From: Shimia sp.
GTDB taxonomy: Bacteria; Pseudomonadota; Alphaproteobacteria; Rhodobacterales; Rhodobacteraceae
Assembly (NCBI GenBank): GCA_024224295.1
Contig: JAAENN010000118.1
Span: 1 to 64,000, forward strand
Reading direction: 5' to 3'
DNA: 64,000 nt
The translations under genes were made by a program, and so were the position numbers. Below the pieces are notes generated by a model. That model was not told the DNA's origin. It made no database searches and worked only from the letters and a program-made list of their open reading frames with translations. This document shows, piece by piece, positions 1 through 64,000 of this stretch. Within the stretch, counting starts at the first letter, position 1. Every line of letters starts with the position of its first letter.

Positions 1-11
1 AAGCCACCAAA

Positions 12-25
12 AAAGGCGCGCCTTT
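12..25 (-). terminator. weak terminator after the L,D-transpeptidase gene
   Basis: A 14-base perfect palindrome (AAAGGCGCGCCTTT) lies 22 bases beyond the transpeptidase stop. Read on the minus strand it is followed by a run of six T. The stem is only about 5 bp if a 4-base loop is allowed, so it is a weak intrinsic terminator at best. Confidence 0.4.
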
Positions 26-47
26 AACATGTCTCGGGCAATCCAGC

Positions 48-620
48 CTATTCGCGGCCGCTGAACACAATGACCTCTGTGCCCAATGGCACTTGCTGAT
101 AGAGCTGTTCGATGTGCCAGTTGGTCATGCGGATGCAGCCATTTGAGCTTGGAGTGCCAATTGATTGTGGCGCGGTGGTGCCATGGATCCGGAACAGCGT
201 GTCACGGCCATCCTGATAGAGATACATGGCGCGCGATCCCAGCGGGTTGTTCGGGCCTCCGGGCATGCCGTCTTCGTATTTCGCGTAGGCTGGGTTGCGC
301 TCAATCATTTCCTGCGTTGGCCGCCAGCTGGGCCATTCCACTTTGCGATCAATGGTGGCGCGGCCGGAGAAGTTCAGACCCTCTTGTCCGATTGCCACGC
401 CATAGCGGATCGCGTTGCGTTCATCCTGCATGTGATAAAGATGGTAAGAGGCTAAAACCACAACCAGTTGGCCGGGTTGGAAACCGTACTTCTTTTTCAC
501 CCGCACCTCTTTGGGTTTCAGGTGCTCCATCAATTCGAAGTTGTCGTTCTGCGCCGCGCGCAGGATATGTGGAGTGGCCAGAAGGCTGGCACTAGCAGCG
601 AGGAAATGACGTCTATGCAT
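48..620 (-). CDS. L,D-transpeptidase (YkuD fold), exported
   Basis: Probable periplasmic L,D-transpeptidase that makes 3-3 cross-links in peptidoglycan or attaches proteins to it. The protein is about 190 residues. The N-terminus (MHRRHFLAASASLL) has a twin-arginine-type signal ending near ILRAAQ. The YkuD active-site pattern is clear: an HGT motif followed by SNGCIR, with the nucleophile Cys at about residue 162 and Arg two residues on. I chose the ATG at 620 over the one at 635 because GGAACGAG lies at ribosome-binding distance only from 620. It follows the polyamine transporter genes on the same strand but is separated from them by two hairpins, so it is probably its own unit. Confidence 0.88.
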   Translation of the reverse strand: MHRRHFLAASASLLATPHILRAAQNDNFELMEHLKPKEVRVKKKYGFQPGQLVVVLASYHLYHMQDERNAIRYGVAIGQEGLNFSGRATIDRKVEWPSWRPTQEMIERNPAYAKYEDGMPGGPNNPLGSRAMYLYQDGRDTLFRIHGTTAPQSIGTPSSNGCIRMTNWHIEQLYQQVPLGTEVIVFSGRE

Positions 621-669
621 AGGTACTCGTTCCATTTACGTGCGAAAATTATGCCACAGAGGAGACTGC

Positions 670-699
670 GGACAAAGCCGGGAGATCCCGACTTTGTCC
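670..699. repeat. long inverted repeat with a very short loop
   Basis: GGACAAAGCCGGGA and TCCCGACTTTGTCC pair over 14 positions with a single C-A mismatch and almost no loop. It sits between the permease gene and the transpeptidase gene. No T-run follows on either strand, so it looks more like an mRNA-end or REP-like element than an intrinsic terminator. Confidence 0.6.
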
Positions 700-719
700 A
701 TGTTCACTAAAATGTGCTG

Positions 720-738
720 TAAAATCCCTAACGGGATT
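720..738 (-). terminator. short hairpin at the end of the ABC transporter operon
   Basis: AATCCC-taac-GGGATT forms a 6-bp stem across the permease stop codon. On the minus strand it is followed by TTTT. It is a weak terminator on its own, but the longer hairpin at 670-699 lies directly downstream. Confidence 0.4.
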
Positions 739-1948
739 AGGTTGGGGACATGCCCCGCAGCCGTTCTGAGCGACGGCGCAGCAGTTCCACGGTTGCCAAC
801 AGCAGGATGGAGATACCCACCAGAATTGTGGCCACCGCCAAAATGGTTGGGCTGATCTGTTCGCGCAGGCCGGTGAACATCTGCCATGGCAGGGTTTTCT
901 GGCTTGCAGAGCCTACAAACAGCACCACCACAACCTCATCAAACGAGGTGATAAAGGCAAACAGACCACCGGAGATCACACCCGGCAGGATCAGCGGCAT
1001 CTGCACCCGGAAGAAAGTGGTCACCGGGTTTGCGCCCATATTGGCTGCGGCCCGTGTCAGAGAGCGGTCAAAGCCAACCAGCGTGGCGGTCACGGTGATG
1101 ATGACAAACGGAATGCCAAGTACGGCGTGTGCCAGAACAACTTTCACATAGCCCACAAAGGTCTTGTTCATGCCCAGCGTGCCTTCGAGCCAGTGGCCGA
1201 TGTCGCTGTAGAAAAAGAACATGCCCGTTGCGGAAATGATCAGCGGCACAATCATTGGCGAAATCATGATCGCCATGATCGCACGGCGTCCGGGCACGTG
1301 GCTTTGGGACAGGCCAATCGCCGCCAAGGTGCCAAGGCTGACCGAAATGATTGTCGCAATCGGCGCGATGATCAGCGAGTTTTTAAAGCTGCGCTGCCAT
1401 TCGTTGTTGGTGAAGAAGTCCTGATAGTGCTTCAGCGAGTAACCCGCTGGATCAAGGCGCAGCATTTCCGGTGTGAAGGTGAAAAAGTCCTGTTCGTTAA
1501 ACGACAGCGGCATCACCACAAGGATGGGCGTGATCAGGAAGGTAAAGATCGCTCCACAAATAACACGGAATGCATAGTGCCACAGCACCTGTCCGGGGGT
1601 CAGATACGGCAGTAGCCGGGCGCGATAGCGGCCCTCATACAGCCAGTAGCTGAACCATTGGATAAACCAGCCATACAGCAGGCCAACGATCGCGGCCGCC
1701 AGACCACCAAACAAGAACCCCAGCGCGCCATAGAGTGCAATGGTGAGCCATTTGCCTAGCTTCTCATTCTTGAGCACAAAGATGTAGAGCGCGGCGCCAA
1801 TAACAGCCATCAGTGCGCCAATCAAAACGCCCAGAATGCCGGAGCCGTTTGAGGTGCCTATGAAGAGGCCAAAGAAGCCGCCTGCGGCTGCCACAGTGGG
1901 CAAAACCAAAGACATCGGTTTACGGGAAATCGGAGTGAGTGCAGCCAT
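737..1948 (-). CDS. polyamine-type ABC transporter permease (PotC class) with extra N-terminal membrane segments
   Basis: Inner-membrane permease of a spermidine/putrescine-class ABC importer. The C-terminal ~270 residues are a normal PotC-type permease, including the ATPase-docking EAA loop (LTRAAANMGANPV followed by LPGVISGG). The protein is 403 residues, about 130 longer than PotC of E. coli. The extra N-terminal part holds three or so hydrophobic segments (around residues 12-30, 34-60 and 70-95) rich in Gly/Ala/Leu before the usual first membrane helix. It starts 5 bases after the stop of the preceding permease gene, so the two are co-transcribed. The substrate cannot be read from the permease. 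Confidence 0.85.
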   Translation of the reverse strand: MAALTPISRKPMSLVLPTVAAAGGFFGLFIGTSNGSGILGVLIGALMAVIGAALYIFVLKNEKLGKWLTIALYGALGFLFGGLAAAIVGLLYGWFIQWFSYWLYEGRYRARLLPYLTPGQVLWHYAFRVICGAIFTFLITPILVVMPLSFNEQDFFTFTPEMLRLDPAGYSLKHYQDFFTNNEWQRSFKNSLIIAPIATIISVSLGTLAAIGLSQSHVPGRRAIMAIMISPMIVPLIISATGMFFFYSDIGHWLEGTLGMNKTFVGYVKVVLAHAVLGIPFVIITVTATLVGFDRSLTRAAANMGANPVTTFFRVQMPLILPGVISGGLFAFITSFDEVVVVLFVGSASQKTLPWQMFTGLREQISPTILAVATILVGISILLLATVELLRRRSERLRGMSPT

Positions 1949-1953
1949 GGTTC

Positions 1954-3228
1954 TTATCCCAATTTCACGTTATCGATGCCGACGATCTTGTCATAGCACC
2001 AGTAGAGTAGCAGGACGACGCCCAGCAGGATGGTGCCCAACGCCGCAGCGAGACCCCAGTTCAACGAGCTTGAGATGTGATAAGCGATCCGGTTGGAGAT
2101 GAAGACACCTTTGGTCCCACCCACAATTTCTGGCGTGATGTAGTAGCCAATCGCCAAAATGAATACCAGGATCGAGCCCGCGCCAATGCCCGGTACCGAC
2201 AGTGGGAAATAGACCCGCCAGAACGCAGTCCAGTTGGTGGCACCCATGGACTTGGCGGCGCGCAGATAGGTTGGCTGAATGGTCTGCATCACCGAATACA
2301 TCGGCAAGATCATAAACGGCAGCAGGATATGCGTCATCGCCACGATGGTACCAAACTGGTTGTTGATCATCACCAGCCGGGCGTCATCCGCCACCAGGCC
2401 AATCCACACCAGAACTTCGTTGATTACCCCTTGTTGTTGCAGCATCACCTTCCATGCGGAGGTCCGCACCAGGAGCGAAGTCCAGAACGGTAATAAAACG
2501 AGGATCATGAGAATGTTGGCTGTGCGAGCGGGCAGGTTGGCCAGCAGCCATGCCACCGGGTAGCCTAGGAGAATACAGCTGACTGTGATCATCAGCGACA
2601 TAAACAGAGTCCGCTGGAACAGCTTGATCAGAATACGTTTGTCTTCCGGCTGCGTTTGAGCGCCTTCCGGTGTGCGCTGCATGTCGACCGCGTTCAAGAA
2701 ATATCCGTTGGTGATCTTAACAGAATGGGTCTTGATCACCGCCCAGGTGGTCACGTCACCCCATTTCTTGTCGATATCTATCAATTGTTCTTTGAACGGG
2801 CCATCAGTGGCCGGATCCAGTTTTTTGATCTTACGTCCAGATTTGCGGAACAGAGAAGACATGCCGGTGTATTCATAGTTCAGGCGGGTACCCAACCTTG
2901 TGTGCCGTTTGGCTTCAATCGCGACCACCATATCCGTAACAAATGCCGCGTAGAGTGCTTCGTCAGGCAAGGCACCGGACTCGGCATCCCAGTTTTGCAG
3001 TTCGGCCACTGTCAACGGCAGGGTCTCGACAACAATGTCGTTTTCAACCGACTTGAACAGCATTTTGCCAATCGGGAAGATAAAGCTGACCAGAACAAAC
3101 ACCAACAAAGGCGCAATCAGCATCAAGGCCCGCGTTTTTTGCATGCGGAGTGCCCGTGCGAGGCTCTTTTTTAGCGGTGTGCCGTCGGCGGCGAGCATAG
3201 GCCCGCTTTGGGAGGTGGCGTCGGTCAT
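1954..3228 (-). CDS. polyamine-type ABC transporter permease (PotB class) with a large insertion
   Basis: Second permease of the leftward importer. From the ATG at 3228, preceded by a GGGGA ribosome-binding site, the protein is 424 residues against about 285 for PotB. After the first membrane helix (about residues 37-58) comes a hydrophilic stretch of roughly 120 residues, rich in charged amino acids and presumably periplasmic, before the usual permease core. The EAA loop is present (LRAAKSMGATNW, then PGIGAG). An upstream in-frame start at 3315 would add 29 residues and has no supporting ribosome-binding site. The gene follows the binding-protein gene after a 103-base gap containing a strong hairpin. 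Confidence 0.85.
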   Translation of the reverse strand: MTDATSQSGPMLAADGTPLKKSLARALRMQKTRALMLIAPLLVFVLVSFIFPIGKMLFKSVENDIVVETLPLTVAELQNWDAESGALPDEALYAAFVTDMVVAIEAKRHTRLGTRLNYEYTGMSSLFRKSGRKIKKLDPATDGPFKEQLIDIDKKWGDVTTWAVIKTHSVKITNGYFLNAVDMQRTPEGAQTQPEDKRILIKLFQRTLFMSLMITVSCILLGYPVAWLLANLPARTANILMILVLLPFWTSLLVRTSAWKVMLQQQGVINEVLVWIGLVADDARLVMINNQFGTIVAMTHILLPFMILPMYSVMQTIQPTYLRAAKSMGATNWTAFWRVYFPLSVPGIGAGSILVFILAIGYYITPEIVGGTKGVFISNRIAYHISSSLNWGLAAALGTILLGVVLLLYWCYDKIVGIDNVKLG

Positions 3229-3285
3229 GATGTCCCCGTTGTTCTCACATGTCAGGCTTATGTGACGCCCGATCTTTTGTGGAGA

Positions 3286-3312
3286 AACAGGGCCGCCTAA
3301 TGCGGCCCTGTT
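3286..3312 (-). promoter_or_regulatory. intercistronic hairpin between binding-protein and permease genes
   Basis: A perfect 11-bp stem, AACAGGGCCGC / GCGGCCCTGTT, with a 5-base loop lies just after the binding-protein stop and before the permease start. On the minus strand TTT follows. Such hairpins commonly lower expression of the downstream permease relative to the binding protein, by partial termination or by protecting the upstream mRNA 3' end. Confidence 0.7.
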
Positions 3313-3331
3313 CAAATCTTGCTAAGTGAAC

Positions 3332-4426
3332 TTACTTCGCTAGCCACGCTTGGAATTTGGCGTCCAAATCGTCACGGTTGTCGGCCCACCACTCGTAGTT
3401 GTTTACAAAGGTGTTCTCGGCATTGTTCGGATCAGTTGGCATGTGCGGGCCCATGTCGATGCCCAAGGTCGCATGTTTGCCGACCAAAGGTGCAGAAGAT
3501 GCACGTGCAGGGCCGTAAGAGATGTAGGCTGCTTGGTCTGCCAGGCGCTGGGTGTCGGTTGCGAAAAATACATAGTCTTTAACTTGCGCCAGGCGTTCGT
3601 CTGACAGGCCAGCAGGGATCACCCAACCGTCCAAGTCAAACATCTGCCAGTCCCACGCCATGCCAATTGGCTGCTCTTGCTCGACGATGGCCGAGAACAA
3701 ACGACCGTTGTAGGTGGAAGACATGAACACTTCGCCATCTGCCAGAAGCTGGATGGCTTCTGCTGCGGACGACCACCAAATGGTTTCGTCTTTGATGGTG
3801 TCAAGCTTCGCGAACGCGCGGGCTTGGCCTTCTGCAGTTTCAAGAGCGTCATAGACGTCTTCATATGCAACACCGTCACAAAGCAGTGCCCATTCCATGT
3901 TCGCAATTGGTCGCTTGTTTAGGCCACGCTTGCCAGGATAGTTCTCCAGATCAAATGCTTGGCAGGCACCTGCTGGAGCTTCCTTACCCTCTGGAAGAAG
4001 GTCGGTGCGATAGCCGAAAGTGGTCGAAAATACGATCTGTGGTATGAAGCAATCCGAAACGATCATGTCGCCAAAGTCGTCGCTGGCTGAAGTGCCATCT
4101 GGCGCAGCCGCCAAAAGTTCATCATGGTCAACCTCAATTGCCAGACCCTCGTCACAAGCACGCATGGCATCTGCCGCTTCCAGATCGACCAGATCCCAAG
4201 TCAGGTTGTTGGCTTCTTTCATCGCGCGCAGCTTTGAAATGCCTTCAGCAGAACTGTCGTCGTTGATGATGGTGACACCGGTCTTCGCTGTATACGGGTC
4301 ATGGTAGGCGTTTTTCTGAGACGCAGTGTAAGCGCCGCCCCAGGATACGATGGTCATTTCCTGCGCCATGGCAGCAGGGGCCACCAGTGCAGTTGTGACG
4401 GCAAGAGCTGTCAGCTTGGTCTTCAT
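3332..4426 (-). CDS. periplasmic substrate-binding protein of a polyamine-type ABC transporter
   Basis: Family 1 (PotD-like) extracellular solute-binding protein of 364 residues. It begins with a Sec signal peptide (MKTKLTALAVTTALVAPAAMAQ), and the mature protein starts with EMTIVSWGGAYT, the usual first strand of this class. The ATG at 4426 has AAGGAG 8 bases upstream; the GTG at 4435 overlaps that site and is unlikely. Four cysteines (in RACDEG, SDCFIP, GACQAF and LLCDGV) could form two disulfides in the periplasm. It is more distant from PotF/PotD than the second binding protein at 8263, so its ligand may be another cationic amine; the exact substrate is not visible. Confidence 0.85.
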   Translation of the reverse strand: MKTKLTALAVTTALVAPAAMAQEMTIVSWGGAYTASQKNAYHDPYTAKTGVTIINDDSSAEGISKLRAMKEANNLTWDLVDLEAADAMRACDEGLAIEVDHDELLAAAPDGTSASDDFGDMIVSDCFIPQIVFSTTFGYRTDLLPEGKEAPAGACQAFDLENYPGKRGLNKRPIANMEWALLCDGVAYEDVYDALETAEGQARAFAKLDTIKDETIWWSSAAEAIQLLADGEVFMSSTYNGRLFSAIVEQEQPIGMAWDWQMFDLDGWVIPAGLSDERLAQVKDYVFFATDTQRLADQAAYISYGPARASSAPLVGKHATLGIDMGPHMPTDPNNAENTFVNNYEWWADNRDDLDAKFQAWLAK

Positions 4427-4507
4427 TGGATACACTCCTTGTTGATTTCTTTAGTTTTTTCTTTTTGGGTCCGGATCTTCCGCCCGGTTTTTGCGCGCCA
4501 GCCCGTT

Positions 4508-5611
4508 CTAGGCGTCCAGCGCACGGCAATCTTCAGGCAGCCAACCAATTTCGATTTGCTGACCTGGGGTGAGGCGTTCCACATCCGGGGCGTTCCGAGT
4601 CTTAATTACAAACTCGTCATTGCCCGCCACCGACAAACGTGTGCGGAAGATGTCACCCATGTAGATGAACTCTTTCACTTCGGCTTTCAGCGTGTGCGCG
4701 CCTTCCTGAATACGGTCTTTGTTGTATTCAACACGTTCCGGACGGATTGATACGCGGGTGCGGGCCCCCGGCTTCACGCTTTCATGTACTGGCTTACAGT
4801 CGATCAACTCGCCGTCGTCCAGTTCAACAATCGCGATGCCGTTGTTGATCTCTTTGACCACACCTTCCAGCGTGTTGTTCTCGCCGATGAACTGCGCCAC
4901 AAAGCTGTTTTGTGGGTTTTCGTACAGGGTGTCCGGTGGATCCAACTGCTGAATGCGGCCATCGTCAAACACCGCCACGCGGTCAGACATGGTCAAGGCT
5001 TCGGTCTGGTCGTGGGTCACATAAACCGTGGTGATACCCAGATTGTGCGCCAGATTGGTGATCTCAAACTGCATTTTTTCGCGCAGCTGCTTATCCAGCG
5101 CGCCCAGCGGTTCATCCATCAGAACCAGCTCGGGTTCAAATACCAGTGCACGCGCCAAGGCGATCCGCTGTTGTTGACCACCTGAAAGCTGTGCTGGCCG
5201 GCGGCCACCAAAGGCGCCCATCTCAACCATATCCAAGGCGCGTTTGATTTTTTCTTCGCGCGCGCTCTTGCCCATTTTACGCACTTCCAGTGGGAAGCTC
5301 AGGTTTTCCGCAATCGTCATATGCGGGAACAACGCGTAGTTTTGGAACACCATGCCGATGCCGCGCTTGTGCGGTGGAATGTTGTTGATGGAGGTGCCAC
5401 CAAGGCGAATGTCGCCGTGTGTCGCCGTTTCAAAGCCTGCCAACATCATGAGGCAAGTTGTCTTGCCAGAGCCTGAGGGGCCCAACATGGTCAGAAACTC
5501 ACCTTTCGGCAGGCTTAGGTTCAGATCTTTGACGACGAGGGTCTCACCATCATAGCTCTTTTGCACGCGGTCGAATTCGACAAACGCGTCGTTAGATGCA
5601 CTATCAGCCAA
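4508..5611 (-). CDS. polyamine-type ABC transporter ATP-binding protein
   Basis: Cytoplasmic ATPase driving the leftward importer (PotA class). It shows Walker A (GPSGSGKTT), Q-loop (MVFQNYALFPH), signature (LSGGQQQR), Walker B (LVLMDEPLGALD) and the switch His (VTHDQ), then a C-terminal TOBE-type domain (from about SIRPERVEY). The open frame extends to a GTG at 5677, but the TTG at 5611 has GGGAG at correct spacing and gives the usual N-terminal length (367 residues), so I prefer it. First gene of the operon ATPase - binding protein - permease - permease. An A-rich leader precedes the next gene. Confidence 0.87.
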   Translation of the reverse strand: MADSASNDAFVEFDRVQKSYDGETLVVKDLNLSLPKGEFLTMLGPSGSGKTTCLMMLAGFETATHGDIRLGGTSINNIPPHKRGIGMVFQNYALFPHMTIAENLSFPLEVRKMGKSAREEKIKRALDMVEMGAFGGRRPAQLSGGQQQRIALARALVFEPELVLMDEPLGALDKQLREKMQFEITNLAHNLGITTVYVTHDQTEALTMSDRVAVFDDGRIQQLDPPDTLYENPQNSFVAQFIGENNTLEGVVKEINNGIAIVELDDGELIDCKPVHESVKPGARTRVSIRPERVEYNKDRIQEGAHTLKAEVKEFIYMGDIFRTRLSVAGNDEFVIKTRNAPDVERLTPGQQIEIGWLPEDCRALDA

Positions 5612-5782
5612 TAATCGGCTCCCTGTGTTGTCCGTCGGCAGATTTTCTCTGCTCGTCTGTTTCAAGTGTAACCACACCTGAACTTAAATGCGCAAGCCGG
5701 CATTCCGTATGGGAAAGTCTGCCAGCCAATTGGTAGGGTCGACGTCTGTTTGCGACACTTCGATGACGATTTTCGCCAATTA

Positions 5783-5791
5783 TGATCAAAT
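5783..5791 (-). promoter_or_regulatory. candidate operator TGATCAAAT upstream of the leftward ABC operon
   Basis: One of three copies of the 9-mer TGATCAAAT found upstream of the transport and catabolic genes of this locus. It lies about 170 bases before the chosen ATPase start. It is a candidate site for the GntR regulator at 7399-8115; this is inference from repetition and position only. Confidence 0.35.
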
Positions 5792-5863
5792 GGTAAACCC
5801 ATAAACCTGTAAAACTTCAAAGTTTTTCCGGATAAAGTTGCAAAGCCTCCGCTAGAGCGGACA

Positions 5864-5894
5864 ACAAAAAAAACCCGGAGCAAGGCTCCGGGTT
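5864..5894 (-). terminator. intrinsic terminator of the SpuC-like aminotransferase gene
   Basis: A 10-bp perfect stem (AACCCGGAGC / GCTCCGGGTT, 3-base loop) is followed on the minus strand by a run of seven or more T. It lies 28 bases past the aminotransferase stop and separates it from the ABC operon transcribed in the same direction. Confidence 0.85.
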
Positions 5895-5922
5895 GATCAA
5901 TTTTGCGCAAAGAATAGGCGGT

Positions 5923-7311
5923 TTACTTGTAGAGACCTTCGGATTTGATCTGTTCAAAGGTCTGATCCAATGCGCGCGTCGCGCGTTCCATCAGCACATC
6001 AATGTCGCCTCGAGTCATCACCAAAGGTGGCGAAATGATCATGCGGTCGCCCACATGACGCATCACTAGGTTGTTGCCAAAGCAGTGCTCGCGGCATTTG
6101 TAGCCCACGGTGCCTGCTTCCGCTGCAAACGGCGCGCGGGTTTCTTTGTTCGGCGTCAGCGCGATGGAGCCCATCATGCCCACAATTTTGGCTTCGCCCA
6201 CCAGAGGATGATCCGCTAGCGCTTCCCATTTCTCTTTCAGGTACGGCGCCACATCGTCTCGCACATACTCAACAATCTTCTCTTCTTCGAGAATGCGCAG
6301 GTTCTCCAATGCAACCGCACAGGACACAGGGTGCCCGGAGTAGGTGTAACCATGGTTGAATTCCGTAGTCGCCACTACTTCGGCCACTTCGTCACAAACA
6401 ATGCTGCCACCAATCGGCGCGTAACCAGACGACAGGCCTTTGGCGATCGACATGATATGCGGCTTAATGCCGACGGTCTGGCTGCCAAACCAGTTTCCGG
6501 TACGGCCAAAGCCACAGATCACTTCATCTGCAATCAGCAAGATTTCATACTTGTCGCAAATACGCTGAATTTCCGGCCAATAGGTCTCCGGCGGTACAAT
6601 CACACCACCGGCACCTTGGATCGGCTCTGCAATAAAGGCGGCCACACGGTCCTCACCCAGTTCCAGAATGGCTTCTTCCAGTTCCTTCGCCCGCAGCAGG
6701 CCAAACTCCTCCGGAGACATATCGCCGCCTTCAGCCCACCAGTTCGGCTGGTTGATGTGGTGAATGTCTGGAATTGGCAGGCTGCCTTGCTGATGCATGG
6801 GCACCATGCCGCCTAGGCTTGCACCAGCCACAGTGGAGCCGTGATAGGCGTTTTTGCGGCTGATGAAGATGGTCTTTGCTGGCTTGCCTTTGGCGGACCA
6901 ATAATGTCGCACCAAACGTAGGTTGGTGTCATTCGCCTCAGAGCCGGAGCCAGCGTAAAACACGTGGTTTAGATCCCCCGGTGCCAGCTCGGCCAGCTTC
7001 GCGGACAAGGCAATCACCGGCACATGGGTGGTTTTGAAGAAGGTGTTGTAATAGGGCAGCTCTTTCATCTGCCGGGCTGCCACTTCGGCAAGTTCCTCGC
7101 GGCCGTAGCCGATGTTCACACACCACAGACCTGCCATTGCATCGAGAATATGCTCACCTTCGCTGTCGGTCAGCGTTACGCCTTTGGCTTGGGTGATCAC
7201 CCGCGCACCGGCGTCATGAAAATCGTTCTGCGTGGAAAACGGGTGCATGTGGTGCGCCACATCCAGCGCCTGGAGCTCCGCAGTGGGCAAGTGATTGGTG
7301 ATCGCGTTCAT
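5923..7311 (-). CDS. spuC: class III aminotransferase, SpuC-like (putrescine/polyamine:pyruvate)
   Basis: PLP-dependent omega-aminotransferase of 462 residues, close in character to SpuC, which converts putrescine to 4-aminobutanal with pyruvate as acceptor. Visible landmarks are the N-terminal HHMHPF motif, the cofactor-phosphate motif GSGSEANDTN, the aromatic/His pair NAYHGSTVAG, the Asp motif IADEVICGFGRTG and the Schiff-base Lys in SIAKGLSSGY. It lies between two polyamine-type transporter operons and just downstream of a GntR gene on the same strand, which supports a role in polyamine breakdown. Related enzymes use other omega-amines or beta-alanine, so the exact amine is inferred. It has its own terminator at 5864-5894. 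Confidence 0.85.
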   Translation of the reverse strand: MNAITNHLPTAELQALDVAHHMHPFSTQNDFHDAGARVITQAKGVTLTDSEGEHILDAMAGLWCVNIGYGREELAEVAARQMKELPYYNTFFKTTHVPVIALSAKLAELAPGDLNHVFYAGSGSEANDTNLRLVRHYWSAKGKPAKTIFISRKNAYHGSTVAGASLGGMVPMHQQGSLPIPDIHHINQPNWWAEGGDMSPEEFGLLRAKELEEAILELGEDRVAAFIAEPIQGAGGVIVPPETYWPEIQRICDKYEILLIADEVICGFGRTGNWFGSQTVGIKPHIMSIAKGLSSGYAPIGGSIVCDEVAEVVATTEFNHGYTYSGHPVSCAVALENLRILEEEKIVEYVRDDVAPYLKEKWEALADHPLVGEAKIVGMMGSIALTPNKETRAPFAAEAGTVGYKCREHCFGNNLVMRHVGDRMIISPPLVMTRGDIDVLMERATRALDQTFEQIKSEGLYK

Positions 7312-7384
7312 GGCTAACCTCGCAACAGAATCAGGGTAGGTGAAACGGTCAAATCACCGCCTCACATCTCTTGCCACAAAAATA

Positions 7385-7393
7385 TGATCAAAT
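7385..7393 (-). promoter_or_regulatory. candidate operator TGATCAAAT upstream of spuC
   Basis: Second copy of the shared 9-mer, 74-82 bases before the aminotransferase start and just after the GntR stop codon. Its position fits control of spuC by the neighbouring regulator; not demonstrated. Confidence 0.35.
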
Positions 7394-7398
7394 TCTGA

Positions 7399-8115
7399 TT
7401 AGTCAATCGTGTCGCTAAAAGCAGTGCCATCGAGCAGTGCTTCGCGGATCTGCTCCATGCCCTGAACCACATCTTCACGCATTGCATCAGCGGTCTCTTG
7501 CGCATTTTTCGCCTTCAATGCATCCAGTGCGGTCTTGTGATTATCTGGCAAATTCTGCGTGCCCATACGCCCGCAAACCACCCGCATGGACGGGCCGAAT
7601 CGCAGCCAAACACTGTTGGCCACATCCATCAAAACCGGCGCATTGGCGACCGCATAGAGCTTGGCGTGAAAGGCGAAGTTCTGGCGCAAATAGGCAGAAA
7701 CATCCCCGCGGGTGATCGCCTCATCGACTTGTGCGTCAATCTTTTCCAGCGCCGCAATATCAGCCGTCGTGATCTTCTTTGCGGCATGTGCAGCCAGTCG
7801 AGACTCTACGGTTTCCCTTAAGAAAATAAGGTCATCGATTGCATCCACCGTCAGCATTGGCACCACCACACGACGGTTACCGCGAAACTCCAGAGCCCCT
7901 TCACTGGTCAATCGGCGAATCGCTTCCCGAATGGGGGTCATGCCGGCACCTGTGCGTTCTATCAAACCCTGGATAGTGACCGCCTGACCCGGTGCCAATT
8001 CGCCAAACAACACCGCATCACGCAGCTGCGCATAAACCTGTTGATGCACCGGGACGCGAGTCGCGTTTTCGTCTCTGTGTTCAAAACCTTGTCCCAATTT
8101 CCCAGTGCCTTCCAT
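7399..8115 (-). CDS. GntR family regulator with FCD domain
   Basis: DNA-binding regulator of 238 residues. Residues about 20-85 form the GntR winged helix (HQQVYAQLRDAV, then TPIREAIRRLTSEGAL). The rest is an all-helical FCD effector domain with the usual metal-binding pattern (Arg in LRETVESR, His in NFAFHAKLY). It sits between spuC and potF and is divergent from potF, so it is the natural candidate regulator of the polyamine locus, probably released by an amine or its breakdown product. The ATG at 8115 lacks a good ribosome-binding site, so the start is uncertain by some residues. Confidence 0.85.
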   Translation of the reverse strand: MEGTGKLGQGFEHRDENATRVPVHQQVYAQLRDAVLFGELAPGQAVTIQGLIERTGAGMTPIREAIRRLTSEGALEFRGNRRVVVPMLTVDAIDDLIFLRETVESRLAAHAAKKITTADIAALEKIDAQVDEAITRGDVSAYLRQNFAFHAKLYAVANAPVLMDVANSVWLRFGPSMRVVCGRMGTQNLPDNHKTALDALKAKNAQETADAMREDVVQGMEQIREALLDGTAFSDTID

Positions 8116-8200
8116 TTGTGCAAACTATTTATCAATGCGATGTGCTAGAACGTATAATCATCGGCAAAATGCACAAGCATATTGCCATAACGCAAAAACT

Positions 8201-8209
8201 TGATCAAAT
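8201..8209 (+). promoter_or_regulatory. candidate operator TGATCAAAT in the gntR-potF divergent region
   Basis: Third copy of the 9-mer, 54 bases before the potF start and about 86 bases from the divergent gntR start. Together with the preceding T it forms the palindrome TTGATCAA. A TATAAT hexamer at 8153-8158 could be a -10 element for potF, but no good -35 accompanies it. Confidence 0.38.
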
Positions 8210-8262
8210 TAATCTCACAGAATGCGACCGGGTCTGAACCTGGCGTCCAACGGGAGAACATC

Positions 8263-9348
8263 ATGAAGACATCCTTCATCGCACTCGCGGCCTCCATGGC
8301 GATTGGTGCAACTGCTGCCACCGCCGAAGAGGTGCGTGTTTATAACTGGTCTGACTATATCGACGAAGAACTGCTGACCAAGTTTACCGAAGAAACCGGC
8401 ATCAAGCTGATCTACGACGTGTTTGACAGCAATGACGTATTGGAAACCAAAATGCTGGCCGGCAACTCCGGCTACGATGTGGTTGTACCCTCCGGCACCT
8501 TCCTTCAGCGTCAGATCGCGGCAGGCGCCTTTCAAAAGCTCGACATGTCCAAGCTGTCCAACTCCGGCAACATGTGGGACGTGATCGCTGATCGCACCAG
8601 CAGCTACGACCCCGGCAATGAATACTCCATCAACTACATGTGGGGGACCACCGGTATTGGTGTGAATGTTGGCAAGGTAAAAGAGGTGTTGGGTGACGAT
8701 GCTCCAATCGGTTCTCTTGCGCTGATCTTTGATCCGGCCAACATGGAAAAGCTAGCCTCTTGTGGCGTGCATGTTCTTGATGCGTCTGACGAGATGATCC
8801 CGGCCGCGCTGGCGTATTTGGGTGAAGATCCTGACAGCCACGATAAAGACGTGATTGCCAAGACAGAGCCGCTGTTCACCGCGGTTGCGCCGTATATTCA
8901 AAAGTTCCACAGCTCCGAGTACATCAATGCACTGGCAAACGGTGACATCTGTGTGGCCGTGGGGTGGTCCGGCGACATTCTGCAGGCGCGCGACCGTGCC
9001 GCAGAAGCGGAAAACGGTGTCGAAATTGCCTATAACGCTCCTTCTGAGGGCGCGTTGATGTGGTTTGACCAAATGGCCATCCCGGTGGATGCTCCAAACG
9101 CCGAAGCCGCGCATAAGTTCCTGGACTTCATCATGGATGCGCAGAACATGGCGGATGCGTCCAACTACGTTTACTACGCAAACGGCAACAAAGCGTCTCA
9201 GCCTCTGTTGGAAGAAGACGTGATTGGCGATCCGGCGATTTATCCGGACGAAGCCACGCTGGAAAACCTCTACACCACCTCGCCATACCCACCAAAGGTG
9301 CAGCGCATCGTGACCCGTATGTGGACCAAAATCAAATCCGGCACCTAA
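8263..9348 (+). CDS. potF: putrescine-binding periplasmic protein PotF
   Basis: Periplasmic receptor of the rightward putrescine importer, 361 residues. Signal peptide MKTSFIALAASMAIGATAATA, then the mature start EEVRVYNWSDYIDEE that is typical of PotF. Many PotF landmarks are recognisable: DVVVPSG, the two cysteines in ASCGVHVLDA and GDICVAVGWSGD (a disulfide pair in E. coli PotF), FHSSEYINALANG, WFDQMAIP and the C-terminal RMWTKIKSG. I chose the ATG at 8263 because GGGAGAAC precedes it and the signal peptide begins there; the open frame runs upstream to 8200. First gene of potFGHI plus an oxidase gene. Confidence 0.93.
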   Translation: MKTSFIALAASMAIGATAATAEEVRVYNWSDYIDEELLTKFTEETGIKLIYDVFDSNDVLETKMLAGNSGYDVVVPSGTFLQRQIAAGAFQKLDMSKLSNSGNMWDVIADRTSSYDPGNEYSINYMWGTTGIGVNVGKVKEVLGDDAPIGSLALIFDPANMEKLASCGVHVLDASDEMIPAALAYLGEDPDSHDKDVIAKTEPLFTAVAPYIQKFHSSEYINALANGDICVAVGWSGDILQARDRAAEAENGVEIAYNAPSEGALMWFDQMAIPVDAPNAEAAHKFLDFIMDAQNMADASNYVYYANGNKASQPLLEEDVIGDPAIYPDEATLENLYTTSPYPPKVQRIVTRMWTKIKSGT

Positions 9349-9362
9349 GCCTGATTTATCTC

Positions 9363-9387
9363 GGCTCGCGCATCTGTCGCGCGGGCC
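9363..9387 (+). promoter_or_regulatory. intercistronic hairpin between potF and potG
   Basis: GGCTCGCGC pairs with GCGCGGGCC over 9 bp (one G-T wobble) around a 7-base loop, in the 72-base gap after potF. No T-run follows. As in the other transporter operon, the hairpin comes directly after the binding-protein gene and would favour a higher level of that protein. Confidence 0.6.
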
Positions 9388-9420
9388 GCTTTGACTTCTC
9401 CAACATTGCCGGAGCCCGCC

Positions 9421-10545
9421 ATGGCGCTTGATGTCTTTGCCCCTTGGGATGATCCCAACGCAAAACCCCTCATTCAATTTCAGAACGTGACCAAACGCTT
9501 TGGAGACTTCACGGCAATTGATGACCTGACCGTGGACATTTTTGAGAAAGAGTTTTTTGCCCTTCTTGGTCCCTCCGGCTGTGGCAAAACCACAATGATG
9601 CGCATGTTGGCCGGGTTTGAAACACCCACCGAGGGGCAGATCCTGCTTGCGGGGCAGGACATTGGCGCTGTTCCGCCCAACAAGCGTGCGGTGAACATGA
9701 TGTTCCAGTCTTACGCTCTGTTCCCGCACCTCTCGATTTGGGAAAACATCGCCTTTGGCCTAAAACGGGACAAGATGCCCAAGGATCAGATTGGCGAGCG
9801 CGTCGAAGAGATGCTGCGCCTGACCCGACTTGAAAAATTTGCCCGTCGTAAGCCACACCAGATCTCTGGTGGCCAACGCCAGCGTGTAGCGCTTGCCCGC
9901 TCCTTGGCCAAGGCCCCTAAATTGCTTCTGCTCGATGAACCGCTCGGCGCACTCGACAAGAAACTGCGCCAAGAGACTCAGTTTGAGCTGATGGACATTC
10001 AGGAAACCACCGGCACCACCTTTGTGATTGTGACCCACGATCAGGAAGAAGCGATGACCGTTGCCAGCCGTGTGGCGGTGATGGACCACGGCCAAATTGT
10101 GCAGGTCTCCACGCCGGATGTGATCTACGAGGCGCCGAACTCCACCTACGTGGCAGACTTCATCGGCGACGTGAACTTGATTTCGGGTAAAGCCGATCCG
10201 CAAGACGACAAGCTGCACATGCACTGGGCCGAAGGCCAGCCCGCCGTGGTGGGATCGCCCTTGGATGGGGCTGCCAAAGGGCAAGATGTGCACTACGCAA
10301 TCCGGCCGGAAAAGGTCTCTATTTCAGCTGAAAAGCCGGAAAATGCCGCCAACACCATTCAGGGCGAAGTGCATGATATCGCCTACCTCGGCAACATCTC
10401 GACCTACCACGTAAAGCTCGCAGGCGGTCAAATCATCAAGGCGCAATCTGCCAACAACCGCCGCATCTCCCGCCGGGCCTTCACGTGGGAAGACAAAGTG
10501 TGGCTCAGTTGGACAGACACCGCCGGTGTCTTCTTGGAGCGCTAA
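9421..10545 (+). CDS. potG: putrescine ABC transporter ATP-binding protein PotG
   Basis: ATPase subunit of the PotFGHI importer, 374 residues from the ATG at 9421, which has GGAG 7 bases upstream; a TTG at 9391 in the same frame is less likely. Walker A (GPSGCGKTT), Q-loop (MMFQSYALFPH), signature (ISGGQRQR), Walker B (LLLLDEPLGALD) and switch His (VTHDQEEA) are all present. A C-terminal TOBE-type domain follows from about YAIRPEKVS. The stop is 3 bases before potH. Confidence 0.92.
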   Translation: MALDVFAPWDDPNAKPLIQFQNVTKRFGDFTAIDDLTVDIFEKEFFALLGPSGCGKTTMMRMLAGFETPTEGQILLAGQDIGAVPPNKRAVNMMFQSYALFPHLSIWENIAFGLKRDKMPKDQIGERVEEMLRLTRLEKFARRKPHQISGGQRQRVALARSLAKAPKLLLLDEPLGALDKKLRQETQFELMDIQETTGTTFVIVTHDQEEAMTVASRVAVMDHGQIVQVSTPDVIYEAPNSTYVADFIGDVNLISGKADPQDDKLHMHWAEGQPAVVGSPLDGAAKGQDVHYAIRPEKVSISAEKPENAANTIQGEVHDIAYLGNISTYHVKLAGGQIIKAQSANNRRISRRAFTWEDKVWLSWTDTAGVFLER

Positions 10546-10548
10546 GAG

Positions 10549-11436
10549 ATGCGCCGCCTCCTGATCGCCGTTCCCTTTCTCTGGCTGCTGGCCCTCTTCA
10601 TTGTGCCCTTTGCCATTGTTTTCAAAATCTCCCTATCCGATTTGGCCGTGGCGATTCCGCCTTATACGCCAACGCTGGACTTCGCCGAAGGCTGGGCCGG
10701 ACTAAAAGCCTTCTATGCGGAGTTGGATTTTGAGAATTACATCTGGCTGACCGAAGATGACCTCTATTGGAAAGCCTACCTCTCCAGCTTCAAAATTGCG
10801 GTGATTTCGACTCTGCTCACGCTGCTGGTCGGCTACCCCATCGCTTATGGCATTGCCCGCGCCCCACAAGAATGGCGCGCCATGCTGTTCATGTTGGTGA
10901 TCCTGCCGTTTTGGACCAGCTTTCTGATCCGCGTCTATGCATGGATGGGGATTTTGAGCCAAGAAGGCTACCTCAATCAGGTGCTGCTTTGGATCGGCGT
11001 GATCAACGAGCCGCTGATTATCCTCAACACCAATATCGCGGTCTACATCGGCATCGTTTACACGTACCTGCCGTTTATGATCCTGCCGATTTATGCGGCC
11101 TTGGAAAAGCTCGACATCAGCCTTTTAGAAGCGGCCGAGGACCTCGGCTGCTCCCGCTTCTCCGCCTTCTGGCTGGTGACGATCCCGCTCTCCAAACAAG
11201 GCATTATTGCTGGCAGTTTTCTGGTCTTTATCCCGACCATTGGGGAGTTTGTGATCCCATCACTCTTGGGAGGGTCACGCACCCTGATGATTGGTAAAGT
11301 GCTTTGGGAGGAGTTCTTCTCCAACCGCGACTGGCCGGTGGCCTCTGCGGTGGCAGTGGTGCTCTTGTTGATCCTGATTATTCCCATCGTTCTCTTCCAG
11401 CGCAATGAGCAGAAACAGCGGGAGGCCGACAAATGA
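10549..11436 (+). CDS. potH: putrescine ABC transporter permease PotH
   Basis: Inner-membrane permease of 295 residues with about six hydrophobic helices. The first begins at residue 4 (LLIAVPFLWLLALFIVPFA) and is followed by a periplasmic loop with two Trp. The EAA docking loop is present (LLEAAEDLGCSRFSAFW, then PLSKQGIIAG). Normal length for PotH. Its end overlaps potI by 4 bases, indicating translational coupling. Confidence 0.92.
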   Translation: MRRLLIAVPFLWLLALFIVPFAIVFKISLSDLAVAIPPYTPTLDFAEGWAGLKAFYAELDFENYIWLTEDDLYWKAYLSSFKIAVISTLLTLLVGYPIAYGIARAPQEWRAMLFMLVILPFWTSFLIRVYAWMGILSQEGYLNQVLLWIGVINEPLIILNTNIAVYIGIVYTYLPFMILPIYAALEKLDISLLEAAEDLGCSRFSAFWLVTIPLSKQGIIAGSFLVFIPTIGEFVIPSLLGGSRTLMIGKVLWEEFFSNRDWPVASAVAVVLLLILIIPIVLFQRNEQKQREADK

Positions 11437-12251
11437 GACGCATGACTTGGTTCAATGTCACCTCGCTGACGCTTGGGTTTGCCTTCCTTTACCTGCCGAT
11501 GCTGATCCTCATCATCTTCAGCTTCAATGAAAGCAAACTCGTCACTGTTTGGGCTGGATTCAGCACAAAATGGTATGGCGAGGTGCTACGCAACACCGCT
11601 TTCCTGGACGCCGCTTGGGTGACCATCAAAGTCGCTTTCTTAAGTTCCTGCCTCGCGACGATCCTGGGCACCATGGCTGCCATCGTCATGGTTCGGGCAG
11701 GGCGCTTTAGAGGTCGAACAGTGTTATCCGGCATGATCTATGCGCCGATGGTGATGCCCGAAGTCATCACCGGTTTGTCGCTTCTTTTGCTGTTCATTAG
11801 CCTGGGCATGGACCGCGGCGTCTTCACTATCGTGCTGGCGCACACCACCTTCGCGATGTGTTATGTGTCCGTGGTAGTCAGCTCGCGTCTGGTGAGTTTT
11901 GATCAAAGCCTTGAAGAAGCGGCGCTAGATTTGGGCTGTTCGCCGGTGCAAGCCTTCCGCCTCGTGACCCTGCCCATCATTGCGCCGGCGGTGATCTCCG
12001 GTTGGCTCTTAGCCTTCACTCTGTCGCTGGACGATCTGGTGATCGCCTCGTTCACCTCCGGCCCCTCGGCCACCACCTTGCCAATGAAAATCTGGTCTTC
12101 GGTGCGTCTGGGTGTCAGCCCGGAAATCAACGCACTCTCCACCATCATGATCCTAGTGGTCGCCATTGGCGTGATCACTGCCTCGTTGATAAACAAGCGC
12201 AACGTGGTGCGGCAGCGGCGTGAGGAAGCGGCGGCAGAAAAGCTGGCATGA
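11433..12251 (+). CDS. potI: putrescine ABC transporter permease PotI
   Basis: Second permease of the PotFGHI system, 272 residues, with six predicted membrane helices and the EAA loop (LEEAALDLGCSPVQAF, then LPIIAPAVISG). The N-terminal membrane helix (FAFLYLPMLILIIFSFNES) is typical of PotI/PotC. Start and stop overlap both neighbours by 4 bases (ATGA). Confidence 0.92.
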   Translation: MRRMTWFNVTSLTLGFAFLYLPMLILIIFSFNESKLVTVWAGFSTKWYGEVLRNTAFLDAAWVTIKVAFLSSCLATILGTMAAIVMVRAGRFRGRTVLSGMIYAPMVMPEVITGLSLLLLFISLGMDRGVFTIVLAHTTFAMCYVSVVVSSRLVSFDQSLEEAALDLGCSPVQAFRLVTLPIIAPAVISGWLLAFTLSLDDLVIASFTSGPSATTLPMKIWSSVRLGVSPEINALSTIMILVVAIGVITASLINKRNVVRQRREEAAAEKLA

Positions 12252-13573
12252 GACGCATCTGCGACCCGTTTGCCTACTCAGACGGCCCAATTGATAATAG
12301 CTTTTGGGCTGAAACAGTGACTATTCAGGCGCGACCTTCCCTGTCGGAGACCGTCACCACAGAGGTGGCGATCATCGGCGCAGGGTACACCGGCCTCAAC
12401 GCCACGCTCAAGCTGGCGGAGGCGGGTGTCGACGTCACTGTGCTGGACGCCAAACAGGTTGGCTGGGGCGCGTCTGGGCGCAACGGTGGCTTCTGCTGTC
12501 TTGGAGGCGCGAAGGCTTCCTATAAGTCTCTAAAAAAGCGTTTTGGCGAGGCTGCCCTGTCCGATTATATGACAGCGGAACAGGCTGCCGTGGACCACGT
12601 GGACGACCTGTTGACGCGTTTTGTCTGGGACGTGGATCGGCATAGCAAGGGCGAAACCATGCTGGCGCACAACGTCCGTGTCGCCGCTGACTTTGCGCAA
12701 GACGCAGAAGCGCTCGCCACGCTCTACAAACAGCCAATTGATGTGATCGCCAAAGAAGATTTGGCGGCTCGCGGCTTTGGCGGAGGGTTCCATGGAGCAA
12801 TCACAACGCCCATTGGATTTGCCCTCAACCCGCGCAAATACGTCTCTAACTTGGCCGAATTTGCTGAAAAAAACGGAGCCAAGGTGTTTGGCGATTCACC
12901 GGTCATGGAGACCAAACAAAGAGACGGTCGCTGGCACCTCACTACGCCGCAAGGCCAGGTGACTGCGAAAAAGCTGGTGATCGCCACAAATGGCTATTCT
13001 AGCGAGTCGACCCCGCCGTGGCTGGCCGGACGCTTCCTTCCGGCGCAATCCAGCGTCATCGTGACCCGCCCGATTTCGCCAGAGGAGCAGGCCGCGCAAG
13101 GTTGGACCTCACGGCAAATGTCCTACGACAGTCGCAACCTGCTGCACTACTTTCGCCTGATGCCAGACAACCGTTTTCTCTTTGGCATGCGCGGTGGGCT
13201 TTCAACCTCCAAACGCACCAGCGACCAGATCAAGCTGCGCATCCGCCAGCATTTTGAAAATCTCTTTCCTGCTTGGGCGCATATTGAAACGCCGTATTAC
13301 TGGTCCGGATTTGTCTGCTACAGTCTCGGTCAGACGCCATTTGCGGGCCGTGTTCCCAGTGTCGAAAATCTCTATGCGGGATTTGCGTATCACGGCAATG
13401 GTGTCGCCATGGGCAGCTACGCCGGTGCCTTGATTGCGCAGGACATTCTGCAGGATTCGACCCTAATGCATCCGGAGATCATGCGCGACACCCCTGGCCG
13501 CTTCCCGTTTGGTCGCTTCCGACGCTTGGCAATGTACCCCGGCTATCTCTACTACGGCCTCAAAGACCGTTGA
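12248..13573 (+). CDS. FAD-dependent amine oxidase, PuuB-like (gamma-glutamylputrescine oxidase family)
   Basis: Cytoplasmic flavoprotein of 441 residues in the DAO family. The FAD-binding GAGYTG motif is at about residue 41, followed by VLDAKQVGWGASGRNGGF, which is characteristic of the PuuB/OrdL group. A second FAD-contact region sits near the C-terminus (FAYHGNGVAMGSYAG). The start overlaps potI, so it is the fifth gene of the putrescine operon. PuuB oxidises gamma-glutamylputrescine after PuuA action; no puuA is in the window, so the substrate could also be another amine or amino acid. The 3' end overlaps the convergent gene by 22 bases. Confidence 0.82.
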   Translation: MRRICDPFAYSDGPIDNSFWAETVTIQARPSLSETVTTEVAIIGAGYTGLNATLKLAEAGVDVTVLDAKQVGWGASGRNGGFCCLGGAKASYKSLKKRFGEAALSDYMTAEQAAVDHVDDLLTRFVWDVDRHSKGETMLAHNVRVAADFAQDAEALATLYKQPIDVIAKEDLAARGFGGGFHGAITTPIGFALNPRKYVSNLAEFAEKNGAKVFGDSPVMETKQRDGRWHLTTPQGQVTAKKLVIATNGYSSESTPPWLAGRFLPAQSSVIVTRPISPEEQAAQGWTSRQMSYDSRNLLHYFRLMPDNRFLFGMRGGLSTSKRTSDQIKLRIRQHFENLFPAWAHIETPYYWSGFVCYSLGQTPFAGRVPSVENLYAGFAYHGNGVAMGSYAGALIAQDILQDSTLMHPEIMRDTPGRFPFGRFRRLAMYPGYLYYGLKDR

Positions 13574-14430
13574 AGGGCCGCCACTTCAAGCTGCAATCCG
13601 TCGCCATAGGCAGCGCGATCATTCTCAATCTGCCACAGACAATAGGCCGCCATGCGCGCGTGATAAAACGGCGCCAACCGATGATAGCGCTCCGCAATAT
13701 CAACATCGTCATACGCAATAAGGAACGCGTTTGTCTCCTGCTCCGACAACGGACGCCCGCGATAAAGCTGCTGCATGGCTGGGGACAGGAATATGGCAAT
13801 GTCTTCACAGGGGTCGCCAATGGCAGGGCATTGCCAATCTATCAGTTTCAGCTTGCCGTCGGTTTGGATCACGTTGCCCGGCACGATGTCTGCGTGCAAC
13901 AGGGCTTGGCGCCCGGTTGGTCGCACTGCGGTCTTGGGTAAGTCGGACACAAAAGCGGGCATGACGCTGCATTTTCCGACAATCTCTAACGTCTTGTGTA
14001 CCAGCGCAGCGGACCCATCAGGCGCCTGCCGCAATCCGTCAGGCGCGGGCAAAATGTGCAAAAGCCGCATGATGCGTGCCACAGCAGGCGTATCCATAAA
14101 CCAGGTGTCACCGGGCACATGTTCATAGAGATTGCAGCGCCCATTAGCCGTGTCAAAACTTGATATGAAGGTCGGGGCAATTCCGCGCGGGGCCAACAGC
14201 CTGAGCAGCGTCTCCTCCGCATTAGGATCATTGGGGAAAAGGGGATTGCGCGCCGGTCCAGCATATAGCTTGAGCACGACGTCAGACGCCCCCTCAGATG
14301 TCCCATGCCAGGCTGTATTGGTCCGCCCACCATGCAACACATGCCACGCAGTCGGTGCCGCATGATCCGGTGCTGCATCGGCCAAAGCCGAAAGCACGGA
14401 ATCCGGTGGGGAAGGGGGCATTTCAGTCAC
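13552..14430 (-). CDS. APH/choline kinase-fold phosphotransferase of unknown substrate
   Basis: Predicted small-molecule kinase of 292 residues. The N-lobe has GGRTNTAWHG (nucleotide-binding turn) and the Lys of VVLKLY. The catalytic loop reads LLHADIVPGNVI, and the metal-binding Asp is in LKLIDWQCPAIGDPCEDIA. This matches aminoglycoside phosphotransferase / choline kinase relatives; the substrate cannot be told. The GTG at 14430 (AAAGGACC upstream) is my preferred start; the frame stays open to 14547, inside flgD. It follows flgD on the same strand after 61 bases but has no evident flagellar role. Confidence 0.75.
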   Translation of the reverse strand: MTEMPPSPPDSVLSALADAAPDHAAPTAWHVLHGGRTNTAWHGTSEGASDVVLKLYAGPARNPLFPNDPNAEETLLRLLAPRGIAPTFISSFDTANGRCNLYEHVPGDTWFMDTPAVARIMRLLHILPAPDGLRQAPDGSAALVHKTLEIVGKCSVMPAFVSDLPKTAVRPTGRQALLHADIVPGNVIQTDGKLKLIDWQCPAIGDPCEDIAIFLSPAMQQLYRGRPLSEQETNAFLIAYDDVDIAERYHRLAPFYHARMAAYCLWQIENDRAAYGDGLQLEVAALQRSLRP

Positions 14431-14491
14431 CGCGGCGGTCCTTTGAGCAGAGCGCCGCGACGCTAATTCACGTTGCCTACTGAGGCAAGCC

Positions 14492-15169
14492 TTAGGTGAC
14501 AGGTTCGCGCAGAGAAACGACCTTATCCGCAGCAAATTCGATGCCACCGGGAGAGATCAAAATAACGCCGCTGTCGGAATTTCGCGCCTCGGTCACGCGC
14601 ATGTAAACGTCGCTGTAGACCGAATCCAGCACCTCACCGTTGGCACGGCTCTCTGTCACGAAGGTATAGTTGCCATCTGGGAACGGGTTGCCTGCATCGT
14701 CGATGCCGGACCACGTCATAGAATCCGCTTTTGGATCGATGTCGTAGCGTTGGACTTCGTCGCCGGATTCGTCGCGGACAATCAATGTTGCCTCCGCCGC
14801 CAGTGCATTGGCGTTGGGCACCACCTGCACCGGATCTCCGGTGAAATGGGCCGGTGCCGTCACGCGGGCTTCCATGCCCACCCAGGTTGCCAAATTACCC
14901 ATGCCCATAGCACCAAGCTGGCTGCCAAGATTGGTCAAAAGCGTGTTGGTAAGCGTTTGCTGTTCGACTGTGGAAAACTGCGCCAACTGCGAGGCGAATT
15001 CTGTCGAATCCGTCGGGTTGAGCGGGTCCTGGTTTTTCATCTGGACAGACAGCATTGTCAGGAAGGTTTCAAAATCAGATGAAAGCGCGGCAGAGCCTTG
15101 GCTTGTGGTATTTTGCGATGCCGCAGCCTGTTGTGCCGCCGCTGTAGAAGTGCCGGTAACTGTCGTCAT
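14492..15169 (-). CDS. flgD: flagellar hook capping protein FlgD
   Basis: Scaffold that caps the growing hook so that FlgE subunits can assemble; exported by the flagellar secretion system. 225 residues. The N-terminal conserved region is clear (FLTMLSVQMKNQDPLNPTDS, then EFASQLAQFSTVEQ). The C-terminal half carries the Ig-like FLG_D repeats (about residues 95-200). The ribosome-binding site AGGAGA is ideal. It follows fliK by 9 bases. Its partner flgE is not in the window. Confidence 0.93.
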   Translation of the reverse strand: MTTVTGTSTAAAQQAAASQNTTSQGSAALSSDFETFLTMLSVQMKNQDPLNPTDSTEFASQLAQFSTVEQQTLTNTLLTNLGSQLGAMGMGNLATWVGMEARVTAPAHFTGDPVQVVPNANALAAEATLIVRDESGDEVQRYDIDPKADSMTWSGIDDAGNPFPDGNYTFVTESRANGEVLDSVYSDVYMRVTEARNSDSGVILISPGGIEFAADKVVSLREPVT

Positions 15170-15178
15170 AACTGTCTC

Positions 15179-16555
15179 CTAGACGCGGATATCAAGGCCG
15201 CCATTTACGTAGGTTTGTGGCGTGGTTTGTTGCGCGGCCAAGGTGGCGGTGTCGGCCATCAGTGGCTCGTCGCCTTGTGCGCCACCGTCTTGACCTCCTT
15301 GGCCAAACTCATTTCCGGATTGAGCGTTTTGTCCGTCGCTGCCTTGCTGTTCAAAACTGAACGACACGTCCTGATAGCCCATTTCCATAAAATCTTTGCG
15401 CAGCATGTCGATGTGACGGCGCATCAACTCAGAGGTAGCCTGGTTCTCGGCCGCGATATTGACGGTCATCACGCCACCGGCTTCAGACATGGACATGCGA
15501 ACCTTTCCGAGTTCCGGTGGATCCATCGCCAATTCAATGATGTTCTTGTCCGACATCTTCACCGCTTCCGCGACTTGCCGCACAACATATGCAGGGTTTG
15601 GCGCACTGTTGATCAGGCGCGCCTGTGAGGCGGCTTCCTGCGCGCTCATGATGGATCTTGAACTGTTGGATGTTTCATCGGCAGCGGCCACAACCATTTC
15701 CAGGCTCTGAGAGGCCTGCACTTCTGTGGCTTTTGCGTTCATCTGCTGAAGACCTGCGTTGACCTGTTCCATAATCGCGCGGGCTTGCAATTGCTGCGTG
15801 GTGGAGGTTGTGGGAACGGAGGGTGTTTCCAGTTTGGGAGCGGCCGGCTCATCCACGGCTTCTACGGTGTGTTGGCGCACGCCCCGACGGCCCGCATCCT
15901 GTGCGGCCACGTCCTGTATCACGTGTTGTGAGGGGGCTTGGGTTACCTGCTGGCCCACCTGCGCGCGGACTTGGACACGCATTGGGTCCAATCCTTCACC
16001 GACCTCTGCGGCGATTTTGGTCCCTTGCGCATTGGCTGCCTGTACCGCCTCGGCGGCTTTCGGGGCTGCTTGTTCTGGCACCGCAGTCGGTTTGACGTCT
16101 GTGGGCTGTGTCACCGGCGCGGCACCCTGTTTGGGCGCGTTGCCGGATTGTCCGGCCAGTTTCATCAACGCAGCATTCTCTGGGGAGCCTTTGGCAGATT
16201 TCGACTCATCCGCCTTGACCGCAACCTCGGGGGTATCTGCCACCGCTTCAGCCACTTCCACTGCCGTGAAATCGGCATCTTCCGGTGCTTCCGGGTCCTG
16301 TCCTTTTCCTTCGGACGTGGCCTGCTTTCTGTGTTGATCAGGGCGCGATTCGGCATCAGAGCGGCCATTGTCCGTACTCTCCTGATCGACGGGACGTGGG
16401 TCCTGCACATCTTCAGAAGGCCGGTCGTTGTCATGGTCTGACGCCTCGTAAGCCTTGGAAAAGTCGTCTCTTTCCCGCTTAGGGTCGGTCGATTTCTTGG
16501 GTGCACTTGCCTCGCTAGGCGCAGAGGGTTGGGTCACAAAAGGCAGATTGAGCAT
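15179..16555 (-). CDS. fliK: flagellar hook-length control protein FliK
   Basis: Molecular ruler that sets hook length and switches export specificity through FlhB. The protein is 458 residues from the ATG at 16555 (GGAG 7 bases upstream). Residues about 1-330 are low-complexity, rich in Ala, Glu, Gln, Asp and Pro, as in FliK proteins. The conserved C-terminal Flg_hook domain (about 340-425) contains MDPPELGKVRMSM and IDMLRKDFMEMGY, then a Gln/Gly-rich tail. First gene of fliK-flgD, divergent from flgJ. Confidence 0.88.
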   Translation of the reverse strand: MLNLPFVTQPSAPSEASAPKKSTDPKRERDDFSKAYEASDHDNDRPSEDVQDPRPVDQESTDNGRSDAESRPDQHRKQATSEGKGQDPEAPEDADFTAVEVAEAVADTPEVAVKADESKSAKGSPENAALMKLAGQSGNAPKQGAAPVTQPTDVKPTAVPEQAAPKAAEAVQAANAQGTKIAAEVGEGLDPMRVQVRAQVGQQVTQAPSQHVIQDVAAQDAGRRGVRQHTVEAVDEPAAPKLETPSVPTTSTTQQLQARAIMEQVNAGLQQMNAKATEVQASQSLEMVVAAADETSNSSRSIMSAQEAASQARLINSAPNPAYVVRQVAEAVKMSDKNIIELAMDPPELGKVRMSMSEAGGVMTVNIAAENQATSELMRRHIDMLRKDFMEMGYQDVSFSFEQQGSDGQNAQSGNEFGQGGQDGGAQGDEPLMADTATLAAQQTTPQTYVNGGLDIRV

Positions 16556-16603
16556 AAGGGTCTCCGGGAATTCTTCCACGTCCCCTCTCTATCTCAGTGT
16601 TCC

Positions 16604-16618
16604 TTACCACTTTCTTTA
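16604..16618. promoter_or_regulatory. degenerate CtrA-like box (TTAC-N7-TTTA)
   Basis: Lies in the divergent region between fliK and flgJ. Each half differs by one base from the CtrA consensus TTAA-N7-TTAA. On its own this is weak; it is listed because similar boxes precede three other flagellar units here. Confidence 0.25.
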
Positions 16619-16668
16619 CCGTCCTCAGCCACAACAGAAAAATCCGCATGTAGACTGTGAGGCAAGAA

Positions 16669-16962
16669 ATGCTCAACACATCCCCCATCGTGGCGCCCAC
16701 TGCGCCACCCATCCAACCGGCGCCCAGCGCCCGTGAAACCGCGCTGCGTGACGCCGCCAAAGAGCTCGAAACCAGCTTTCTGGCGGAGATGCTGAAATCC
16801 GCAGGCCTCGGAAAAACCAGCGAATCTTTTGGTGGAGGCGCTGGTGAAGACCAGTTTTCTTCCTTCCTAGTACAAGAACAAGCCCGCGCCATGGTCGACG
16901 CCGGTGGTATCGGCTTATCCGAGGCGTTCTTCAATGCCCTGAAGGAGCGCGCAGATGTCTGA
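16669..16962 (+). CDS. flgJ: FlgJ-type rod-binding protein without muramidase domain
   Basis: Short protein (97 residues) equivalent to the N-terminal rod-binding domain of FlgJ (ELETSFLAEMLKSAG, FSSFLVQEQARAMVDAGGIGL). The enterobacterial C-terminal glucosaminidase domain is missing. In Rhodobacter sphaeroides the same split exists, with the wall-cutting activity in the separate SltF; a matching gene is at 30956-31726. I chose the ATG at 16669 (GAGG 6 bases upstream) over the GTG at 16657. Overlaps the next gene by 8 bases. Confidence 0.85.
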   Translation: MLNTSPIVAPTAPPIQPAPSARETALRDAAKELETSFLAEMLKSAGLGKTSESFGGGAGEDQFSSFLVQEQARAMVDAGGIGLSEAFFNALKERADV

Positions 16963-17326
16963 TGAAGCCGTAGAATTCCCGCTGATCGATTCGCTTCAGG
17001 GCTTGCTGGATGAGGAGCGCGCTGCGCTGATCGAAGGCAAACTGGACGCGCTGCCTGATCTTTTGACGCGCAAAGAAGCGTTGTTTGAGGAGCTCACCAT
17101 ATTACAGGAAGAAGAAGAGATCGACGCTGACGATCTTGCCCCCCTGCAAGACGGATTTGCCCGCAATCAACAACTTCTGGAATCGGCACAGGCCGGTTTG
17201 CGTGCAACTCAAGAGAGAATGGGCACCCTGCGTCGCGTGCGCACAACTTTCGAATCTTATGACAACCGAGGCCAACGCCAAGCTGTTCAGCTGAGCGCCG
17301 GTCAACGTGTTGAAAAGAGAGCATAA
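16955..17326 (+). CDS. flgN: FlgN-like flagellar export chaperone
   Basis: Small acidic helical protein, 123 residues. The heptad-rich N-terminal helix (SLQGLLDEERAALIEGKLD, then LLTRKEALFEEL), the internal NQQLLESAQAGLR, and the C-terminal motif TFESYDNRGQRQ are all typical of FlgN, the chaperone for hook-filament junction proteins FlgK/FlgL. The family is poorly conserved, so the call rests on pattern, size and location next to flgJ. flgK and flgL, its presumed clients, are not in the window. Confidence 0.7.
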   Translation: MSDEAVEFPLIDSLQGLLDEERAALIEGKLDALPDLLTRKEALFEELTILQEEEEIDADDLAPLQDGFARNQQLLESAQAGLRATQERMGTLRRVRTTFESYDNRGQRQAVQLSAGQRVEKRA

Positions 17327-17377
17327 ATATCACTACTGCAAGTTTGTTTAAAATGCCACCGATTGTCTGGTTTGGGT

Positions 17378-17392
17378 TTAGGGAAACGTTAG
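17378..17392. promoter_or_regulatory. degenerate CtrA-like box (TTAG-N7-TTAG) upstream of flagellin
   Basis: Lies about 170 bases before the flagellin start, in the 233-base gap after flgN. Each half is one base off TTAA. I see no convincing sigma-28 or sigma-54 promoter in this gap. Confidence 0.25.
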
Positions 17393-17559
17393 CACTTACC
17401 GCGCCATGTTGATCCCGCATCCCAAGGAGGGTGGCACCGGACACGGACCTGAGCCGACCGGTAGATGTCAGAACGACGTTCAGGAGCGCTCCCGATTACG
17501 TAGGCGCGCAAAATACAACCTGGTGCAAAAGCACCGTCTTAAAAAGGTATAGGAAAGCC

Positions 17560-18762
17560 ATGACCAGCCTTCTGACAAACAACGGCGCAATGGTTGCGCT
17601 GCAAACCCTGAAGTCCGTCAACAAGAACCTGTCTGACACCCAGGGCCAAATCTCCACCGGTAAAAAAGTGGACAACGCCAAACAAAACGCTGCTGTTTGG
17701 GCCATTTCCAAGACCATGGAATCCGACGTAAACGGCTTTAAATCCGTTCAGGAAAGCCTGTCTCTGGGTGAATCCACTGTTGCGGTTGCCCGTCAGGCAA
17801 CTGAAACTGTGACTGACCTGCTGGGCGAAATCAAAACACGTATCGCTTCTGCAACCGGTGACAACGTTGACCGCACAAAACTGGGTAACGAGATCACCTC
17901 CCTGCGTGATCAGATTGCCTCCGTTGTGGGCGCAGCTCAGTTTAACGGTCTGAACCTGGTAGACGGCAGCGCCGGTACAACCGAAGTTCTGTCCTCTCTG
18001 GATCGTTCTGGTGGTGCGGTTTCTGCATCCTCGATCACCGTGACTGGTGTGAACTTGAGCACTGGTGGCTACACTGCTGCAAACGTCTTCGGTACCAACA
18101 CTGGTGGTATCACTGCTGCAAATGATGGTTTCGCAACCAACATTGCGGATGGCGCGAGCACTGACATCGAGATCGACGCTTCTGTACTGGCTGCCGGTGA
18201 CTCCATCACCCTGCAGTTCGGTGACGAAACTGTTAGCTATCAGGTAACTGCAGAAGATCTCGCTGGTGCAACCGGTGACAACGAAGTTGTTGCTCTGGCA
18301 CTGAAAGGCGCGATCGAAGATCAGACCGGTGGCAGCGTTTCCGTTGTTTACGATCCGGCAACTTCGGACACCATCTCTATCACCAACAACTCCGGTGAAG
18401 CGATGAACATCTCCGGTCAGTACCAGAACGCAGACGCCGGTGCGCTGGCAGCCATGAGCACGATTGACATCACCAGCTCTACCGCGGCTCAAGCTTCGCT
18501 TGCAACAATCGAAAACATGATCAGCACTACCATTGATGCCTCCGCATCTTTCGGTACTGTTGAAAACCGTATCAGCATTCAGAAGGACTTCGTGTCCAAC
18601 CTGTCTGACTCGGTTAAATCTGGTATCGGTTCGTTGGTTGACGCGGACATGGAAGAAACCTCTGCACGTTTGCAGGCCCTGCAGGTTCAGCAGCAGCTGG
18701 CGACACAGTCGCTGTCTATCGCGAACCAGGGTCCACAGCAGCTGCTGTCGCTCTTCCGTTAA
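17560..18762 (+). CDS. fliC: flagellin
   Basis: Filament subunit of 400 residues, exported by the flagellar system. Conserved D0/D1 N-terminus (MTSLLTNNGAMVALQTLKSV, then ISTGKKVDNAKQNAA and a NGLNLVDG turn) and C-terminus (RLQALQVQQQLATQSLSIAN, ending QQLLSLFR). The central third (about residues 150-310) is the variable surface domain, rich in Gly, Thr, Ser and Asp. The ATG at 17560 follows AGGAAAG; the frame is open upstream to 17431 but the family start is at 17560. Followed by flaF and flbT, its usual alphaproteobacterial regulators. This is the only flagellin in the window. Confidence 0.95.
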   Translation: MTSLLTNNGAMVALQTLKSVNKNLSDTQGQISTGKKVDNAKQNAAVWAISKTMESDVNGFKSVQESLSLGESTVAVARQATETVTDLLGEIKTRIASATGDNVDRTKLGNEITSLRDQIASVVGAAQFNGLNLVDGSAGTTEVLSSLDRSGGAVSASSITVTGVNLSTGGYTAANVFGTNTGGITAANDGFATNIADGASTDIEIDASVLAAGDSITLQFGDETVSYQVTAEDLAGATGDNEVVALALKGAIEDQTGGSVSVVYDPATSDTISITNNSGEAMNISGQYQNADAGALAAMSTIDITSSTAAQASLATIENMISTTIDASASFGTVENRISIQKDFVSNLSDSVKSGIGSLVDADMEETSARLQALQVQQQLATQSLSIANQGPQQLLSLFR

Positions 18763-18846
18763 TGGACTTAGTTGGGGGCGCTCGAACGGCGCCCCCAGCA
18801 CCTCCATCTTTCTAATTTCTGTCTCGCATATCGGGAGAACTCCGAC

Positions 18847-19221
18847 GTGACACCAAATGCTCTCGCAAAACGTGCCTACGGGCAGGCTGCAGCGCCAACC
18901 AAATCCATAGGCAAGCTGGAATATGACGTGATCGCGCGGGTCACCCACAAGCTGAAACAAGCTGCCATGCAAGGCAAACGTGGTTTCCCTCTTCTTGCTG
19001 AAGCCATCCACGAGAACCGCTCCCTTTGGACCCTTCTCGCTTCGGATGTTTCCAGTGACGACAACGGTCTTCCCGAACAGCTTCGGGCCCAGATCTTCTA
19101 CCTCGCGGAATTCACGGATCATCACAGCGCAAAAGTGCTGGCGGGCGACGCCAATGTGCGGCCCCTACTGGAAGTCAACACCGCGATTCTTCGCGGCCTT
19201 CGAAGCGGAGCAGCAGCATGA
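18847..19221 (+). CDS. flaF: flagellar regulator FlaF
   Basis: Alphaproteobacterial FlaF, 124 residues, needed for flagellin secretion or translation and acting against FlbT in Caulobacter. Recognisable by AKRAYGQA at the N-terminus, the central ENRSLWTLLASDV, and the LRAQIFYLAEFT segment. The start is a GTG at 18847 with GGAGAA 7 bases upstream. The stop overlaps flbT by 4 bases. Confidence 0.92.
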   Translation: MTPNALAKRAYGQAAAPTKSIGKLEYDVIARVTHKLKQAAMQGKRGFPLLAEAIHENRSLWTLLASDVSSDDNGLPEQLRAQIFYLAEFTDHHSAKVLAGDANVRPLLEVNTAILRGLRSGAAA

Positions 19222-19622
19222 GCGGCCTTGTTCTAAAATTGAGCCCCAAAGAGCGGGTTCTGGTCAATGGCGCAGTCATCGAGAACGGCGACCGCCGGTC
19301 CCGACTGTCCATCATGACCCCAAATGCCAACATCCTGCGTCTGCGGGATGCCATCCACCCGGAAGAAGCGAATACCCCCGTACGCCGCGCTTGCTATGCA
19401 CTGCAGCTGGTTCTGTCGGGCGACTCTGAGGCTGATGATGTGGAACGTACCTTGCTGCGCCACATTGAAGATCTCAGCCAGGTGTTCACTGATAACGACA
19501 GCCGACAGATGATTGCGGCAGCCACAGACGCGGTAATATCCGGTCGTCACTATCAGGGCCTCAAGTCTTTGCGCGCATTGTTGCCGCGTGAGGACCGTTT
19601 GATGGCGGTGGCACGCCAATGA
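19218..19622 (+). CDS. flbT: flagellin mRNA regulator FlbT
   Basis: Post-transcriptional repressor of flagellin in Caulobacter, where it binds the flagellin mRNA leader. 134 residues, with the family patterns LVLKLSPKERVLVNGAVIEN and RLSIMTPNANILRLRDAI. Downstream of fliC and flaF in the expected order. The 130-base flagellin leader is a reasonable target here. Overlaps the next gene by 4 bases. Confidence 0.92.
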   Translation: MSGLVLKLSPKERVLVNGAVIENGDRRSRLSIMTPNANILRLRDAIHPEEANTPVRRACYALQLVLSGDSEADDVERTLLRHIEDLSQVFTDNDSRQMIAAATDAVISGRHYQGLKSLRALLPREDRLMAVARQ

Positions 19623-20407
19623 GTTTTCAACCCATCGTCGCAGGCAGCGGTCTCGTTGCGTGGAATTTTCTTCAGCGCACGATGGACACGCAGACAGAGG
19701 CGTTTGAAAACGCGCCTGCAATGCAGCGTGATCTTGACTACTTTGCCGAGAATATCGGCAAGGTGGAAACCGCAGAAGACTTGGCCAGTGATCGCCGCCT
19801 GATGCGTGTTGCGCTGGGCGCCTATGGGTTGGATGAAGACATCAACAACACCTTCTTCATGAAAACCATTCTTGAAGAGGGGGCTCAGGCACAGGATTCT
19901 CTCGCGAATAAATTGGCTGATAAACGCTACTTGGCCATTGCTGAAGATTTCGGGTTTGGAGACCTGGGTGGTCCTTGGCATAAAAGCCCAGGTTTTGTTG
20001 AGAAAATTCAAGAACAGTACTCCACACGCCAGTTCGAAATTGCGGTTGGTGAACAAGATGAAAGTTTGCGTTTGGCCTTAAACGCGGTTCGAGAGCTCGA
20101 AGAGATTTCTCTTGATGGCAAAAGCGACAATGCAAAGTGGTTTTCTGTGCTCGGATCACCTCCATTGCGCAACGTTATGGAAGCGACTTTTAATCTGCCG
20201 TCTTCGTTTGGGTCACTGGACTTGGACCGACAGGTCGAAGTGTTCCGTGGTCGAATGGAAAAACTGACTGGGGATTCCGAGATCGGTCAATTTGTCGGCC
20301 AAGACGTGCAACAGAAGCTTGTGGATCGCTACTTGATCATGTCTCAGATCAACAACTCGCAAAGCATGACGGGCAATCAGATTGCCTTGACCTTGTTGCA
20401 GTACTGA
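19619..20407 (+). CDS. DUF1217 flagellar-locus protein
   Basis: 262-residue, mostly helical soluble protein without signal peptide or membrane segment. The opening (FQPIVAGSGLVAWNFLQRT) and the central RLMRVALGAYGLDEDINN fit DUF1217, a family found mainly beside flaF/flbT in Rhodobacterales and Rhizobiales. The function is not established. Translationally coupled to flbT (ATGA overlap), so it is the last gene of the flagellin operon; a bidirectional terminator follows. Confidence 0.8.
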   Translation: MSFQPIVAGSGLVAWNFLQRTMDTQTEAFENAPAMQRDLDYFAENIGKVETAEDLASDRRLMRVALGAYGLDEDINNTFFMKTILEEGAQAQDSLANKLADKRYLAIAEDFGFGDLGGPWHKSPGFVEKIQEQYSTRQFEIAVGEQDESLRLALNAVRELEEISLDGKSDNAKWFSVLGSPPLRNVMEATFNLPSSFGSLDLDRQVEVFRGRMEKLTGDSEIGQFVGQDVQQKLVDRYLIMSQINNSQSMTGNQIALTLLQY

Positions 20408-20430
20408 TCGGCTCCACAACATATCGAACC

Positions 20431-20453
20431 GTCGCAATACAGTCGCGATACCG
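20431..20453. repeat. 23-base repeat, copy 1
   Basis: GTCGCAATACA followed directly by GTCGCGATACC, that is two similar halves with an 11-base period, 24 bases after the DUF1217 stop. A second copy with 20 of 23 identities lies at 31679-31701 inside sltF. Function unknown. Confidence 0.45.
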
Positions 20454-20480
20454 ATGTAATACTGACGTAAAAATTCAGCA

Positions 20481-20509
20481 AAAAAGCGCGCCTAAATGGG
20501 CGCGCTTTT
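20481..20509. terminator. bidirectional terminator between the flagellin operon and fliI
   Basis: AAAAGCGCGCC-taaat-GGGCGCGCTTTT, an 11-12 bp stem flanked by A-runs on one side and T-runs on the other. It can serve the rightward flagellin operon and the leftward fliI gene that converge here. Confidence 0.88.
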
Positions 20510-20530
20510 GTCGTTTCGTAAAAGGTCTAT

Positions 20531-21862
20531 TTACGCTTTCGCACCCGCGCGACGCAGAAGCAGCGTAAGCTTTTGAAATGCATTCACAATCGATGCACTG
20601 TTGCCGTCACCCATATAGGCATCCAGCTCTGGCCAGGCATTGATCGCCACATCCAGCACTGGGTCAGACCCCGCTGAATACAGCCCCGCCCGGATCATTG
20701 TGGCACTTTGTTCATAGGCCCCCAGAAGCCTGCGAGCCTCTGAAATCGTTGTATTTTCTTGGTCCGTGGCGCAATGAGGTAAGCTCCGCGAGACTGACCT
20801 GAGCAGGTCTACCGCCGGGTATCGTCCGCGCTCCGCAATTTTCCGATCAAGCACCACATGCCCATCCAACACCCCGCGCAGGATGTCGGCAATCGGCTCA
20901 TCCATATCCGAGCCTGCGACCAACACACTGAAAACACCGGTAATATCGCCCTTACCATCCAGCCCAGGTCCCGCTCGTTCACACAGACTCATGATCATAT
21001 GGGAGGTCGACGGCGGATATCCCCGCAGTGCCGGCATCTCGCCCGATGCAACGGCGACCTCACGGTGGGCCTCGGCGAATCGTGTGATCGAATCCGCCAT
21101 AAAAATCACATGCTTGCCCGCATCGCGGAAGTGTTCCGCAACACTCATCGCCGCCAACGCGCAACGCCTGCGTACCAGCGGAGACTGATCCGATGTTGCC
21201 GCGATCACAATTGAGCGTTTCAGCCCTTCCGGCCCCAGCACGTTTTCGACAAACTCCCTTAGCTCTCTACCTCGTTCCCCAATCAAGGCGATCACGGCAA
21301 TATCGCCGGTCATATGTTTGGCAAACTGGCCCATCAGGCTCGATTTCCCGACGCCAGAACCTGCAAACAATCCAATACGTTGGCCCTTCACAATCGGCAG
21401 CATTGTATTGAAGATCGCCATCCCGGTTTCGAGCCGATCACCCAGCGCTCTCCGCGCAGCTGGCGGGGGCGGCGCGTTCTTCAGCGGCCGCATTTGAGGT
21501 CCCCGCAACAGCGGTTTGCCGTCTAGGGGATTGCCATATGGATCAATAATGCGCCCAATCCAGGCATCTGACGGCGCAATGCCGACCTGATCACGCAAAG
21601 CCACACGATCACCAATCGACACCCCGTCTGGCGCCGCATCTGGCAGCATGGTCATGTCTTGTGTATGTAGCTGGATCACTTCGCCGGCAATTTTTGCCCC
21701 GTCGTGAAGCGTGACTTCCAGCAGATCTCCGATTCGTGCGACCACATTTAGGCCGCTCACGCGCAGAAGGTTGCCCTCAACTGCGCAGACTCGTCCTATG
21801 TCTTTGATTGGGCGCACTCTTTTGAGTTCTGCGCCAAGGCTTTCTAGCCCTTTAGCGTCCAT
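20531..21862 (-). CDS. fliI: flagellar export ATPase FliI
   Basis: Cytoplasmic ATPase of the flagellar type III export apparatus, 443 residues, normal length. Walker A is in GLFAGSGVGKSSLMG, followed by ALIGERGRELREF, VIFMADSITRFAEAHRE and the family motif RGYPPSTSHM. Start at 21862 with GGAG 7 bases upstream. Unlike in enteric bacteria it is not next to fliH and fliJ; here it is a single-gene unit divergent from flgB. Confidence 0.96.
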   Translation of the reverse strand: MDAKGLESLGAELKRVRPIKDIGRVCAVEGNLLRVSGLNVVARIGDLLEVTLHDGAKIAGEVIQLHTQDMTMLPDAAPDGVSIGDRVALRDQVGIAPSDAWIGRIIDPYGNPLDGKPLLRGPQMRPLKNAPPPPAARRALGDRLETGMAIFNTMLPIVKGQRIGLFAGSGVGKSSLMGQFAKHMTGDIAVIALIGERGRELREFVENVLGPEGLKRSIVIAATSDQSPLVRRRCALAAMSVAEHFRDAGKHVIFMADSITRFAEAHREVAVASGEMPALRGYPPSTSHMIMSLCERAGPGLDGKGDITGVFSVLVAGSDMDEPIADILRGVLDGHVVLDRKIAERGRYPAVDLLRSVSRSLPHCATDQENTTISEARRLLGAYEQSATMIRAGLYSAGSDPVLDVAINAWPELDAYMGDGNSASIVNAFQKLTLLLRRAGAKA

Positions 21863-21909
21863 TTGGATTCTCCAAAGTTCCTTCGAAACCCTTTCTAAAG
21901 GAATCAGGG

Positions 21910-21924
21910 TTAAGCCTTGATTTA
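21910..21924. promoter_or_regulatory. CtrA-like box (TTAA-N7-TTTA) between fliI and flgB
   Basis: One perfect half (TTAA) and one half with a single mismatch, 7 bases apart, in the 83-base divergent region. The best of the four CtrA-like boxes together with 36899-36913. Confidence 0.35.
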
Positions 21925-21945
21925 AGCCATCGAGGGAGAAACCCC

Positions 21946-22329
21946 GTGTTCAAGAATTTGAACGTATTTAAAACTGCACATGCCATGGGCCAACACGCCG
22001 CTGTACGTCAGTCGGTTGTGGCTCAGAATATGGCAAACGCTGATACGCCGGGCTACAAAGCTCGCGACATCACGCCGTTTAAGGAGGTCTACCGCAATGA
22101 CAGTGGTACCTCCAGTATGCGTGCCACCCGCCCTGGTCATCAAGGCCACGGGCTGGAAGCCTCTGCACTACGTCCTACACTTTCAACCTCCGAAGTTGCC
22201 CCAAGTGGCAACAGCGTTTCTTTGGAAGAAGAGATGCTGAAGGCGGTTGATGTCAAACGCCAGCACGACCGGTCGCTGGCCATCTATAAATCCTCCTTGT
22301 CCGTGCTCAGAACTGCACTTGGACGTTAA
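21946..22329 (+). CDS. flgB: flagellar proximal rod protein FlgB
   Basis: Rod subunit, 127 residues. The rod/hook N-terminal signature is present (RQSVVAQNMANADTPGYKARD), and the C-terminal helix carries the EEEMLKAVDVKRQ pattern expected of FlgB. GTG start with GGGAGAA upstream. First gene of a nine-gene rightward operon flgB-flgC-fliE-fliQ-flgF-flgG-flgA-flgH-fliL-like. Confidence 0.94.
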   Translation: MFKNLNVFKTAHAMGQHAAVRQSVVAQNMANADTPGYKARDITPFKEVYRNDSGTSSMRATRPGHQGHGLEASALRPTLSTSEVAPSGNSVSLEEEMLKAVDVKRQHDRSLAIYKSSLSVLRTALGR

Positions 22330-22351
22330 GTTAGACAGAAAGTCATGATCA

Positions 22352-22738
22352 ATGAGTGATTTTGGTTCCGCATTAAGCGTCACCTCGTCAGGTCTGCGCG
22401 CTCAGGCTGCCCGCCTGCGTCACGTGTCTGAAAACATCGCGAACGCCGACACCCCCGGCTATCAGCGTAAGACCGTGAGCTTTGAAGCTGACACATCTAC
22501 ACGTGACGGGCAGGTGTCGGTGAGCCCAGTTCAACTGGATCGCACCGAGGGCACGAAGATCTTTGATCCAAGCCACCCGATGGCAGACACCAGCGGCAAT
22601 TACCTTGGCTCGAACGTCGATATGATCATTGAAATCGCTGACGCGCGCGAAGCCCAACGCAGCTACGAAGCCAACCTGAAGATGTTTGACCAAACCCGTC
22701 AAATGTCTTCGTCGCTCATGGAACTCTTGCGCAAATAA
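22352..22738 (+). CDS. flgC: flagellar proximal rod protein FlgC
   Basis: Rod subunit, 128 residues. N-terminal signature SENIANADTPGYQRK; C-terminal EIADAREAQRSYEANLKMFDQ typical of FlgC. It follows flgB by 22 bases and precedes fliE, the standard order. Confidence 0.94.
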   Translation: MSDFGSALSVTSSGLRAQAARLRHVSENIANADTPGYQRKTVSFEADTSTRDGQVSVSPVQLDRTEGTKIFDPSHPMADTSGNYLGSNVDMIIEIADAREAQRSYEANLKMFDQTRQMSSSLMELLRK

Positions 22739-22759
22739 ACTCAACTAAGGAGACCCAGA

Positions 22760-23047
22760 ATGGATGTCCGTACAGTACTAGCCGCTCAGAATTACACCGC
22801 CTCCAAACCCGCGACCGGGCCGGCTGAAAACAGCCAAGGTGGCAATGCTCTGTTTGGCCTGGCAAAAGATTTTGCCGCCACCCTTCAGGAAAGCGAGCAG
22901 GTCTCGATGCAGGCGATGACCGCCAAGGCAGATCCGCACACATTAGTACAGGCGTTGGCCCAGTCCGAACTGGCTGTCGAAACCGCTGTGACAGTGCGCA
23001 ACAAGGTGGTCGAAGCCTACCAAGAAATTCTACGTATGCCGGTCTAA
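22760..23047 (+). CDS. fliE: flagellar hook-basal body protein FliE
   Basis: MS ring-rod adapter, 95 residues. The C-terminal pattern LAQSELAVETAVTVRNKVVEAYQEILRMPV is the hallmark of FliE. Its stop codon shares a base with the fliQ start. Confidence 0.93.
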   Translation: MDVRTVLAAQNYTASKPATGPAENSQGGNALFGLAKDFAATLQESEQVSMQAMTAKADPHTLVQALAQSELAVETAVTVRNKVVEAYQEILRMPV

Positions 23048-23316
23048 TGCTGGATCAGGCCCTCTTCTTTGACACTCTTCGCCAAGGCCTTTGGGTCGCG
23101 GTAATGATCTCCATGCCCATTCTTGCCGTGGCGTTGGTCTCGGGTGTCCTGGTTGGCCTGTTTCAGGCACTGACGTCGATTCAAGAGATGACCCTGACCT
23201 TTGTGCCGAAGGTACTTTGTATTGTCATCGTCTTCTGGGGGACCATGGGTTTCATGAGTCAAACCCTCGTTTCGTTTTTTCAATCCACCCTCGTTCCGTT
23301 GATTGCTGGAGGTTAA
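23047..23316 (+). CDS. fliQ: flagellar export gate protein FliQ
   Basis: Small inner-membrane component of the export gate, 89 residues, with two long hydrophobic helices (about 15-40 and 52-75) and the typical FQALTSIQEMTLTFVPK loop. It is located inside the rod operon, away from fliP (39498) and fliR (28083), with which it assembles. Confidence 0.94.
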   Translation: MLDQALFFDTLRQGLWVAVMISMPILAVALVSGVLVGLFQALTSIQEMTLTFVPKVLCIVIVFWGTMGFMSQTLVSFFQSTLVPLIAGG

Positions 23317-23318
23317 TT

Positions 23319-24032
23319 ATGGACAACGCAGGCTACACAACGCTTACCCGTCAGTCCGGTCTCACCCGCGAGATGAACGTGCTGGCAAACAACATCGCCA
23401 ACGCGGCCACGACCGGTTACCGGGCCGAAGGCATTGCTTTTTCAGAATTCATCAAATCCGCCCCTGGCACCGAGAGTATCTCTATGGCGACCGCCAATGT
23501 GCAGATGACCTCTCTGGAGCAGGGCGCATTAAAGCAAACAGGCGGAAGCCTGGATTTTGCGGTTGAGGGTCCAGGTTTTTTCATGGTTCAGACCCCAAAT
23601 GGGGAGCGTCTGACTCGTGCTGGTGCGTTTGCGCCAAATGAAAATGGTGATCTGGTGAACATGGATGGCCATCTGGTTCTGGATGCTGGCGGCGCGCCAA
23701 TCTTCATTCCGCCAGACGCCAAAAGCGTAGATGTGTCCTCGGACGGCACATTTAGCGTGGATGGCAACCCGCTGGGGCAGTTGGGTATTTATCGCCCAAT
23801 CAACCCGCTCGACTTGAAGCGGGAGACCGGCGTTCTGTTTGACGCACCCGATGGTGTGGAACCAATTGAAGAGGCCCGCGTTCTGCAGGGCTTCCTTGAA
23901 AACTCTAACGTGAATCCGATTACCCAATTGTCTCGCATGATCGAGGTGCAACGCGCCTATGAGATGGGACAGACTTTCCTGGAAAATGAACACAACCGCA
24001 TCCGCGATGCGGTGAAAACCTTCGTCAGATAA
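23319..24032 (+). CDS. flgF: flagellar proximal rod protein FlgF
   Basis: Rod subunit, 237 residues from the ATG at 23319, directly after fliQ; the frame is open far upstream into fliQ but the family start is here. N-terminus NVLANNIANAATTGYRAEGI, a central rod-specific domain, and the C-terminal SRMIEVQRAYEMGQTFLENE match FlgF. Confidence 0.92.
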   Translation: MDNAGYTTLTRQSGLTREMNVLANNIANAATTGYRAEGIAFSEFIKSAPGTESISMATANVQMTSLEQGALKQTGGSLDFAVEGPGFFMVQTPNGERLTRAGAFAPNENGDLVNMDGHLVLDAGGAPIFIPPDAKSVDVSSDGTFSVDGNPLGQLGIYRPINPLDLKRETGVLFDAPDGVEPIEEARVLQGFLENSNVNPITQLSRMIEVQRAYEMGQTFLENEHNRIRDAVKTFVR

Positions 24033-24054
24033 TTATTAGAAAGAGGACAGCAGA

Positions 24055-24840
24055 ATGCGTGCCCTGACAATTGCAGCTACCGGTATGAGCGCTCAGCAAC
24101 TGCGCGTTGAGACGATCTCCAACAACCTCTCCAACATGTCGACCACCGGCTATAACGCCCGTCGCGCCGAATTTTCCGACCTGCACTATCAGCAGGTGTC
24201 CCGAGCCGGCGCGATCAGCGCCTCTGACGGCTCGGTTTTGCCAACCGGGGTTCAGGTTGGCCTCGGTGTTCGCGCCGCGGCGATTAATGTGAACTTGGAG
24301 CAAGGCTCCCTGTCCAACACTGGCGGTGACCTGGATGTGGCGATCGAAGGCAAAGGCTATCTCGAAGTTACTTTACCTAACGGCGAATCTGCCTACACCC
24401 GTGACGGCGGGCTTAAGCGCAGCGCAGATGGCTTGATTGTCACGTCAGACGGCTACCCTGTGGCGCCGCAAATCACAATTCCCGAGGACGCTACCAGCAT
24501 CTCAATCAATGGGGATGGCGAAGTGTATGCTTACTTCTCCGACGCGACCGATGCTGAATTGTTGGGCCAATTTTCACTCGCAGGCTTTTCCAACGCGAAG
24601 GGTCTTGAGGCGCTGGGCGGCAACCTTTTTGCCGAAACTGAAGCTTCCGGCGCCCCCAATGTGACCAACCCTGGTGAGGATGGTCTGGGCACTTTGCGTC
24701 AAGGTTACCTTGAAGACAGCTCCGTGGATGCAGTGCGCGAAGTGACCGAGCTGATCGAAGCGCAGCGTGGCTACGAGCTGAATGCCAAAGTCATCACAGC
24801 GGCCGACCAGATGATGGCAGCCACTGCGCAGGTGCGCTAA
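24055..24840 (+). CDS. flgG: flagellar distal rod protein FlgG
   Basis: Distal rod subunit, 261 residues, normal length. Starts MRALTIAATGMSAQQLRVET, then NNLSNMSTTGYNARRAEF with the family pattern FSDLHYQQ. C-terminus EVTELIEAQRGYELNAKVI. Immediately followed by flgA. Confidence 0.95.
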   Translation: MRALTIAATGMSAQQLRVETISNNLSNMSTTGYNARRAEFSDLHYQQVSRAGAISASDGSVLPTGVQVGLGVRAAAINVNLEQGSLSNTGGDLDVAIEGKGYLEVTLPNGESAYTRDGGLKRSADGLIVTSDGYPVAPQITIPEDATSISINGDGEVYAYFSDATDAELLGQFSLAGFSNAKGLEALGGNLFAETEASGAPNVTNPGEDGLGTLRQGYLEDSSVDAVREVTELIEAQRGYELNAKVITAADQMMAATAQVR

Positions 24841-24841
24841 A

Positions 24842-25261
24842 ATGAAACGCGCCCTTGCCTTCTTACTCATCACATTTGCCGTTCCGGTCTCCGCAGAGAT
24901 CGTGGTGGCAACTGAAATCATTCGCGCCAACACTATCATCGAACCTGGTGTGGTCGGTCTCAAAAAGGGGGACGTGCCTGGTGTGCATACCGATTTGGAA
25001 GCCGTGATTGGTAAAGAAGCGCGCAAGGCCATTTATCCAGGGCGACCAGTGCGTAAAGGCGACGTTGGGGAGCCTGCGCTCGTAGAACGCAATCAAATTG
25101 TCACGCTGGTATACAGCGCCAATGGGCTGAGTATCGAAGCCGAAGGTCGCTCACTTGCCCGCGGCGGAGAAGGGGAACGCCTCCGCGTCATGAACCTCAA
25201 TTCCCGCTCCACCATCTCAGGAACCGTATTGCCCAATGGCGATATTCAGGTCGCCAATTAA
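24842..25261 (+). CDS. flgA: flagellar P-ring assembly chaperone FlgA
   Basis: Periplasmic chaperone for FlgI, 139 residues, one of the short FlgA forms. Signal peptide MKRALAFLLITFAVPVSAEI, then a SAF domain (EIIRANTIIEPGVV, AIYPGRPVRKGDV) and a C-terminal GTVLPNGDIQV strand. It starts one base after the flgG stop. Its client flgI is not in the window. Confidence 0.9.
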   Translation: MKRALAFLLITFAVPVSAEIVVATEIIRANTIIEPGVVGLKKGDVPGVHTDLEAVIGKEARKAIYPGRPVRKGDVGEPALVERNQIVTLVYSANGLSIEAEGRSLARGGEGERLRVMNLNSRSTISGTVLPNGDIQVAN

Positions 25262-25273
25262 AGGAACACTCCA

Positions 25274-26005
25274 GTGCGTATACTCTCGACAACACTCCTT
25301 CTTGTGGCGCTGGCCGTATCCGGTTGTGGTCGCACCGATCACATGGGCAAAGCGCCCAGCTTCACGCCAACCACAAACAACCAAGAACACTATGCGATGA
25401 TGAACCCACCGCTGCCTCAGCAGGCCAGCGTGTCACGTCGCTCTGATACAGCGTCCTTGTGGAGCGGAAACAAAGCCTCTCTGCTTGGGGATCGTCGTGC
25501 TGCTAGTCGGGGCGACATCCTGACGGTGGTGATCGAGGTTGATGAAAAAGCCCAAATCAATAATGAAACCGAGCGTAGTCGCAGTGGGTCTGACAACCTG
25601 AATATTCCTGCGTTTGCCGGACTGCCGCAGCGCATCAACTCGCGGCTCCCCGAAGGCGCTACTACGGATCCATTGGTGGATCTTAGCTCAAATAGCTCCA
25701 GCTCGGGAGACGGTTCAGTAAAACGTAGCGAAAAGCTCACTTTGCGCGTCGCGGCGACTGTTGTTGACGTTTTGCCAAACGGGGTTTTGGCGATTGAAGG
25801 AACACAGGAATTGCGAGTCAACTACGAGCTGCGCGAGTTGTTGGTATCCGGTTTCGCTCGCTCAGAAGATATCTCACGTCAAAACGAGATCACCTTTGAC
25901 AAAATAGCTTCCGCCCGAGTGTCCTATGGTGGCCGCGGTCAGATTACCGACATGCAGCAGCCACGTTGGGGGCAACAGGTCATGGACGCTGTCCTTCCTT
26001 ACTAA
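25274..26005 (+). CDS. flgH: flagellar L-ring protein FlgH
   Basis: Outer-membrane L-ring lipoprotein, 243 residues. The signal ends in a lipobox (VSGCG, Cys at residue 18). LGDRRAASRGDILTVVIE and the C-terminal RVSYGGRGQITDMQQPRWGQQ are family hallmarks. Starts with GTG. Confidence 0.94.
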   Translation: MRILSTTLLLVALAVSGCGRTDHMGKAPSFTPTTNNQEHYAMMNPPLPQQASVSRRSDTASLWSGNKASLLGDRRAASRGDILTVVIEVDEKAQINNETERSRSGSDNLNIPAFAGLPQRINSRLPEGATTDPLVDLSSNSSSSGDGSVKRSEKLTLRVAATVVDVLPNGVLAIEGTQELRVNYELRELLVSGFARSEDISRQNEITFDKIASARVSYGGRGQITDMQQPRWGQQVMDAVLPY

Positions 26006-26017
26006 TCGGGTGATCTG

Positions 26018-26512
26018 ATGAAAAAACTTCTACCTATCATTCTTCTTCTGGTTGGCATCGGGGCTGGCGTTGGCGCAGGGCTTGTCCTGCGTCCGGAGCC
26101 TGCTCCAGTTGAAGCAGCCGAAGGTGCAGAAAGTGAAGAACACGCCGAAAAATCTGGTAAAATCGACGAAGAAGGCCCGCCAACCGGGCGCGAATATGTC
26201 GACCTTGTTGATCAGTTCATTGTACCGGTAGTGAATGACAATGCTGTAGCCTCGCTCATCCTGATCACACTTACCATCGAGGTGGAAAGCGGCAATCGGG
26301 AGGCCATCTTTGAGGCGGAACCCCGCATTCGAGGCGCGCTTCTGCAAGCTATGTTTGATCACGCTAACATTGGCGGTTTTAGCGGCGCCTTTACCAACTC
26401 CAGCAAGCTAGACCGGCTGCGTGAAACCTTCTTAGAAGTGGCGCAGAAATCATATGGTGATGAAATCACGGATGTGTTGATTGTGCAGATCACACGCCAA
26501 GACATCGCGTAA
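26018..26512 (+). CDS. FliL-like basal-body protein (second paralogue)
   Basis: 164 residues with one N-terminal membrane helix (LLPIILLLVGIGAGVGAGLVL), an acidic Ala/Glu linker (about 28-55) and a C-terminal periplasmic domain. The C-terminal part (REYVDLVDQFIVPVV, then VASLILITLTIEVE and ALLQAMFDHA) resembles FliL. The cluster has another FliL at 36358-36852, closer to the standard form. Last gene of the rod operon, so it may have a specialised motor or rod role; annotation as FliL-like is moderate. Confidence 0.65.
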   Translation: MKKLLPIILLLVGIGAGVGAGLVLRPEPAPVEAAEGAESEEHAEKSGKIDEEGPPTGREYVDLVDQFIVPVVNDNAVASLILITLTIEVESGNREAIFEAEPRIRGALLQAMFDHANIGGFSGAFTNSSKLDRLRETFLEVAQKSYGDEITDVLIVQITRQDIA

Positions 26513-26524
26513 TCACAAGCCTAG

Positions 26525-26568
26525 ACACACAAAAGGCGGCGCTCAATTGCGCCGCCTTTTTTGTGTGT
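26525..26568. terminator. bidirectional terminator at the end of the rod operon
   Basis: AAAAGGCGGCGC / GCGCCGCCTTTT with a short loop, extended by CACACA / TGTGTG outside, flanked by A- and T-runs. It serves the rightward rod operon and the leftward export-gene operon that converge here. Confidence 0.88.
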
Positions 26569-26584
26569 TGAGAAAATCGTTGGC

Positions 26585-26998
26585 TTACATTCCGCAGCTT
26601 AACTTGCCTTCCATGATCGAATCCACCAGCGCCACGGCTCGCATTTGTCGGCGGGTTTGCTCCTCATGTTCCAGCAGTTTCTCCATTACGTCGGCTTTGC
26701 CAAAATGCGTTTGTAGATCTTTATAAGCCATCTCTTTACGCACCATCACATTGGCTAATTGGTGGTTCAGGATCTTCCGATTGCGTCCAATCCAGCTGTT
26801 CCAGGCCAGATCGCCGCCGGTGATCCGCATGGCGGTGTCATCAGTCAGCGTGTCCCGCCCGTTTCTCTCCTGATCCGCCAGGTCATTGAGCAACCCACGC
26901 AGTTTGTTTTCTTCAGCTTGAATGGACTGCATCGCCGCCTGCGCCTTTTGATAGTGCGCCTGCGTGATCACGTTCAGCTCATTAAGATCGTCGCTCAT
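26585..26998 (-). CDS. small coiled-coil protein after flhB, possible FliJ equivalent
   Basis: 137 residues, no signal or membrane segment. Two helical, charged stretches (about 8-48 and 78-130) are joined by a short segment with GGDLAWNSWIGRN. The helical hairpin design, size and the C-terminal run of Glu/Arg/Gln (LLEHEEQTRRQMRAVALVDSI) are what one expects of FliJ/YscO stalk proteins, and no other fliJ is found in the window. It overlaps flhB by 4 bases, so it belongs to the export operon. Sequence identity to FliJ is not evident by eye; the call is tentative. Confidence 0.5.
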   Translation of the reverse strand: MSDDLNELNVITQAHYQKAQAAMQSIQAEENKLRGLLNDLADQERNGRDTLTDDTAMRITGGDLAWNSWIGRNRKILNHQLANVMVRKEMAYKDLQTHFGKADVMEKLLEHEEQTRRQMRAVALVDSIMEGKLSCGM

Positions 26999-28086
26999 AT
27001 GCTGCCTTTCATACGTTGACGCATCGTGTCGGCAAATCGAATGGCGGCCGCCACTGGTGCGTAGTGATCCGGAGGCACTTCCTGACCAATTTCCACAACC
27101 GCGTGCAGCGCGCGCGTAGACGGCGGATCTCGGTGGATCGGTACAGCGTTTTCCTGCGCCACTTCCCGGATTTTTGCCGCCACTTCATCCACACCTTTGG
27201 CAACACAAACTGGCGCGGCGCCGGGCTGTCGGGACCATTTCAGCGCCACAGCGTAGTGGGTTGGGTTGACCATGATAACATCCGCATCTGGCACATCCGC
27301 CAGCATCTGGTTCATCGCAATTTCCTGACCCTTTTGGCGCCGTTGTTGTTTCATATGCGGATCGCCTTCGGCCTCCTTGCTCTCATCCGTCATTTCTTTG
27401 CGGGTCATCATGTTTTTGCGAATGTGCTCTGCGTGTTGCCAGAAATAGTCGATCACCGCGATGGAGGCGGAGACGACAATCACAATCATCAAGAATTCAA
27501 TCATCAGGCGGCCTAAAAGGGCAGGCACCATGATGGCGTCGAGCTGAATGGCAGAGGCCATTTCCGCCATGCGTGCCTTTAGAAAGAACCCAAGACAGAC
27601 GGAAAAGATCACCAGTTTGGCAAAGCTTTTAGAAAATTCAAACAAACCACTGCGGCCATATTTGTTTTTGGCGTTGGAGATCGGATTGATGCGCGACAAT
27701 TTCGGAGCCAGCTTGGAGGGCGTCACCAGAAAGGCGCGTTGTGCAACAATACTGAGAATCACCGCAATCATCGGAACCGCGAACCACGGCGCCACGGCGG
27801 TTATGGTTTCCAACATGATGCCGCCAAGCGGCGTAGACGGATTGCCCTCAAATACCAGAGGCGCCAGTTCATCCGCTTGATCCAGTAGAACCATCAACCC
27901 GTTACCAGCGGCCTTGATGGTAGCGGAGCCAACCGTCAGAAATGCGAGTGTTAGGCCCAGGTAGCCCGCCGCCACGAAGACATCCATGGATTTAGCGATC
28001 TCGCCCTTCTTGCGCGCATCATCCAGTTTCTTCTGGGTGGGTTCAAAACTCTTTTCGCTGTCGTCGTCCTGACCGCCGCCGCTCAT
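26995..28086 (-). CDS. flhB: flagellar export switch protein FlhB
   Basis: Inner-membrane export gate component, 363 residues, that switches specificity from hook to filament substrates. Four membrane helices in residues about 30-215, then the cytoplasmic autoprotease domain with the self-cleaving NPTH site (VIMVNPTHYAVAL). N-terminal EKSFEPTQKKLDDARKKGEI is typical. ATGA overlap with fliR upstream and with the small coiled-coil gene downstream. Confidence 0.96.
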   Translation of the reverse strand: MSGGGQDDDSEKSFEPTQKKLDDARKKGEIAKSMDVFVAAGYLGLTLAFLTVGSATIKAAGNGLMVLLDQADELAPLVFEGNPSTPLGGIMLETITAVAPWFAVPMIAVILSIVAQRAFLVTPSKLAPKLSRINPISNAKNKYGRSGLFEFSKSFAKLVIFSVCLGFFLKARMAEMASAIQLDAIMVPALLGRLMIEFLMIVIVVSASIAVIDYFWQHAEHIRKNMMTRKEMTDESKEAEGDPHMKQQRRQKGQEIAMNQMLADVPDADVIMVNPTHYAVALKWSRQPGAAPVCVAKGVDEVAAKIREVAQENAVPIHRDPPSTRALHAVVEIGQEVPPDHYAPVAAAIRFADTMRQRMKGSI

Positions 28087-28859
28087 CTCAGGCCCTCAAC
28101 CGGGTTGATCGTAAACGCTTCCATCGCGCCCCACCACAGGGTGAGTAGTGATGGCGCCACGAGGAACAAAAGGAATAGGCCGCCCGCTGTGATCAATGGC
28201 GCCCCAACGAAGGCCACCATCAACTGCGGCATGGCGCGGTTGATCACGCCAAGCATCAGGTTGTAGATCGCCGAAACAATCACAAAAGGTGCCGCCAGTC
28301 GGAACGCCATGTTAAACGCCTGAGCCATATGTGGGACGCCCCATTCGGTCATGATTTCCCGCGGTGGAAAAGTGCCCGCTGGGAACAACATGTAAGATCC
28401 GATCAGGTAACGTGCGACATAGACGTGTAGCCCCATGGTTACCGCCAGCGCCAGACCAGCAATTACCAATACATTGCCGATTGCTGGCAACGGCTCGCCT
28501 GCTGCACCGCCCAAAAGCTGAGCCAAAGAGGTCGACTGACCGGCAATTGTGCCTGCGGTCTGCAAGGCAAACACAAACATGCGAATACCAATTCCCATCA
28601 AAAAACCACTGATGGTTTCGGTCAACGCATATTGCGCGATCAACGGGAAAGTCGGCTCGGCGCTTTCGAATACCGGTACGGCGGGGGCCACAATCGTCGT
28701 GAAGGCCAAGGCCAGAACAATCTTAATCCTTTGTGGTACCGATGTTTCGCCAAAGGCTGGCAGCAGAGCCACAGCTGTCCCAACCCGCAAAAACACCAAA
28801 AAGCCGTGCCAAAGCGCAGCTTCTGTGGTGTTAAGAAGGAAGAGGGCGGTCTCCATCAT
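28083..28859 (-). CDS. fliR: flagellar export gate protein FliR
   Basis: Polytopic inner-membrane protein, 258 residues, with six or so hydrophobic segments and family patterns FLRVGTAVALLPAFGE and QTAGTIAGQSTSLAQL. Assembles with FliP and FliQ into the export pore. Overlaps flhA and flhB by 4 bases each. Confidence 0.95.
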   Translation of the reverse strand: MMETALFLLNTTEAALWHGFLVFLRVGTAVALLPAFGETSVPQRIKIVLALAFTTIVAPAVPVFESAEPTFPLIAQYALTETISGFLMGIGIRMFVFALQTAGTIAGQSTSLAQLLGGAAGEPLPAIGNVLVIAGLALAVTMGLHVYVARYLIGSYMLFPAGTFPPREIMTEWGVPHMAQAFNMAFRLAAPFVIVSAIYNLMLGVINRAMPQLMVAFVGAPLITAGGLFLLFLVAPSLLTLWWGAMEAFTINPVEGLR

Positions 28860-30952
28860 GCGGCAACAACCCCGACCAGTGCAGGTCGCGCATCCAGGCC
28901 GATTTCTTCAAAGCTGAGGACCGGATTGGAAATACCTTTGGCGCTCAGAACTGTGCGCAGGAATCGCCGGCGCCGTGTCGAGGTTACGAGCGCAGCAAAA
29001 ATTCCGCTGTTTCCGGCGTCTGTCATCCGGTCAGAAATTGACTGCGCCAGCGCGTTGAATACATCCGGCGGCAGCGCCACGTCCATACCGCCCGCATCAC
29101 CATCCACCTGATAGGTAGCAAATGTGTCTTCCCACTCAGGCGCTAGCTGCACTAGCGGAATGGTGCCATCGTCGCGCTTCAAGTCGGAAATCAGCTGGAA
29201 GCCCAGACGCTGGCGCACATTTTCGCAGATGGCTTCCGGCTGTACGCTTACATGACGGGCCTCTGCGATCGACTCCAAAATCAGCGGCATGTTGCGGATC
29301 GATACCTGCTCATCCAGCAGCATACGCAAAATGCGATGCAGCAGATCAAGGGGCACTTTGTCGGGCACAAACTCATCCATCATCCGGCGGTTGGCATCCG
29401 CGCGCACAGGATCGGACAGGTTGATCATCTCATCCAGTATGCGACGCAGTGCTTTAAAGGTCAGCAGGCGGCCAAAATTGGACTTGATGGTCTCCAATAG
29501 ATGCGTTGCTAGAACTTCGCCCGGCGTCACAATAGTTATGCCTGACAGCGCAGCTTTTTCTTGTGCGGCGCTGTCGATCCAGCGAGCAGGGGCCCCGTAA
29601 ACCGGTTCCGAAACGTCTTCACCAGTGGGTAGTGAATCCGGGCTGTCCCCAGCCAAGGCCAGAACCTTTTCGGGCTCTAGACGGTCGCGCACTTGCTCCA
29701 CACCCTGAATGCGAATGGTGTAGGTGCCATTTGGCAGAGACGGCTCGTCGGTCAGGCGGATTTCTGGTAGAATCAAACCATAGGTCGAGGCCACATGGGT
29801 TCGCATGTTGGTGATGCGCGCATCCAAACCCGCGCCGGGATCAAGCACCATGTTCACCAGGTCCGTGGCAAACTCGACATGAATGTCGTCCAGATCCAGC
29901 ACGTCGCCAATGGGCTTGTCGCGTGGTAGAACTGGCGCGTCTTCTTCATTCGGTTCAAGGCTGGCTTCAGCTTCTTCTTTTTTCTTCTGATGCAGGTAGT
30001 ATGCGGAAAATCCCAGTACACCGCCGCCAGCCAAGAAAGGCAGGAAAGGCAGGCCTGGAACCAGAGCAAACAGAAGCATCAGTACGGCTACGGTGGCGAT
30101 GGCCGGCGGGTAATTGCCCAGCTGCCTCAGTAGGGTTAGGTCAGTGGACCCGGTGGTGCCGCCACGCGCCAAAAGCAAAGCCGAAGCAATTGAGATGATC
30201 ACAGCTGGGATCTGGGTCACCAGACCATCGCCGACGGTCAGGATCGCGTAGGTCTCAAAAGCTTGGCCAATGGGCATGCCATGAATGGCGACGCCCATGA
30301 TTAGGCCCATCACCAAGTTCAGAAGTGTGATTAACAAGCCGGCAATTGCGTCGCCTTTCACAAACTTTGACGCACCATCCAGCGAGCCGAAGAAGGTGGT
30401 TTCCTGCTGTTCACGCTCACGGCGGGCTTTGGCTTCGGCATGGTCAATCGCGCCGGCTGACATGTCGCTGTCAATCGCAAGCTGCTTACCTGGCATGCCG
30501 TCGAGTGCAAAGCGCGCGCCGACTTCGGCCATCCGGGTGGCACCTTTGTTGATCACCATGAAGTTCACGATGAGCAGTACGCAGAACACCACAAGGCCCA
30601 GGAACACACTGCCGCCCATGACGAAGTTGGCAAACCCTTCGATCACATCACCGGCAGCGTTGGTCCCAGTGTGGCCCTGACCAATGATCAGCTTGGTCGA
30701 AGACACGTTCAGCGACAGGCGCAGCATCAGCGAGGCCAGAAGGATGGTCGGGAAGGCCGAAAAATCCAAAGGTCGCTCGATAAACAGCGTCACAGTGAAG
30801 ATCAAAATGGCGAGGGCAAAAGATGCGGCCAATCCGATGTCCAGCACCCAAGAGGGCATAGGCAGGATCATCATGACAATAATCGCCATCAGGGCGAGGG
30901 CGAGTAGGATCGTCGGACTAAATAGCGCTTTGATGGAGAAAGTTGGGTTCAC
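28856..30952 (-). CDS. flhA: flagellar export gate protein FlhA
   Basis: Nonameric export gate, 698 residues, normal length. Eight membrane helices in the first ~330 residues, including the FHIPEP signature region (ARFALDGMPGKQLAIDSD). The cytoplasmic substrate/chaperone docking domain covers the C-terminal half. GTG start at 30952, 3 bases after sltF. Confidence 0.97.
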   Translation of the reverse strand: MNPTFSIKALFSPTILLALALMAIIVMMILPMPSWVLDIGLAASFALAILIFTVTLFIERPLDFSAFPTILLASLMLRLSLNVSSTKLIIGQGHTGTNAAGDVIEGFANFVMGGSVFLGLVVFCVLLIVNFMVINKGATRMAEVGARFALDGMPGKQLAIDSDMSAGAIDHAEAKARREREQQETTFFGSLDGASKFVKGDAIAGLLITLLNLVMGLIMGVAIHGMPIGQAFETYAILTVGDGLVTQIPAVIISIASALLLARGGTTGSTDLTLLRQLGNYPPAIATVAVLMLLFALVPGLPFLPFLAGGGVLGFSAYYLHQKKKEEAEASLEPNEEDAPVLPRDKPIGDVLDLDDIHVEFATDLVNMVLDPGAGLDARITNMRTHVASTYGLILPEIRLTDEPSLPNGTYTIRIQGVEQVRDRLEPEKVLALAGDSPDSLPTGEDVSEPVYGAPARWIDSAAQEKAALSGITIVTPGEVLATHLLETIKSNFGRLLTFKALRRILDEMINLSDPVRADANRRMMDEFVPDKVPLDLLHRILRMLLDEQVSIRNMPLILESIAEARHVSVQPEAICENVRQRLGFQLISDLKRDDGTIPLVQLAPEWEDTFATYQVDGDAGGMDVALPPDVFNALAQSISDRMTDAGNSGIFAALVTSTRRRRFLRTVLSAKGISNPVLSFEEIGLDARPALVGVVAA

Positions 30953-30955
30953 GGA

Positions 30956-31726
30956 TTACCCTCCATTGCTCAGCAAAGATCGGCCTGACCCGGACCCGAG
31001 TGGCACAAGTGATCCCATTGTGCCACCTGAACTGCTGCGTTGAAGCAGCGGGAAATTGTTTTCTCGGATCACATTGGCAGTGCGCATCAACGGCTTTACC
31101 TTTTTGACCGCTTTCACTGGCATCACTGCCTGATCCGGCAGCGATGCCATGATGCGCTTGAAGCGGGCTTTATATTTGTCGGCATATTTCGGGGTGCGGG
31201 AGTGATAGGCGGCGGCGGCCTCATCCCAGTTGTTGGTTTCCGCATAGAGTCGGGACAGAAAATCTGCCGCGTAACGCGCGTTGGCTGTGGGGTCGAACAT
31301 GTGCTCAATGTCGGTGAAATGCTGACCATGCCACCGATAGTTTAGCTGAAAGCAGCCCACGTCGAAACTGCGTGCGCCAACCTTATGGTGGCTTGTCACA
31401 TAGTTCAACGCCTCCTGATAGCTGTCAAACCAGACGCCTTTGCCTTCCATATTCACGGTCCAGGGCCAGGGTGCCAGTTTGCCACTGCGGCTGCGGCCGG
31501 TTTCTGTGCGGGTGATTGCCAGAAGTACATTGACTGGTACGCCGGTTTCGTTGGCCGCAATATGGGCCACCCGGTCGCAGGTTTCTGCGCCTTCGGTACT
31601 CGCTTTTGCAGATGTGGTGATAACCAAAATGAGACTCGTCACAAGTCCCAGAAGACCGGTTTTGACGGTCTTAAATGAGTCGCAATAGAATCGCGACACC
31701 GCGTTGAAAACGTACTGTTTTTTCAT
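30956..31726 (-). CDS. sltF: SltF-like flagellar lytic transglycosylase
   Basis: Predicted periplasmic muramidase that opens peptidoglycan for the rod. 256 residues from the ATG at 31726. A hydrophobic N-terminal segment (about 18-38, ending SAKAS) acts as signal or anchor. The SLT fold shows the catalytic Glu in ITRTETGRS, the FDVGCFQLNYRWH core, NARYAADFL and AAAAYHS. It complements the short FlgJ at 16669, as SltF does in Rhodobacter sphaeroides. The C-terminal 50 residues are Ser/Gly-rich and may bind FlgJ. The start codon abuts a perfect inverted repeat; a TTG at 31759 lies inside that repeat. Confidence 0.83.
   Translation of the reverse strand: MKKQYVFNAVSRFYCDSFKTVKTGLLGLVTSLILVITTSAKASTEGAETCDRVAHIAANETGVPVNVLLAITRTETGRSRSGKLAPWPWTVNMEGKGVWFDSYQEALNYVTSHHKVGARSFDVGCFQLNYRWHGQHFTDIEHMFDPTANARYAADFLSRLYAETNNWDEAAAAYHSRTPKYADKYKARFKRIMASLPDQAVMPVKAVKKVKPLMRTANVIRENNFPLLQRSSSGGTMGSLVPLGSGSGRSLLSNGG
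31679..31701. repeat. 23-base repeat, copy 2 (inside sltF)
   Basis: GTCGCAATAGAATCGCGACACCG, written here in two parts as GTCGCAATAGA and ATCGCGACACCG, matches the element at 20431-20453 in 20 of 23 positions. It covers codons about 9-16 of sltF. Function unknown. Confidence 0.4.
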
Positions 31727-31768
31727 ACCGATAGCTTTCTGCCCCAGTTCGAGGCCCAAGCTATCGGT
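31727..31768 (-). promoter_or_regulatory. perfect 11-bp inverted repeat abutting the sltF start codon
   Basis: ACCGATAGCTT and AAGCTATCGGT are separated by 20 bases; the 3' arm in the mRNA ends directly at the sltF ATG. The stem would cover the place where a ribosome-binding site belongs. There is no T-run, so it is not an intrinsic terminator. It lies in the 68-base gap after the 772-residue gene. Confidence 0.65.
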
Positions 31769-31794
31769 GGTTGGTTAAGATGTAGTAACCGTAG

Positions 31795-34113
31795 TTAAGA
31801 AGATGGCTCGCTTACACTGTGTAGGTCGAGCAATTCGCCGAGTACGCCTCGGCTTTCCGCAGCGCCTTCCAGCAACGCCCGATTACGCGCCAACATACCT
31901 TCGGTCACGCGATCGGGCGCCGCAGCTGTTTCGCCATTTTCTTCAGATGGTAAGAGGTAGGTCGAGGCCCGTCGTAACACTTCGTTTTCCGAGGCTGTCA
32001 GAGATGCCAAGTCGCCATCTAGCCAGGCTTCGGTCTCCGCCAAGCCACGGTCGCCAAGTTCAGCCAGCAAACGCGCCGCCCCGGCATGATCGCCCGCCAT
32101 TGCCTTTGCGCGCGCGCGCAAGCGATCAGCAATCGGTGTTTCCATACCTATAAGCTCCGCTTCAGCGCGCTTGGGTAGTGCTTCTGCGAGTGCAAGGCGT
32201 GCATTCAGCAGACGCTTCTCATCGGTTGGAATCACAGTTTGTGCCGCCTGCATAAGGCGTTTGGTTTCTCCCAGAAAGCCCATCTCGAAGGTCTTATGGG
32301 CCAATGCCAAAGCGGTGTCCGTGGAAATGCGGCCGGGCGACGCGAGACGCTCCTGAATGGACCAAGAAATCACTTCAAAATCGTCTGCATGCTCCAACAC
32401 GGCCATGACCAGTTGGCTGCGCACGTCTTCTGCGGCTGCGTCACCGTCGCGGGTCTCAATGTCTTTGATGATTTTAAACGCCGCGCCAAATTCTTGTTCC
32501 ATCATCCGTGCCAGCGCATGGGCACGGCGCAGGTCAGGCCCCATGCTGCCGCCCTTGTGCTCCACGGCCAGGGCGCCGACCAGAGAAATAGTCTCTGCGG
32601 ATGGGGCCACGCCTTGTTCCACATGAGTTGCGATCAGATCTATGACCGCTTTGGTGGATATACCGGCATTCTGCGTGGCAATTTCAGTGAGAGCTTCGGT
32701 GGCTTCTTCGGTGTTGCCAAGCTCTGCATTCAATGTGGCTTCGGCAAACTCAAAGTTGATGTCCGGTGTGGGGGTTGTGCGTTCAATCCCGTTCAAAACT
32801 AGCATCGCAGCTTCGGTTTTACCCTGTGCCACCAACTGGTTGCTCAGTTTTGGACCAAGATACTCGCGTAAGTGACGCGGCATCTTTTGTTGCGCGTCCA
32901 ATGCACCGTTCACAGCACTTTCCCCCACCAGGGTTTCGCCTGAAAGAGCCGCCCACATGGCGGAGTTGCCAGCACAATGCCCCTGGCTGGCAAACGACGG
33001 GTTGTGTGCCGGAGGCTCGCGTCCATCCATGATATGCGCCATTGCGATCAGGATGTTGTTCTCACCACTTTCAGGCAGTAGCTCCATGATCTGCAGCGCT
33101 TCGGCGCCAAAAGTGTAATGGACATAGAGTTGTGCCAACTCGCGCAATGCATCCTTGTTGGTGCGGTCAAACTCGCCCACCACTTCCTGACGCAGGCGAC
33201 CAAGCTCCTGCACAAAGGTGCCTTCGCCACTCCAGTCGGCGATGTTTACCGCCGAATCCGGCAAGCACATGCCTGTGGCCACTTGCCCACTCAGCAGAGC
33301 GGCAATGTCGCGGCCCATTTCGTCAAGCACGTTGTAAGCGACGATGTTTAGGTCTTGGCCGACAGCAGCTTGCGGTGGCACATGATCCGAGCTGTTGAGC
33401 TGTGGCATCTGCGACTCAGCCGTTTTGACGGGCTTTCCCACCAGACCATTGTCTTCTTCAATAGGAGGCGTCTGTGCCTGCAATAGGTTTTGATGAGCTG
33501 CGCGGTCCACCTGCTTAATCAGATCGCCACGTAGGATTTGCACCTGGGCGCTGCGGTCGACAAAGTTTTCGAGTGCCAAGAGGTCGGAGAAATCCGGCTT
33601 GGGCTCAGAGACGGCCACCTGTACTGGCGGGGGGGTCGGATTAGCAGCCTCAAATGACGAGAATCGGAACTGGCGTTGTGGTTGTTTCTCAACCGGCACG
33701 GCTTCTCCAAATGACAGCGGCACCTGGGGTAGGTCGTCGTTTTGCGCAGTCGGCAGGTCATCGCGAATGTCAAAGATCACGTAGCGCCCATCGTAAGGGA
33801 TCGACACCACACGACAGGCACAGGCCAGTTCCAGCTCCAATTCACCGGCGGCGTCGTTGGCAACAATATTGGCCAAACGGTCCCGCGGGATTTTGTCAAA
33901 GATGGTGCTGGTACGCAGATTTACATCGTCACCCTCAATTTTGATGGTGTAAAACCGCCCGTCGCGGGACACGGTCCAGTCGGTCTCTGCCGACGGTAAT
34001 GTGGCGACCAAACGGGTGAAATCTTCGTGCTCGCCCGACCGGAAAAGCACGTCTTGAGCGGCCCCCGCAGAGGCCGCCAATACCAACGGAACAGCAAGAA
34101 AGAGCTGTTTCAT
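31795..34113 (-). CDS. large periplasmic helical-repeat protein of the flagellar motor locus, function unknown
   Basis: 772 residues with a Sec signal peptide (MKQLFLAVPLVLAASAGAAQ). Residues about 20-120 look like a beta-rich domain; residues about 125-270 are a low-complexity Pro/Gln/Glu linker; residues about 290-700 are an alpha-helical repeat region of TPR/solenoid type (for example LGNTEEATEALTEIATQNAG, AGDHAGAARLLAELGDRG). I do not recognise the family. The ATGA overlap with motA couples its translation to the stator gene, and a MotE-like gene lies upstream. In rhizobia MotE is the chaperone of the periplasmic motor protein MotC, so this protein may play a MotC-like part; that is inference from context. 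Confidence 0.7.
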   Translation of the reverse strand: MKQLFLAVPLVLAASAGAAQDVLFRSGEHEDFTRLVATLPSAETDWTVSRDGRFYTIKIEGDDVNLRTSTIFDKIPRDRLANIVANDAAGELELELACACRVVSIPYDGRYVIFDIRDDLPTAQNDDLPQVPLSFGEAVPVEKQPQRQFRFSSFEAANPTPPPVQVAVSEPKPDFSDLLALENFVDRSAQVQILRGDLIKQVDRAAHQNLLQAQTPPIEEDNGLVGKPVKTAESQMPQLNSSDHVPPQAAVGQDLNIVAYNVLDEMGRDIAALLSGQVATGMCLPDSAVNIADWSGEGTFVQELGRLRQEVVGEFDRTNKDALRELAQLYVHYTFGAEALQIMELLPESGENNILIAMAHIMDGREPPAHNPSFASQGHCAGNSAMWAALSGETLVGESAVNGALDAQQKMPRHLREYLGPKLSNQLVAQGKTEAAMLVLNGIERTTPTPDINFEFAEATLNAELGNTEEATEALTEIATQNAGISTKAVIDLIATHVEQGVAPSAETISLVGALAVEHKGGSMGPDLRRAHALARMMEQEFGAAFKIIKDIETRDGDAAAEDVRSQLVMAVLEHADDFEVISWSIQERLASPGRISTDTALALAHKTFEMGFLGETKRLMQAAQTVIPTDEKRLLNARLALAEALPKRAEAELIGMETPIADRLRARAKAMAGDHAGAARLLAELGDRGLAETEAWLDGDLASLTASENEVLRRASTYLLPSEENGETAAAPDRVTEGMLARNRALLEGAAESRGVLGELLDLHSVSEPSS

Positions 34114-34979
34114 GCGGCTTCCTTCTTCACTTCTGCCAGGGCCTCTTCCAGCTCCGCAAATTGCGGACGGTTGTGGCCCGGCGTATTCTGACGTCCAACT
34201 TCGATGCAGATGTTTGGCGAGTGGTTGTGCAGATTGGCAATCAACACCTCACGGATCAGCTGATAAAAATGCGCCTCATCTTCGACCACACCTTTGATCT
34301 TCGCGGCAAACGGACCCACCAGACCATAGGCTAGGAAAACCCCGAGGAACGTCCCCACAAGTGCGCCACCAATCATGCCGCCCAGAACTTCTGGCGGCTG
34401 ATCGATCGATCCCATGGTTTTGATAACCCCCAAAACCGCCGCAACAATTCCCAGCGCCGGAAGCGCATCCGCGAGTGACTGCAACGCGTGGTTAGGGTGC
34501 ATTGCGTGGTGGAAATTGGCTTCGATTCGCTTTTCCAGAACCTCTTCCACCTGATGTGGGTCGTCATAGTTCATCGACGCGGAGCGCATGGTGTCGGCAA
34601 TCAGATTGATTGCCTCTTTGTCCGCTGTGATGCGTGGGTATTTTTCAAAGATGTTGGATTCATCGGGATTCTCGATATGCTCCTCGATGGCCACTGGGTT
34701 TTTCCTAGCCAATCGTATGAGCTCAAAAAGCAAACACAGCAGATCCTTGTAATCGTCCGGCTTCCATTTAGGGCCTTTGAAGACTTTCCCGAGATCTTTC
34801 AGCGTATGTTTCACCACGGAGCCGTCATTGGACACCAAAAAGGCGCCCACACCGGAGCCGCCGATGATGATCATCTCAAAGGGAAGGGCCTTCATAATCG
34901 GGCCAAGACTACCACCGGCCAGAACGTATCCGCCCAACACCATGATAAAAACAACAGCGATGCCAATAATGCCTAGCAC
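34110..34979 (-). CDS. motA: flagellar stator protein MotA
   Basis: Inner-membrane stator subunit, 289 residues, with four membrane helices and a large cytoplasmic loop. The MotA signature ALPALGIVAAVLGVIKTMG and the GGMIGGALVGTFLGVFLAYG helix are clear. The loop carries the charged residues that act on the rotor (EKYPRITADKEAI). motB normally follows motA; here the next gene encodes the 772-residue periplasmic protein instead. Confidence 0.95.
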   Translation of the reverse strand: MLGIIGIAVVFIMVLGGYVLAGGSLGPIMKALPFEMIIIGGSGVGAFLVSNDGSVVKHTLKDLGKVFKGPKWKPDDYKDLLCLLFELIRLARKNPVAIEEHIENPDESNIFEKYPRITADKEAINLIADTMRSASMNYDDPHQVEEVLEKRIEANFHHAMHPNHALQSLADALPALGIVAAVLGVIKTMGSIDQPPEVLGGMIGGALVGTFLGVFLAYGLVGPFAAKIKGVVEDEAHFYQLIREVLIANLHNHSPNICIEVGRQNTPGHNRPQFAELEEALAEVKKEAA

Positions 34980-35039
34980 GGGTTCAAACTCCTAGTCGCG
35001 TTTCCGTCCGACCATAGGCCGACGCCGGTTAACAAGTTC

Positions 35040-35711
35040 TCATTCGGTGGGGGTATTTGCGTTCCTACCGGCCAAAATAACGCTGATTGTGTATGCAGCA
35101 TCTGGCGTCATACCAGCCATGACGCCCGCCGCCGCTTCAGGCTTCATGCGCCCGATGAAACCAGCAGCAAATTTTGGGTCCATCTCTTCAAACAGAGCGG
35201 CCACATCTTTGGGCTTCATGGTCTCATAAACCTGAGTCAGTCGCAGCAGGTCATCTTCCGCGGCGGTCTCTGACAAGGCAATCAGGCTGCGCAAACGTCC
35301 TTCGGCATCTTCCAGCGCAGCCAGTTTTCTGGTCACTTCACCATCCGCCACATTTAGCGCCTGCAGGCGATTCTTGATCTCTGCCTCACGTTGCTCGATA
35401 CGCTGCTCGCGTTCTTTGAACACGACCATAAGTTCACGCATGTCTTCAGGTGGCTCACAGGTTTCCGGTTTTGCCATACTGGCCAGCGGTGATTCAAAAA
35501 GCGGCTCTTCACGCGCCAAAGCTTCAGTCGCGCTAATGCTCACACGCACGGTGGCCGAGGCAATCAAAAACGTCGCAATCAAAAACAGGCTCCCTTTGGA
35601 CTGCTTTCGGCGTGCCTTTTTCTTGGCTTTTGGCGTACCCGAAGGGGCGTCCGGCTTGGTCAGCGTCTCTGCAGCCGCCTTTGCACGGGTTTTCTTGGCG
35701 TCTTTTTTCAT
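35040..35711 (-). CDS. motE: MotE-like protein (MgtE N-terminal-type domain)
   Basis: 223 residues. A Lys/Ala-rich N-terminus (about 1-38), one membrane or signal helix (GSLFLIATFLIASATV), a coiled coil (about 95-150, KEREQRIEQREAEIKNRL) and a C-terminal MgtE_N-like domain (YETMKPKDVAALFEEMDPK, RMKPEAAAGVMAGM). This layout fits the MotE family, the MotC-folding factor of Sinorhizobium. It lies directly before motA in the operon. Confidence 0.78.
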   Translation of the reverse strand: MKKDAKKTRAKAAAETLTKPDAPSGTPKAKKKARRKQSKGSLFLIATFLIASATVRVSISATEALAREEPLFESPLASMAKPETCEPPEDMRELMVVFKEREQRIEQREAEIKNRLQALNVADGEVTRKLAALEDAEGRLRSLIALSETAAEDDLLRLTQVYETMKPKDVAALFEEMDPKFAAGFIGRMKPEAAAGVMAGMTPDAAYTISVILAGRNANTPTE

Positions 35712-35725
35712 CGCATACGCTCCAG

Positions 35726-36346
35726 TTAGGCGACGTGGCGTTTAAACATGGTGCCAGCTTCTGGCTCTTTTGCTGCCGCTGGTGCGGCTTCCGCCTGCAT
35801 CGCGGCCAGGGCCATTGCCGCCTTTTTCTTGGCTTTCTTCTTGGCCTTTTTCTTTGCCCGACGGATCAGCTTGGCCTCTTCCGCTGCAATCGCTTCTGCC
35901 TGGATACGCGCCCAATCCTCATCATTGGTGGTTTCTGTAGTTTCTTCCGCTTTGGTATCTTCCGCGATTGGTTCGGCGACCTCTGCTTCGGCCCTTTCTT
36001 TTACGGGCTCAGGTTCGTCGGCTTCCGGCTCTGGTGTGGCCTTTGCTTGAGCTGGCTTCGAATCTTCGATGTCGTGCATCGCGGCCATCATCAGCTCAAG
36101 ACGTTTAGAAACCCCTTCCGCGCGCTGAGTCAGTGCCTCAAGTCGTTCGGTGGATTTACCGGCTGTGCCTTGTGCGGCTTTCAGCGTGCGGGTCATATCG
36201 TCCACTTGGGCAGACAAAACGGCCACCGCTCCGCCTACGCCTGATTCCAAATCATTGAATTTGGAAAGGCGGCGCGCCAGTACAAAACAATAGATGCCAG
36301 CCCCGAGGGCACCGGCTACTAACAAGATATCTGCAATCAAGTTCAT
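35726..36346 (-). CDS. membrane-anchored coiled-coil protein, polybasic, function unknown
   Basis: 206 residues. An N-terminal membrane helix (ADILLVAGALGAGIYCFVLA) is followed by a coiled coil with heptads (about 40-95, VDDMTRTLKAAQ to LMMAAMHDI), an acidic Glu/Pro/Ala stretch (about 96-145), then a Lys cluster RRAKKKAKKKAKKKAAM and an Ala-rich tail. The topology suggests that most of it is cytoplasmic. Position between fliL and motE places it in the motor operon. I do not recognise a named family with confidence. Confidence 0.6.
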   Translation of the reverse strand: MNLIADILLVAGALGAGIYCFVLARRLSKFNDLESGVGGAVAVLSAQVDDMTRTLKAAQGTAGKSTERLEALTQRAEGVSKRLELMMAAMHDIEDSKPAQAKATPEPEADEPEPVKERAEAEVAEPIAEDTKAEETTETTNDEDWARIQAEAIAAEEAKLIRRAKKKAKKKAKKKAAMALAAMQAEAAPAAAKEPEAGTMFKRHVA

Positions 36347-36357
36347 CTCGACACTCC

Positions 36358-36852
36358 TCAGTTCAACACGAATTCCATGACCAGAAGGTCGGAAACACGT
36401 TCAGGTCCGGTTACAATTTGTACGCGACGCAGCATTTGCGACCGCAGGGTCACCAACGCATCTGGCGATTCGATGTCTGACGTGTTCAGCGCGCGCAGAT
36501 AGCCGTTCAGCACATCCACAACACGCGGCAACACCCGCTCCACTTCTTCCTGATGGTCGCTGGGCACTTCCAATTGGGCGCGGAATCGCAGGTAGTCTGC
36601 GCCGCCACTGGAAGTCAGTGAAACAATAAGAGGGTCCATGCCGACGTAAGTCACGTCTGGCAGTGCTTCGATCTCTTCCGCTGGTGCCGATTCCTCGGCC
36701 ACATCAGCAGAATCATTTCCTAAAATCATGCCCGAATAGACGGCGTAGAATCCGCCGCCGCCACCAGCCAAAGCCAGTACGAGCCCAATGATTAAAGGGA
36801 GTTTTGACGCTTTTTTCGGTGCGTCTTCTGTCTCGACAGTTTCGTCAGTCAT
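36358..36852 (-). CDS. fliL: flagellar basal body-associated protein FliL
   Basis: Stator-associated membrane protein, 164 residues. Cytoplasmic N-terminus, one membrane helix (LPLIIGLVLALAGGGGGF), then a periplasmic FliL domain (VGMDPLIVSLTSSG, LRFRAQLEVPSDHQEEVERV, VVDVLNGYLRAL). I chose the ATG at 36852; a start at 36891 would add 13 residues. First gene of the ten-gene leftward operon, divergent from fliF. Confidence 0.88.
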   Translation of the reverse strand: MTDETVETEDAPKKASKLPLIIGLVLALAGGGGGFYAVYSGMILGNDSADVAEESAPAEEIEALPDVTYVGMDPLIVSLTSSGGADYLRFRAQLEVPSDHQEEVERVLPRVVDVLNGYLRALNTSDIESPDALVTLRSQMLRRVQIVTGPERVSDLLVMEFVLN

Positions 36853-36898
36853 CACAGGTTCCAAATTCTTTGTCCCTGCAACTTCAACCATACAGAAA

Positions 36899-36913
36899 CT
36901 AACCGATTATTAA
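36899..36913. promoter_or_regulatory. CtrA-like box (CTAA-N7-TTAA) between fliL and fliF
   Basis: One perfect TTAA half and one half with a single mismatch, spaced by 7 bases, in the 123-base divergent region that must hold the promoters of both large flagellar operons. Confidence 0.35.
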
Positions 36914-36975
36914 GTCTGTTGAGAGAAACAGTTCGTGACGGTCGTGCAGAAGGTGCGATCCCACGGAGAAGAAAC

Positions 36976-38625
36976 GTGCAACAATTTTTGAATATGTGGA
37001 CAGCAATGGACAGTCGGCGGAAGGTGATCGTCGTTTTGGCCACGATTGCGGTTTTTGCGACCGTACTGTCATTGGGGCGGGTCGCCACTAAACCAGGGAT
37101 GTCCCTTCTATATAGTGGTTTGGAAAGCGGCACTGCCGGCGAAGTCGTCACCGCTCTGGAGCAACGTGGCGCAATTTACGAAGTGCGCGGTGGTTCGATT
37201 TATGTGGCTTCAGGCTCACGTGATGAGCTGCGCATGACGCTCGCAAGCGAGGGTTTGCCTGCCAATACGACTCAGGGTTACGAGCTGCTCGATTCGCTGT
37301 CAGGGTTTGGCACCACCTCGCAAATGTTTGACGCTGCTTACTGGCGCGCAAAAGAAGGTGAGCTGGCCCGCACCATTGTGGTGAGTCCGCTGATCAGCCA
37401 AGCGCGTGTGCACATTGCCAACGCCTCTTCCAACCCTTTTCAACGGCATATCAAACCGTCTGCCTCCGTGACGATCACTACGCCCGCCGGGGATTTGCCA
37501 AACAAACATGCGCAAGCACTGCGTTTCCTTGTGGCCTCTGCGGTGTCCGGTCTCTCTCCAGAAGATGTTGCCATTATTGATGGTAGCGGCGGACTGGTTG
37601 GTGTTGCGGATGAAACCACCACTAAAGTGGGTGATAATAAGGAAGAAGAAACGCGCCTGGCCGTGCAGCGTATGCTGGAAGCGCGGGTTGGTCCGGGCAA
37701 TGCGGTTGTCGAAGTCAGTATTGAGACTGTGACCGAGACCGAATCTATCACTGAGCGGATTTTTGATCCTGCCAGCCGTGTGGCGATCAGCACCGAAACC
37801 GAAGAACGAAGCACCGATTCCCAAAACGCCTCCGGGCAGGTGACCGTGGCCTCCAACCTGCCGGACGGTGATGCGGCAGAAAACTCAGGCTCGACCAACC
37901 AAAACCGCGAAACCCGTGAGCGTATAAATTACGAAGTGTCAGAAACTCAGCGCGAGATTCTGCGTCAGCCCGGAGCCGTGAAGCGCATGACCGTGGCCGT
38001 GTTGGTGAATGGCACCCAAACTCAGAATGATTTGGGTGAGCCTGTTGTGACTCCACGCCCAGATGAAGAATTGGAAGCACTGCGCGAACTGGTGGCCTCA
38101 GCTGTGGGCTTTAACGAAGGTCGTGGCGATGTCATCACCCTGAAGTCGATGAATTTTCAGCCAGTCCTGCCGATGGGCACAACCGCCGATTCCTCGATGT
38201 TCAAAGGCATGGAACTTGACTTGATGTCGATTATTCAAACAGCGGTTCTGGCCGTTGTGGCTCTGGTGCTTGGCCTGTTTGTTGTGCGTCCACTTTTGGC
38301 TGGCAGCGGCGGCCGAGAGCTGAACGAATTGGGTGATTCCCCGATGCTGCCGGACTTTGGCGGCGAAGACGGTGATTTTCCCGCCATGGCACCGATGATG
38401 GGAGAGGTCGGCGGAGCTGAAATGGGCTTGCCAATGATGGGTGACATGGGAGGCGACGTTGGTGGCCTGCCCGACCTTGGTGGTGGCTTGCCCGCGCTGG
38501 GCGGGGATGGCGGCGGCATGTCGCAATCTGACGCCGCTGACCGTCTGCGCGGCCTGATCAGCGACCGTAAGGATGAAACTGTCGAAATTCTCCGTAACTG
38601 GCTCGATGATCGTGAGGAAGCCTGA
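36976..38625 (+). CDS. fliF: flagellar MS-ring protein FliF
   Basis: Builds the MS ring in the inner membrane, 549 residues from a GTG at 36976 (GGAG 7 bases upstream). An N-terminal membrane helix (VIVVLATIAVFATVLSL), ring-building motifs (MSLLYSGLESGTAGEVV, ARVHIANASSNPF), and a C-terminal membrane helix (about 435-455). The long Gly/Met-rich stretch after it (PMMGEVGGAEMGLPMMGDMG) is unusual. The C-terminal tail ends with LRGLISDRKDETVEILRNWL, the FliG-binding part. The fliG gene is not in the window. TGATG overlap with fliH. Confidence 0.95.
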   Translation: MQQFLNMWTAMDSRRKVIVVLATIAVFATVLSLGRVATKPGMSLLYSGLESGTAGEVVTALEQRGAIYEVRGGSIYVASGSRDELRMTLASEGLPANTTQGYELLDSLSGFGTTSQMFDAAYWRAKEGELARTIVVSPLISQARVHIANASSNPFQRHIKPSASVTITTPAGDLPNKHAQALRFLVASAVSGLSPEDVAIIDGSGGLVGVADETTTKVGDNKEEETRLAVQRMLEARVGPGNAVVEVSIETVTETESITERIFDPASRVAISTETEERSTDSQNASGQVTVASNLPDGDAAENSGSTNQNRETRERINYEVSETQREILRQPGAVKRMTVAVLVNGTQTQNDLGEPVVTPRPDEELEALRELVASAVGFNEGRGDVITLKSMNFQPVLPMGTTADSSMFKGMELDLMSIIQTAVLAVVALVLGLFVVRPLLAGSGGRELNELGDSPMLPDFGGEDGDFPAMAPMMGEVGGAEMGLPMMGDMGGDVGGLPDLGGGLPALGGDGGGMSQSDAADRLRGLISDRKDETVEILRNWLDDREEA

Positions 38626-39224
38626 TGTCGATTTCACATCTGTTTGAAGATTTTGGTGGAATCGCCGCCCCAGAACCGGAACCCATTGCTGCGCAGGAGG
38701 AGGGCAACGAGGATGAAATGCTCGAGTCCTTTGAGCAGGGCTACAAAGCCGGTTGGGATGACGCAATCAGCGCCAAGTCTGAGGAGCACGCCAGTGTCTC
38801 CGCCGCTCTGGCCGGTCGCCTTAACGATCTGTCTTTCACCTACCATGAGGCGCGCGAGGCGATTCTCGCTGATCTCGCCCCCACGGTGGAGAAAGCCATC
38901 ATGACTGTGCTGCCAGAGGTGGCCCGTCAGGCCGTTGGTGCATTGGCCGTGGAACAGCTGCACCAAATTGTGCGCGAAAACAGTGAAACCCCGGTGGTGT
39001 TGTCTACGGCGCCGGATTGCTACCAGCCGGTCATCGACGTCATGCCTGAAGACCAGAAATTTCCCGTCGAAGTGGTGCGCGACGAAAACCTGGCAGAAGG
39101 CCAGGTGCGTTTCGAATTTGCCCAACGCGAACGCCTGATTGATCTCAGCGAGGTTCTCGAAGCCGTCGCTGATGCAATGGCTGCGTTCACACATGAAACA
39201 CGCAAGGAGGCCCAGAATGGCTGA
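38625..39224 (+). CDS. fliH: flagellar export regulator FliH-like
   Basis: 199 residues, soluble. Acidic N-terminus with SHLFEDFGG, then EQGYKAGWDDAI (a GxxxG-like FliH region), and a helical C-terminal domain (LAPTVEKAIMTVLPEVARQAVG). FliH binds FliI and links it to the C-ring protein FliN; here fliN is the next gene while fliI is 17 kb away. The family diverges strongly, so the call leans on position and pattern. Confidence 0.8.
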   Translation: MSISHLFEDFGGIAAPEPEPIAAQEEGNEDEMLESFEQGYKAGWDDAISAKSEEHASVSAALAGRLNDLSFTYHEAREAILADLAPTVEKAIMTVLPEVARQAVGALAVEQLHQIVRENSETPVVLSTAPDCYQPVIDVMPEDQKFPVEVVRDENLAEGQVRFEFAQRERLIDLSEVLEAVADAMAAFTHETRKEAQNG

Positions 39225-39498
39225 TCCAACTCTTAAATCCGAATCCGGCAACCCGTTCACCTCTGTGCCTGTGGAGATCACGATCTCCGTGGGCAAGGCG
39301 CGCCCGCTCATTGGTGACCTGCTGAACATGAACGAAAATTCCGTTCTGCCGCTCGACAAGCGGGTTGATGATCCGGTGGAACTTTATGTGGGTGATAAGC
39401 TCATTGCCCGTGGCGAGCTTGAGGAAATGGAAGGCGGACAGGAAGGCCAACTGGCCGTGCGTCTAACCGAAGTGGCAGAGTTCGAAAGCGGCCTGTGA
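39217..39498 (+). CDS. fliN: flagellar switch protein FliN
   Basis: C-ring protein, 93 residues, a single SpoA-type beta domain. VPVEITISVGKARPLIGDLL, then VLPLDKRVDDPVELYVGDKLIARGEL is the FliN pattern. I chose the ATG at 39217, which has an AAGGAGG site and overlaps fliH by 8 bases. The switch partners fliG and fliM are absent from the window. Confidence 0.93.
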   Translation: MADPTLKSESGNPFTSVPVEITISVGKARPLIGDLLNMNENSVLPLDKRVDDPVELYVGDKLIARGELEEMEGGQEGQLAVRLTEVAEFESGL

Positions 39499-40235
39499 TG
39501 ATCCGCGCGGCTTTTCTTGCCGTCACTTTTTCCACCGTCTTTTTGTTTATGGCAGATCCCGCTTCGGCGCAGGATCTGTCCATCCCGATCACCGAAGACG
39601 GTTCGCTGACGGCACGCAGTATTCAAATCTTCCTCCTGATTACGGTCCTCAGCCTCGCGCCGGGTATCGCGATCATGGTTACTTGCTTCCCATTTATCGT
39701 GACGGTGCTCTCGATTCTGCGTCAGGCCATTGGTCTACAGCAGTCGCCGCCCAATATGATGATGGTCTCGCTGGCGATGTTTTTGACGTATTACGTCATG
39801 GAGCCGGTCTTCACCCAGGCTTGGACCACGGGAGTGGAGCCGCTGATGGCGGAACTGATCGACATCGAAACTGCTTTTGAGTTGACCACGGAACCCTTCC
39901 GTCAATTCATGGCGGCCCGTTTGGACCCGGACACCTACACCCATCTGGCGTCTTTACGTCCAGATACGGTCGACACGGCCCCTGGCCCTGACTCGCCCTT
40001 GTCGGTTTTGGTGCCCAGCTTCATGTTGTCTGAAATCGCTCGCGCCTTTCAGATTGGCTTCCTTATCTTCTTGCCGTTCCTGATCATCGACTTGGTCGTC
40101 GCCGCCGTGCTGATGTCCATGGGGATGATGATGGTTCCACCGGCAATTGTGTCTTTGCCGTTCAAACTGTCGTTCTTTGTGATCGCAGATGGGTGGAGCC
40201 TGATTGCCGGCAGTCTGGTGCGGAGCTACTTCTAA
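39498..40235 (+). CDS. fliP: flagellar export gate protein FliP
   Basis: Core of the export pore, 245 residues. Cleavable signal peptide (MIRAAFLAVTFSTVFLF, ending ASAQ), then the membrane region with IVTVLSILRQAIGLQQSPPN and the C-terminal MGMMMVPPAIVSLPFKL, both FliP hallmarks. The ATG at 39498 overlaps the fliN stop (TGATG). Last gene of the flagellar cluster in this window. Confidence 0.96.
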   Translation: MIRAAFLAVTFSTVFLFMADPASAQDLSIPITEDGSLTARSIQIFLLITVLSLAPGIAIMVTCFPFIVTVLSILRQAIGLQQSPPNMMMVSLAMFLTYYVMEPVFTQAWTTGVEPLMAELIDIETAFELTTEPFRQFMAARLDPDTYTHLASLRPDTVDTAPGPDSPLSVLVPSFMLSEIARAFQIGFLIFLPFLIIDLVVAAVLMSMGMMMVPPAIVSLPFKLSFFVIADGWSLIAGSLVRSYF

Positions 40236-40240
40236 CATCA

Positions 40241-40272
40241 CACGCGCCGCTTCCCTTTTGAGGCGGCGCGTG
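40241..40272 (+). terminator. hairpin after fliP
   Basis: A perfect 10-bp stem (CACGCGCCGC / GCGGCGCGTG) with a 12-base loop begins 6 bases after the fliP stop. No T-run follows, so termination would need help or the stem protects the mRNA end. Confidence 0.55.
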
Positions 40273-40324
40273 GCACACATCGGATGACTCAATCCGTTAG
40301 CGCAATTAGGCGCGGAGTAGCCCC

Positions 40325-41278
40325 ATGAATCTGAAAGCGACCCTGCTGGCCCTTCTGGCTTTTGCGATCTATTCGACGCATGACGTTGTGGTAAAATACC
40401 TCGGCGCGACCTTCTCGCCGTTTCAGATTGTGTTTTTTTCGTCGCTGTTCAGCTTTCCACTGATCACTCTGATGCTTGTGCGTGACCCCACCCACGGCAA
40501 CCTACGCCCCGTTCATCCTTGGTGGGTGGCTCTGCGTTCGCTTTGCGTGGTGATCTGTCCAACCGCTGCGTTCTATGCTTTTTCGGTTCTGCCATTGGCG
40601 CAGGTCTATGCGCTGCTTTTCTCTACCCCATTGTTGGTGACAGTTTTGGCAATTCCCGTTCTCGGCGAGAAGGTTGGCATATGGCGTATGATGGCTGTTC
40701 TAGTGGGCCTCTTGGGTGTGATGATAGTGGTTCGTCCTGGCGCAACCGAACTGAATTTTGGCCATCTCGCCGCGTTGGTCGCCGCGGGCACCGCCGCTTT
40801 GCAATCCGTTATTGTCCGCAAAATTGGTCAGGATGAGCGTCGTGTTGTTCTGATGCTATACCCGTTGTTGATAAGCGTGGCGGTGATGTCTGTGGCGATG
40901 GTGTTTGTCTATCAACCTGTTGCCGCGTCTCACTTGGCGGGGTTCGCCATCGTTGCCGTTTTTGGTTTTATCGCGACCTTGCTCATGGTCTCCGCCTACA
41001 CAATTGGCGAAGCGGCCTTGGTGGCGCCTATGCAGTATTCGCAAATCATCTGGGCCGTCTTTTTCGGCGTGCTGCTGTTTGACGAAACCCCAGATGCGCC
41101 AACACTGATCGGCGCAACGGTGATTGTCGCCAGCGGTCTCTTTATTATCGCCCGCGAAGCTATTGGCGGTACGTCTGAGCAAACTCCAGTTTTGCGCACC
41201 CGCTCCCGTGGTTTGTCCCCGGGCAGTTTCCGGGTGAGCCAAGCCTTGCGCCGTCCCGGGCGTGATGAGACGGTTTAA
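40325..41278 (+). CDS. DMT-superfamily (EamA) transporter
   Basis: Inner-membrane metabolite/drug transporter of 317 residues with about ten hydrophobic helices forming two EamA repeats (first MNLKATLLALLAFAIYSTHD, second from about residue 145). The short cytoplasmic tail is rich in Arg. The ribosome-binding site GGAG is 7 bases upstream. Substrate unknown. It stands alone between fliP and tRNA-Lys. Confidence 0.85.
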   Translation: MNLKATLLALLAFAIYSTHDVVVKYLGATFSPFQIVFFSSLFSFPLITLMLVRDPTHGNLRPVHPWWVALRSLCVVICPTAAFYAFSVLPLAQVYALLFSTPLLVTVLAIPVLGEKVGIWRMMAVLVGLLGVMIVVRPGATELNFGHLAALVAAGTAALQSVIVRKIGQDERRVVLMLYPLLISVAVMSVAMVFVYQPVAASHLAGFAIVAVFGFIATLLMVSAYTIGEAALVAPMQYSQIIWAVFFGVLLFDETPDAPTLIGATVIVASGLFIIAREAIGGTSEQTPVLRTRSRGLSPGSFRVSQALRRPGRDETV

Positions 41279-41328
41279 GTCGCGGCGCATCAGCCCGTCG
41301 AACACACATGTTTTGAGGGGGGCTAAAA

Positions 41329-41361
41329 CAACAAAACCCCGCCAGATGCGGGGTTTTGTTT
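41329..41361. terminator. bidirectional terminator between the DMT gene and tRNA-Lys
   Basis: AACAAAACCCCGC-cagat-GCGGGGTTTTGTTT, a 13-bp stem with T-runs on both strands. It serves the rightward DMT gene and the leftward tRNA gene. Confidence 0.88.
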
Positions 41362-41366
41362 GAAAG

Positions 41367-41442
41367 TGGTGAGCCGTGAAGGATTCGAACCTTCGACCCA
41401 CTGATTAAAAGTCAGTTGCTCTACCAACTGAGCTAACGGCCC
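41367..41442 (-). tRNA. tRNA-Lys (TTT anticodon)
   Basis: Read on the minus strand, the 7-bp acceptor stem GGGCCGT / ACGGCTC (one G-T pair), D arm TAGCTCAGTTGGTAGAGC, anticodon loop CTTTTAA with anticodon TTT, and T arm GGTTCGAATCC all fold correctly. The genome encodes the 3' CCA (41367-41369). Confidence 0.97.
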
Positions 41443-41547
41443 ACTCTCTGTGTTGGTGCGCGGTTACTATGCCGACAGAACGAGGGGGTCAACCCGATTC
41501 TCGAGAAAAATTTCGCGATACTGGAAAAGGCTGTTCAACGGGCGTAT

Positions 41548-42402
41548 ATGCGCCCAATGGATACACGTGTTGAAACCCGTTTGGCGTTCATGAAGATGCA
41601 TGGGCTGGGCAATGATTTTGTCGTTGTAGACGCGCGCGTGCGCGCCTTTGATTTGACCGATGGTCAAATCAAAGCGATTGCGCACCGGCAAAAAGGTGTG
41701 GGATTTGATCAGCTTGCGGTGATCACCTATGGCACAGAGGGCAGTAACGCAGACGCACATCTGACGTTTTATAATGCCGATGGCTCGACCTCCGCCGCTT
41801 GCGGCAACGCCACCCGCTGTATCGCGCGCCACTTGATGGATGAGTCGGGTGCTGAGTCGCTTACCTTGACCACAGATCGCGGCACTTTGTTTGCTGGAGA
41901 GGCCGGGAACGGTCTGGTGTCTGTGAACATGGGCCATCCGCAGCTTGCATGGCATGAAGTGCCACTTGCACATGACATGGACACACTTGAGCTACCGATC
42001 GATGGGGCCCCGACGGCCACAGGCATGGGCAACCCGCATTGCACCTTTTTTGTGGACGACGTGGACAGCGTGGATCTTGAGGCTTTTGGCGCCGCACATG
42101 AGCATCACCCGCTCTACCCCGAGCGCACCAATGTGCAGGTCGCACAGGTGATTGGCGAAAACCACATCCGCATGCGGGTGTGGGAGCGCGGTGTCGGCAC
42201 GACTCTCGCTTCCGGCTCTTCCAGCTGTGCCACCGCCGTGGCTGCATCACGTCGCGGCCTGACGGGCCGCGAGGTGCAGATCGATCTCGATGGCGGCACG
42301 CTTTGGATCAACTGGGCAGACGACGGTGTCTGGATGACCGGCGAAACCGAACATGTCATGTCCGGCCAGTTCACGGCCGCCTTTTTGGAGCGGCACAAAT
42401 GA
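41548..42402 (+). CDS. dapF: diaminopimelate epimerase
   Basis: Converts LL- to meso-diaminopimelate for lysine and peptidoglycan synthesis. 284 residues. N-terminal FMKMHGLGNDFVVVD, and the two catalytic cysteines at about residue 85 (AACGNATR) and 227 (SSSCATAV). The second motif reads GSSSCAT instead of the more common GSGxCA, a mild variation. The first ATG at 41548 has only a weak ribosome-binding site; 41557 is an alternative. ATGA overlap with mtaB. Confidence 0.95.
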   Translation: MRPMDTRVETRLAFMKMHGLGNDFVVVDARVRAFDLTDGQIKAIAHRQKGVGFDQLAVITYGTEGSNADAHLTFYNADGSTSAACGNATRCIARHLMDESGAESLTLTTDRGTLFAGEAGNGLVSVNMGHPQLAWHEVPLAHDMDTLELPIDGAPTATGMGNPHCTFFVDDVDSVDLEAFGAAHEHHPLYPERTNVQVAQVIGENHIRMRVWERGVGTTLASGSSSCATAVAASRRGLTGREVQIDLDGGTLWINWADDGVWMTGETEHVMSGQFTAAFLERHK

Positions 42403-43661
42403 CCGCTGCAGCGCCAAAGTTCACCACACTTGGCTGTCGCCTGAATTCTTATGAATCAGAGGCGATGAAAGACATGGCGCAATCCGCCGGTCTTGAGAAC
42501 GCCGTGATCGTGAACACCTGCGCGGTGACCGCAGAAGCCGTGCGCAAAAGCCGCCAAGAAATCCGCCGCCTGCGCCGCGACAACCCGGATGCGCAGATCA
42601 TTGTCACCGGCTGTGCCGCGCAGGTCGAGCCAGAGACGTTTGCCGCTATGGGCGAGGTCGACAAAGTCATCGGCAACACCGAAAAAATGAACCCGGCGAC
42701 TTGGCAGGGCATGGCCGCTGATTTCATTGGCGAGACCGAAAAGGTGCAGGTCGATGACATCATGTCGGTCACCGAAACCGCCGGTCATCTGATCGACGGT
42801 TTTGGCACCCGGTCACGAGCCTACGTGCAGGTGCAAAACGGCTGCGACCACCGGTGTACCTTCTGCATCATTCCTTACGGTCGCGGCAATTCCCGCTCGG
42901 TGCCGGCCGGTGTGGTGGTCGATCAGATCAAACGACTGGTGGACAAAGGCTTCAACGAAGTGGTGCTGACCGGCGTAGACCTCACCAGCTGGGGCGCGGA
43001 TCAACCGATGATGCCCAAACTGGGCGATCTGGTCATGCGCATCCTGAAATTGGTGCCGGATCTGCCACGCCTGCGGATCAGTTCGATTGACAGTATCGAG
43101 GTGGATGAAAACCTGATGCTGGCCATCGCCACCGAGCCGCGTTTGATGCCGCATCTGCATCTGAGCCTGCAGCACGGTGATGACCTGATTCTCAAACGCA
43201 TGGCCCGCCGCCACCTACGCGACGACGCTATCCAGTTCTGTGAAGAAGCCAAAAAACTGCGACCCGAGATGACTTTTGGCGCGGACATCATTGCCGGATT
43301 CCCCACCGAAACCGACGCGCATTTTGAGAACTCGCTGAAACTGGTGCAGGACTGCGACCTAACTTGGCTGCATGTCTTTCCCTATTCCAAACGCGAAGGC
43401 ACGCCCGCGGCCAAAATCCCCAGTCAAGTGAATGGCAAAGTCATCAAAGCCCGCGCCGCACAGCTGCGCGATGCCGGGGTGGTGCAGGTGGAAAAACATC
43501 TGGCGGCACAGCTTGGCAAGACCCATCATATCCTGATGGAAAACCCCAATATGGGCCGTACGGAACAGTTTACCGAAGTCACGTTTGATGCGCCTCAAAA
43601 GGAAGGGGCGATTGTGACCGCATCGATCTTAGAGGTGCGCGGGCCGCAACTGGTCGCATAA
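42399..43661 (+). CDS. mtaB: tRNA t6A37 methylthiotransferase MtaB
   Basis: Radical SAM enzyme that converts t6A37 to ms2t6A37 in ANN-decoding tRNAs. 420 residues. The N-terminal UPF0004 domain has three cysteines (TLGCRLN, VNTCAVT, VTGCAAQ), and the radical SAM triad is CDHRCTFC. QVQNGCDHRCTFCIIPYGRG and the TGVDLTSWG motif support MtaB over MiaB or RimO. The start at 42399 overlaps dapF; the longer open frame to 42180 is not used. The adjacent tRNA-Lys(TTT) is among its expected substrates. Confidence 0.93.
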   Translation: MTAAAPKFTTLGCRLNSYESEAMKDMAQSAGLENAVIVNTCAVTAEAVRKSRQEIRRLRRDNPDAQIIVTGCAAQVEPETFAAMGEVDKVIGNTEKMNPATWQGMAADFIGETEKVQVDDIMSVTETAGHLIDGFGTRSRAYVQVQNGCDHRCTFCIIPYGRGNSRSVPAGVVVDQIKRLVDKGFNEVVLTGVDLTSWGADQPMMPKLGDLVMRILKLVPDLPRLRISSIDSIEVDENLMLAIATEPRLMPHLHLSLQHGDDLILKRMARRHLRDDAIQFCEEAKKLRPEMTFGADIIAGFPTETDAHFENSLKLVQDCDLTWLHVFPYSKREGTPAAKIPSQVNGKVIKARAAQLRDAGVVQVEKHLAAQLGKTHHILMENPNMGRTEQFTEVTFDAPQKEGAIVTASILEVRGPQLVA

Positions 43662-43715
43662 GCGCATATGGGCACGCCCCAAACCCGCGAGAAATCTTTG
43701 GAAAGAGAAAACAAG

Positions 43716-44372
43716 ATGACTGAATTGCCCGTTCTCTATTCCTTTCGCCGCTGCCCTTATGCAATGCGTGCGCGTTTGGCGGTGGCGGTTTCCAGCGTGG
43801 CCGTCGAGTTGCGCGAGGTTTTATTGCGCGACAAGGCGCCTGCGTTTCTGGAGACCTCGCCAAGTGGCACAGTGCCATGCCTGAAAGCCGACGACCTTGT
43901 GATTGACGAAAGCCTGGACGTGATGATCTGGGCGCTGCAGCAAAAGGATCCGGAAGGCTGGCTGGACATGCCGGAACTGGGCCATGAGTTGATTGCTGAG
44001 GCGGATGGTCCTTTTAAGGCCGCGCTGGATCACACCAAATACCACACCCGTTACCCGGAGTTGGATCCTGAAGAGTCGCGGGCCAAAGCCATGGTGTTTC
44101 TGTCCAAGTTGGATCAGCAGATCGGTGACAACCCCTGGCTCTTTGGCGACACGACCAGCCTAGCCGATATGGCGATTCTGCCGTTTGTGCGCCAGTTCGC
44201 GTTTATCAACAAAGCCCGCTTCGATGCGGATGCGGGCTCCAACCTGTCCCGCTGGCTAGAGGCCTTCATTGTGTCCGACCGTTTCGCGGCGATCATGCCC
44301 AAACTGTCAATGTGGCGCGAAGCGGATGCGCCGCTACGCTTTGAACGTGCAATAGCGGTTGCCAATCCGTAG
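43716..44372 (+). CDS. glutathione S-transferase family protein (CPYA active site)
   Basis: 218 residues. Thioredoxin-fold N-terminus with a Cys active site (SFRRCPYAMRARLA) as in omega/GDAP-like or glutaredoxin-like GSTs, the cis-Pro GTVPCL, and the helical GST C-terminal domain with SLADMAILPF. Likely a thiol-transfer or deglutathionylation activity rather than classic conjugation. First of three codirectional genes GST / FMN-binding / GST. Confidence 0.82.
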   Translation: MTELPVLYSFRRCPYAMRARLAVAVSSVAVELREVLLRDKAPAFLETSPSGTVPCLKADDLVIDESLDVMIWALQQKDPEGWLDMPELGHELIAEADGPFKAALDHTKYHTRYPELDPEESRAKAMVFLSKLDQQIGDNPWLFGDTTSLADMAILPFVRQFAFINKARFDADAGSNLSRWLEAFIVSDRFAAIMPKLSMWREADAPLRFERAIAVANP

Positions 44373-44415
44373 TCGCCCCTGCACGATCGCGCCAAATCAG
44401 AGACGAGGCGCACAC

Positions 44416-45054
44416 ATGCATCCCAATCCGGCGTTCCGCGGCACCGCGGAGGACAAAAATCTGGCTTTTGCCAAGGAGCGTGGCTTTGGCGTGCTCGCGA
44501 TCTCCGCGCCTGACGCGGCGCCAATGATCAGCCATGTACCTTTTCTTCTGTCTGACGATGGTAAATCTGTTGACCTGCACCTTGTGCGCTCCAATCCTAT
44601 GGCCCGTATCGTGGAAAATTCAGCTTCTGCGCGACTGGCTGTGAGCGGCCCGGACAGCTATGTCTCCCCGGATTGGTACAACGCAGACGATCAAGTCCCA
44701 ACTTGGAATTATGTCGCTGTGCACATTACGGGGCAGCTTTTGCGGCTGCCGCAAGACGAATTGCCCGGTCTTCTGGACCGCCTGTCAGCGCATTTTGAAG
44801 CCAATCTGTTGCCCAAGCCGCTGTGGACCCGTGCCAAGATGAGCGGCGACAGTTTTGAGCGCATGTTACGGATGATCGTGCCCTATCGACTGACAATTGA
44901 CGACGTGCAGGGCACCTGGAAACTGGGTCAGAACAAACCCAAAGATGTGCGCCATGCAGCCGCCGATCAAATGGCTGCTTACGGCTTTGGCAGCGAGTCC
45001 CGCGAGCTTGCCGCCCTGATGCAATCCCCTTTTGCCGATCCCACTACGGAGTAA
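44416..45054 (+). CDS. FMN-binding PaiB-type protein
   Basis: 212 residues, split-barrel flavin-binding fold. MHPNPAFR at the N-terminus, HVPFLL, LHLVRSNPMAR, VSPDWYNADDQVPTWNYVAVHITG and the KMSGDSFERML motif match the PaiB / FMN-binding negative regulator family. Most members are of unknown activity, so a regulatory role should not be assumed. The ATG at 44416 has GAGG upstream. It overlaps neither neighbour and ends 5 bases before the second GST. Confidence 0.83.
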   Translation: MHPNPAFRGTAEDKNLAFAKERGFGVLAISAPDAAPMISHVPFLLSDDGKSVDLHLVRSNPMARIVENSASARLAVSGPDSYVSPDWYNADDQVPTWNYVAVHITGQLLRLPQDELPGLLDRLSAHFEANLLPKPLWTRAKMSGDSFERMLRMIVPYRLTIDDVQGTWKLGQNKPKDVRHAAADQMAAYGFGSESRELAALMQSPFADPTTE

Positions 45055-45059
45055 TTGAG

Positions 45060-45674
45060 ATGTCCAAATTACAGCTGATCCATTCCCCGGCCTCGCCCTT
45101 TGTGCGCAAGGTGCGCGTGACCTTGGCAGAGACAAGCCAGACGGACGACGTGGACCTGGCCCGCGTGCACACCACGGCGCTTAAAACAGCCGACGAAGCC
45201 GCCGCTGCCAATCCGCTGGGCAAAATCCCCGCTCTGGTGCGCCCAGATGGTCCCGCGATCTACGACAGTCGCGTGATTTGCCGATACCTAGTGGCCCGCG
45301 CAGGGGCCGACCTCTACCCCGAAGACCGCCTTTGGGATGTGCTGACGTTAGAAGCCACCGCAGACGGCATTCTCGAAGCCGCCGTTTTGATGGTCTACGA
45401 AAAACGCTTACGTCCAGCGGAGATCGTTTTTGACGATTGGCTCACCGCGCAATGGGGCAAGGTTGAAGGCGCACTAGATGCCCTAAATGAGCGCTGGATG
45501 AGCCACCTCTTTGGGCCGCTGGACATGGGGCAAATCGCCGTCGGCTGCGCGCTTGGCTATCTGGATTTCCGCCATGATGACCGCAACTGGCGCCAAGGCC
45601 GGGACGGGCTGGCGGGCTGGTACGCCGAGTTTTCCAAACGCGACAGCATGCTCGCCACTGAGCCAAGAGATTGA
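45060..45674 (+). CDS. glutathione S-transferase family protein (Ser type)
   Basis: 204 residues. N-terminal SPASPFVRKVRVTLAE (Ser active-site type), NPLGKIPAL with the cis-Pro and YDSRVICRYL, which binds the gamma-glutamyl group. C-terminal helical domain with GQIAVGCALGYLDFRH. Resembles YibF-like GSTs. Preceded by GGAG. The last gene of the dapF-mtaB-GST-PaiB-GST run. Confidence 0.85.
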   Translation: MSKLQLIHSPASPFVRKVRVTLAETSQTDDVDLARVHTTALKTADEAAAANPLGKIPALVRPDGPAIYDSRVICRYLVARAGADLYPEDRLWDVLTLEATADGILEAAVLMVYEKRLRPAEIVFDDWLTAQWGKVEGALDALNERWMSHLFGPLDMGQIAVGCALGYLDFRHDDRNWRQGRDGLAGWYAEFSKRDSMLATEPRD

Positions 45675-45712
45675 ACAAAAAAGGCCGCGCTTCCGAGCTG
45701 GAGCGCGGCCTT
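45675..45712 (-). terminator. terminator of the formate dehydrogenase operon
   Basis: An 11-bp perfect stem (AAGGCCGCGCT / AGCGCGGCCTT) with a 10-base loop, followed on the minus strand by a T-run. It lies 20 bases past the alpha-subunit stop and also separates it from the converging GST gene. Confidence 0.85.
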
Positions 45713-45732
45713 GCTACACAAAAAAACAATGT

Positions 45733-48516
45733 CTATTCCGCCGTGATTGGCGTCTCCGCCTTCTCCACCTTCACGGCTGAGAACTTGAACTCCGGAATTT
45801 TCCCGTAAGGATCAAGCGCCGCATTGGTCAGGATATTGGCCGCCGCTTCGACATAGGCAAAGGGCAGGAACACATTGTCCGGCGCAACCGCACGGTCTGC
45901 GCGCGCCATAACGGTCACCGTGCCACGTCGGGTAGACAGCGCCACGTATTCCCCTGCCTCAACGCCCAGCTTGCGCAAGGTGGACGGGTGCAGGGAACAG
46001 TTTGCTTCCGGCTCCAGCGCATCAAGCGTGCTGGCGCGCCGCGTCATTGATCCGGTGTGCCAATGCTCCAGCTGCCGCCCAGTGATTAACACCATTGGAT
46101 AGTCGTCATTTTGCTTGTCATCCGGCGGGATCACCGAAGCAGGCGTGAACCGGGCCCGTTTGTTTTCGCGGGGGAAGCCATCGCCAAACACGATGGGCTG
46201 GCCGGAGTCTTCGGGTGACAGCGACGGGTAAGTCACCGCCTCACCTTCCAGTCGCTCCCAAGTGATGTTGTCGAGCGAGCCCATGTTGAGCTTCATTTCG
46301 GCAAAGACCTCTTTGGGGTGTGTGTAATCCCAGTTCAGACCTAGTCGTTTCGCCAACTCAACTTCAATCCACCAATCTTCTTTGGCTTCACCTGGAGGAG
46401 CCGTCACTGGGCGGCCCATCTGCACCTGACGGTTGGTATTGGTCACAGTGCCAGATTTTTCATACCAGGCTGAGCTTGGCAAAATCACGTCGGCATAATT
46501 GGCCGTCTCTGTGAGGAAAATATCCTGCACCACCAGATGGTCCAGCATCGCCAACGCATCGCGCGCATGATCCACATCCGGGTCTGACATCGCCGGGTTT
46601 TCGCCCAGAATATACATGCCCTTGATGTCGCCATCATGGATTGCATGCATGATCTCCACCACCGTGAGGCCCTTCTGCGCGGAGAAATCCTCACTGTCCC
46701 ACACCTTGGTGAAGGCGGAGCGCACACCGTCATCCATCACCGACTGATAGTCCGGCAGGAACATCGGAATGAGGCCCGCGTCGGACGCCCCCTGTACGTT
46801 GTTCTGCCCGCGCAGCGGGTGCAGACCTGCGCCGGATTTGCCAACATTGCCGGTCATCAGTGCCAGCGAGATCAGACAGCGCGCATTGTCGGTGCCGTGA
46901 ATGTGTTGGCTCACACCCATGCCCCAGAAAATCATGCCCGCTTTGCCCTTGGCAAAGGTCCGCGCTGCGTCGCGCAGCAGTTCTGGATCAATACCGCAGA
47001 TCGGCTGCATCGCCTCCGGGCTGAAGTCTTTCAGATGCGCTTTCATCTCGTCCCAGTTCTCGGTGAACTCAGAGATATAGGCTTCGTCATAAAGTTCTTC
47101 TTCGACGATCACATGCATGATCGCGTTAAGCATGGACACATCCGCGCCCGGCTTGAACTGCAGCTTGTGGCTGGCATGACGGCCAAGGCCAACACCCCGA
47201 GGGTCACAGACAATCAGCTTGCCGCCGCGTTTGGCGAACTGTTTGAAATAAGTCGCCGCCACCGGGTGGTTCTCAATTGGGTTACAGCCAATCGCAATGG
47301 CCACATCGGCGTTTTCGATCTCGTTAAACGTCGCGGTCACCGCGCCGGAGCCGACGTTCTCCAATAGGGCTGATACCGAGGAGGCGTGACACAGCCGCGT
47401 GCAGTGGTCCACGTTGTTATGGCCAAAGCCCTGGCGGATCAGTTTCTGGAACAGATATGCCTCTTCGTTGGAACACTTCGCAGAGCCAAATCCAGCAACA
47501 TTAGTGCCTTTTTCTGCCCGCAGCTTGGCCAATCCACCCGCCGCTGCATCTAGCGCCTCGTCCCATGTGGCTTCGCGGAAATGGGTCAGCAAGTTGCCGG
47601 GGTCGACGTTCAGGCCTTTCGCCGGCGCATCGTCACGGCGGATCAAAGGTTTGGTCAGCCGGTGCGGGTGCTCGATGTAGTCAAAACCAAAGCGGCCTTT
47701 GACACAAAGCCGGTTTTCATTCGCCGGTCCATCAATGCCCTCGACATATTTGATCTTATCGTCTTTGACCTTGAAGCTGATCTGACAGCCCACGCCGCAA
47801 TAGGGGCAGACGCTTTTGACTTCTCGGTCGTAATCCGCGCTGTCACCCGCGCCGGTTTCGTCCAACAGGGCCGCTGGCATCAACGCGCCGGTGGGGCAGG
47901 CCTGCACACATTCGCCACAGGCCACACAGGATGAGGCCCCCATGGCGTCGTTCTGATCAAATACAATCTTGGCCTCAGCCCCGCGCCCGCTCATGCCGAT
48001 CACGTCATTGACCTGAACCTCGCGGCAGGCCCGCACACAAAGGTTACAATGAATGCAGGCGTCTAAGTTGACGCTCATCGCCACATGCGACGCATCCAAC
48101 AGCGGTACAGACTCGGATGCTTTGGCCGGAAATCGAGACTGTTCCACCCCAACTTGGGTCACCATGTCGGCAAAATGACTGCTTGCGTCGTGCTTCACCT
48201 CGGGCTGGTCTGCCGCCAAAAGCTCGATCACCATCTCCCGCGCTTTCACCGCCCGCTTGGATTGGGTGTGCACCACCATGCCTTCGGTCGCGGGGCGAAT
48301 GCAGGAGGCCGCCAGAGTGCGCTCCCCCTCCACTTCAACAACACAGGCGCGGCAATTGCCGTCCGGGCGATAACCCTTGGCCGGTTTGTGGCACAGATGC
48401 GGGATCACAAACCCTTGGCCGTTGGCCGCATCCCAGACGCTGGTGCCTTCGGGCACAGTTACGTCCTTCCCATCCAGGGAAAAGGTCACGGTGTTGGTCT
48501 GGCTGGCGTCAAGCAT
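45733..48516 (-). CDS. fdhA: NAD-type formate dehydrogenase, molybdopterin alpha subunit
   Basis: Catalytic subunit (FdsA type, 927 residues) that oxidises formate to CO2. Order: N-terminal [2Fe-2S] domain (residues 1-80, CHKPAKGYRPDGNCRAC); two [4Fe-4S] ferredoxin sites (CIHCNLCVRAC, CVACGECVQAC, about 150-210); the [4Fe-4S] of the Mo domain (CPYCGVGC); and the Mo-bisMGD domain with the active-site Cys-His pair in RLCHASSV, that is Cys rather than selenocysteine. The C-terminal molydopterin-binding domain has ITGRQLEHWHTGSMTRR. I see no NuoG-like His/Cys cluster motif after the [2Fe-2S] domain. Last gene of the operon. Confidence 0.94.
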   Translation of the reverse strand: MLDASQTNTVTFSLDGKDVTVPEGTSVWDAANGQGFVIPHLCHKPAKGYRPDGNCRACVVEVEGERTLAASCIRPATEGMVVHTQSKRAVKAREMVIELLAADQPEVKHDASSHFADMVTQVGVEQSRFPAKASESVPLLDASHVAMSVNLDACIHCNLCVRACREVQVNDVIGMSGRGAEAKIVFDQNDAMGASSCVACGECVQACPTGALMPAALLDETGAGDSADYDREVKSVCPYCGVGCQISFKVKDDKIKYVEGIDGPANENRLCVKGRFGFDYIEHPHRLTKPLIRRDDAPAKGLNVDPGNLLTHFREATWDEALDAAAGGLAKLRAEKGTNVAGFGSAKCSNEEAYLFQKLIRQGFGHNNVDHCTRLCHASSVSALLENVGSGAVTATFNEIENADVAIAIGCNPIENHPVAATYFKQFAKRGGKLIVCDPRGVGLGRHASHKLQFKPGADVSMLNAIMHVIVEEELYDEAYISEFTENWDEMKAHLKDFSPEAMQPICGIDPELLRDAARTFAKGKAGMIFWGMGVSQHIHGTDNARCLISLALMTGNVGKSGAGLHPLRGQNNVQGASDAGLIPMFLPDYQSVMDDGVRSAFTKVWDSEDFSAQKGLTVVEIMHAIHDGDIKGMYILGENPAMSDPDVDHARDALAMLDHLVVQDIFLTETANYADVILPSSAWYEKSGTVTNTNRQVQMGRPVTAPPGEAKEDWWIEVELAKRLGLNWDYTHPKEVFAEMKLNMGSLDNITWERLEGEAVTYPSLSPEDSGQPIVFGDGFPRENKRARFTPASVIPPDDKQNDDYPMVLITGRQLEHWHTGSMTRRASTLDALEPEANCSLHPSTLRKLGVEAGEYVALSTRRGTVTVMARADRAVAPDNVFLPFAYVEAAANILTNAALDPYGKIPEFKFSAVKVEKAETPITAE

Positions 48517-48530
48517 GGCGACCTCGCTCT

Positions 48531-48911
48531 TTATCGGTGTTGGTCGATCAGGATGGTGTTGCCATCCGGATCTTGCAGCATCAGGCTCGCAGGCCCGTCA
48601 GAGGCTTCATCTGCCTCGCTCATCAGCTCCAGCCCTTTGGCCTTGAGCTGTTTTTGCAGGTCGCGCACATCGGTGAAGCTCTCGGTGTTCTGCGCGCTTT
48701 GATCCCATCCCGGATTGAACGTCAGGATGTTGTCGTCAAACATGCCCTGAAACAGCCCGATTACATGGTCGCCGTTCTTCAGAATGCACCAGTTATCTGC
48801 GGGCGAGTCGCCCATCATCTCAAAGCCAAGCTTTTCATAAAACGCTTGGCTCGCGGCCAAATCCTTCACCGCCAAGCTCACCGAAAAGGCACCCAAATCC
48901 ATCTGCGCCAT
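48531..48911 (-). CDS. VOC/glyoxalase-fold protein inside the formate dehydrogenase operon
   Basis: 126 residues, a single-domain vicinal-oxygen-chelate fold made of two beta-alpha-beta-beta-beta halves ([21 protein letters not shown]; then the closing [17 protein letters not shown]). It sits between the beta- and alpha-subunit genes, 1 base from the former and 14 from the latter, so it must be co-expressed. Substrate and activity are unknown; a link to formaldehyde or glutathione chemistry is possible but not shown. Confidence 0.78.
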
Positions 48912-48912
48912 C

Positions 48913-50604
48913 TTAAATCTCCTCGCTGAAATGTTTCATCACAAGGCGGATCGGATTGGGCGCAGCCTGCCCAAGGCCACAAATGCTGGCGTCACTCATC
49001 ACCTGACACAGATCTTCCAGCAGGGGCTGATCCCAACTGTCCGCTTGCATCAGTTTAACAGCTTTTTCACAGCCCGTCCGGCACGGCGTACATTGGCCAC
49101 AGCTCTCATCTTCGAAGAACTTCAGCATGTTTAGAGCCGCATCTCGCGCACTGTCCTGATCCGACAGCACCACCACGGCTGCGGACCCAATAAAGGTGCC
49201 AAGCGGTTGCAAAGTGTCAAAATCCAGAGGCACATCTGACATCGAGGCGGGCAAAAGGCCGGAGGAGGGCCCGCCCGGTTGAAATGCTTTGAAGCGGTGC
49301 CCGTCCATCATGCCGCCTGCGGCATCGATGATGTCCAAAATTGTGGAGCCTGCTGGCAGTTCAAACACGCCCGGTGATTTCACGCGGCCAGATACGGAAT
49401 AGCTGCGCAGGCCGGTGCGGCCATTGCGTTCAACAGAAGACATTGCTTCTGCGCCCTCACGTACAATGCGAGCGACCCAGTAGAGCGTTTCGACGTTGTG
49501 CACCAAAGTTGGACAATTGAAGATACCCACTTGAGCCACAAACGGCGGGCGGTGGCGGGGCAAGCCGCGCTTGCCTTCGATCGACTCTATCATCGCGCTT
49601 TCTTCGCCACAGATATAGGCACCGGCCCCACGACGCAGATCAATGTATCCTGGCGCGACAATCCCAGCGGCTTCCAGATTGGCAATCTCTCGAGTCAAAA
49701 TTAACCGGACCGCCGGATATTCGTCGCGCAGATAGATAAAGCAGGTCTCCGCTTCCACGGCCCAGGCCGCAATCAACATGCCCTCAAGGAACAGATGCGG
49801 ACGGCGTTCCAAGTAGTAGCGGTCTTTAAACGTGCCCGGCTCACCTTCGTCGCCGTTCACCGCAAGGTAACGTGGTCCGGCGTTGGCACGCACAAAACCC
49901 CACTTCTTGCCCGACGGGAACCCTGCGCCGCCAAGCCCGCGCAGCCCGCTGGCCAGTACCTGCTCCTGTACGGCCTCCCAGTTGCCAGAGCTGCGCAGTT
50001 TGGTCAGTTCCGCATAGCCACCTTCGGTCTGGTAGCTCTCTAGGTCTTCATAATCGGGAACGCGCGTATGGGTGTCATCTGCGGCTATCGCTGCCTCGAC
50101 CTTTTCAACCGTCGCGTGGTCTATGTGATTGTGGCCCAACTCCAATGTGGGTGCGGTATCACAACGGCCCATGCAAGGCGCGCGCAGAACCCGCACTTCG
50201 GATGGGTCCATGCCGTCCTTCAACGCTTTGTGAAGCTGTTCAGCCCCGGCCAATTCGCAAGACAGCGAATCACATACCCGAATGGTCAGGGCAGGGGGTG
50301 GCGCCTCGTCTTCTGCAACCAAATCAAAGTGGGCATAAAATGTGGCAACCTCGTAAATCTCAGCTTGCCCAACCCGCATTTCTTCGGCCAGTGCGCGGAT
50401 GTGTGCCGCGGACAAATGCCCGTAAGCGTCTTGAATGAGATGCAAAAACTCGATGAGCAGGTCGCGCCGTTTGGGCATGTCTCCCAAAAGCGTCTGCACT
50501 TCCGTCAAAGCAATATCATCGACTTGCCGCCCTTTCGGCGTGCGACGTGATTTGCCCGTGCCTTTTTTCTTCCAAACTCCCTTGGAGTCGTCCAGCGGTA
50601 CCAT
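48913..50604 (-). CDS. fdhB: NAD-type formate dehydrogenase beta subunit, NuoE-NuoF fusion
   Basis: 563 residues. Residues about 30-175 are a NuoE-like thioredoxin-fold [2Fe-2S] domain (CDSLSC and CMGRC supply the four Cys). Residues about 205-560 are NuoF-like, with NADH binding ([16 protein letters not shown]), the FMN region ([19 protein letters not shown]) and the [4Fe-4S] motif [11 protein letters not shown]. In Rhodobacter capsulatus and Cupriavidus the NuoE part is a separate gene (fdsG); here both are one protein. I chose the ATG at 50604 with AGGGAGG upstream. It passes electrons from the alpha subunit to NAD+. Confidence 0.93.
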
Positions 50605-50661
50605 GGTCACCTCCCTGCCAGATGGGGTACGGTGACATCACTCAAAATGATAATCAATCAG

Positions 50662-50689
50662 GCAAAACTTAAGCTTCGATAATTTTTGC
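50662..50689. promoter_or_regulatory. interrupted dyad between the LysR gene and fdhB
   Basis: GCAAAACTT and AATTTTTGC pair with one mismatch around a 10-base spacer, next to the LysR stop and 58 bases before fdhB. It may be a LysR-type binding site for the formate dehydrogenase promoter or a weak terminator. Confidence 0.35.
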
Positions 50690-51577
50690 TTATGGAGAAA
50701 CTATGTCCAGTGCCCGCCGCAGCGCTTCCACTGTCGAAAGGCCGGGATCGCGGTGAGGAGACACCAGGCTGACGTCTTTTTCCTCATCCGGAGAGGTCAG
50801 CGGCAAGGCAACGGTATTTGGCATATCACCCAGACAGTTGGCCAGTCCAACAGGGATCACAGTTGCGGCCACACCGTTGGCCGCCATCAACATTGATGCG
50901 GTGAACTCGCCGGTTTCCGCCACCACATTGGGCAGCACGCCAAGGTCGCGGAAAATAACATCCAAAATACGGCGGTTCTGCATGCTTGGATCCAGCAGGC
51001 TCAGTGGTAGCGCAGCGGCTTCTTCCCAGCTCGCAGTGCCGGTCTCGCGAAGGGCGAGCACTTTTGGGGCCAGAAGCAGGTAGGTCTCATTGTAAAGATG
51101 CTCCACGCGCAGCATTTCCGGCGAAATCCCTTCGCCATAGGTGATGCCCGCATCAAACACGCCGTTTTCCAAACCTTGTTGGATTGCCAGAGAAGACACA
51201 GTTTGCAGGCGCACAATGATTCCTGGGTGATCTGCGCGCAGTTTCTTTACGGCTTCGGCAGCGAACCCAACAGCCGTTGGAATAACGCCAATGGTCAGCC
51301 GGCCTGTGATGTGTCCTCCTGCTGATCGGAACTCTTCCTCTAGCAGCTTCATGCTGTCCATGATCTTGCGTGCATGTCGCACCAATGCCTCGCCCTCAGG
51401 CGTAAACCCCTGAAACCGGTTGCCCCGTTTCACAATTGCCGCATCAAGCCGCTCTTCCAGTTTGCGAATGCGCATGCTGAAGGCCGGTTGGGACACGCCA
51501 CATTCCTCCGCAGCACGTGCGAAATGCCCGTGGCGCGCCAAAGAGGATAGAAATTCAAGGTCTTTTATACTGATCAC
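50690..51577 (-). CDS. LysR family regulator, probable regulator of formate dehydrogenase
   Basis: 295 residues. N-terminal winged helix-turn-helix (LEFLSSLARHGHFARAAEEC, then QPAFSMRIRKLEERL), followed by the two-lobed effector domain (ITGRLTIGVIPTAVGFAAE onward). The GTG at 51577 has AGGAG 8 bases upstream; the frame is open to 51607. It is transcribed toward fdhB with only an 85-base gap, so it most likely controls that operon; this kind of regulator occurs beside formate dehydrogenase genes in related bacteria. Confidence 0.87.
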   Translation of the reverse strand: MISIKDLEFLSSLARHGHFARAAEECGVSQPAFSMRIRKLEERLDAAIVKRGNRFQGFTPEGEALVRHARKIMDSMKLLEEEFRSAGGHITGRLTIGVIPTAVGFAAEAVKKLRADHPGIIVRLQTVSSLAIQQGLENGVFDAGITYGEGISPEMLRVEHLYNETYLLLAPKVLALRETGTASWEEAAALPLSLLDPSMQNRRILDVIFRDLGVLPNVVAETGEFTASMLMAANGVAATVIPVGLANCLGDMPNTVALPLTSPDEEKDVSLVSPHRDPGLSTVEALRRALDIVSP

Positions 51578-51850
51578 AAAGCCCGCTCCTATTTGGCAGT
51601 CTTGCAAGCTCTAGCGACTTTGATCTTACTTCGCCAGACTGCGAAAGGTCAGGCGATTCGATCCGGAAATCCGATGAGAGCATCGCCCAAAATGGGATTG
51701 TAGTTGCTGAACTCCCCAAAACGGTGTCAGGAAGCGCGACAAGGGGACGCGACACCACAAGATAAGCGAATGTTCGCTGGACGGGTTGCAACACCTTCGT
51801 TAAATAGCGGCGGAGAGAGGCGGCGTTTTTACGTGGCCCATTCGTCATAT

Positions 51851-51864
51851 ACCGGCTTGCCGGT
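51851..51864. repeat. palindrome in the petA leader
   Basis: ACCGGC-tt-GCCGGT lies 18 bases before the petA start and 6 bases before its AAGGAGG site. It could form a tight leader hairpin or bind a regulator. Confidence 0.4.
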
Positions 51865-51882
51865 TGTTTAAGGAGGAACCTC

Positions 51883-52443
51883 GTGTCCCACGCAGAAGAT
51901 CACGAAGGCACCCGGAGAGACTTTCTCTACTACGCCACAGCAGGCGCAGGTGCCGTGGCCACTGGTGCTGCCGTATGGCCGCTTGTCAATCAGATGAACC
52001 CCTCCGCCGATGTGCGCGCGCTGTCTTCGATTCGCGTCGACACATCTGGCATCGAACCGGGCACGCAGTTGACCGTGAAATGGCTTGGTAAGCCGGTGTT
52101 TATTCGCCGTCGTACCCAAACCGAGATCGACGAGGCCCGTGCAGTCACCATGGACGATCTGTCCATCGACCAAGAGTCTCAAAACGCCAACAAACCTGGC
52201 ACCGACGCTGCGGATGAAAACCGCGCGATGGATGAAACCGGCGAATGGCTGGTGATGATGGGTGTGTGTACCCACCTCGGTTGTGTGCCTCTGGGCGATG
52301 GCGCTGGTGACTTTGGCGGTTGGTTCTGCCCGTGCCACGGCTCCCACTACGACACCTCCGGCCGTATCCGTAAAGGTCCGGCTCCTGAAAACCTCCACGT
52401 TCCTGTTGCCCGTTTTGAGGGCAGCGAACTGGTCCTCGGATAA
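51883..52443 (+). CDS. petA: ubiquinol-cytochrome c reductase iron-sulfur subunit (Rieske)
   Basis: Rieske subunit of the bc1 complex, 186 residues. A twin-arginine-type N-terminus ([20 protein letters not shown]) carries the membrane anchor. The cluster ligands are in CTHLGC and CPCHGSHYD. It takes electrons from ubiquinol to cytochrome c1. GTG start with AAGGAGG upstream. First gene of petABC; 11 bases before petB. Confidence 0.97.
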
Positions 52444-52454
52444 GGAACGCGCGA

Positions 52455-53768
52455 ATGTCTGGTATTCCACACGATCACTACGAACCCAAATCCAAGCCAA
52501 CCAAATGGGTTGAAAGCCGCTTGCCTATCATCGGCCTGCTGTATGACACCCTGATGATCCCAACACCAAAGAACCTGAACTGGTTGTGGATCTGGGGCAT
52601 CGTTCTGGCGTTCTGCCTGGCGCTGCAGATTGTCACCGGCATTGTTCTGGTGATGCACTACACCCCACACGTCGATTTGGCTTTTGCCTCCGTTGAGCAC
52701 ATCATGCGCAACGTGAACGGCGGTCATATGATCCGCTATCTGCACATGAACGGCGCGTCGCTGTTCTTCTTTGCGGTCTACATCCACATCTTCCGCGGTC
52801 TTTATTACGGCTCTTATAAGGCGCCACGTGAGATCACATGGATCGTCGGCATGATCATCTACCTCCTGATGATGGCTGCTGGCTTTATGGGCTACGTTCT
52901 GCCTTGGGGTCAGATGTCCTTCTGGGGCGCAACCGTGATCACCGGCCTGTTTGGCGCGATCCCGTTCATCGGCGAACCAATCCAGACCTGGCTGCTTGGC
53001 GGACCAGCGGTGGACAACGCCACTCTGAACCGCTTCTTCTCGCTGCACTATCTGGTGCCGTTTGTGATTGCCGCTCTGGTTATCGTCCACATCTGGGCGT
53101 TCCACACGACTGGCAACAACAACCCAACGGGTGTTGATGTGCGCAAAGGCTCCAAAGAAGAAGCACAGAAAGACACCCTTCCGTTCTGGCCATACTTCGT
53201 GATCAAAGATCTCGTGGGGCTGGCAATTGTTGTCACGATCTTCTTCGCCATCGTTGGCTTTATGCCTAACTATCTGGGTCACCCGGACAACTACATCGAA
53301 GCGAACCCGCTGGCGACACCTGCGCACATCGTGCCGGAATGGTACTTCCTGCCGTTCTACGCGATCCTGCGTGCTTTCACTGCCGACGTTTGGGTTGTGA
53401 TGGGTGCAAGCTGGATCACCGGTGGCATCATCGATGCGAAATTCTTCGGTGTTCTGGCGATGTTTGGTGCGATCATTGCAATGGCCCTGGTGCCATGGCT
53501 CGATACCTCCCGCGTGCGCTCCGGTCGTTACCGTCCGATGTTCAAGTGGTGGTACGCCCTTCTGGTTGTCGACTTCATCGTTCTGATGTGGGCCGGCGCA
53601 ATGCCAGCTGAGCCGCCATACTCCACCATCTCCCTGATCGGTGCGACCTATTGGTTCGCTTACTTCTTTGTGATCCTGCCGATCCTCGGTGTGATTGAAA
53701 AGCCGACAACACCGCCGGCCACCATCGAAGAAGACTTCAACGCCCACTACGGCAAACCTGCTGAATAA
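52455..53768 (+). CDS. petB: cytochrome b of the bc1 complex
   Basis: Membrane core of the bc1 complex, 437 residues with eight or so helices. Heme ligands lie in the paired His of helix B ([19 protein letters not shown] region) and helix D ([21 protein letters not shown]). The Qo-site PEW motif is present ([10 protein letters not shown]). Between petA and petC as in other alphaproteobacteria. Confidence 0.97.
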
Positions 53769-53782
53769 GAGGAACCAGGATT

Positions 53783-54574
53783 ATGCTTAAGAAACTTAGC
53801 ATTGCTGCTTTGGCCGCCCTGTCCTTCTCGGCAGGTGGCGCGATGGCAGCGGGTGGCGCAGGCCACATCGAAGACATCAACTTCTCCTTCGAGGGTCCGT
53901 TTGGCAAGTTCGACCAGAACCAGCTGCAACGTGGTCTTCAGGTCTACACCGAGGTGTGCTCGGCGTGTCACGGCCTGAAGTACGTGCCACTGCGCACACT
54001 GGCGGACGAAGGTGGTCCACACCTGCCAGAAGATCAGGTGCGTGCCTATGCAGCCCAGTTCGACATCTTTGATCCAGAGCTGGACGATGATCGCCCACGC
54101 GCGCCGACCGACCACTTCCGAGAAAGTGGTCTGGCCGAAGCGCCTGACCTGAGCCTGATGGCGAAGGCACGTGCGGGCTTCCACGGTCCTCAGGGCACCG
54201 GCATCAACCAGCTGGTTAAAGGCATGGGTGGCGCAGAATACATCTACTCTCTCTTGGCTGGGTACACTGGCGAAGAGAAAGAAGAAGCAGGCACCACCTT
54301 CTATGAGAACACTGCCTTCCCAGGTGGCTGGATTGCCATGGCACCGCCTCTGTATGGTGAGGATGTGGAGTACGCCGACGGCCACTCCAATTCCCTGCAC
54401 CACGAAGCAGAAGACGTGTCTGCCTTCCTGATGTGGACCGCAGAACCAAAAATGATGGCGCGCCAGCGTGCAGGCCTGACCGGCGTTCTGTTCCTGACCT
54501 TGCTCAGCGTGTTGCTCTACCTGACCAACAAGAAGCTCTGGGCGCCGATCAAGGGCAAAAAACTCAACCTCTGA
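53783..54574 (+). CDS. petC: cytochrome c1 of the bc1 complex
   Basis: 263 residues. Signal peptide ([18 protein letters not shown]), a c-type heme site (CSACHGL), and a C-terminal membrane anchor ([16 protein letters not shown]). The [17 protein letters not shown] region is typical of cytochrome c1 and contains the Met heme ligand. Last gene of the operon, followed by a strong terminator. Confidence 0.96.
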
Positions 54575-54598
54575 TGAGTTGATCCATATCTAACATTT

Positions 54599-54636
54599 AG
54601 CGCCCCGCTGGTTCCGCCTGCGGGGCGCTTTTTTGT
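54599..54636 (+). terminator. intrinsic terminator of petABC
   Basis: AGCGCCCCGC / GCGGGGCGCT, a 10-bp stem with an 11-base loop followed by TTTTTTG, 25 bases past petC. Confidence 0.92.
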
Positions 54637-54902
54637 TTGGCCTTCTGCTTTTGGCTAAATGCTGGGTCTTAATGGGCCTGTATCGCTTTTGAGCAACCAA
54701 AAAGCAGGGGTACTGCCTGTTGCGGTAAAGGGACGGACGCAGGTAGCGTGTTTGCACAGGGTAGCGATCTCAAAGAAAGCCGGCCTGAAAAAGCTTGATC
54801 GCCCAAGTGATGTTTGGAGCAAAACCGAGCGCAAGATCCTGTTGAAAGCTAAAGCGCGCAAGTCATTTGTGTCAGCGCAGGTTTTGGCAATGTAGTAGGC
54901 AA
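54637..54902. other. intergenic region without a supported gene
   Basis: From petC to rpmJ (54575-54957) there is no convincing gene. A 78-codon open frame exists at 54659-54895 on the plus strand, without a ribosome-binding site or recognisable domain; it has Lys/Arg-rich content (LLKAKARKSF) and may be a decayed fragment or chance. I see no tRNA, riboswitch or repeat here. Confidence 0.5.
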
Positions 54903-54930
54903 CAAAAAAGCCGCCTAAAAGGCGGCTTCT
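54903..54930 (-). terminator. terminator of rpmJ
   Basis: AAGCCGCC / GGCGGCTT with a 5-base loop, followed on the minus strand by TTTTTTG, 28 bases past the rpmJ stop. Confidence 0.85.
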
Positions 54931-54957
54931 TCATCGTTGTGATGTAAGTCCTGAGAC

Positions 54958-55083
54958 TTAGCCCTGACGCGCTTTGAAGCGACGCTGGGTCTTGTTGATC
55001 ACGTAAACGCGGCCCTTGCGGCGCACGATCCGGCAGTCGCGGTGCCGGTTCTTGAGCGAGCGGAGCGAGTTCTTGACCTTCAT
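54958..55083 (-). CDS. rpmJ: 50S ribosomal protein L36
   Basis: 41-residue basic protein, [20 protein letters not shown] at the start and [12 protein letters not shown] at the end. It has a single Cys and lacks the zinc-binding Cys/His set of the classic form, so it is the zinc-independent (YkgO-type) L36 usual in alphaproteobacteria. The ATG at 55083 follows AGGAGAAGG; the longer frame to 55140 is not used. Confidence 0.95.
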
Positions 55084-55159
55084 GGGCCTTCTCCTCATTT
55101 CGCGGCGCTGCAGTGCGCCTGGGGTTACGGGACCTCTCAAATGAGAGGCGATGAATTCA

Positions 55160-55234
55160 TGGTGGGCGATACTGGGATCGAACCAGTGACCCCTTCGATG
55201 TCAACGAAGTGCTCTACCGCTGAGCTAATCGCCC
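55160..55234 (-). tRNA. tRNA-Val (GAC anticodon)
   Basis: On the minus strand, acceptor GGGCGAT / ATCGCCC, D arm TAGCTCAGCGGTAGAGC, anticodon stem CTTCG / CGAAG with loop TTGACAT (anticodon GAC), T arm GGTTCGATCCC. The 3' CCA is encoded (55160-55162). Confidence 0.97.
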
Positions 55235-55383
55235 TTTACCGACGTATGTTTAGTACCCCCTAACAAAAGGGGGCGCGGAAAACCCGCGCCGGTGGCGGTC
55301 TCTATAAAAGGAGTCGCAGGGGGGATCAAGGGCTTTTGGCCTAGTAATTTTTGCGTCTATAGTTTGAGGGAACAGGAGAGATG

Positions 55384-56247
55384 ATGCAAACCGCCGCTTA
55401 CCGCATTTTTGAGCCTAAAACCGTGCAAACTTCGGTGGTTTTTGCCTCGCCGCACAGTGGGTGCGACTACCCTGAGTGGTTTGTCCGTCGCTCTTTACTC
55501 AATGCGCACACGATTCGCTCGTCTGAGGACGCCTATGTCGACCAACTTTTTGCCGACGCCCCAAAATTTGGCGCGCCTTTTTTGGTCGCCCGCGCCCCTC
55601 GCGCTCTTTTGGATCTAAACCGCGCTGCTGAAGAGCTAGACCCAGCCCTTATTCAAGGCGTGCGAAAAGTGGGGCACAACCCGCGCGTCGCCTCTGGCCT
55701 GGGCGTGATTCCCCGCGTGGTGGCGAACGGACGTGCGATCTATCACGGTAAGATGCCTCGCGCAGAGGCGGATGGGCGCATTGAAACCTACTGGCGCCCC
55801 TACCACAACGCGCTTAAAGGGCTGTTGGCCGCCGCAAAGCAAGAGTTTGGCGAGGCCATATTGATCGATTGCCATTCCATGCCTCGCGAGGCGGTGGAGG
55901 GCGCCCTGCGCCGCGGTATGAAGCGTCCCGAAATTGTTCTGGGCGATCGTTTCGGCGCTGCCGCGGACGTCGAGCTGGTGGACCAGATCGAAGCCGCATT
56001 TCTGAAGGCCGGCTTTGTGGTGTCTCGCAACACGCCTTTTGCCGGCGCTTACGTGACTCAGCATTACGGCCGCCCGCTTAAGGCGCAGCACGCTGTGCAA
56101 ATCGAAATTGACCGCTCGCTCTACATGGATGAGGCCAAAATCGAACCGCATTCTGGTTTCAACGATTTCCGCGCCAGCCTATCCGAGGTCGTTGCTCAAA
56201 TCGCCCGCTTGGGGCAGCCTGACACCAACAGCCTCGCTGCGGAATAA
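55384..56247 (+). CDS. N-formylglutamate amidohydrolase family protein
   Basis: 287 residues. VFASPHSGCDYP (metal-binding His), SSEDAYVDQLF, VARAPRALLDLNRAAEELD, ILIDCHSMP and VQIEIDRSLYM are the family landmarks. The enzyme class (HutG/N-formylglutamate deformylase) releases formate and glutamate in histidine breakdown, but no hut genes are here, so another N-acyl substrate is possible. The second of two adjacent ATG codons (55384) has better spacing to AGGAG. It ends 63 bases before pncA. Confidence 0.87.
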   Translation: MQTAAYRIFEPKTVQTSVVFASPHSGCDYPEWFVRRSLLNAHTIRSSEDAYVDQLFADAPKFGAPFLVARAPRALLDLNRAAEELDPALIQGVRKVGHNPRVASGLGVIPRVVANGRAIYHGKMPRAEADGRIETYWRPYHNALKGLLAAAKQEFGEAILIDCHSMPREAVEGALRRGMKRPEIVLGDRFGAAADVELVDQIEAAFLKAGFVVSRNTPFAGAYVTQHYGRPLKAQHAVQIEIDRSLYMDEAKIEPHSGFNDFRASLSEVVAQIARLGQPDTNSLAAE

Positions 56248-56310
56248 CCCCAACCCGTTGACCTGCCTCGCAGGCTTGGTAAGGCTTGTCTCAAAGACGA
56301 GGAGACCCAC

Positions 56311-56907
56311 ATGGCCAGTGCTTTGATTGTAATTGATGTGCAGAATGACTTCTGCCCAGGCGGTGCGTTAGCTGTGCCCGAGGGCGATTTGATTGTACCC
56401 GGTATCAACGCCCTGATGGATGATTTTGACACCGTTGTCCTGACCCAGGATTGGCACCCGGCGGGGCACTCCTCTTTTGCCAGCAGTCACGCTGGCAAGT
56501 CTCCGTATGAGCTTGCTGAAATGCCCTATGGTCCGCAGGTGCTCTGGCCCGATCATTGCGTGCAAGGCAGTGGGGGGGCTGACCTGCACGCTGACCTCAA
56601 CGTGACCCGCGCCAATGTCATCATCCGCAAAGGCACCAACCCGGCCATCGACAGTTATTCTGCTTTTTTTGAGAACGATCAGACAACTCCTACCGGTTTG
56701 GAAGGGTACTTAAAGTCTCTGGGCGTCACGGAGGTCACCATGGTAGGTCTCGCGACCGATTTTTGCGTCCAGTTCTCCGCGCTGGATGCGGTGCGGCTGG
56801 GCTTGGAGGTGACCCTCCGTGAGGACCTCTGCCGCGCAATCGCTCTCGATGGCTCGTTGCAGACCGCACAAATTGCCATGGACGAAGCGGGTATTTCTCG
56901 TATTTGA
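56311..56907 (+). CDS. pncA: nicotinamidase
   Basis: Hydrolyses nicotinamide to nicotinate in the NAD salvage route. 198 residues, isochorismatase fold. Catalytic triad: Asp in VIDVQNDFCPGG, Lys in IIRKGT, Cys in ATDFCV. Metal ligands in DWHPAGHSSF. GAGGAG upstream of the ATG. pncB, the next enzyme of the pathway, is 2.4 kb downstream on the same strand. Confidence 0.94.
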   Translation: MASALIVIDVQNDFCPGGALAVPEGDLIVPGINALMDDFDTVVLTQDWHPAGHSSFASSHAGKSPYELAEMPYGPQVLWPDHCVQGSGGADLHADLNVTRANVIIRKGTNPAIDSYSAFFENDQTTPTGLEGYLKSLGVTEVTMVGLATDFCVQFSALDAVRLGLEVTLREDLCRAIALDGSLQTAQIAMDEAGISRI

Positions 56908-56980
56908 GGCAAAAAATTCTTGGTTTGTTAACCAGTCATCGGGCATTTTCCCTTCGTTAGGTGTTGGAGAAGATGGGGAA

Positions 56981-59224
56981 ATGGCGGCAGAAATTCACGA
57001 GCTCAACCGGGCCTTAGAGGCTTTTGATCGGCGTAGCACGCCGGCAGGGTTGCTTGTGCGCTACGCCCGTGGTCGCTTGCGTTATTTCATCAGCCGCCAA
57101 TCCCTGACGGTCTTTGGCGCCCTGGTGCTCACCTTCGCTGTTTCGCTTCAGATTGGCCTGCTGGCCTTATGCTTTGCCACCGTTGGAGAATTGCTGGACT
57201 ATCATCTTCTGCGTAGCGTGGAGAAAAAGATGCACCGTGGTGCGTCAGTTGACAGCTTGCTGCGCGCAACTACGGTGACAGCAGCGGTGCAAGCCGTAGG
57301 CATGTCGACCTTTGTGGCCACACTTTGGTTGGCGATCCCCCGCGAAGCTGCGCTGTTGCTCTGCCTCGCCTACTTGGCGGCAGGCGGTGTGAATGCCATT
57401 ATGTCGCTGGCTTATCATCGCAGAGCAGGACTGGTGAGGCTCATAATCTACGGCACAACAACCCTCCTATTGTTTGCCGCTGACTTCTATGTGCTTGACT
57501 ACCAGCGAGATCAATTCTTCTACAACGTTGCGGCAACGCTCATGGTCGCCTACACCATGCTGCCCTTTGTCAGCTACGTGACCACTGGCCGTCTGCGTGA
57601 CCTGCGCCAACAGCGTCGACAGATTGAACAAGGGCTGGAACTGGCCAAGACCAATGCTGCCCTGCTGGCGCGTCAGCGAGAAGGTCGCTTCTTGTCCTCC
57701 ATCGCGGAAAATGCGCTCGACAGCATCATCATGCTAGACGCGGATGCCAACACGCTCTGGGTCAACCCAGCCTTCACTCGCAAAACGGGCTACAAGCTGT
57801 CCGATGTGGTGGGCAAACATCCCTCCGACTACCTGCATGGCCCACGATCAGACCCGGCTACCCTTGAGCGCTTCACCACTGCCATTAATGAGGGCGTCAG
57901 CGCGCACGGCGAAAACGTAAACTACACCAAGATCGGCACGCCGTTCTGGGTAGAAACCAACCTTTCCCCGGTCTTTGATGACAGTGGAAAGCTGGAGATG
58001 GTGATTTCCGTGGACCGAGACATCACGCTTAAAAAACATCGCGAGGCAGAACTGGCCGAAGCGAAACGTGCGGCTGAACAAGGCGAACGTGCCAAGACTG
58101 CTTTCCTCGCCACGATGAGCCATGAAATCCGCACGCCGATGAATGGCATCATTGGAATGTCTGACTTGCTTAGTGACGCCAAACTCAGCTCGGAGGAAGC
58201 CCTCTATGTGCAGACTATTCGCCATTCCTCCGAGGCGTTGCTGACCATCATCAACGACATTCTCGACTTCTCCAAGCTGCAGGACGGCCACCTTAAGATC
58301 AGCTCGGTGGCTTTTGAGTTGCAGCCTTGTATGGATGAGGTCATGAACCTGATGCGTCCTCAGGCGGCGGCCAAAGGCATTCCCCTCAATGTGGAATGTG
58401 CCGAAAATCTGCCAAGAACCGTATGGGGCGATGATGGACGGTTGCGCCAAATCCTTGTGAACATCATCGGAAACGCCATCAAATTCACCGAATCCGGCAG
58501 CGTGACCGTGCATGTCGGCACCGCGAAGGAAGGCCCGGACCATGGTTTGGAGATTTCTGTAACGGACACTGGTATTGGCATTGCGCCGGATCGCATCGAA
58601 CATGTGTTTGATCAATTTGCCCAAGCAGACGCTGCCACCACCCGTCGTTTTGGCGGCACAGGTCTAGGACTTGCCATCTCACGTCAACTGGCCCGTATGA
58701 TGGGCGGTGACGTCATCGCCACCAGTGCGGTGAATTTCGGCAGTTGTTTTGTGACCACCGTCGACTTTCCGGAGGTCAATCTCCCGGCCAAACGCGTCGT
58801 CGATCCGGATGTGCTGCCAGATGCCGCGGCCTTTGCAGGCACAACGGTGCTCCTGGCAGAGGACAACCGCACCAACCGCTTCTTGGTACAGAAGCTGCTT
58901 AAAGACTTGCCGCTCACCTTGATCACCGCCGTAAATGGCAAGGAGGCGGTAGAGAAGGTGAGGAAGCACAAGCCGGAAGTGGTTCTGATGGACATGTCCA
59001 TGCCTGAAATGGACGGTCTCGACGCCACCCGCTTCATTCGCAATCACATCCCGGTTCAGCCGTATATCATCGCCCTAACTGCTAACGCTTACCGCAGCGA
59101 TCGGCAGGCGTGTTTTGAGGCGGGCATGAACGGCTTCCTTCCCAAGCCGGTGCGCCGGAGTGACCTTCTGAAAGCCATTGCACAGGGGCTGGAAAGTCGC
59201 ACCCGTGTGGTTCCGTCGCGTTGA
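56981..59224 (+). CDS. hybrid sensor histidine kinase between pncA and pncB
   Basis: Membrane-bound two-component kinase, 747 residues from the ATG at 56981. Domains: about five hydrophobic helices (residues 35-200), a short coiled coil, a PAS domain (about 230-345, IAENALDSIIMLDAD to FWVETNLSPVFDD), HisKA with phospho-acceptor His381 (TMSHEIRTPMNG), HATPase_c (about 490-610, GTGLGLAISRQLARMMGG), and a C-terminal receiver with Asp671 (VLMDMSMPEMDG). There is no output domain and no response regulator or Hpt gene nearby, so it is an orphan. It lies 73 bases after pncA and 75 before pncB. The open frame reaches back into pncA, but only 56981 gives a sensible N-terminus. Confidence 0.88.
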   Translation: MAAEIHELNRALEAFDRRSTPAGLLVRYARGRLRYFISRQSLTVFGALVLTFAVSLQIGLLALCFATVGELLDYHLLRSVEKKMHRGASVDSLLRATTVTAAVQAVGMSTFVATLWLAIPREAALLLCLAYLAAGGVNAIMSLAYHRRAGLVRLIIYGTTTLLLFAADFYVLDYQRDQFFYNVAATLMVAYTMLPFVSYVTTGRLRDLRQQRRQIEQGLELAKTNAALLARQREGRFLSSIAENALDSIIMLDADANTLWVNPAFTRKTGYKLSDVVGKHPSDYLHGPRSDPATLERFTTAINEGVSAHGENVNYTKIGTPFWVETNLSPVFDDSGKLEMVISVDRDITLKKHREAELAEAKRAAEQGERAKTAFLATMSHEIRTPMNGIIGMSDLLSDAKLSSEEALYVQTIRHSSEALLTIINDILDFSKLQDGHLKISSVAFELQPCMDEVMNLMRPQAAAKGIPLNVECAENLPRTVWGDDGRLRQILVNIIGNAIKFTESGSVTVHVGTAKEGPDHGLEISVTDTGIGIAPDRIEHVFDQFAQADAATTRRFGGTGLGLAISRQLARMMGGDVIATSAVNFGSCFVTTVDFPEVNLPAKRVVDPDVLPDAAAFAGTTVLLAEDNRTNRFLVQKLLKDLPLTLITAVNGKEAVEKVRKHKPEVVLMDMSMPEMDGLDATRFIRNHIPVQPYIIALTANAYRSDRQACFEAGMNGFLPKPVRRSDLLKAIAQGLESRTRVVPSR

Positions 59225-59299
59225 CGCAACCATAGGGGCTTCCAGACCCTTGGTTTTCTGGGTATCAACGGCGAAACAAGACTGTGAGGACCAAAAAAT

Positions 59300-60592
59300 A
59301 TGGTCGATATCGCCACCCGCGTCTGGAACCATAAATGGAAGATTGACCCCATTGTGCGGTCACTCATCGACAACGACTTCTACAAGTTGCTGATGTGCCA
59401 ATCGATTTTCCGCAATCGCCCTGACGCCCATGTTACCTTCAGTTTGATCAACCGCTCGTCCAACATTCGTCTGGCGGAACTGATTGACGAAGGTGAGTTG
59501 CGTGAACAGCTTGACCACATCCAATCGCTGTCACTGACCCGTGGCGAAAGCACTTTCCTGCGTGGCAACACCTTCTACGGCAAGCGCCAGATGTTCCGTT
59601 CCGACTTCATGGAGTGGTTCGAAAACATGCGTCTGCCGAATTATCATCTGGAGAAGCGCGATGGCCAGTATGAGCTGACCTTTGAGGGAAAATGGCACGA
59701 GGTCATGTTGTGGGAAATTCCGGCCTTGGCGGTGCTGATGGAACTGCGGGGCCGTGCGGTGCTGCACGACATGCGCAAATTTGAGCTGCAAGTGCTCTAC
59801 GCGCGCGCCATGACCAAGATGTGGGAGAAAATCGACCACCTGCGCACGCTGCCGGATCTGCGCATTGCTGATTTTGGCACCCGCCGACGTCATTCCTACC
59901 TGTGGCAGGATTGGTGTGTGCAGGCCATGGTCGAGGGGCTGGGTGACAAGTTTGTTGGCACCTCTAACTGCCTAATTGCGATGAAACGCGATCTGGAAGC
60001 GATCGGCACCAATGCACACGAGTTGCCTATGGTATTCTCTGCGCTTGCAGACTCCGACGCAGAGCTGCGCCAGGCGCCTTACAAAGTTCTTGCCGATTGG
60101 CATGAGGAGCACGAAGGTAATCTGCGTATCATCCTGCCAGATACTTATGGCACCGAAGGTTTTCTGCAGCGTGCGCCAGATTGGCTGGCGGGCTGGACAG
60201 GCATCCGCATCGACAGCGGTGATCCAGCAACAGGCGCTGAAATCGCCATCCGCTGGTGGAAAGAACGCGGCGAAGACCCGACCAAGAAACTGGTGATTTT
60301 CTCCGATGGCTTGGATACCGATAAAATTGCCGAGCTGCACACCCAGTTTGCGGGCCGTGTACGCGTGTCCTTCGGCTGGGGCACTCTGCTCACCAACGAC
60401 TTCCGCGGCCTGACCCAAAGTGACGGTCTCGCACCGTTCTCCATGGTCTGTAAGGCGATTAAGGCCAACGGCAAGCCTACCGTAAAGCTTTCTGACAACC
60501 CGAAGAAGGCGATGGGTCCATCCAGCGAGATCGAGCGCTACAAACGTGTGTTTGGCGTGGGTCAGCAGGACGAAATGGATGTGATTGTCTAA
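59300..60592 (+). CDS. pncB: nicotinate phosphoribosyltransferase
   Basis: Makes nicotinate mononucleotide from nicotinate and PRPP with ATP. 430 residues. N-terminal DNDFYKLLMCQ, the phospho-His region DFGTRRRHSYLWQ, and the RIDSGDPATGAEIA and FGWGTLLTNDFRGL motifs are typical. GAGGACC precedes the ATG. Its last 4 bases overlap the converging hydrolase gene. Confidence 0.95.
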   Translation: MVDIATRVWNHKWKIDPIVRSLIDNDFYKLLMCQSIFRNRPDAHVTFSLINRSSNIRLAELIDEGELREQLDHIQSLSLTRGESTFLRGNTFYGKRQMFRSDFMEWFENMRLPNYHLEKRDGQYELTFEGKWHEVMLWEIPALAVLMELRGRAVLHDMRKFELQVLYARAMTKMWEKIDHLRTLPDLRIADFGTRRRHSYLWQDWCVQAMVEGLGDKFVGTSNCLIAMKRDLEAIGTNAHELPMVFSALADSDAELRQAPYKVLADWHEEHEGNLRIILPDTYGTEGFLQRAPDWLAGWTGIRIDSGDPATGAEIAIRWWKERGEDPTKKLVIFSDGLDTDKIAELHTQFAGRVRVSFGWGTLLTNDFRGLTQSDGLAPFSMVCKAIKANGKPTVKLSDNPKKAMGPSSEIERYKRVFGVGQQDEMDVIV

Positions 60593-61497
60593 ACGGACTG
60601 CATCAGGAATGTCTGCACCAAAGCCACCGTGCTTGGGTCTCGCAAAATCCGCGTGTGGCCCAAGCCTTCGGTAACCTCAAGCTGCGCCCCGCCCCAAGCC
60701 TCAGCAACCTGTTGCCCGTCCGACAGAGGTACCTGGCGGTCCTCTCGGTCATGCAGGATCAGCGCGTCCTGAGCCAGAATTGACGCATTAAGCGGCGTAC
60801 GAAACTCATCAAATGCCCTTCCATACTGCGCCTCGATCAACGCCTGAGCCCGGCCTGTAACCTTGTCCGTCGCTCCAAGCATCCGCCCCGCCTGCGCCAG
60901 ATAAGTGCCCGGATACACTGGCGGCGCAATCAGAATTGCGCGTTTCGCCGACATTCCCAGCTGCAAAGCCGTCGCCAACGCCGAGCCGCCCATGGAATGA
61001 CCTATCACCGTATCAAACATGCCTTCCTGCGTGGCAAACATCTCCAGGGCATCGACAAAATCCGGCAGGCCCGCATTGCGCAAAGGCGACTTCCCATGCC
61101 CCGGCGCATCAAAGCCCAGCACTTCATAACCGGCGGCCACCAAGGGCTCCGCCATGCCGCTCAACTGGCTGACACGCCCGCCAAACCCATGCATCAAAAG
61201 CACTTTGGGATGCGGCCCGCTGCCCTCCGGTACCCAGCGGTACACCGATAAAAAACCCAAGGCGCCAAACCGCCGCCGGGTGTAGCGCGCCTGCGTCATG
61301 GCATGGCGTTCCCAATGGCGCACAGAGGGACGGGGAGGGGTGGTGAACAGATCTGCAAGCCGTGCCGCTGCCTTGTCCGGCGACGTACGGGACATCACCC
61401 ACATCTGGCTGCGCAGTGCTGCCATCATCGCCAGCTTTTTGATCTGAGGCAGCTTGCGCCGTCGCTGCGCTATGGAAGGAACACTGCTGTCGGTCAT
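60589..61497 (-). CDS. alpha/beta hydrolase
   Basis: 302 residues. Oxyanion motif MHGFGGRVSQL, nucleophile Ser in GHSMGGSAL, acid in LHDREDRQVPL and His in GLGHTRILRD form a complete catalytic set. Residues 1-90 are an extra basic, helical N-terminus (QRRRKLPQIKKL). The ATG at 61497 has AGGAGAG upstream. Divergent from the HxlR regulator, with three operator-like palindromes in between, so it is probably regulated by it. Substrate unknown. Confidence 0.85.
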   Translation of the reverse strand: MTDSSVPSIAQRRRKLPQIKKLAMMAALRSQMWVMSRTSPDKAAARLADLFTTPPRPSVRHWERHAMTQARYTRRRFGALGFLSVYRWVPEGSGPHPKVLLMHGFGGRVSQLSGMAEPLVAAGYEVLGFDAPGHGKSPLRNAGLPDFVDALEMFATQEGMFDTVIGHSMGGSALATALQLGMSAKRAILIAPPVYPGTYLAQAGRMLGATDKVTGRAQALIEAQYGRAFDEFRTPLNASILAQDALILHDREDRQVPLSDGQQVAEAWGGAQLEVTEGLGHTRILRDPSTVALVQTFLMQSV

Positions 61498-61526
61498 CAC
61501 TCTCTCCTGTGCCAATGGCACTCCGG

Positions 61527-61597
61527 GTTCTAAAATAGAACTTACATTGAGAGTCATAGGTTCTAAATTGGAACTGAGTCAAGTTCTGTTTTGGAAC
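61527..61597. promoter_or_regulatory. triple GTTC-N7-GAAC operator and hydrolase promoter
   Basis: Three palindromes lie at 61527-61541 (GTTCTAAAATAGAAC), 61560-61574 (GTTCTAAATTGGAAC) and 61583-61597 (GTTCTGTTTTGGAAC); centres are 33 and 23 bases apart. On the minus strand TTGACT (61577-61582) and CTATGA (61554-61559) form a -35/-10 pair with a 17-base spacer, and the middle palindrome exactly fills that spacer. This is a classic repressor layout, with HxlR (61627) the obvious candidate. Confidence 0.75.
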
Positions 61598-61626
61598 CTA
61601 TTGGGAAAATCTGACTAAGGTGCTAC

Positions 61627-62082
61627 ATGAAGCTTATGAAATGGACTGATCTCCCCAACGAAGGCTGCTCTGTGGCCCGCACCATGTCAGTGCTCGGCGA
61701 CCGCTGGACGCTGCTCATCCTTCGCGACACGCTCTTTGGCATCCGCCGCTTTGACGATATCCAAAAACGTCTGAAGATCACTCGACATTTGTTGTCAGAT
61801 CGACTTAAGCGATTGGAGAATCACGGCCTTTTGGAGCGCAAGCCCTATCAGGAGCGCCCGACTCGGTATGAATACCACCCGACACAAGCAGCGAGAGACT
61901 TTGTGCCAGTCATGCAAGCCATGACCGCTTGGGCACAGACCCACCTGCCGACCGAAAAGTCGGAACCGTATCGATTCCTCGATCGTGAAACCCGCCAACC
62001 GACCGATCCCAAGGTGATAGATGTCAACACTGGCGTCGAAATCACCTCACAGTCGATTTGGGTGGAAGCTAACCGGGATTAG
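61627..62082 (+). CDS. HxlR family regulator
   Basis: 151 residues, winged-helix DNA-binding protein. CSVARTMSVLGDRWTLLILRD, then RRFDDIQKRLKITRHLLSDRLKRLENHGLLER is the HxlR signature. The single Cys near residue 13 could serve as a redox or aldehyde sensor, as in some relatives. AAGG precedes the ATG. It probably represses the divergent hydrolase and itself. The last 4 bases overlap the converging kinase gene. Confidence 0.9.
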   Translation: MKLMKWTDLPNEGCSVARTMSVLGDRWTLLILRDTLFGIRRFDDIQKRLKITRHLLSDRLKRLENHGLLERKPYQERPTRYEYHPTQAARDFVPVMQAMTAWAQTHLPTEKSEPYRFLDRETRQPTDPKVIDVNTGVEITSQSIWVEANRD

Positions 62083-63038
62083 CCAAGATACCGCTGCGCC
62101 ATGGCAATGGCCCGCTCGGCATAGTCCCGCACTGCCGGATGATCATCGGCATAGCGCCCAATGACCCAGCCACAGGACGCCATCGCTCGCATCACGGTAA
62201 ACGCCAGCAACAGTTGCTCTGCATTCTCCGGTAACGCTCTTAAAGTGGCATAGCCGCGCAACAGTGCCGCACCCAAGGCCGACTCATTAGTCTGATCCCA
62301 ATTCTGGGACATGGCTACGCCCAATTCGTACATGCGGAAGCCAAACACACCGTCGTCAAAGTCGATCAGCCGCGTTTGCCCGTTCTGAACCAGCACGTTC
62401 TCCCGCAGAGCATCCGCATGTATCAAGCCAAAATCACCACCCGTCTCTGCATGCGCTCCAATCTCGGACCGCAGCTTCTCGCGGCAGGCCAGCAATAGCG
62501 CAGCCTCGTCCTCAGACAGGCTGGCATTCTCCCAAAACCGCCCCCAGGACGGTGTGTCGCCGAGCAGCGCGTCCAGATCCAAAACCTCCCGCTCAAATGC
62601 GTCGGGGCGCTCCATGGCGTCACTGGCCACATGCAACCGCGCCAGTTCTGCTCCCAAGCCTTCATGTAGCCGTTCCTGGTCCGCTTGAGGCATCGCCAGT
62701 TGAATACCGCCTTCTCCCAACGGTTCCCCTTCCAGCCAGGTCACCAGCGAGGCGACGCGTTCACCCCCAGTTGCCAGTACATCCCCGGCCAGGGTGCGAA
62801 TCGGCTGAGGCACCACCATACCGGCCGCGACCAAAGCCTCAGACCACCAAAGCTCAGAGCGGATCGCGTCATCGCTCTGATACCCGGGCCGATGCAGGCG
62901 CAACGCCGCGCGCTGCCCATCCGGCCCTGTCGCTTCCAGAACAATATTCTCGCGGTTTTTGATCAACCGAGGTGTCATGTTCACACCCCATGCCTTCAGC
63001 GCTTCTTGTGCGGCCACAATGGCTTCTTGATTGTTCAT
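62079..63038 (-). CDS. APH-fold kinase paired with a phospho-lyase-type aminotransferase
   Basis: 319 residues. N-lobe with NIVLEATGPDGQRAALRLHRP, catalytic loop LIHADALRENVLVQ, and metal-binding Asp in TRLIDFDDGVFGF. This fits the homoserine kinase II / hydroxylysine kinase (HYKK) branch of the APH superfamily. The ATGA overlap with the upstream aminotransferase couples the two. In vertebrates HYKK makes 5-phosphohydroxylysine for an AGXT2L-type phospho-lyase, and fused or adjacent bacterial homologues are known; the substrate here could be hydroxylysine, ethanolamine or another amino alcohol. Confidence 0.78.
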   Translation of the reverse strand: MNNQEAIVAAQEALKAWGVNMTPRLIKNRENIVLEATGPDGQRAALRLHRPGYQSDDAIRSELWWSEALVAAGMVVPQPIRTLAGDVLATGGERVASLVTWLEGEPLGEGGIQLAMPQADQERLHEGLGAELARLHVASDAMERPDAFEREVLDLDALLGDTPSWGRFWENASLSEDEAALLLACREKLRSEIGAHAETGGDFGLIHADALRENVLVQNGQTRLIDFDDGVFGFRMYELGVAMSQNWDQTNESALGAALLRGYATLRALPENAEQLLLAFTVMRAMASCGWVIGRYADDHPAVRDYAERAIAMAQRYLG

Positions 63039-64000
63039 AGCACGGCCTCAAACGCCGCACTCATGGTCTCCACCAACAGATCCGCGTTACCGCGATCAAA
63101 CGCGCAGGGCGGGCGGATTTTCAGTGTGTTGTCGTAACGCCCCTCGCTGTGCAGCAGCACGCCCCGGTCGCGCATCGCATCAATCATCGTGGCGCAAATC
63201 TCGGTGGCCGGCTTCCCATCGCGCCACAGCTCCACACCAAAGAACAAGCCAGACCCGCGCACATCGGCAATCACGTCATATTGTGTCTGCAGCTCCTTCA
63301 GCTGCGCTACCGCATAGGCGCCGACATCAGCTGCGTTTTCTACAAGACCTTCATCTTCAATTACATTGAGCACCGCATGTGCCGCTGCCGCGCTCACCGG
63401 GTTGCCGCCGAAGGTGTTGAAGTATTTGAAGCCTTCTTGAAACGCGGTCAGGATTTCGGGTCGCGTGATCGCTGCGGCCACCGGATGCCCGTTTGCCATC
63501 GGCTTGCCCAGCGTCACAATGTCGGGCGCAAAGTTCAGTTTCTGGTGCCCCCACCAATGGCTGCCAATCCGACCAAAGCCGGGCTGCACTTCATCAGCGA
63601 TCACAATACCGCCCGCTGCGTGAACCGCTGCGACAGCTTCATCCAAGAAGCCTTCTTCCAGCGTGGGGAAGCCTTCGTTGGCAAAGTAAGGGCAGATGAT
63701 CAGCGCGGACAGGCCGTATTCGGATGCCTCAAGCTCGGCAATTGCCGCTTTTACAGCGGCGGTGAAGGCCGCCTTTTGACCTTCCCGAGTGCCGCCCACC
63801 GGCTGCATGTTATCCGGCGCGGGCACGCGTTTCACATGATCCTTAAAGCCGCCAATCGGTTCTTTGGAGCTGTTGAGTTGGCTCACCGCCGCTGTGTTGC
63901 CGTGATAGGTATTGTCGGTGGTAATCAACCCGGTCTTGGCGGTCATGGCCTGTGCCATGCGCAGCGCAACGTCGTTGGCTTCAGAGCCGGAGCAGACCAT
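63035..64000 (-). CDS. class III aminotransferase family, AGXT2L-like phospho-lyase (5' end outside the window)
   Basis: Partial: 321 C-terminal residues are present; the start lies beyond position 64000. PLP-dependent fold-type I. CSGSEANDVALRMA, NTYHGNTAAVS, IADEVQPGFGRIGSHWWG, the Schiff-base Lys in DIVTLGKPMANGHPVAA, and FNTFGGNPVSAAAAHAVLN match the ethanolamine-phosphate / phosphohydroxylysine phospho-lyase subgroup better than ordinary omega-transaminases. These enzymes remove phosphate and ammonia to give an aldehyde. Overlaps the kinase gene by 4 bases. Confidence 0.82.
   Translation of the reverse strand: MVCSGSEANDVALRMAQAMTAKTGLITTDNTYHGNTAAVSQLNSSKEPIGGFKDHVKRVPAPDNMQPVGGTREGQKAAFTAAVKAAIAELEASEYGLSALIICPYFANEGFPTLEEGFLDEAVAAVHAAGGIVIADEVQPGFGRIGSHWWGHQKLNFAPDIVTLGKPMANGHPVAAAITRPEILTAFQEGFKYFNTFGGNPVSAAAAHAVLNVIEDEGLVENAADVGAYAVAQLKELQTQYDVIADVRGSGLFFGVELWRDGKPATEICATMIDAMRDRGVLLHSEGRYDNTLKIRPPCAFDRGNADLLVETMSAAFEAVL

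Follow-up and report, generated by a model that had tools for sequence, protein, structure and literature searches.

A likely motK (CP4) ortholog overlaps motA in the flagellar gene cluster of a Shimia-like bacterium

The complete 772-amino-acid open reading frame at 31795..34113 on the minus strand of our window (the whole 64,000-nucleotide stretch of Shimia sp. DNA that was analyzed) is most likely the ortholog, in this Shimia-like bacterium, of motK, the CP4 gene of Phaeobacter. It is a real gene that the first-pass annotation described correctly, and our analysis supports that annotation's view of the product as a probable periplasmic motor or stator-scaffold protein associated with MotE and MotA. 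The protein cannot be called unrecognized, as it had been, since MotK of Cereibacter sphaeroides was published in 2024 with the identical gene order, fliL-pflI-motE-motA-motK; homologs of low similarity were noted there in Roseobacteraceae, and Dshi_3259 and CC_2058 were named as proposed ones (PMC10954123). The family and its role are thus already known in outline, and the Shimia sp. protein would presumably function in the same way.

The gene lies within a run of flagellar genes, for which the following assignments were made:

36358..36891, minus strand: fliL (PF03748)
35726..36346, minus strand: pflI-like gene, CP2 by position (DUF6468, E = 0.0016, under the Pfam cut-off)
35040..35711, minus strand: motE, CP3 by position (MgtE_N-like end scoring 24.7 bits, E = 3.5e-5; cut-off 25.9 bits)
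34110..34979, minus strand: motA (TIGR03818 MotA1, E = 7e-110)
31795..34113, minus strand: probable motK, CP4 by position (772 aa; N terminus of export type, followed by an AMIN head, a linker and a TPR-like body)
30956..31759, minus strand: sltF-like lytic transglycosylase gene (SLT domain, E = 1.5e-7)
28856..30952, minus strand: flhA, by position and a reading of its translation (order as in Table 1 of PMC12363192)

The minus-strand order is therefore fliL, the pflI-like gene, motE, motA, the motK candidate, sltF, flhA, fliR and flhB, and fliF, at 36919, diverges from this run. The ATG start of the motK candidate shares four bases with the motA stop codon (ATGA), in agreement with the first-pass annotation, and starts overlap motA likewise in 42 of 46 loci read, a count made with a script that favored overlapping starts, on a set in which the window and some near duplicates are counted too. 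The MotE-like gene seen earlier ahead of motA is borne out by its MgtE_N-like end, which MotE-type proteins carry and which here scores just under the cut-off. As for motB, which the first-pass annotation expected at this site, the gene is not absent: it is found elsewhere on the window's contig (G000:C118:97682), about 63 kb from the motK candidate. There it is followed by flgE-, flgK-, flgL- and flgI-like genes (G000:C118:97622-103493; L150 9623-15494), the flgE and flgL calls resting on general or weak domains and position. Approximately 57 kb separate this group from fliP (window 39495-40235); in Table 1 of the Phaeobacter inhibens study, consecutive locus tags place it beside fliP (PMC12363192). 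A second, divergent FliL-like gene (window 26018-26512; PF03748, E = 1.7e-4, under cut-off) occupies the place of PGA1_c35750 in P. inhibens.

This arrangement links the gene to two published ones, to which it was compared by gene order and published domain plan rather than by sequence. C. sphaeroides MotK is reported to have an AMIN-like head, a disordered part and a TPR-like body; MotK and MotE are both located in the periplasm, they bind one another and MotB2, and motK mutants bear filaments yet are paralyzed (PMC10954123). The fliL-pflI-motE-motA-motK order is present in the window, with the pflI match under its cut-off. In P. inhibens, CP4 (PGA1_c35690) is listed between motA and sltF with no function given, its mutants are immotile and were complemented, and the order in Table 1 is CP2-CP3-motA-CP4-sltF-flhA-fliR-flhB (PMC12363192). 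The text of PMC12363192 does not mention MotK or MotE, that of the MotK paper (PMC10954123) does not mention Phaeobacter, and that of the E-ring review mentions neither Phaeobacter nor CP4; we infer that CP4 is MotK because the gene order agrees. From predicted structures, MotK has been grouped with MotC, CC_2058 and PflA, and MotE with FlgY, the E-ring (PMC13023049, PMC11870540).

The predicted architecture of the protein agrees with this identification. An AlphaFold2 model built with a 40-row alignment (mean pLDDT 81.2, pTM 0.58) contains the beta-rich head, disordered linker and helical-repeat body that had been read from the sequence (residues 20-118, 121-260 and 262-720, respectively), and residues 4-24 are hydrophobic, in keeping with the proposed export, a prediction from hydropathy. 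The features, in order from the N-terminus, are:

34057..34113, minus strand: likely signal peptide, approximately residues 1-19 (hydropathy and model; cleavage site judged by eye)
33760..34056, minus strand: AMIN beta head, residues 20-118, including C98 and C100
33493..33588, minus strand: helix 176-207 in the disordered linker, with a conserved LLEQIxRAAxQGLL-type motif at about 193-211
31954..33330, minus strand: TPR-like solenoid, residues 262-720, including C283 and C380
31822..31896, minus strand: C-terminal helix 740-764 of the AlphaFold2 model, conserved at 741-760

Structure comparison matches the N-terminal domain to AmiC and PilQ, as expected of an AMIN-like fold, and likewise agrees with the model on the TPR-like body. 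In Pfam, AMIN-like matches are found in 11 of the 40 rows of our family alignment (A1), the window protein itself being without one, and TPR_19 at E ≤ 0.1 in 18 of the 40 rows, with the window protein under its cut-off. The N-terminal part of the A1 profile also matches all eight hand-picked amidases with Pfam AMIN and Amidase_3 domains, in a match that includes the signal peptide. A non-motility family was considered and rejected: the window protein has no match in NCBIfam or PHROGs and a single TPR match, under cut-off, in Pfam, and PDB sequence searches returned only weak, chance-like rows.

Two features stand out in the alignment. C283 and C380 are present in all 40 rows of A1, spaced 93-98 residues apart, and C98 and C100 in 39 (L033 is without both), with all remaining cysteines in the first 14 residues. 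The pattern is repeated in a homolog of 883 residues, found by profile match on plasmid pD4M1D of Paroceanicella profunda, at cysteines 130, 132, 368 and 465, with one more at 41. Because the pairs are conserved and repeated in this way, two disulfides are likely, C98-C100 in the head and C283-C380 in the solenoid. The second feature is the LLEQIxRAAxQGLL-type stretch, which is conserved in A1 but has decayed in some rows, such as L043, L045 and L046. It overlaps the lone helix 176-207, which has mean pLDDT values of 74-83 in blocks over 181-210 and lies between stretches below 50 (121-175 and 214-260). A narrow form of the pattern has one match in the six frames of the window and none in 19 distant frames described below. 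The P. profunda gene (L141 6825-9476), annotated as encoding a hypothetical protein, also overlaps motA by four bases.

Within Rhodobacteraceae the gene is widespread. A search with the single protein found matches in 190 of 295 family genomes, the 40-row A1 profile in 198, and a 20-row MotE profile in 207, and this presence of the motK candidate exceeds chance. With at most three MotK candidates scored per genome, both profiles match in 193 genomes, MotK only in 5, MotE only in 14 and neither in 83, an association (Fisher p = 1e-51, uncorrected for kinship) that would be seen for any gene pair from a single flagellar cluster. The MotK-only genomes are G040, G056, G061, G212 and G244, the last at E = 1e-5 only. 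Among the 14 MotE-only genomes, four have strong matches (G028, G113, G226 and G258) and ten have weak ones (E = 3e-16 to 3e-24); the latter may belong to another flagellar type.

Beyond the family, the single-protein search of the class had matches in 2 of 142 genomes, each belonging to the same genus as the window, and none in the other 140, and a search of plasmids gave no match. The A1 profile reaches 109 of 190 genomes of the class draw at E ≤ 0.1 (107 outside the family), which is no count of MotK because many of the matches are AMIN or TPR pieces only, amidases included. In addition, 20 regions from other families, hand-picked mostly from the best profile matches, were rescanned locally. 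A long frame is present in 19 of them (absent in L075), MotE in 18 (all except L084 and L089, where the contig starts shortly ahead of the gene), and MotA in one, L070. When 18 of the long frames were aligned as a second profile (A3), A1 matched it over 405 TPR columns (E = 2e-34), with some circularity because the A3 rows were found with A1, and the AMIN part of A1 aligned with the second AMIN of A3 (E = 1e-16); a reversed A3 control gave E = 0.46. CP1-4 are stated to be exclusive to one flagellar type of Rhodobacterales (PMC12363192); at profile level this does not hold for CP3 and CP4, whose wider spread agrees with PMC10954123 and PMC11870540. One of these regions (L073 3807-5230) contains two short, overlapping genes between a CheZ-like and a MotK-like gene; both match MotB_plug (E = 2.7e-5 and 9.2e-11), and the second matches OmpA as well. 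A search with the window's MotA found no motA in that region. Several more genomes of the class draw have MotB_plug matches just ahead of their MotK-like genes.

Taken together, it is probable that the protein is a MotK ortholog acting as a spoke between the E-ring, the stator and the wall, the alphaproteobacterial counterpart of PflA. Once exported, the protein would fold in the periplasm and probably form two disulfides; its TPR body would dock on MotE, which forms the E-ring around the MS ring, and its AMIN head would reach peptidoglycan. By holding MotB, MotK would allow MotA/B units to be recruited and activated. A somewhat unlikely alternative is that MotK serves chiefly as an activator, by opening the MotB plug or positioning MotB, and less as a structural spoke. 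Localization of C. sphaeroides MotK-sfGFP does need MotA2 and MotB2, and channel remodeling is one option offered by those authors (PMC10954123); however, an AMIN head, a long solenoid and MotE binding together fit PflA, which forms spokes in Campylobacter jejuni (PMC11870540).

The first-pass annotation had suggested a counterpart of rhizobial MotC, the periplasmic motor protein stabilized by MotE, and membership in that family appears improbable. Both proteins are published as periplasmic helical-repeat partners of MotE; the genes downstream of motC in Sinorhizobium meliloti and Phyllobacterium are fliK and, after it, one for a lytic transglycosylase, which parallels the position of sltF after motK in the window; and a 2026 review argues for the homology from predicted structures. 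Against this, S. meliloti MotC has 434 residues and its gene adjoins motB, a position the motK candidate does not have, and the AMIN domain is found in MotK only, according to the review. At the sequence level the suggestion failed: direct comparison of the MotK profile with a six-row MotC profile gave Prob 0.3 and E = 0.2 (Prob 0.6 and E = 0.099 for the TPR part alone), and a single MotC sequence fared no better against A1. A weak similarity appears only between MotC and the larger other-family proteins of A3, at E = 0.004, where eight column-shuffled controls gave E ≥ 0.33 and a reversed control 0.4, but it reaches only Prob 8, and TPR folds are alike anyway. The class draw yielded MotC in 0 of 190 genomes, an uninformative answer, and the six rhizobial copies were therefore taken from named plasmid records; MotC was likewise not recognized by eye in the ORF lists of MotB neighborhoods (20 regions, 19 genomes). 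As both are published MotE partners, the motK candidate may still work like MotC. It is highly improbable that MotK is no motor part but instead assists assembly, in the export of hook or filament components: a P. inhibens CP4 mutant secretes fewer flagellar proteins, but FliC, FlgK and FlgE are still found in it (PMC12363192), and C. sphaeroides motK mutants have filaments and release hook protein in comparable amounts (PMC10954123).

One published observation counts against the spoke model. C. sphaeroides motE mutants bear filaments yet are paralyzed (PMC10954123), which conflicts with P. inhibens CP3 mutants, in which no flagella were seen, although few wild-type cells showed flagella either (PMC12363192). 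In our MotE alignment (A4), several rows of which are cut at the start by the way they were extracted, the window's MotE has the cysteine that links the C. sphaeroides MotE dimer, and so do most of the rows, though not every one. A complete-looking MotE at L045 696-1277 is without any cysteine.

Our analysis joins MotE and MotK of C. sphaeroides to the "enigmatic" CP3 and CP4 of Phaeobacter, and this link therefore suggests likely functions for both; it also argues against the published confinement of CP3 and CP4 to Rhodobacterales. The remaining interest lies in this mutant conflict, the cysteine signature and the linker helix, and the four cysteines and one helix named here are residues for probing how an E-ring spoke holds stators. 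In C. jejuni PflA, a loop at the place corresponding to the linker wraps PflB (PMC11870540). It is a speculative and rather doubtful idea that, in a motor lacking PflB, the linker helix would replace this loop as a docking motif, stapling the spoke to its neighbor's TPR body, or to MotE or MotB; Rhodobacterales MotK would thus form a rim by itself, and the disulfides, absent from most distant relatives, would stiffen it.

The protein can be placed among known systems as follows. It shares with MotK of the C. sphaeroides Fla2 system its gene order, predicted export, AMIN-like head, disordered linker, TPR-like body and a nearby motE (PMC10954123), and differs in length, 772 residues against 652, with four relatives of 649-667 residues among the A1 rows. 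It resembles P. inhibens CP4 by position, since each gene has motA on one side and sltF on the other within the same cluster (PMC12363192). In other alphaproteobacterial families, the MotK-like proteins encoded next to motE have alignable TPR and AMIN parts; CC_2058 is said to be of this kind but was not itself identified among them. These proteins differ in having open frames of 992-1420 residues, an extra stretch ahead of the TPR part, and two AMIN matches in 10, one in 6 and none in 2 of the 18 A3 rows. Unlike in the window protein's family, cysteines are rare in their mature part: in the 19 frames they are found close to the likely signal peptide or ahead of it, the exceptions being L070 (body cysteines 465 and 554) and L089 (530), with frames counted from stop to stop. 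Like the published MotK, MotC of S. meliloti is a periplasmic MotE partner with helical repeats, but it is without an AMIN domain, according to the 2026 review, and without detectable direct profile similarity. PflA of C. jejuni, compared by plan and not by sequence, also has an AMIN head, loop and TPR body, the order seen in our model, and is a partner of FlgY, the counterpart of MotE. Its absence among the best 50 structural matches listed shows nothing either way, and it differs in pairing with PflB through its loop (PMC11870540).
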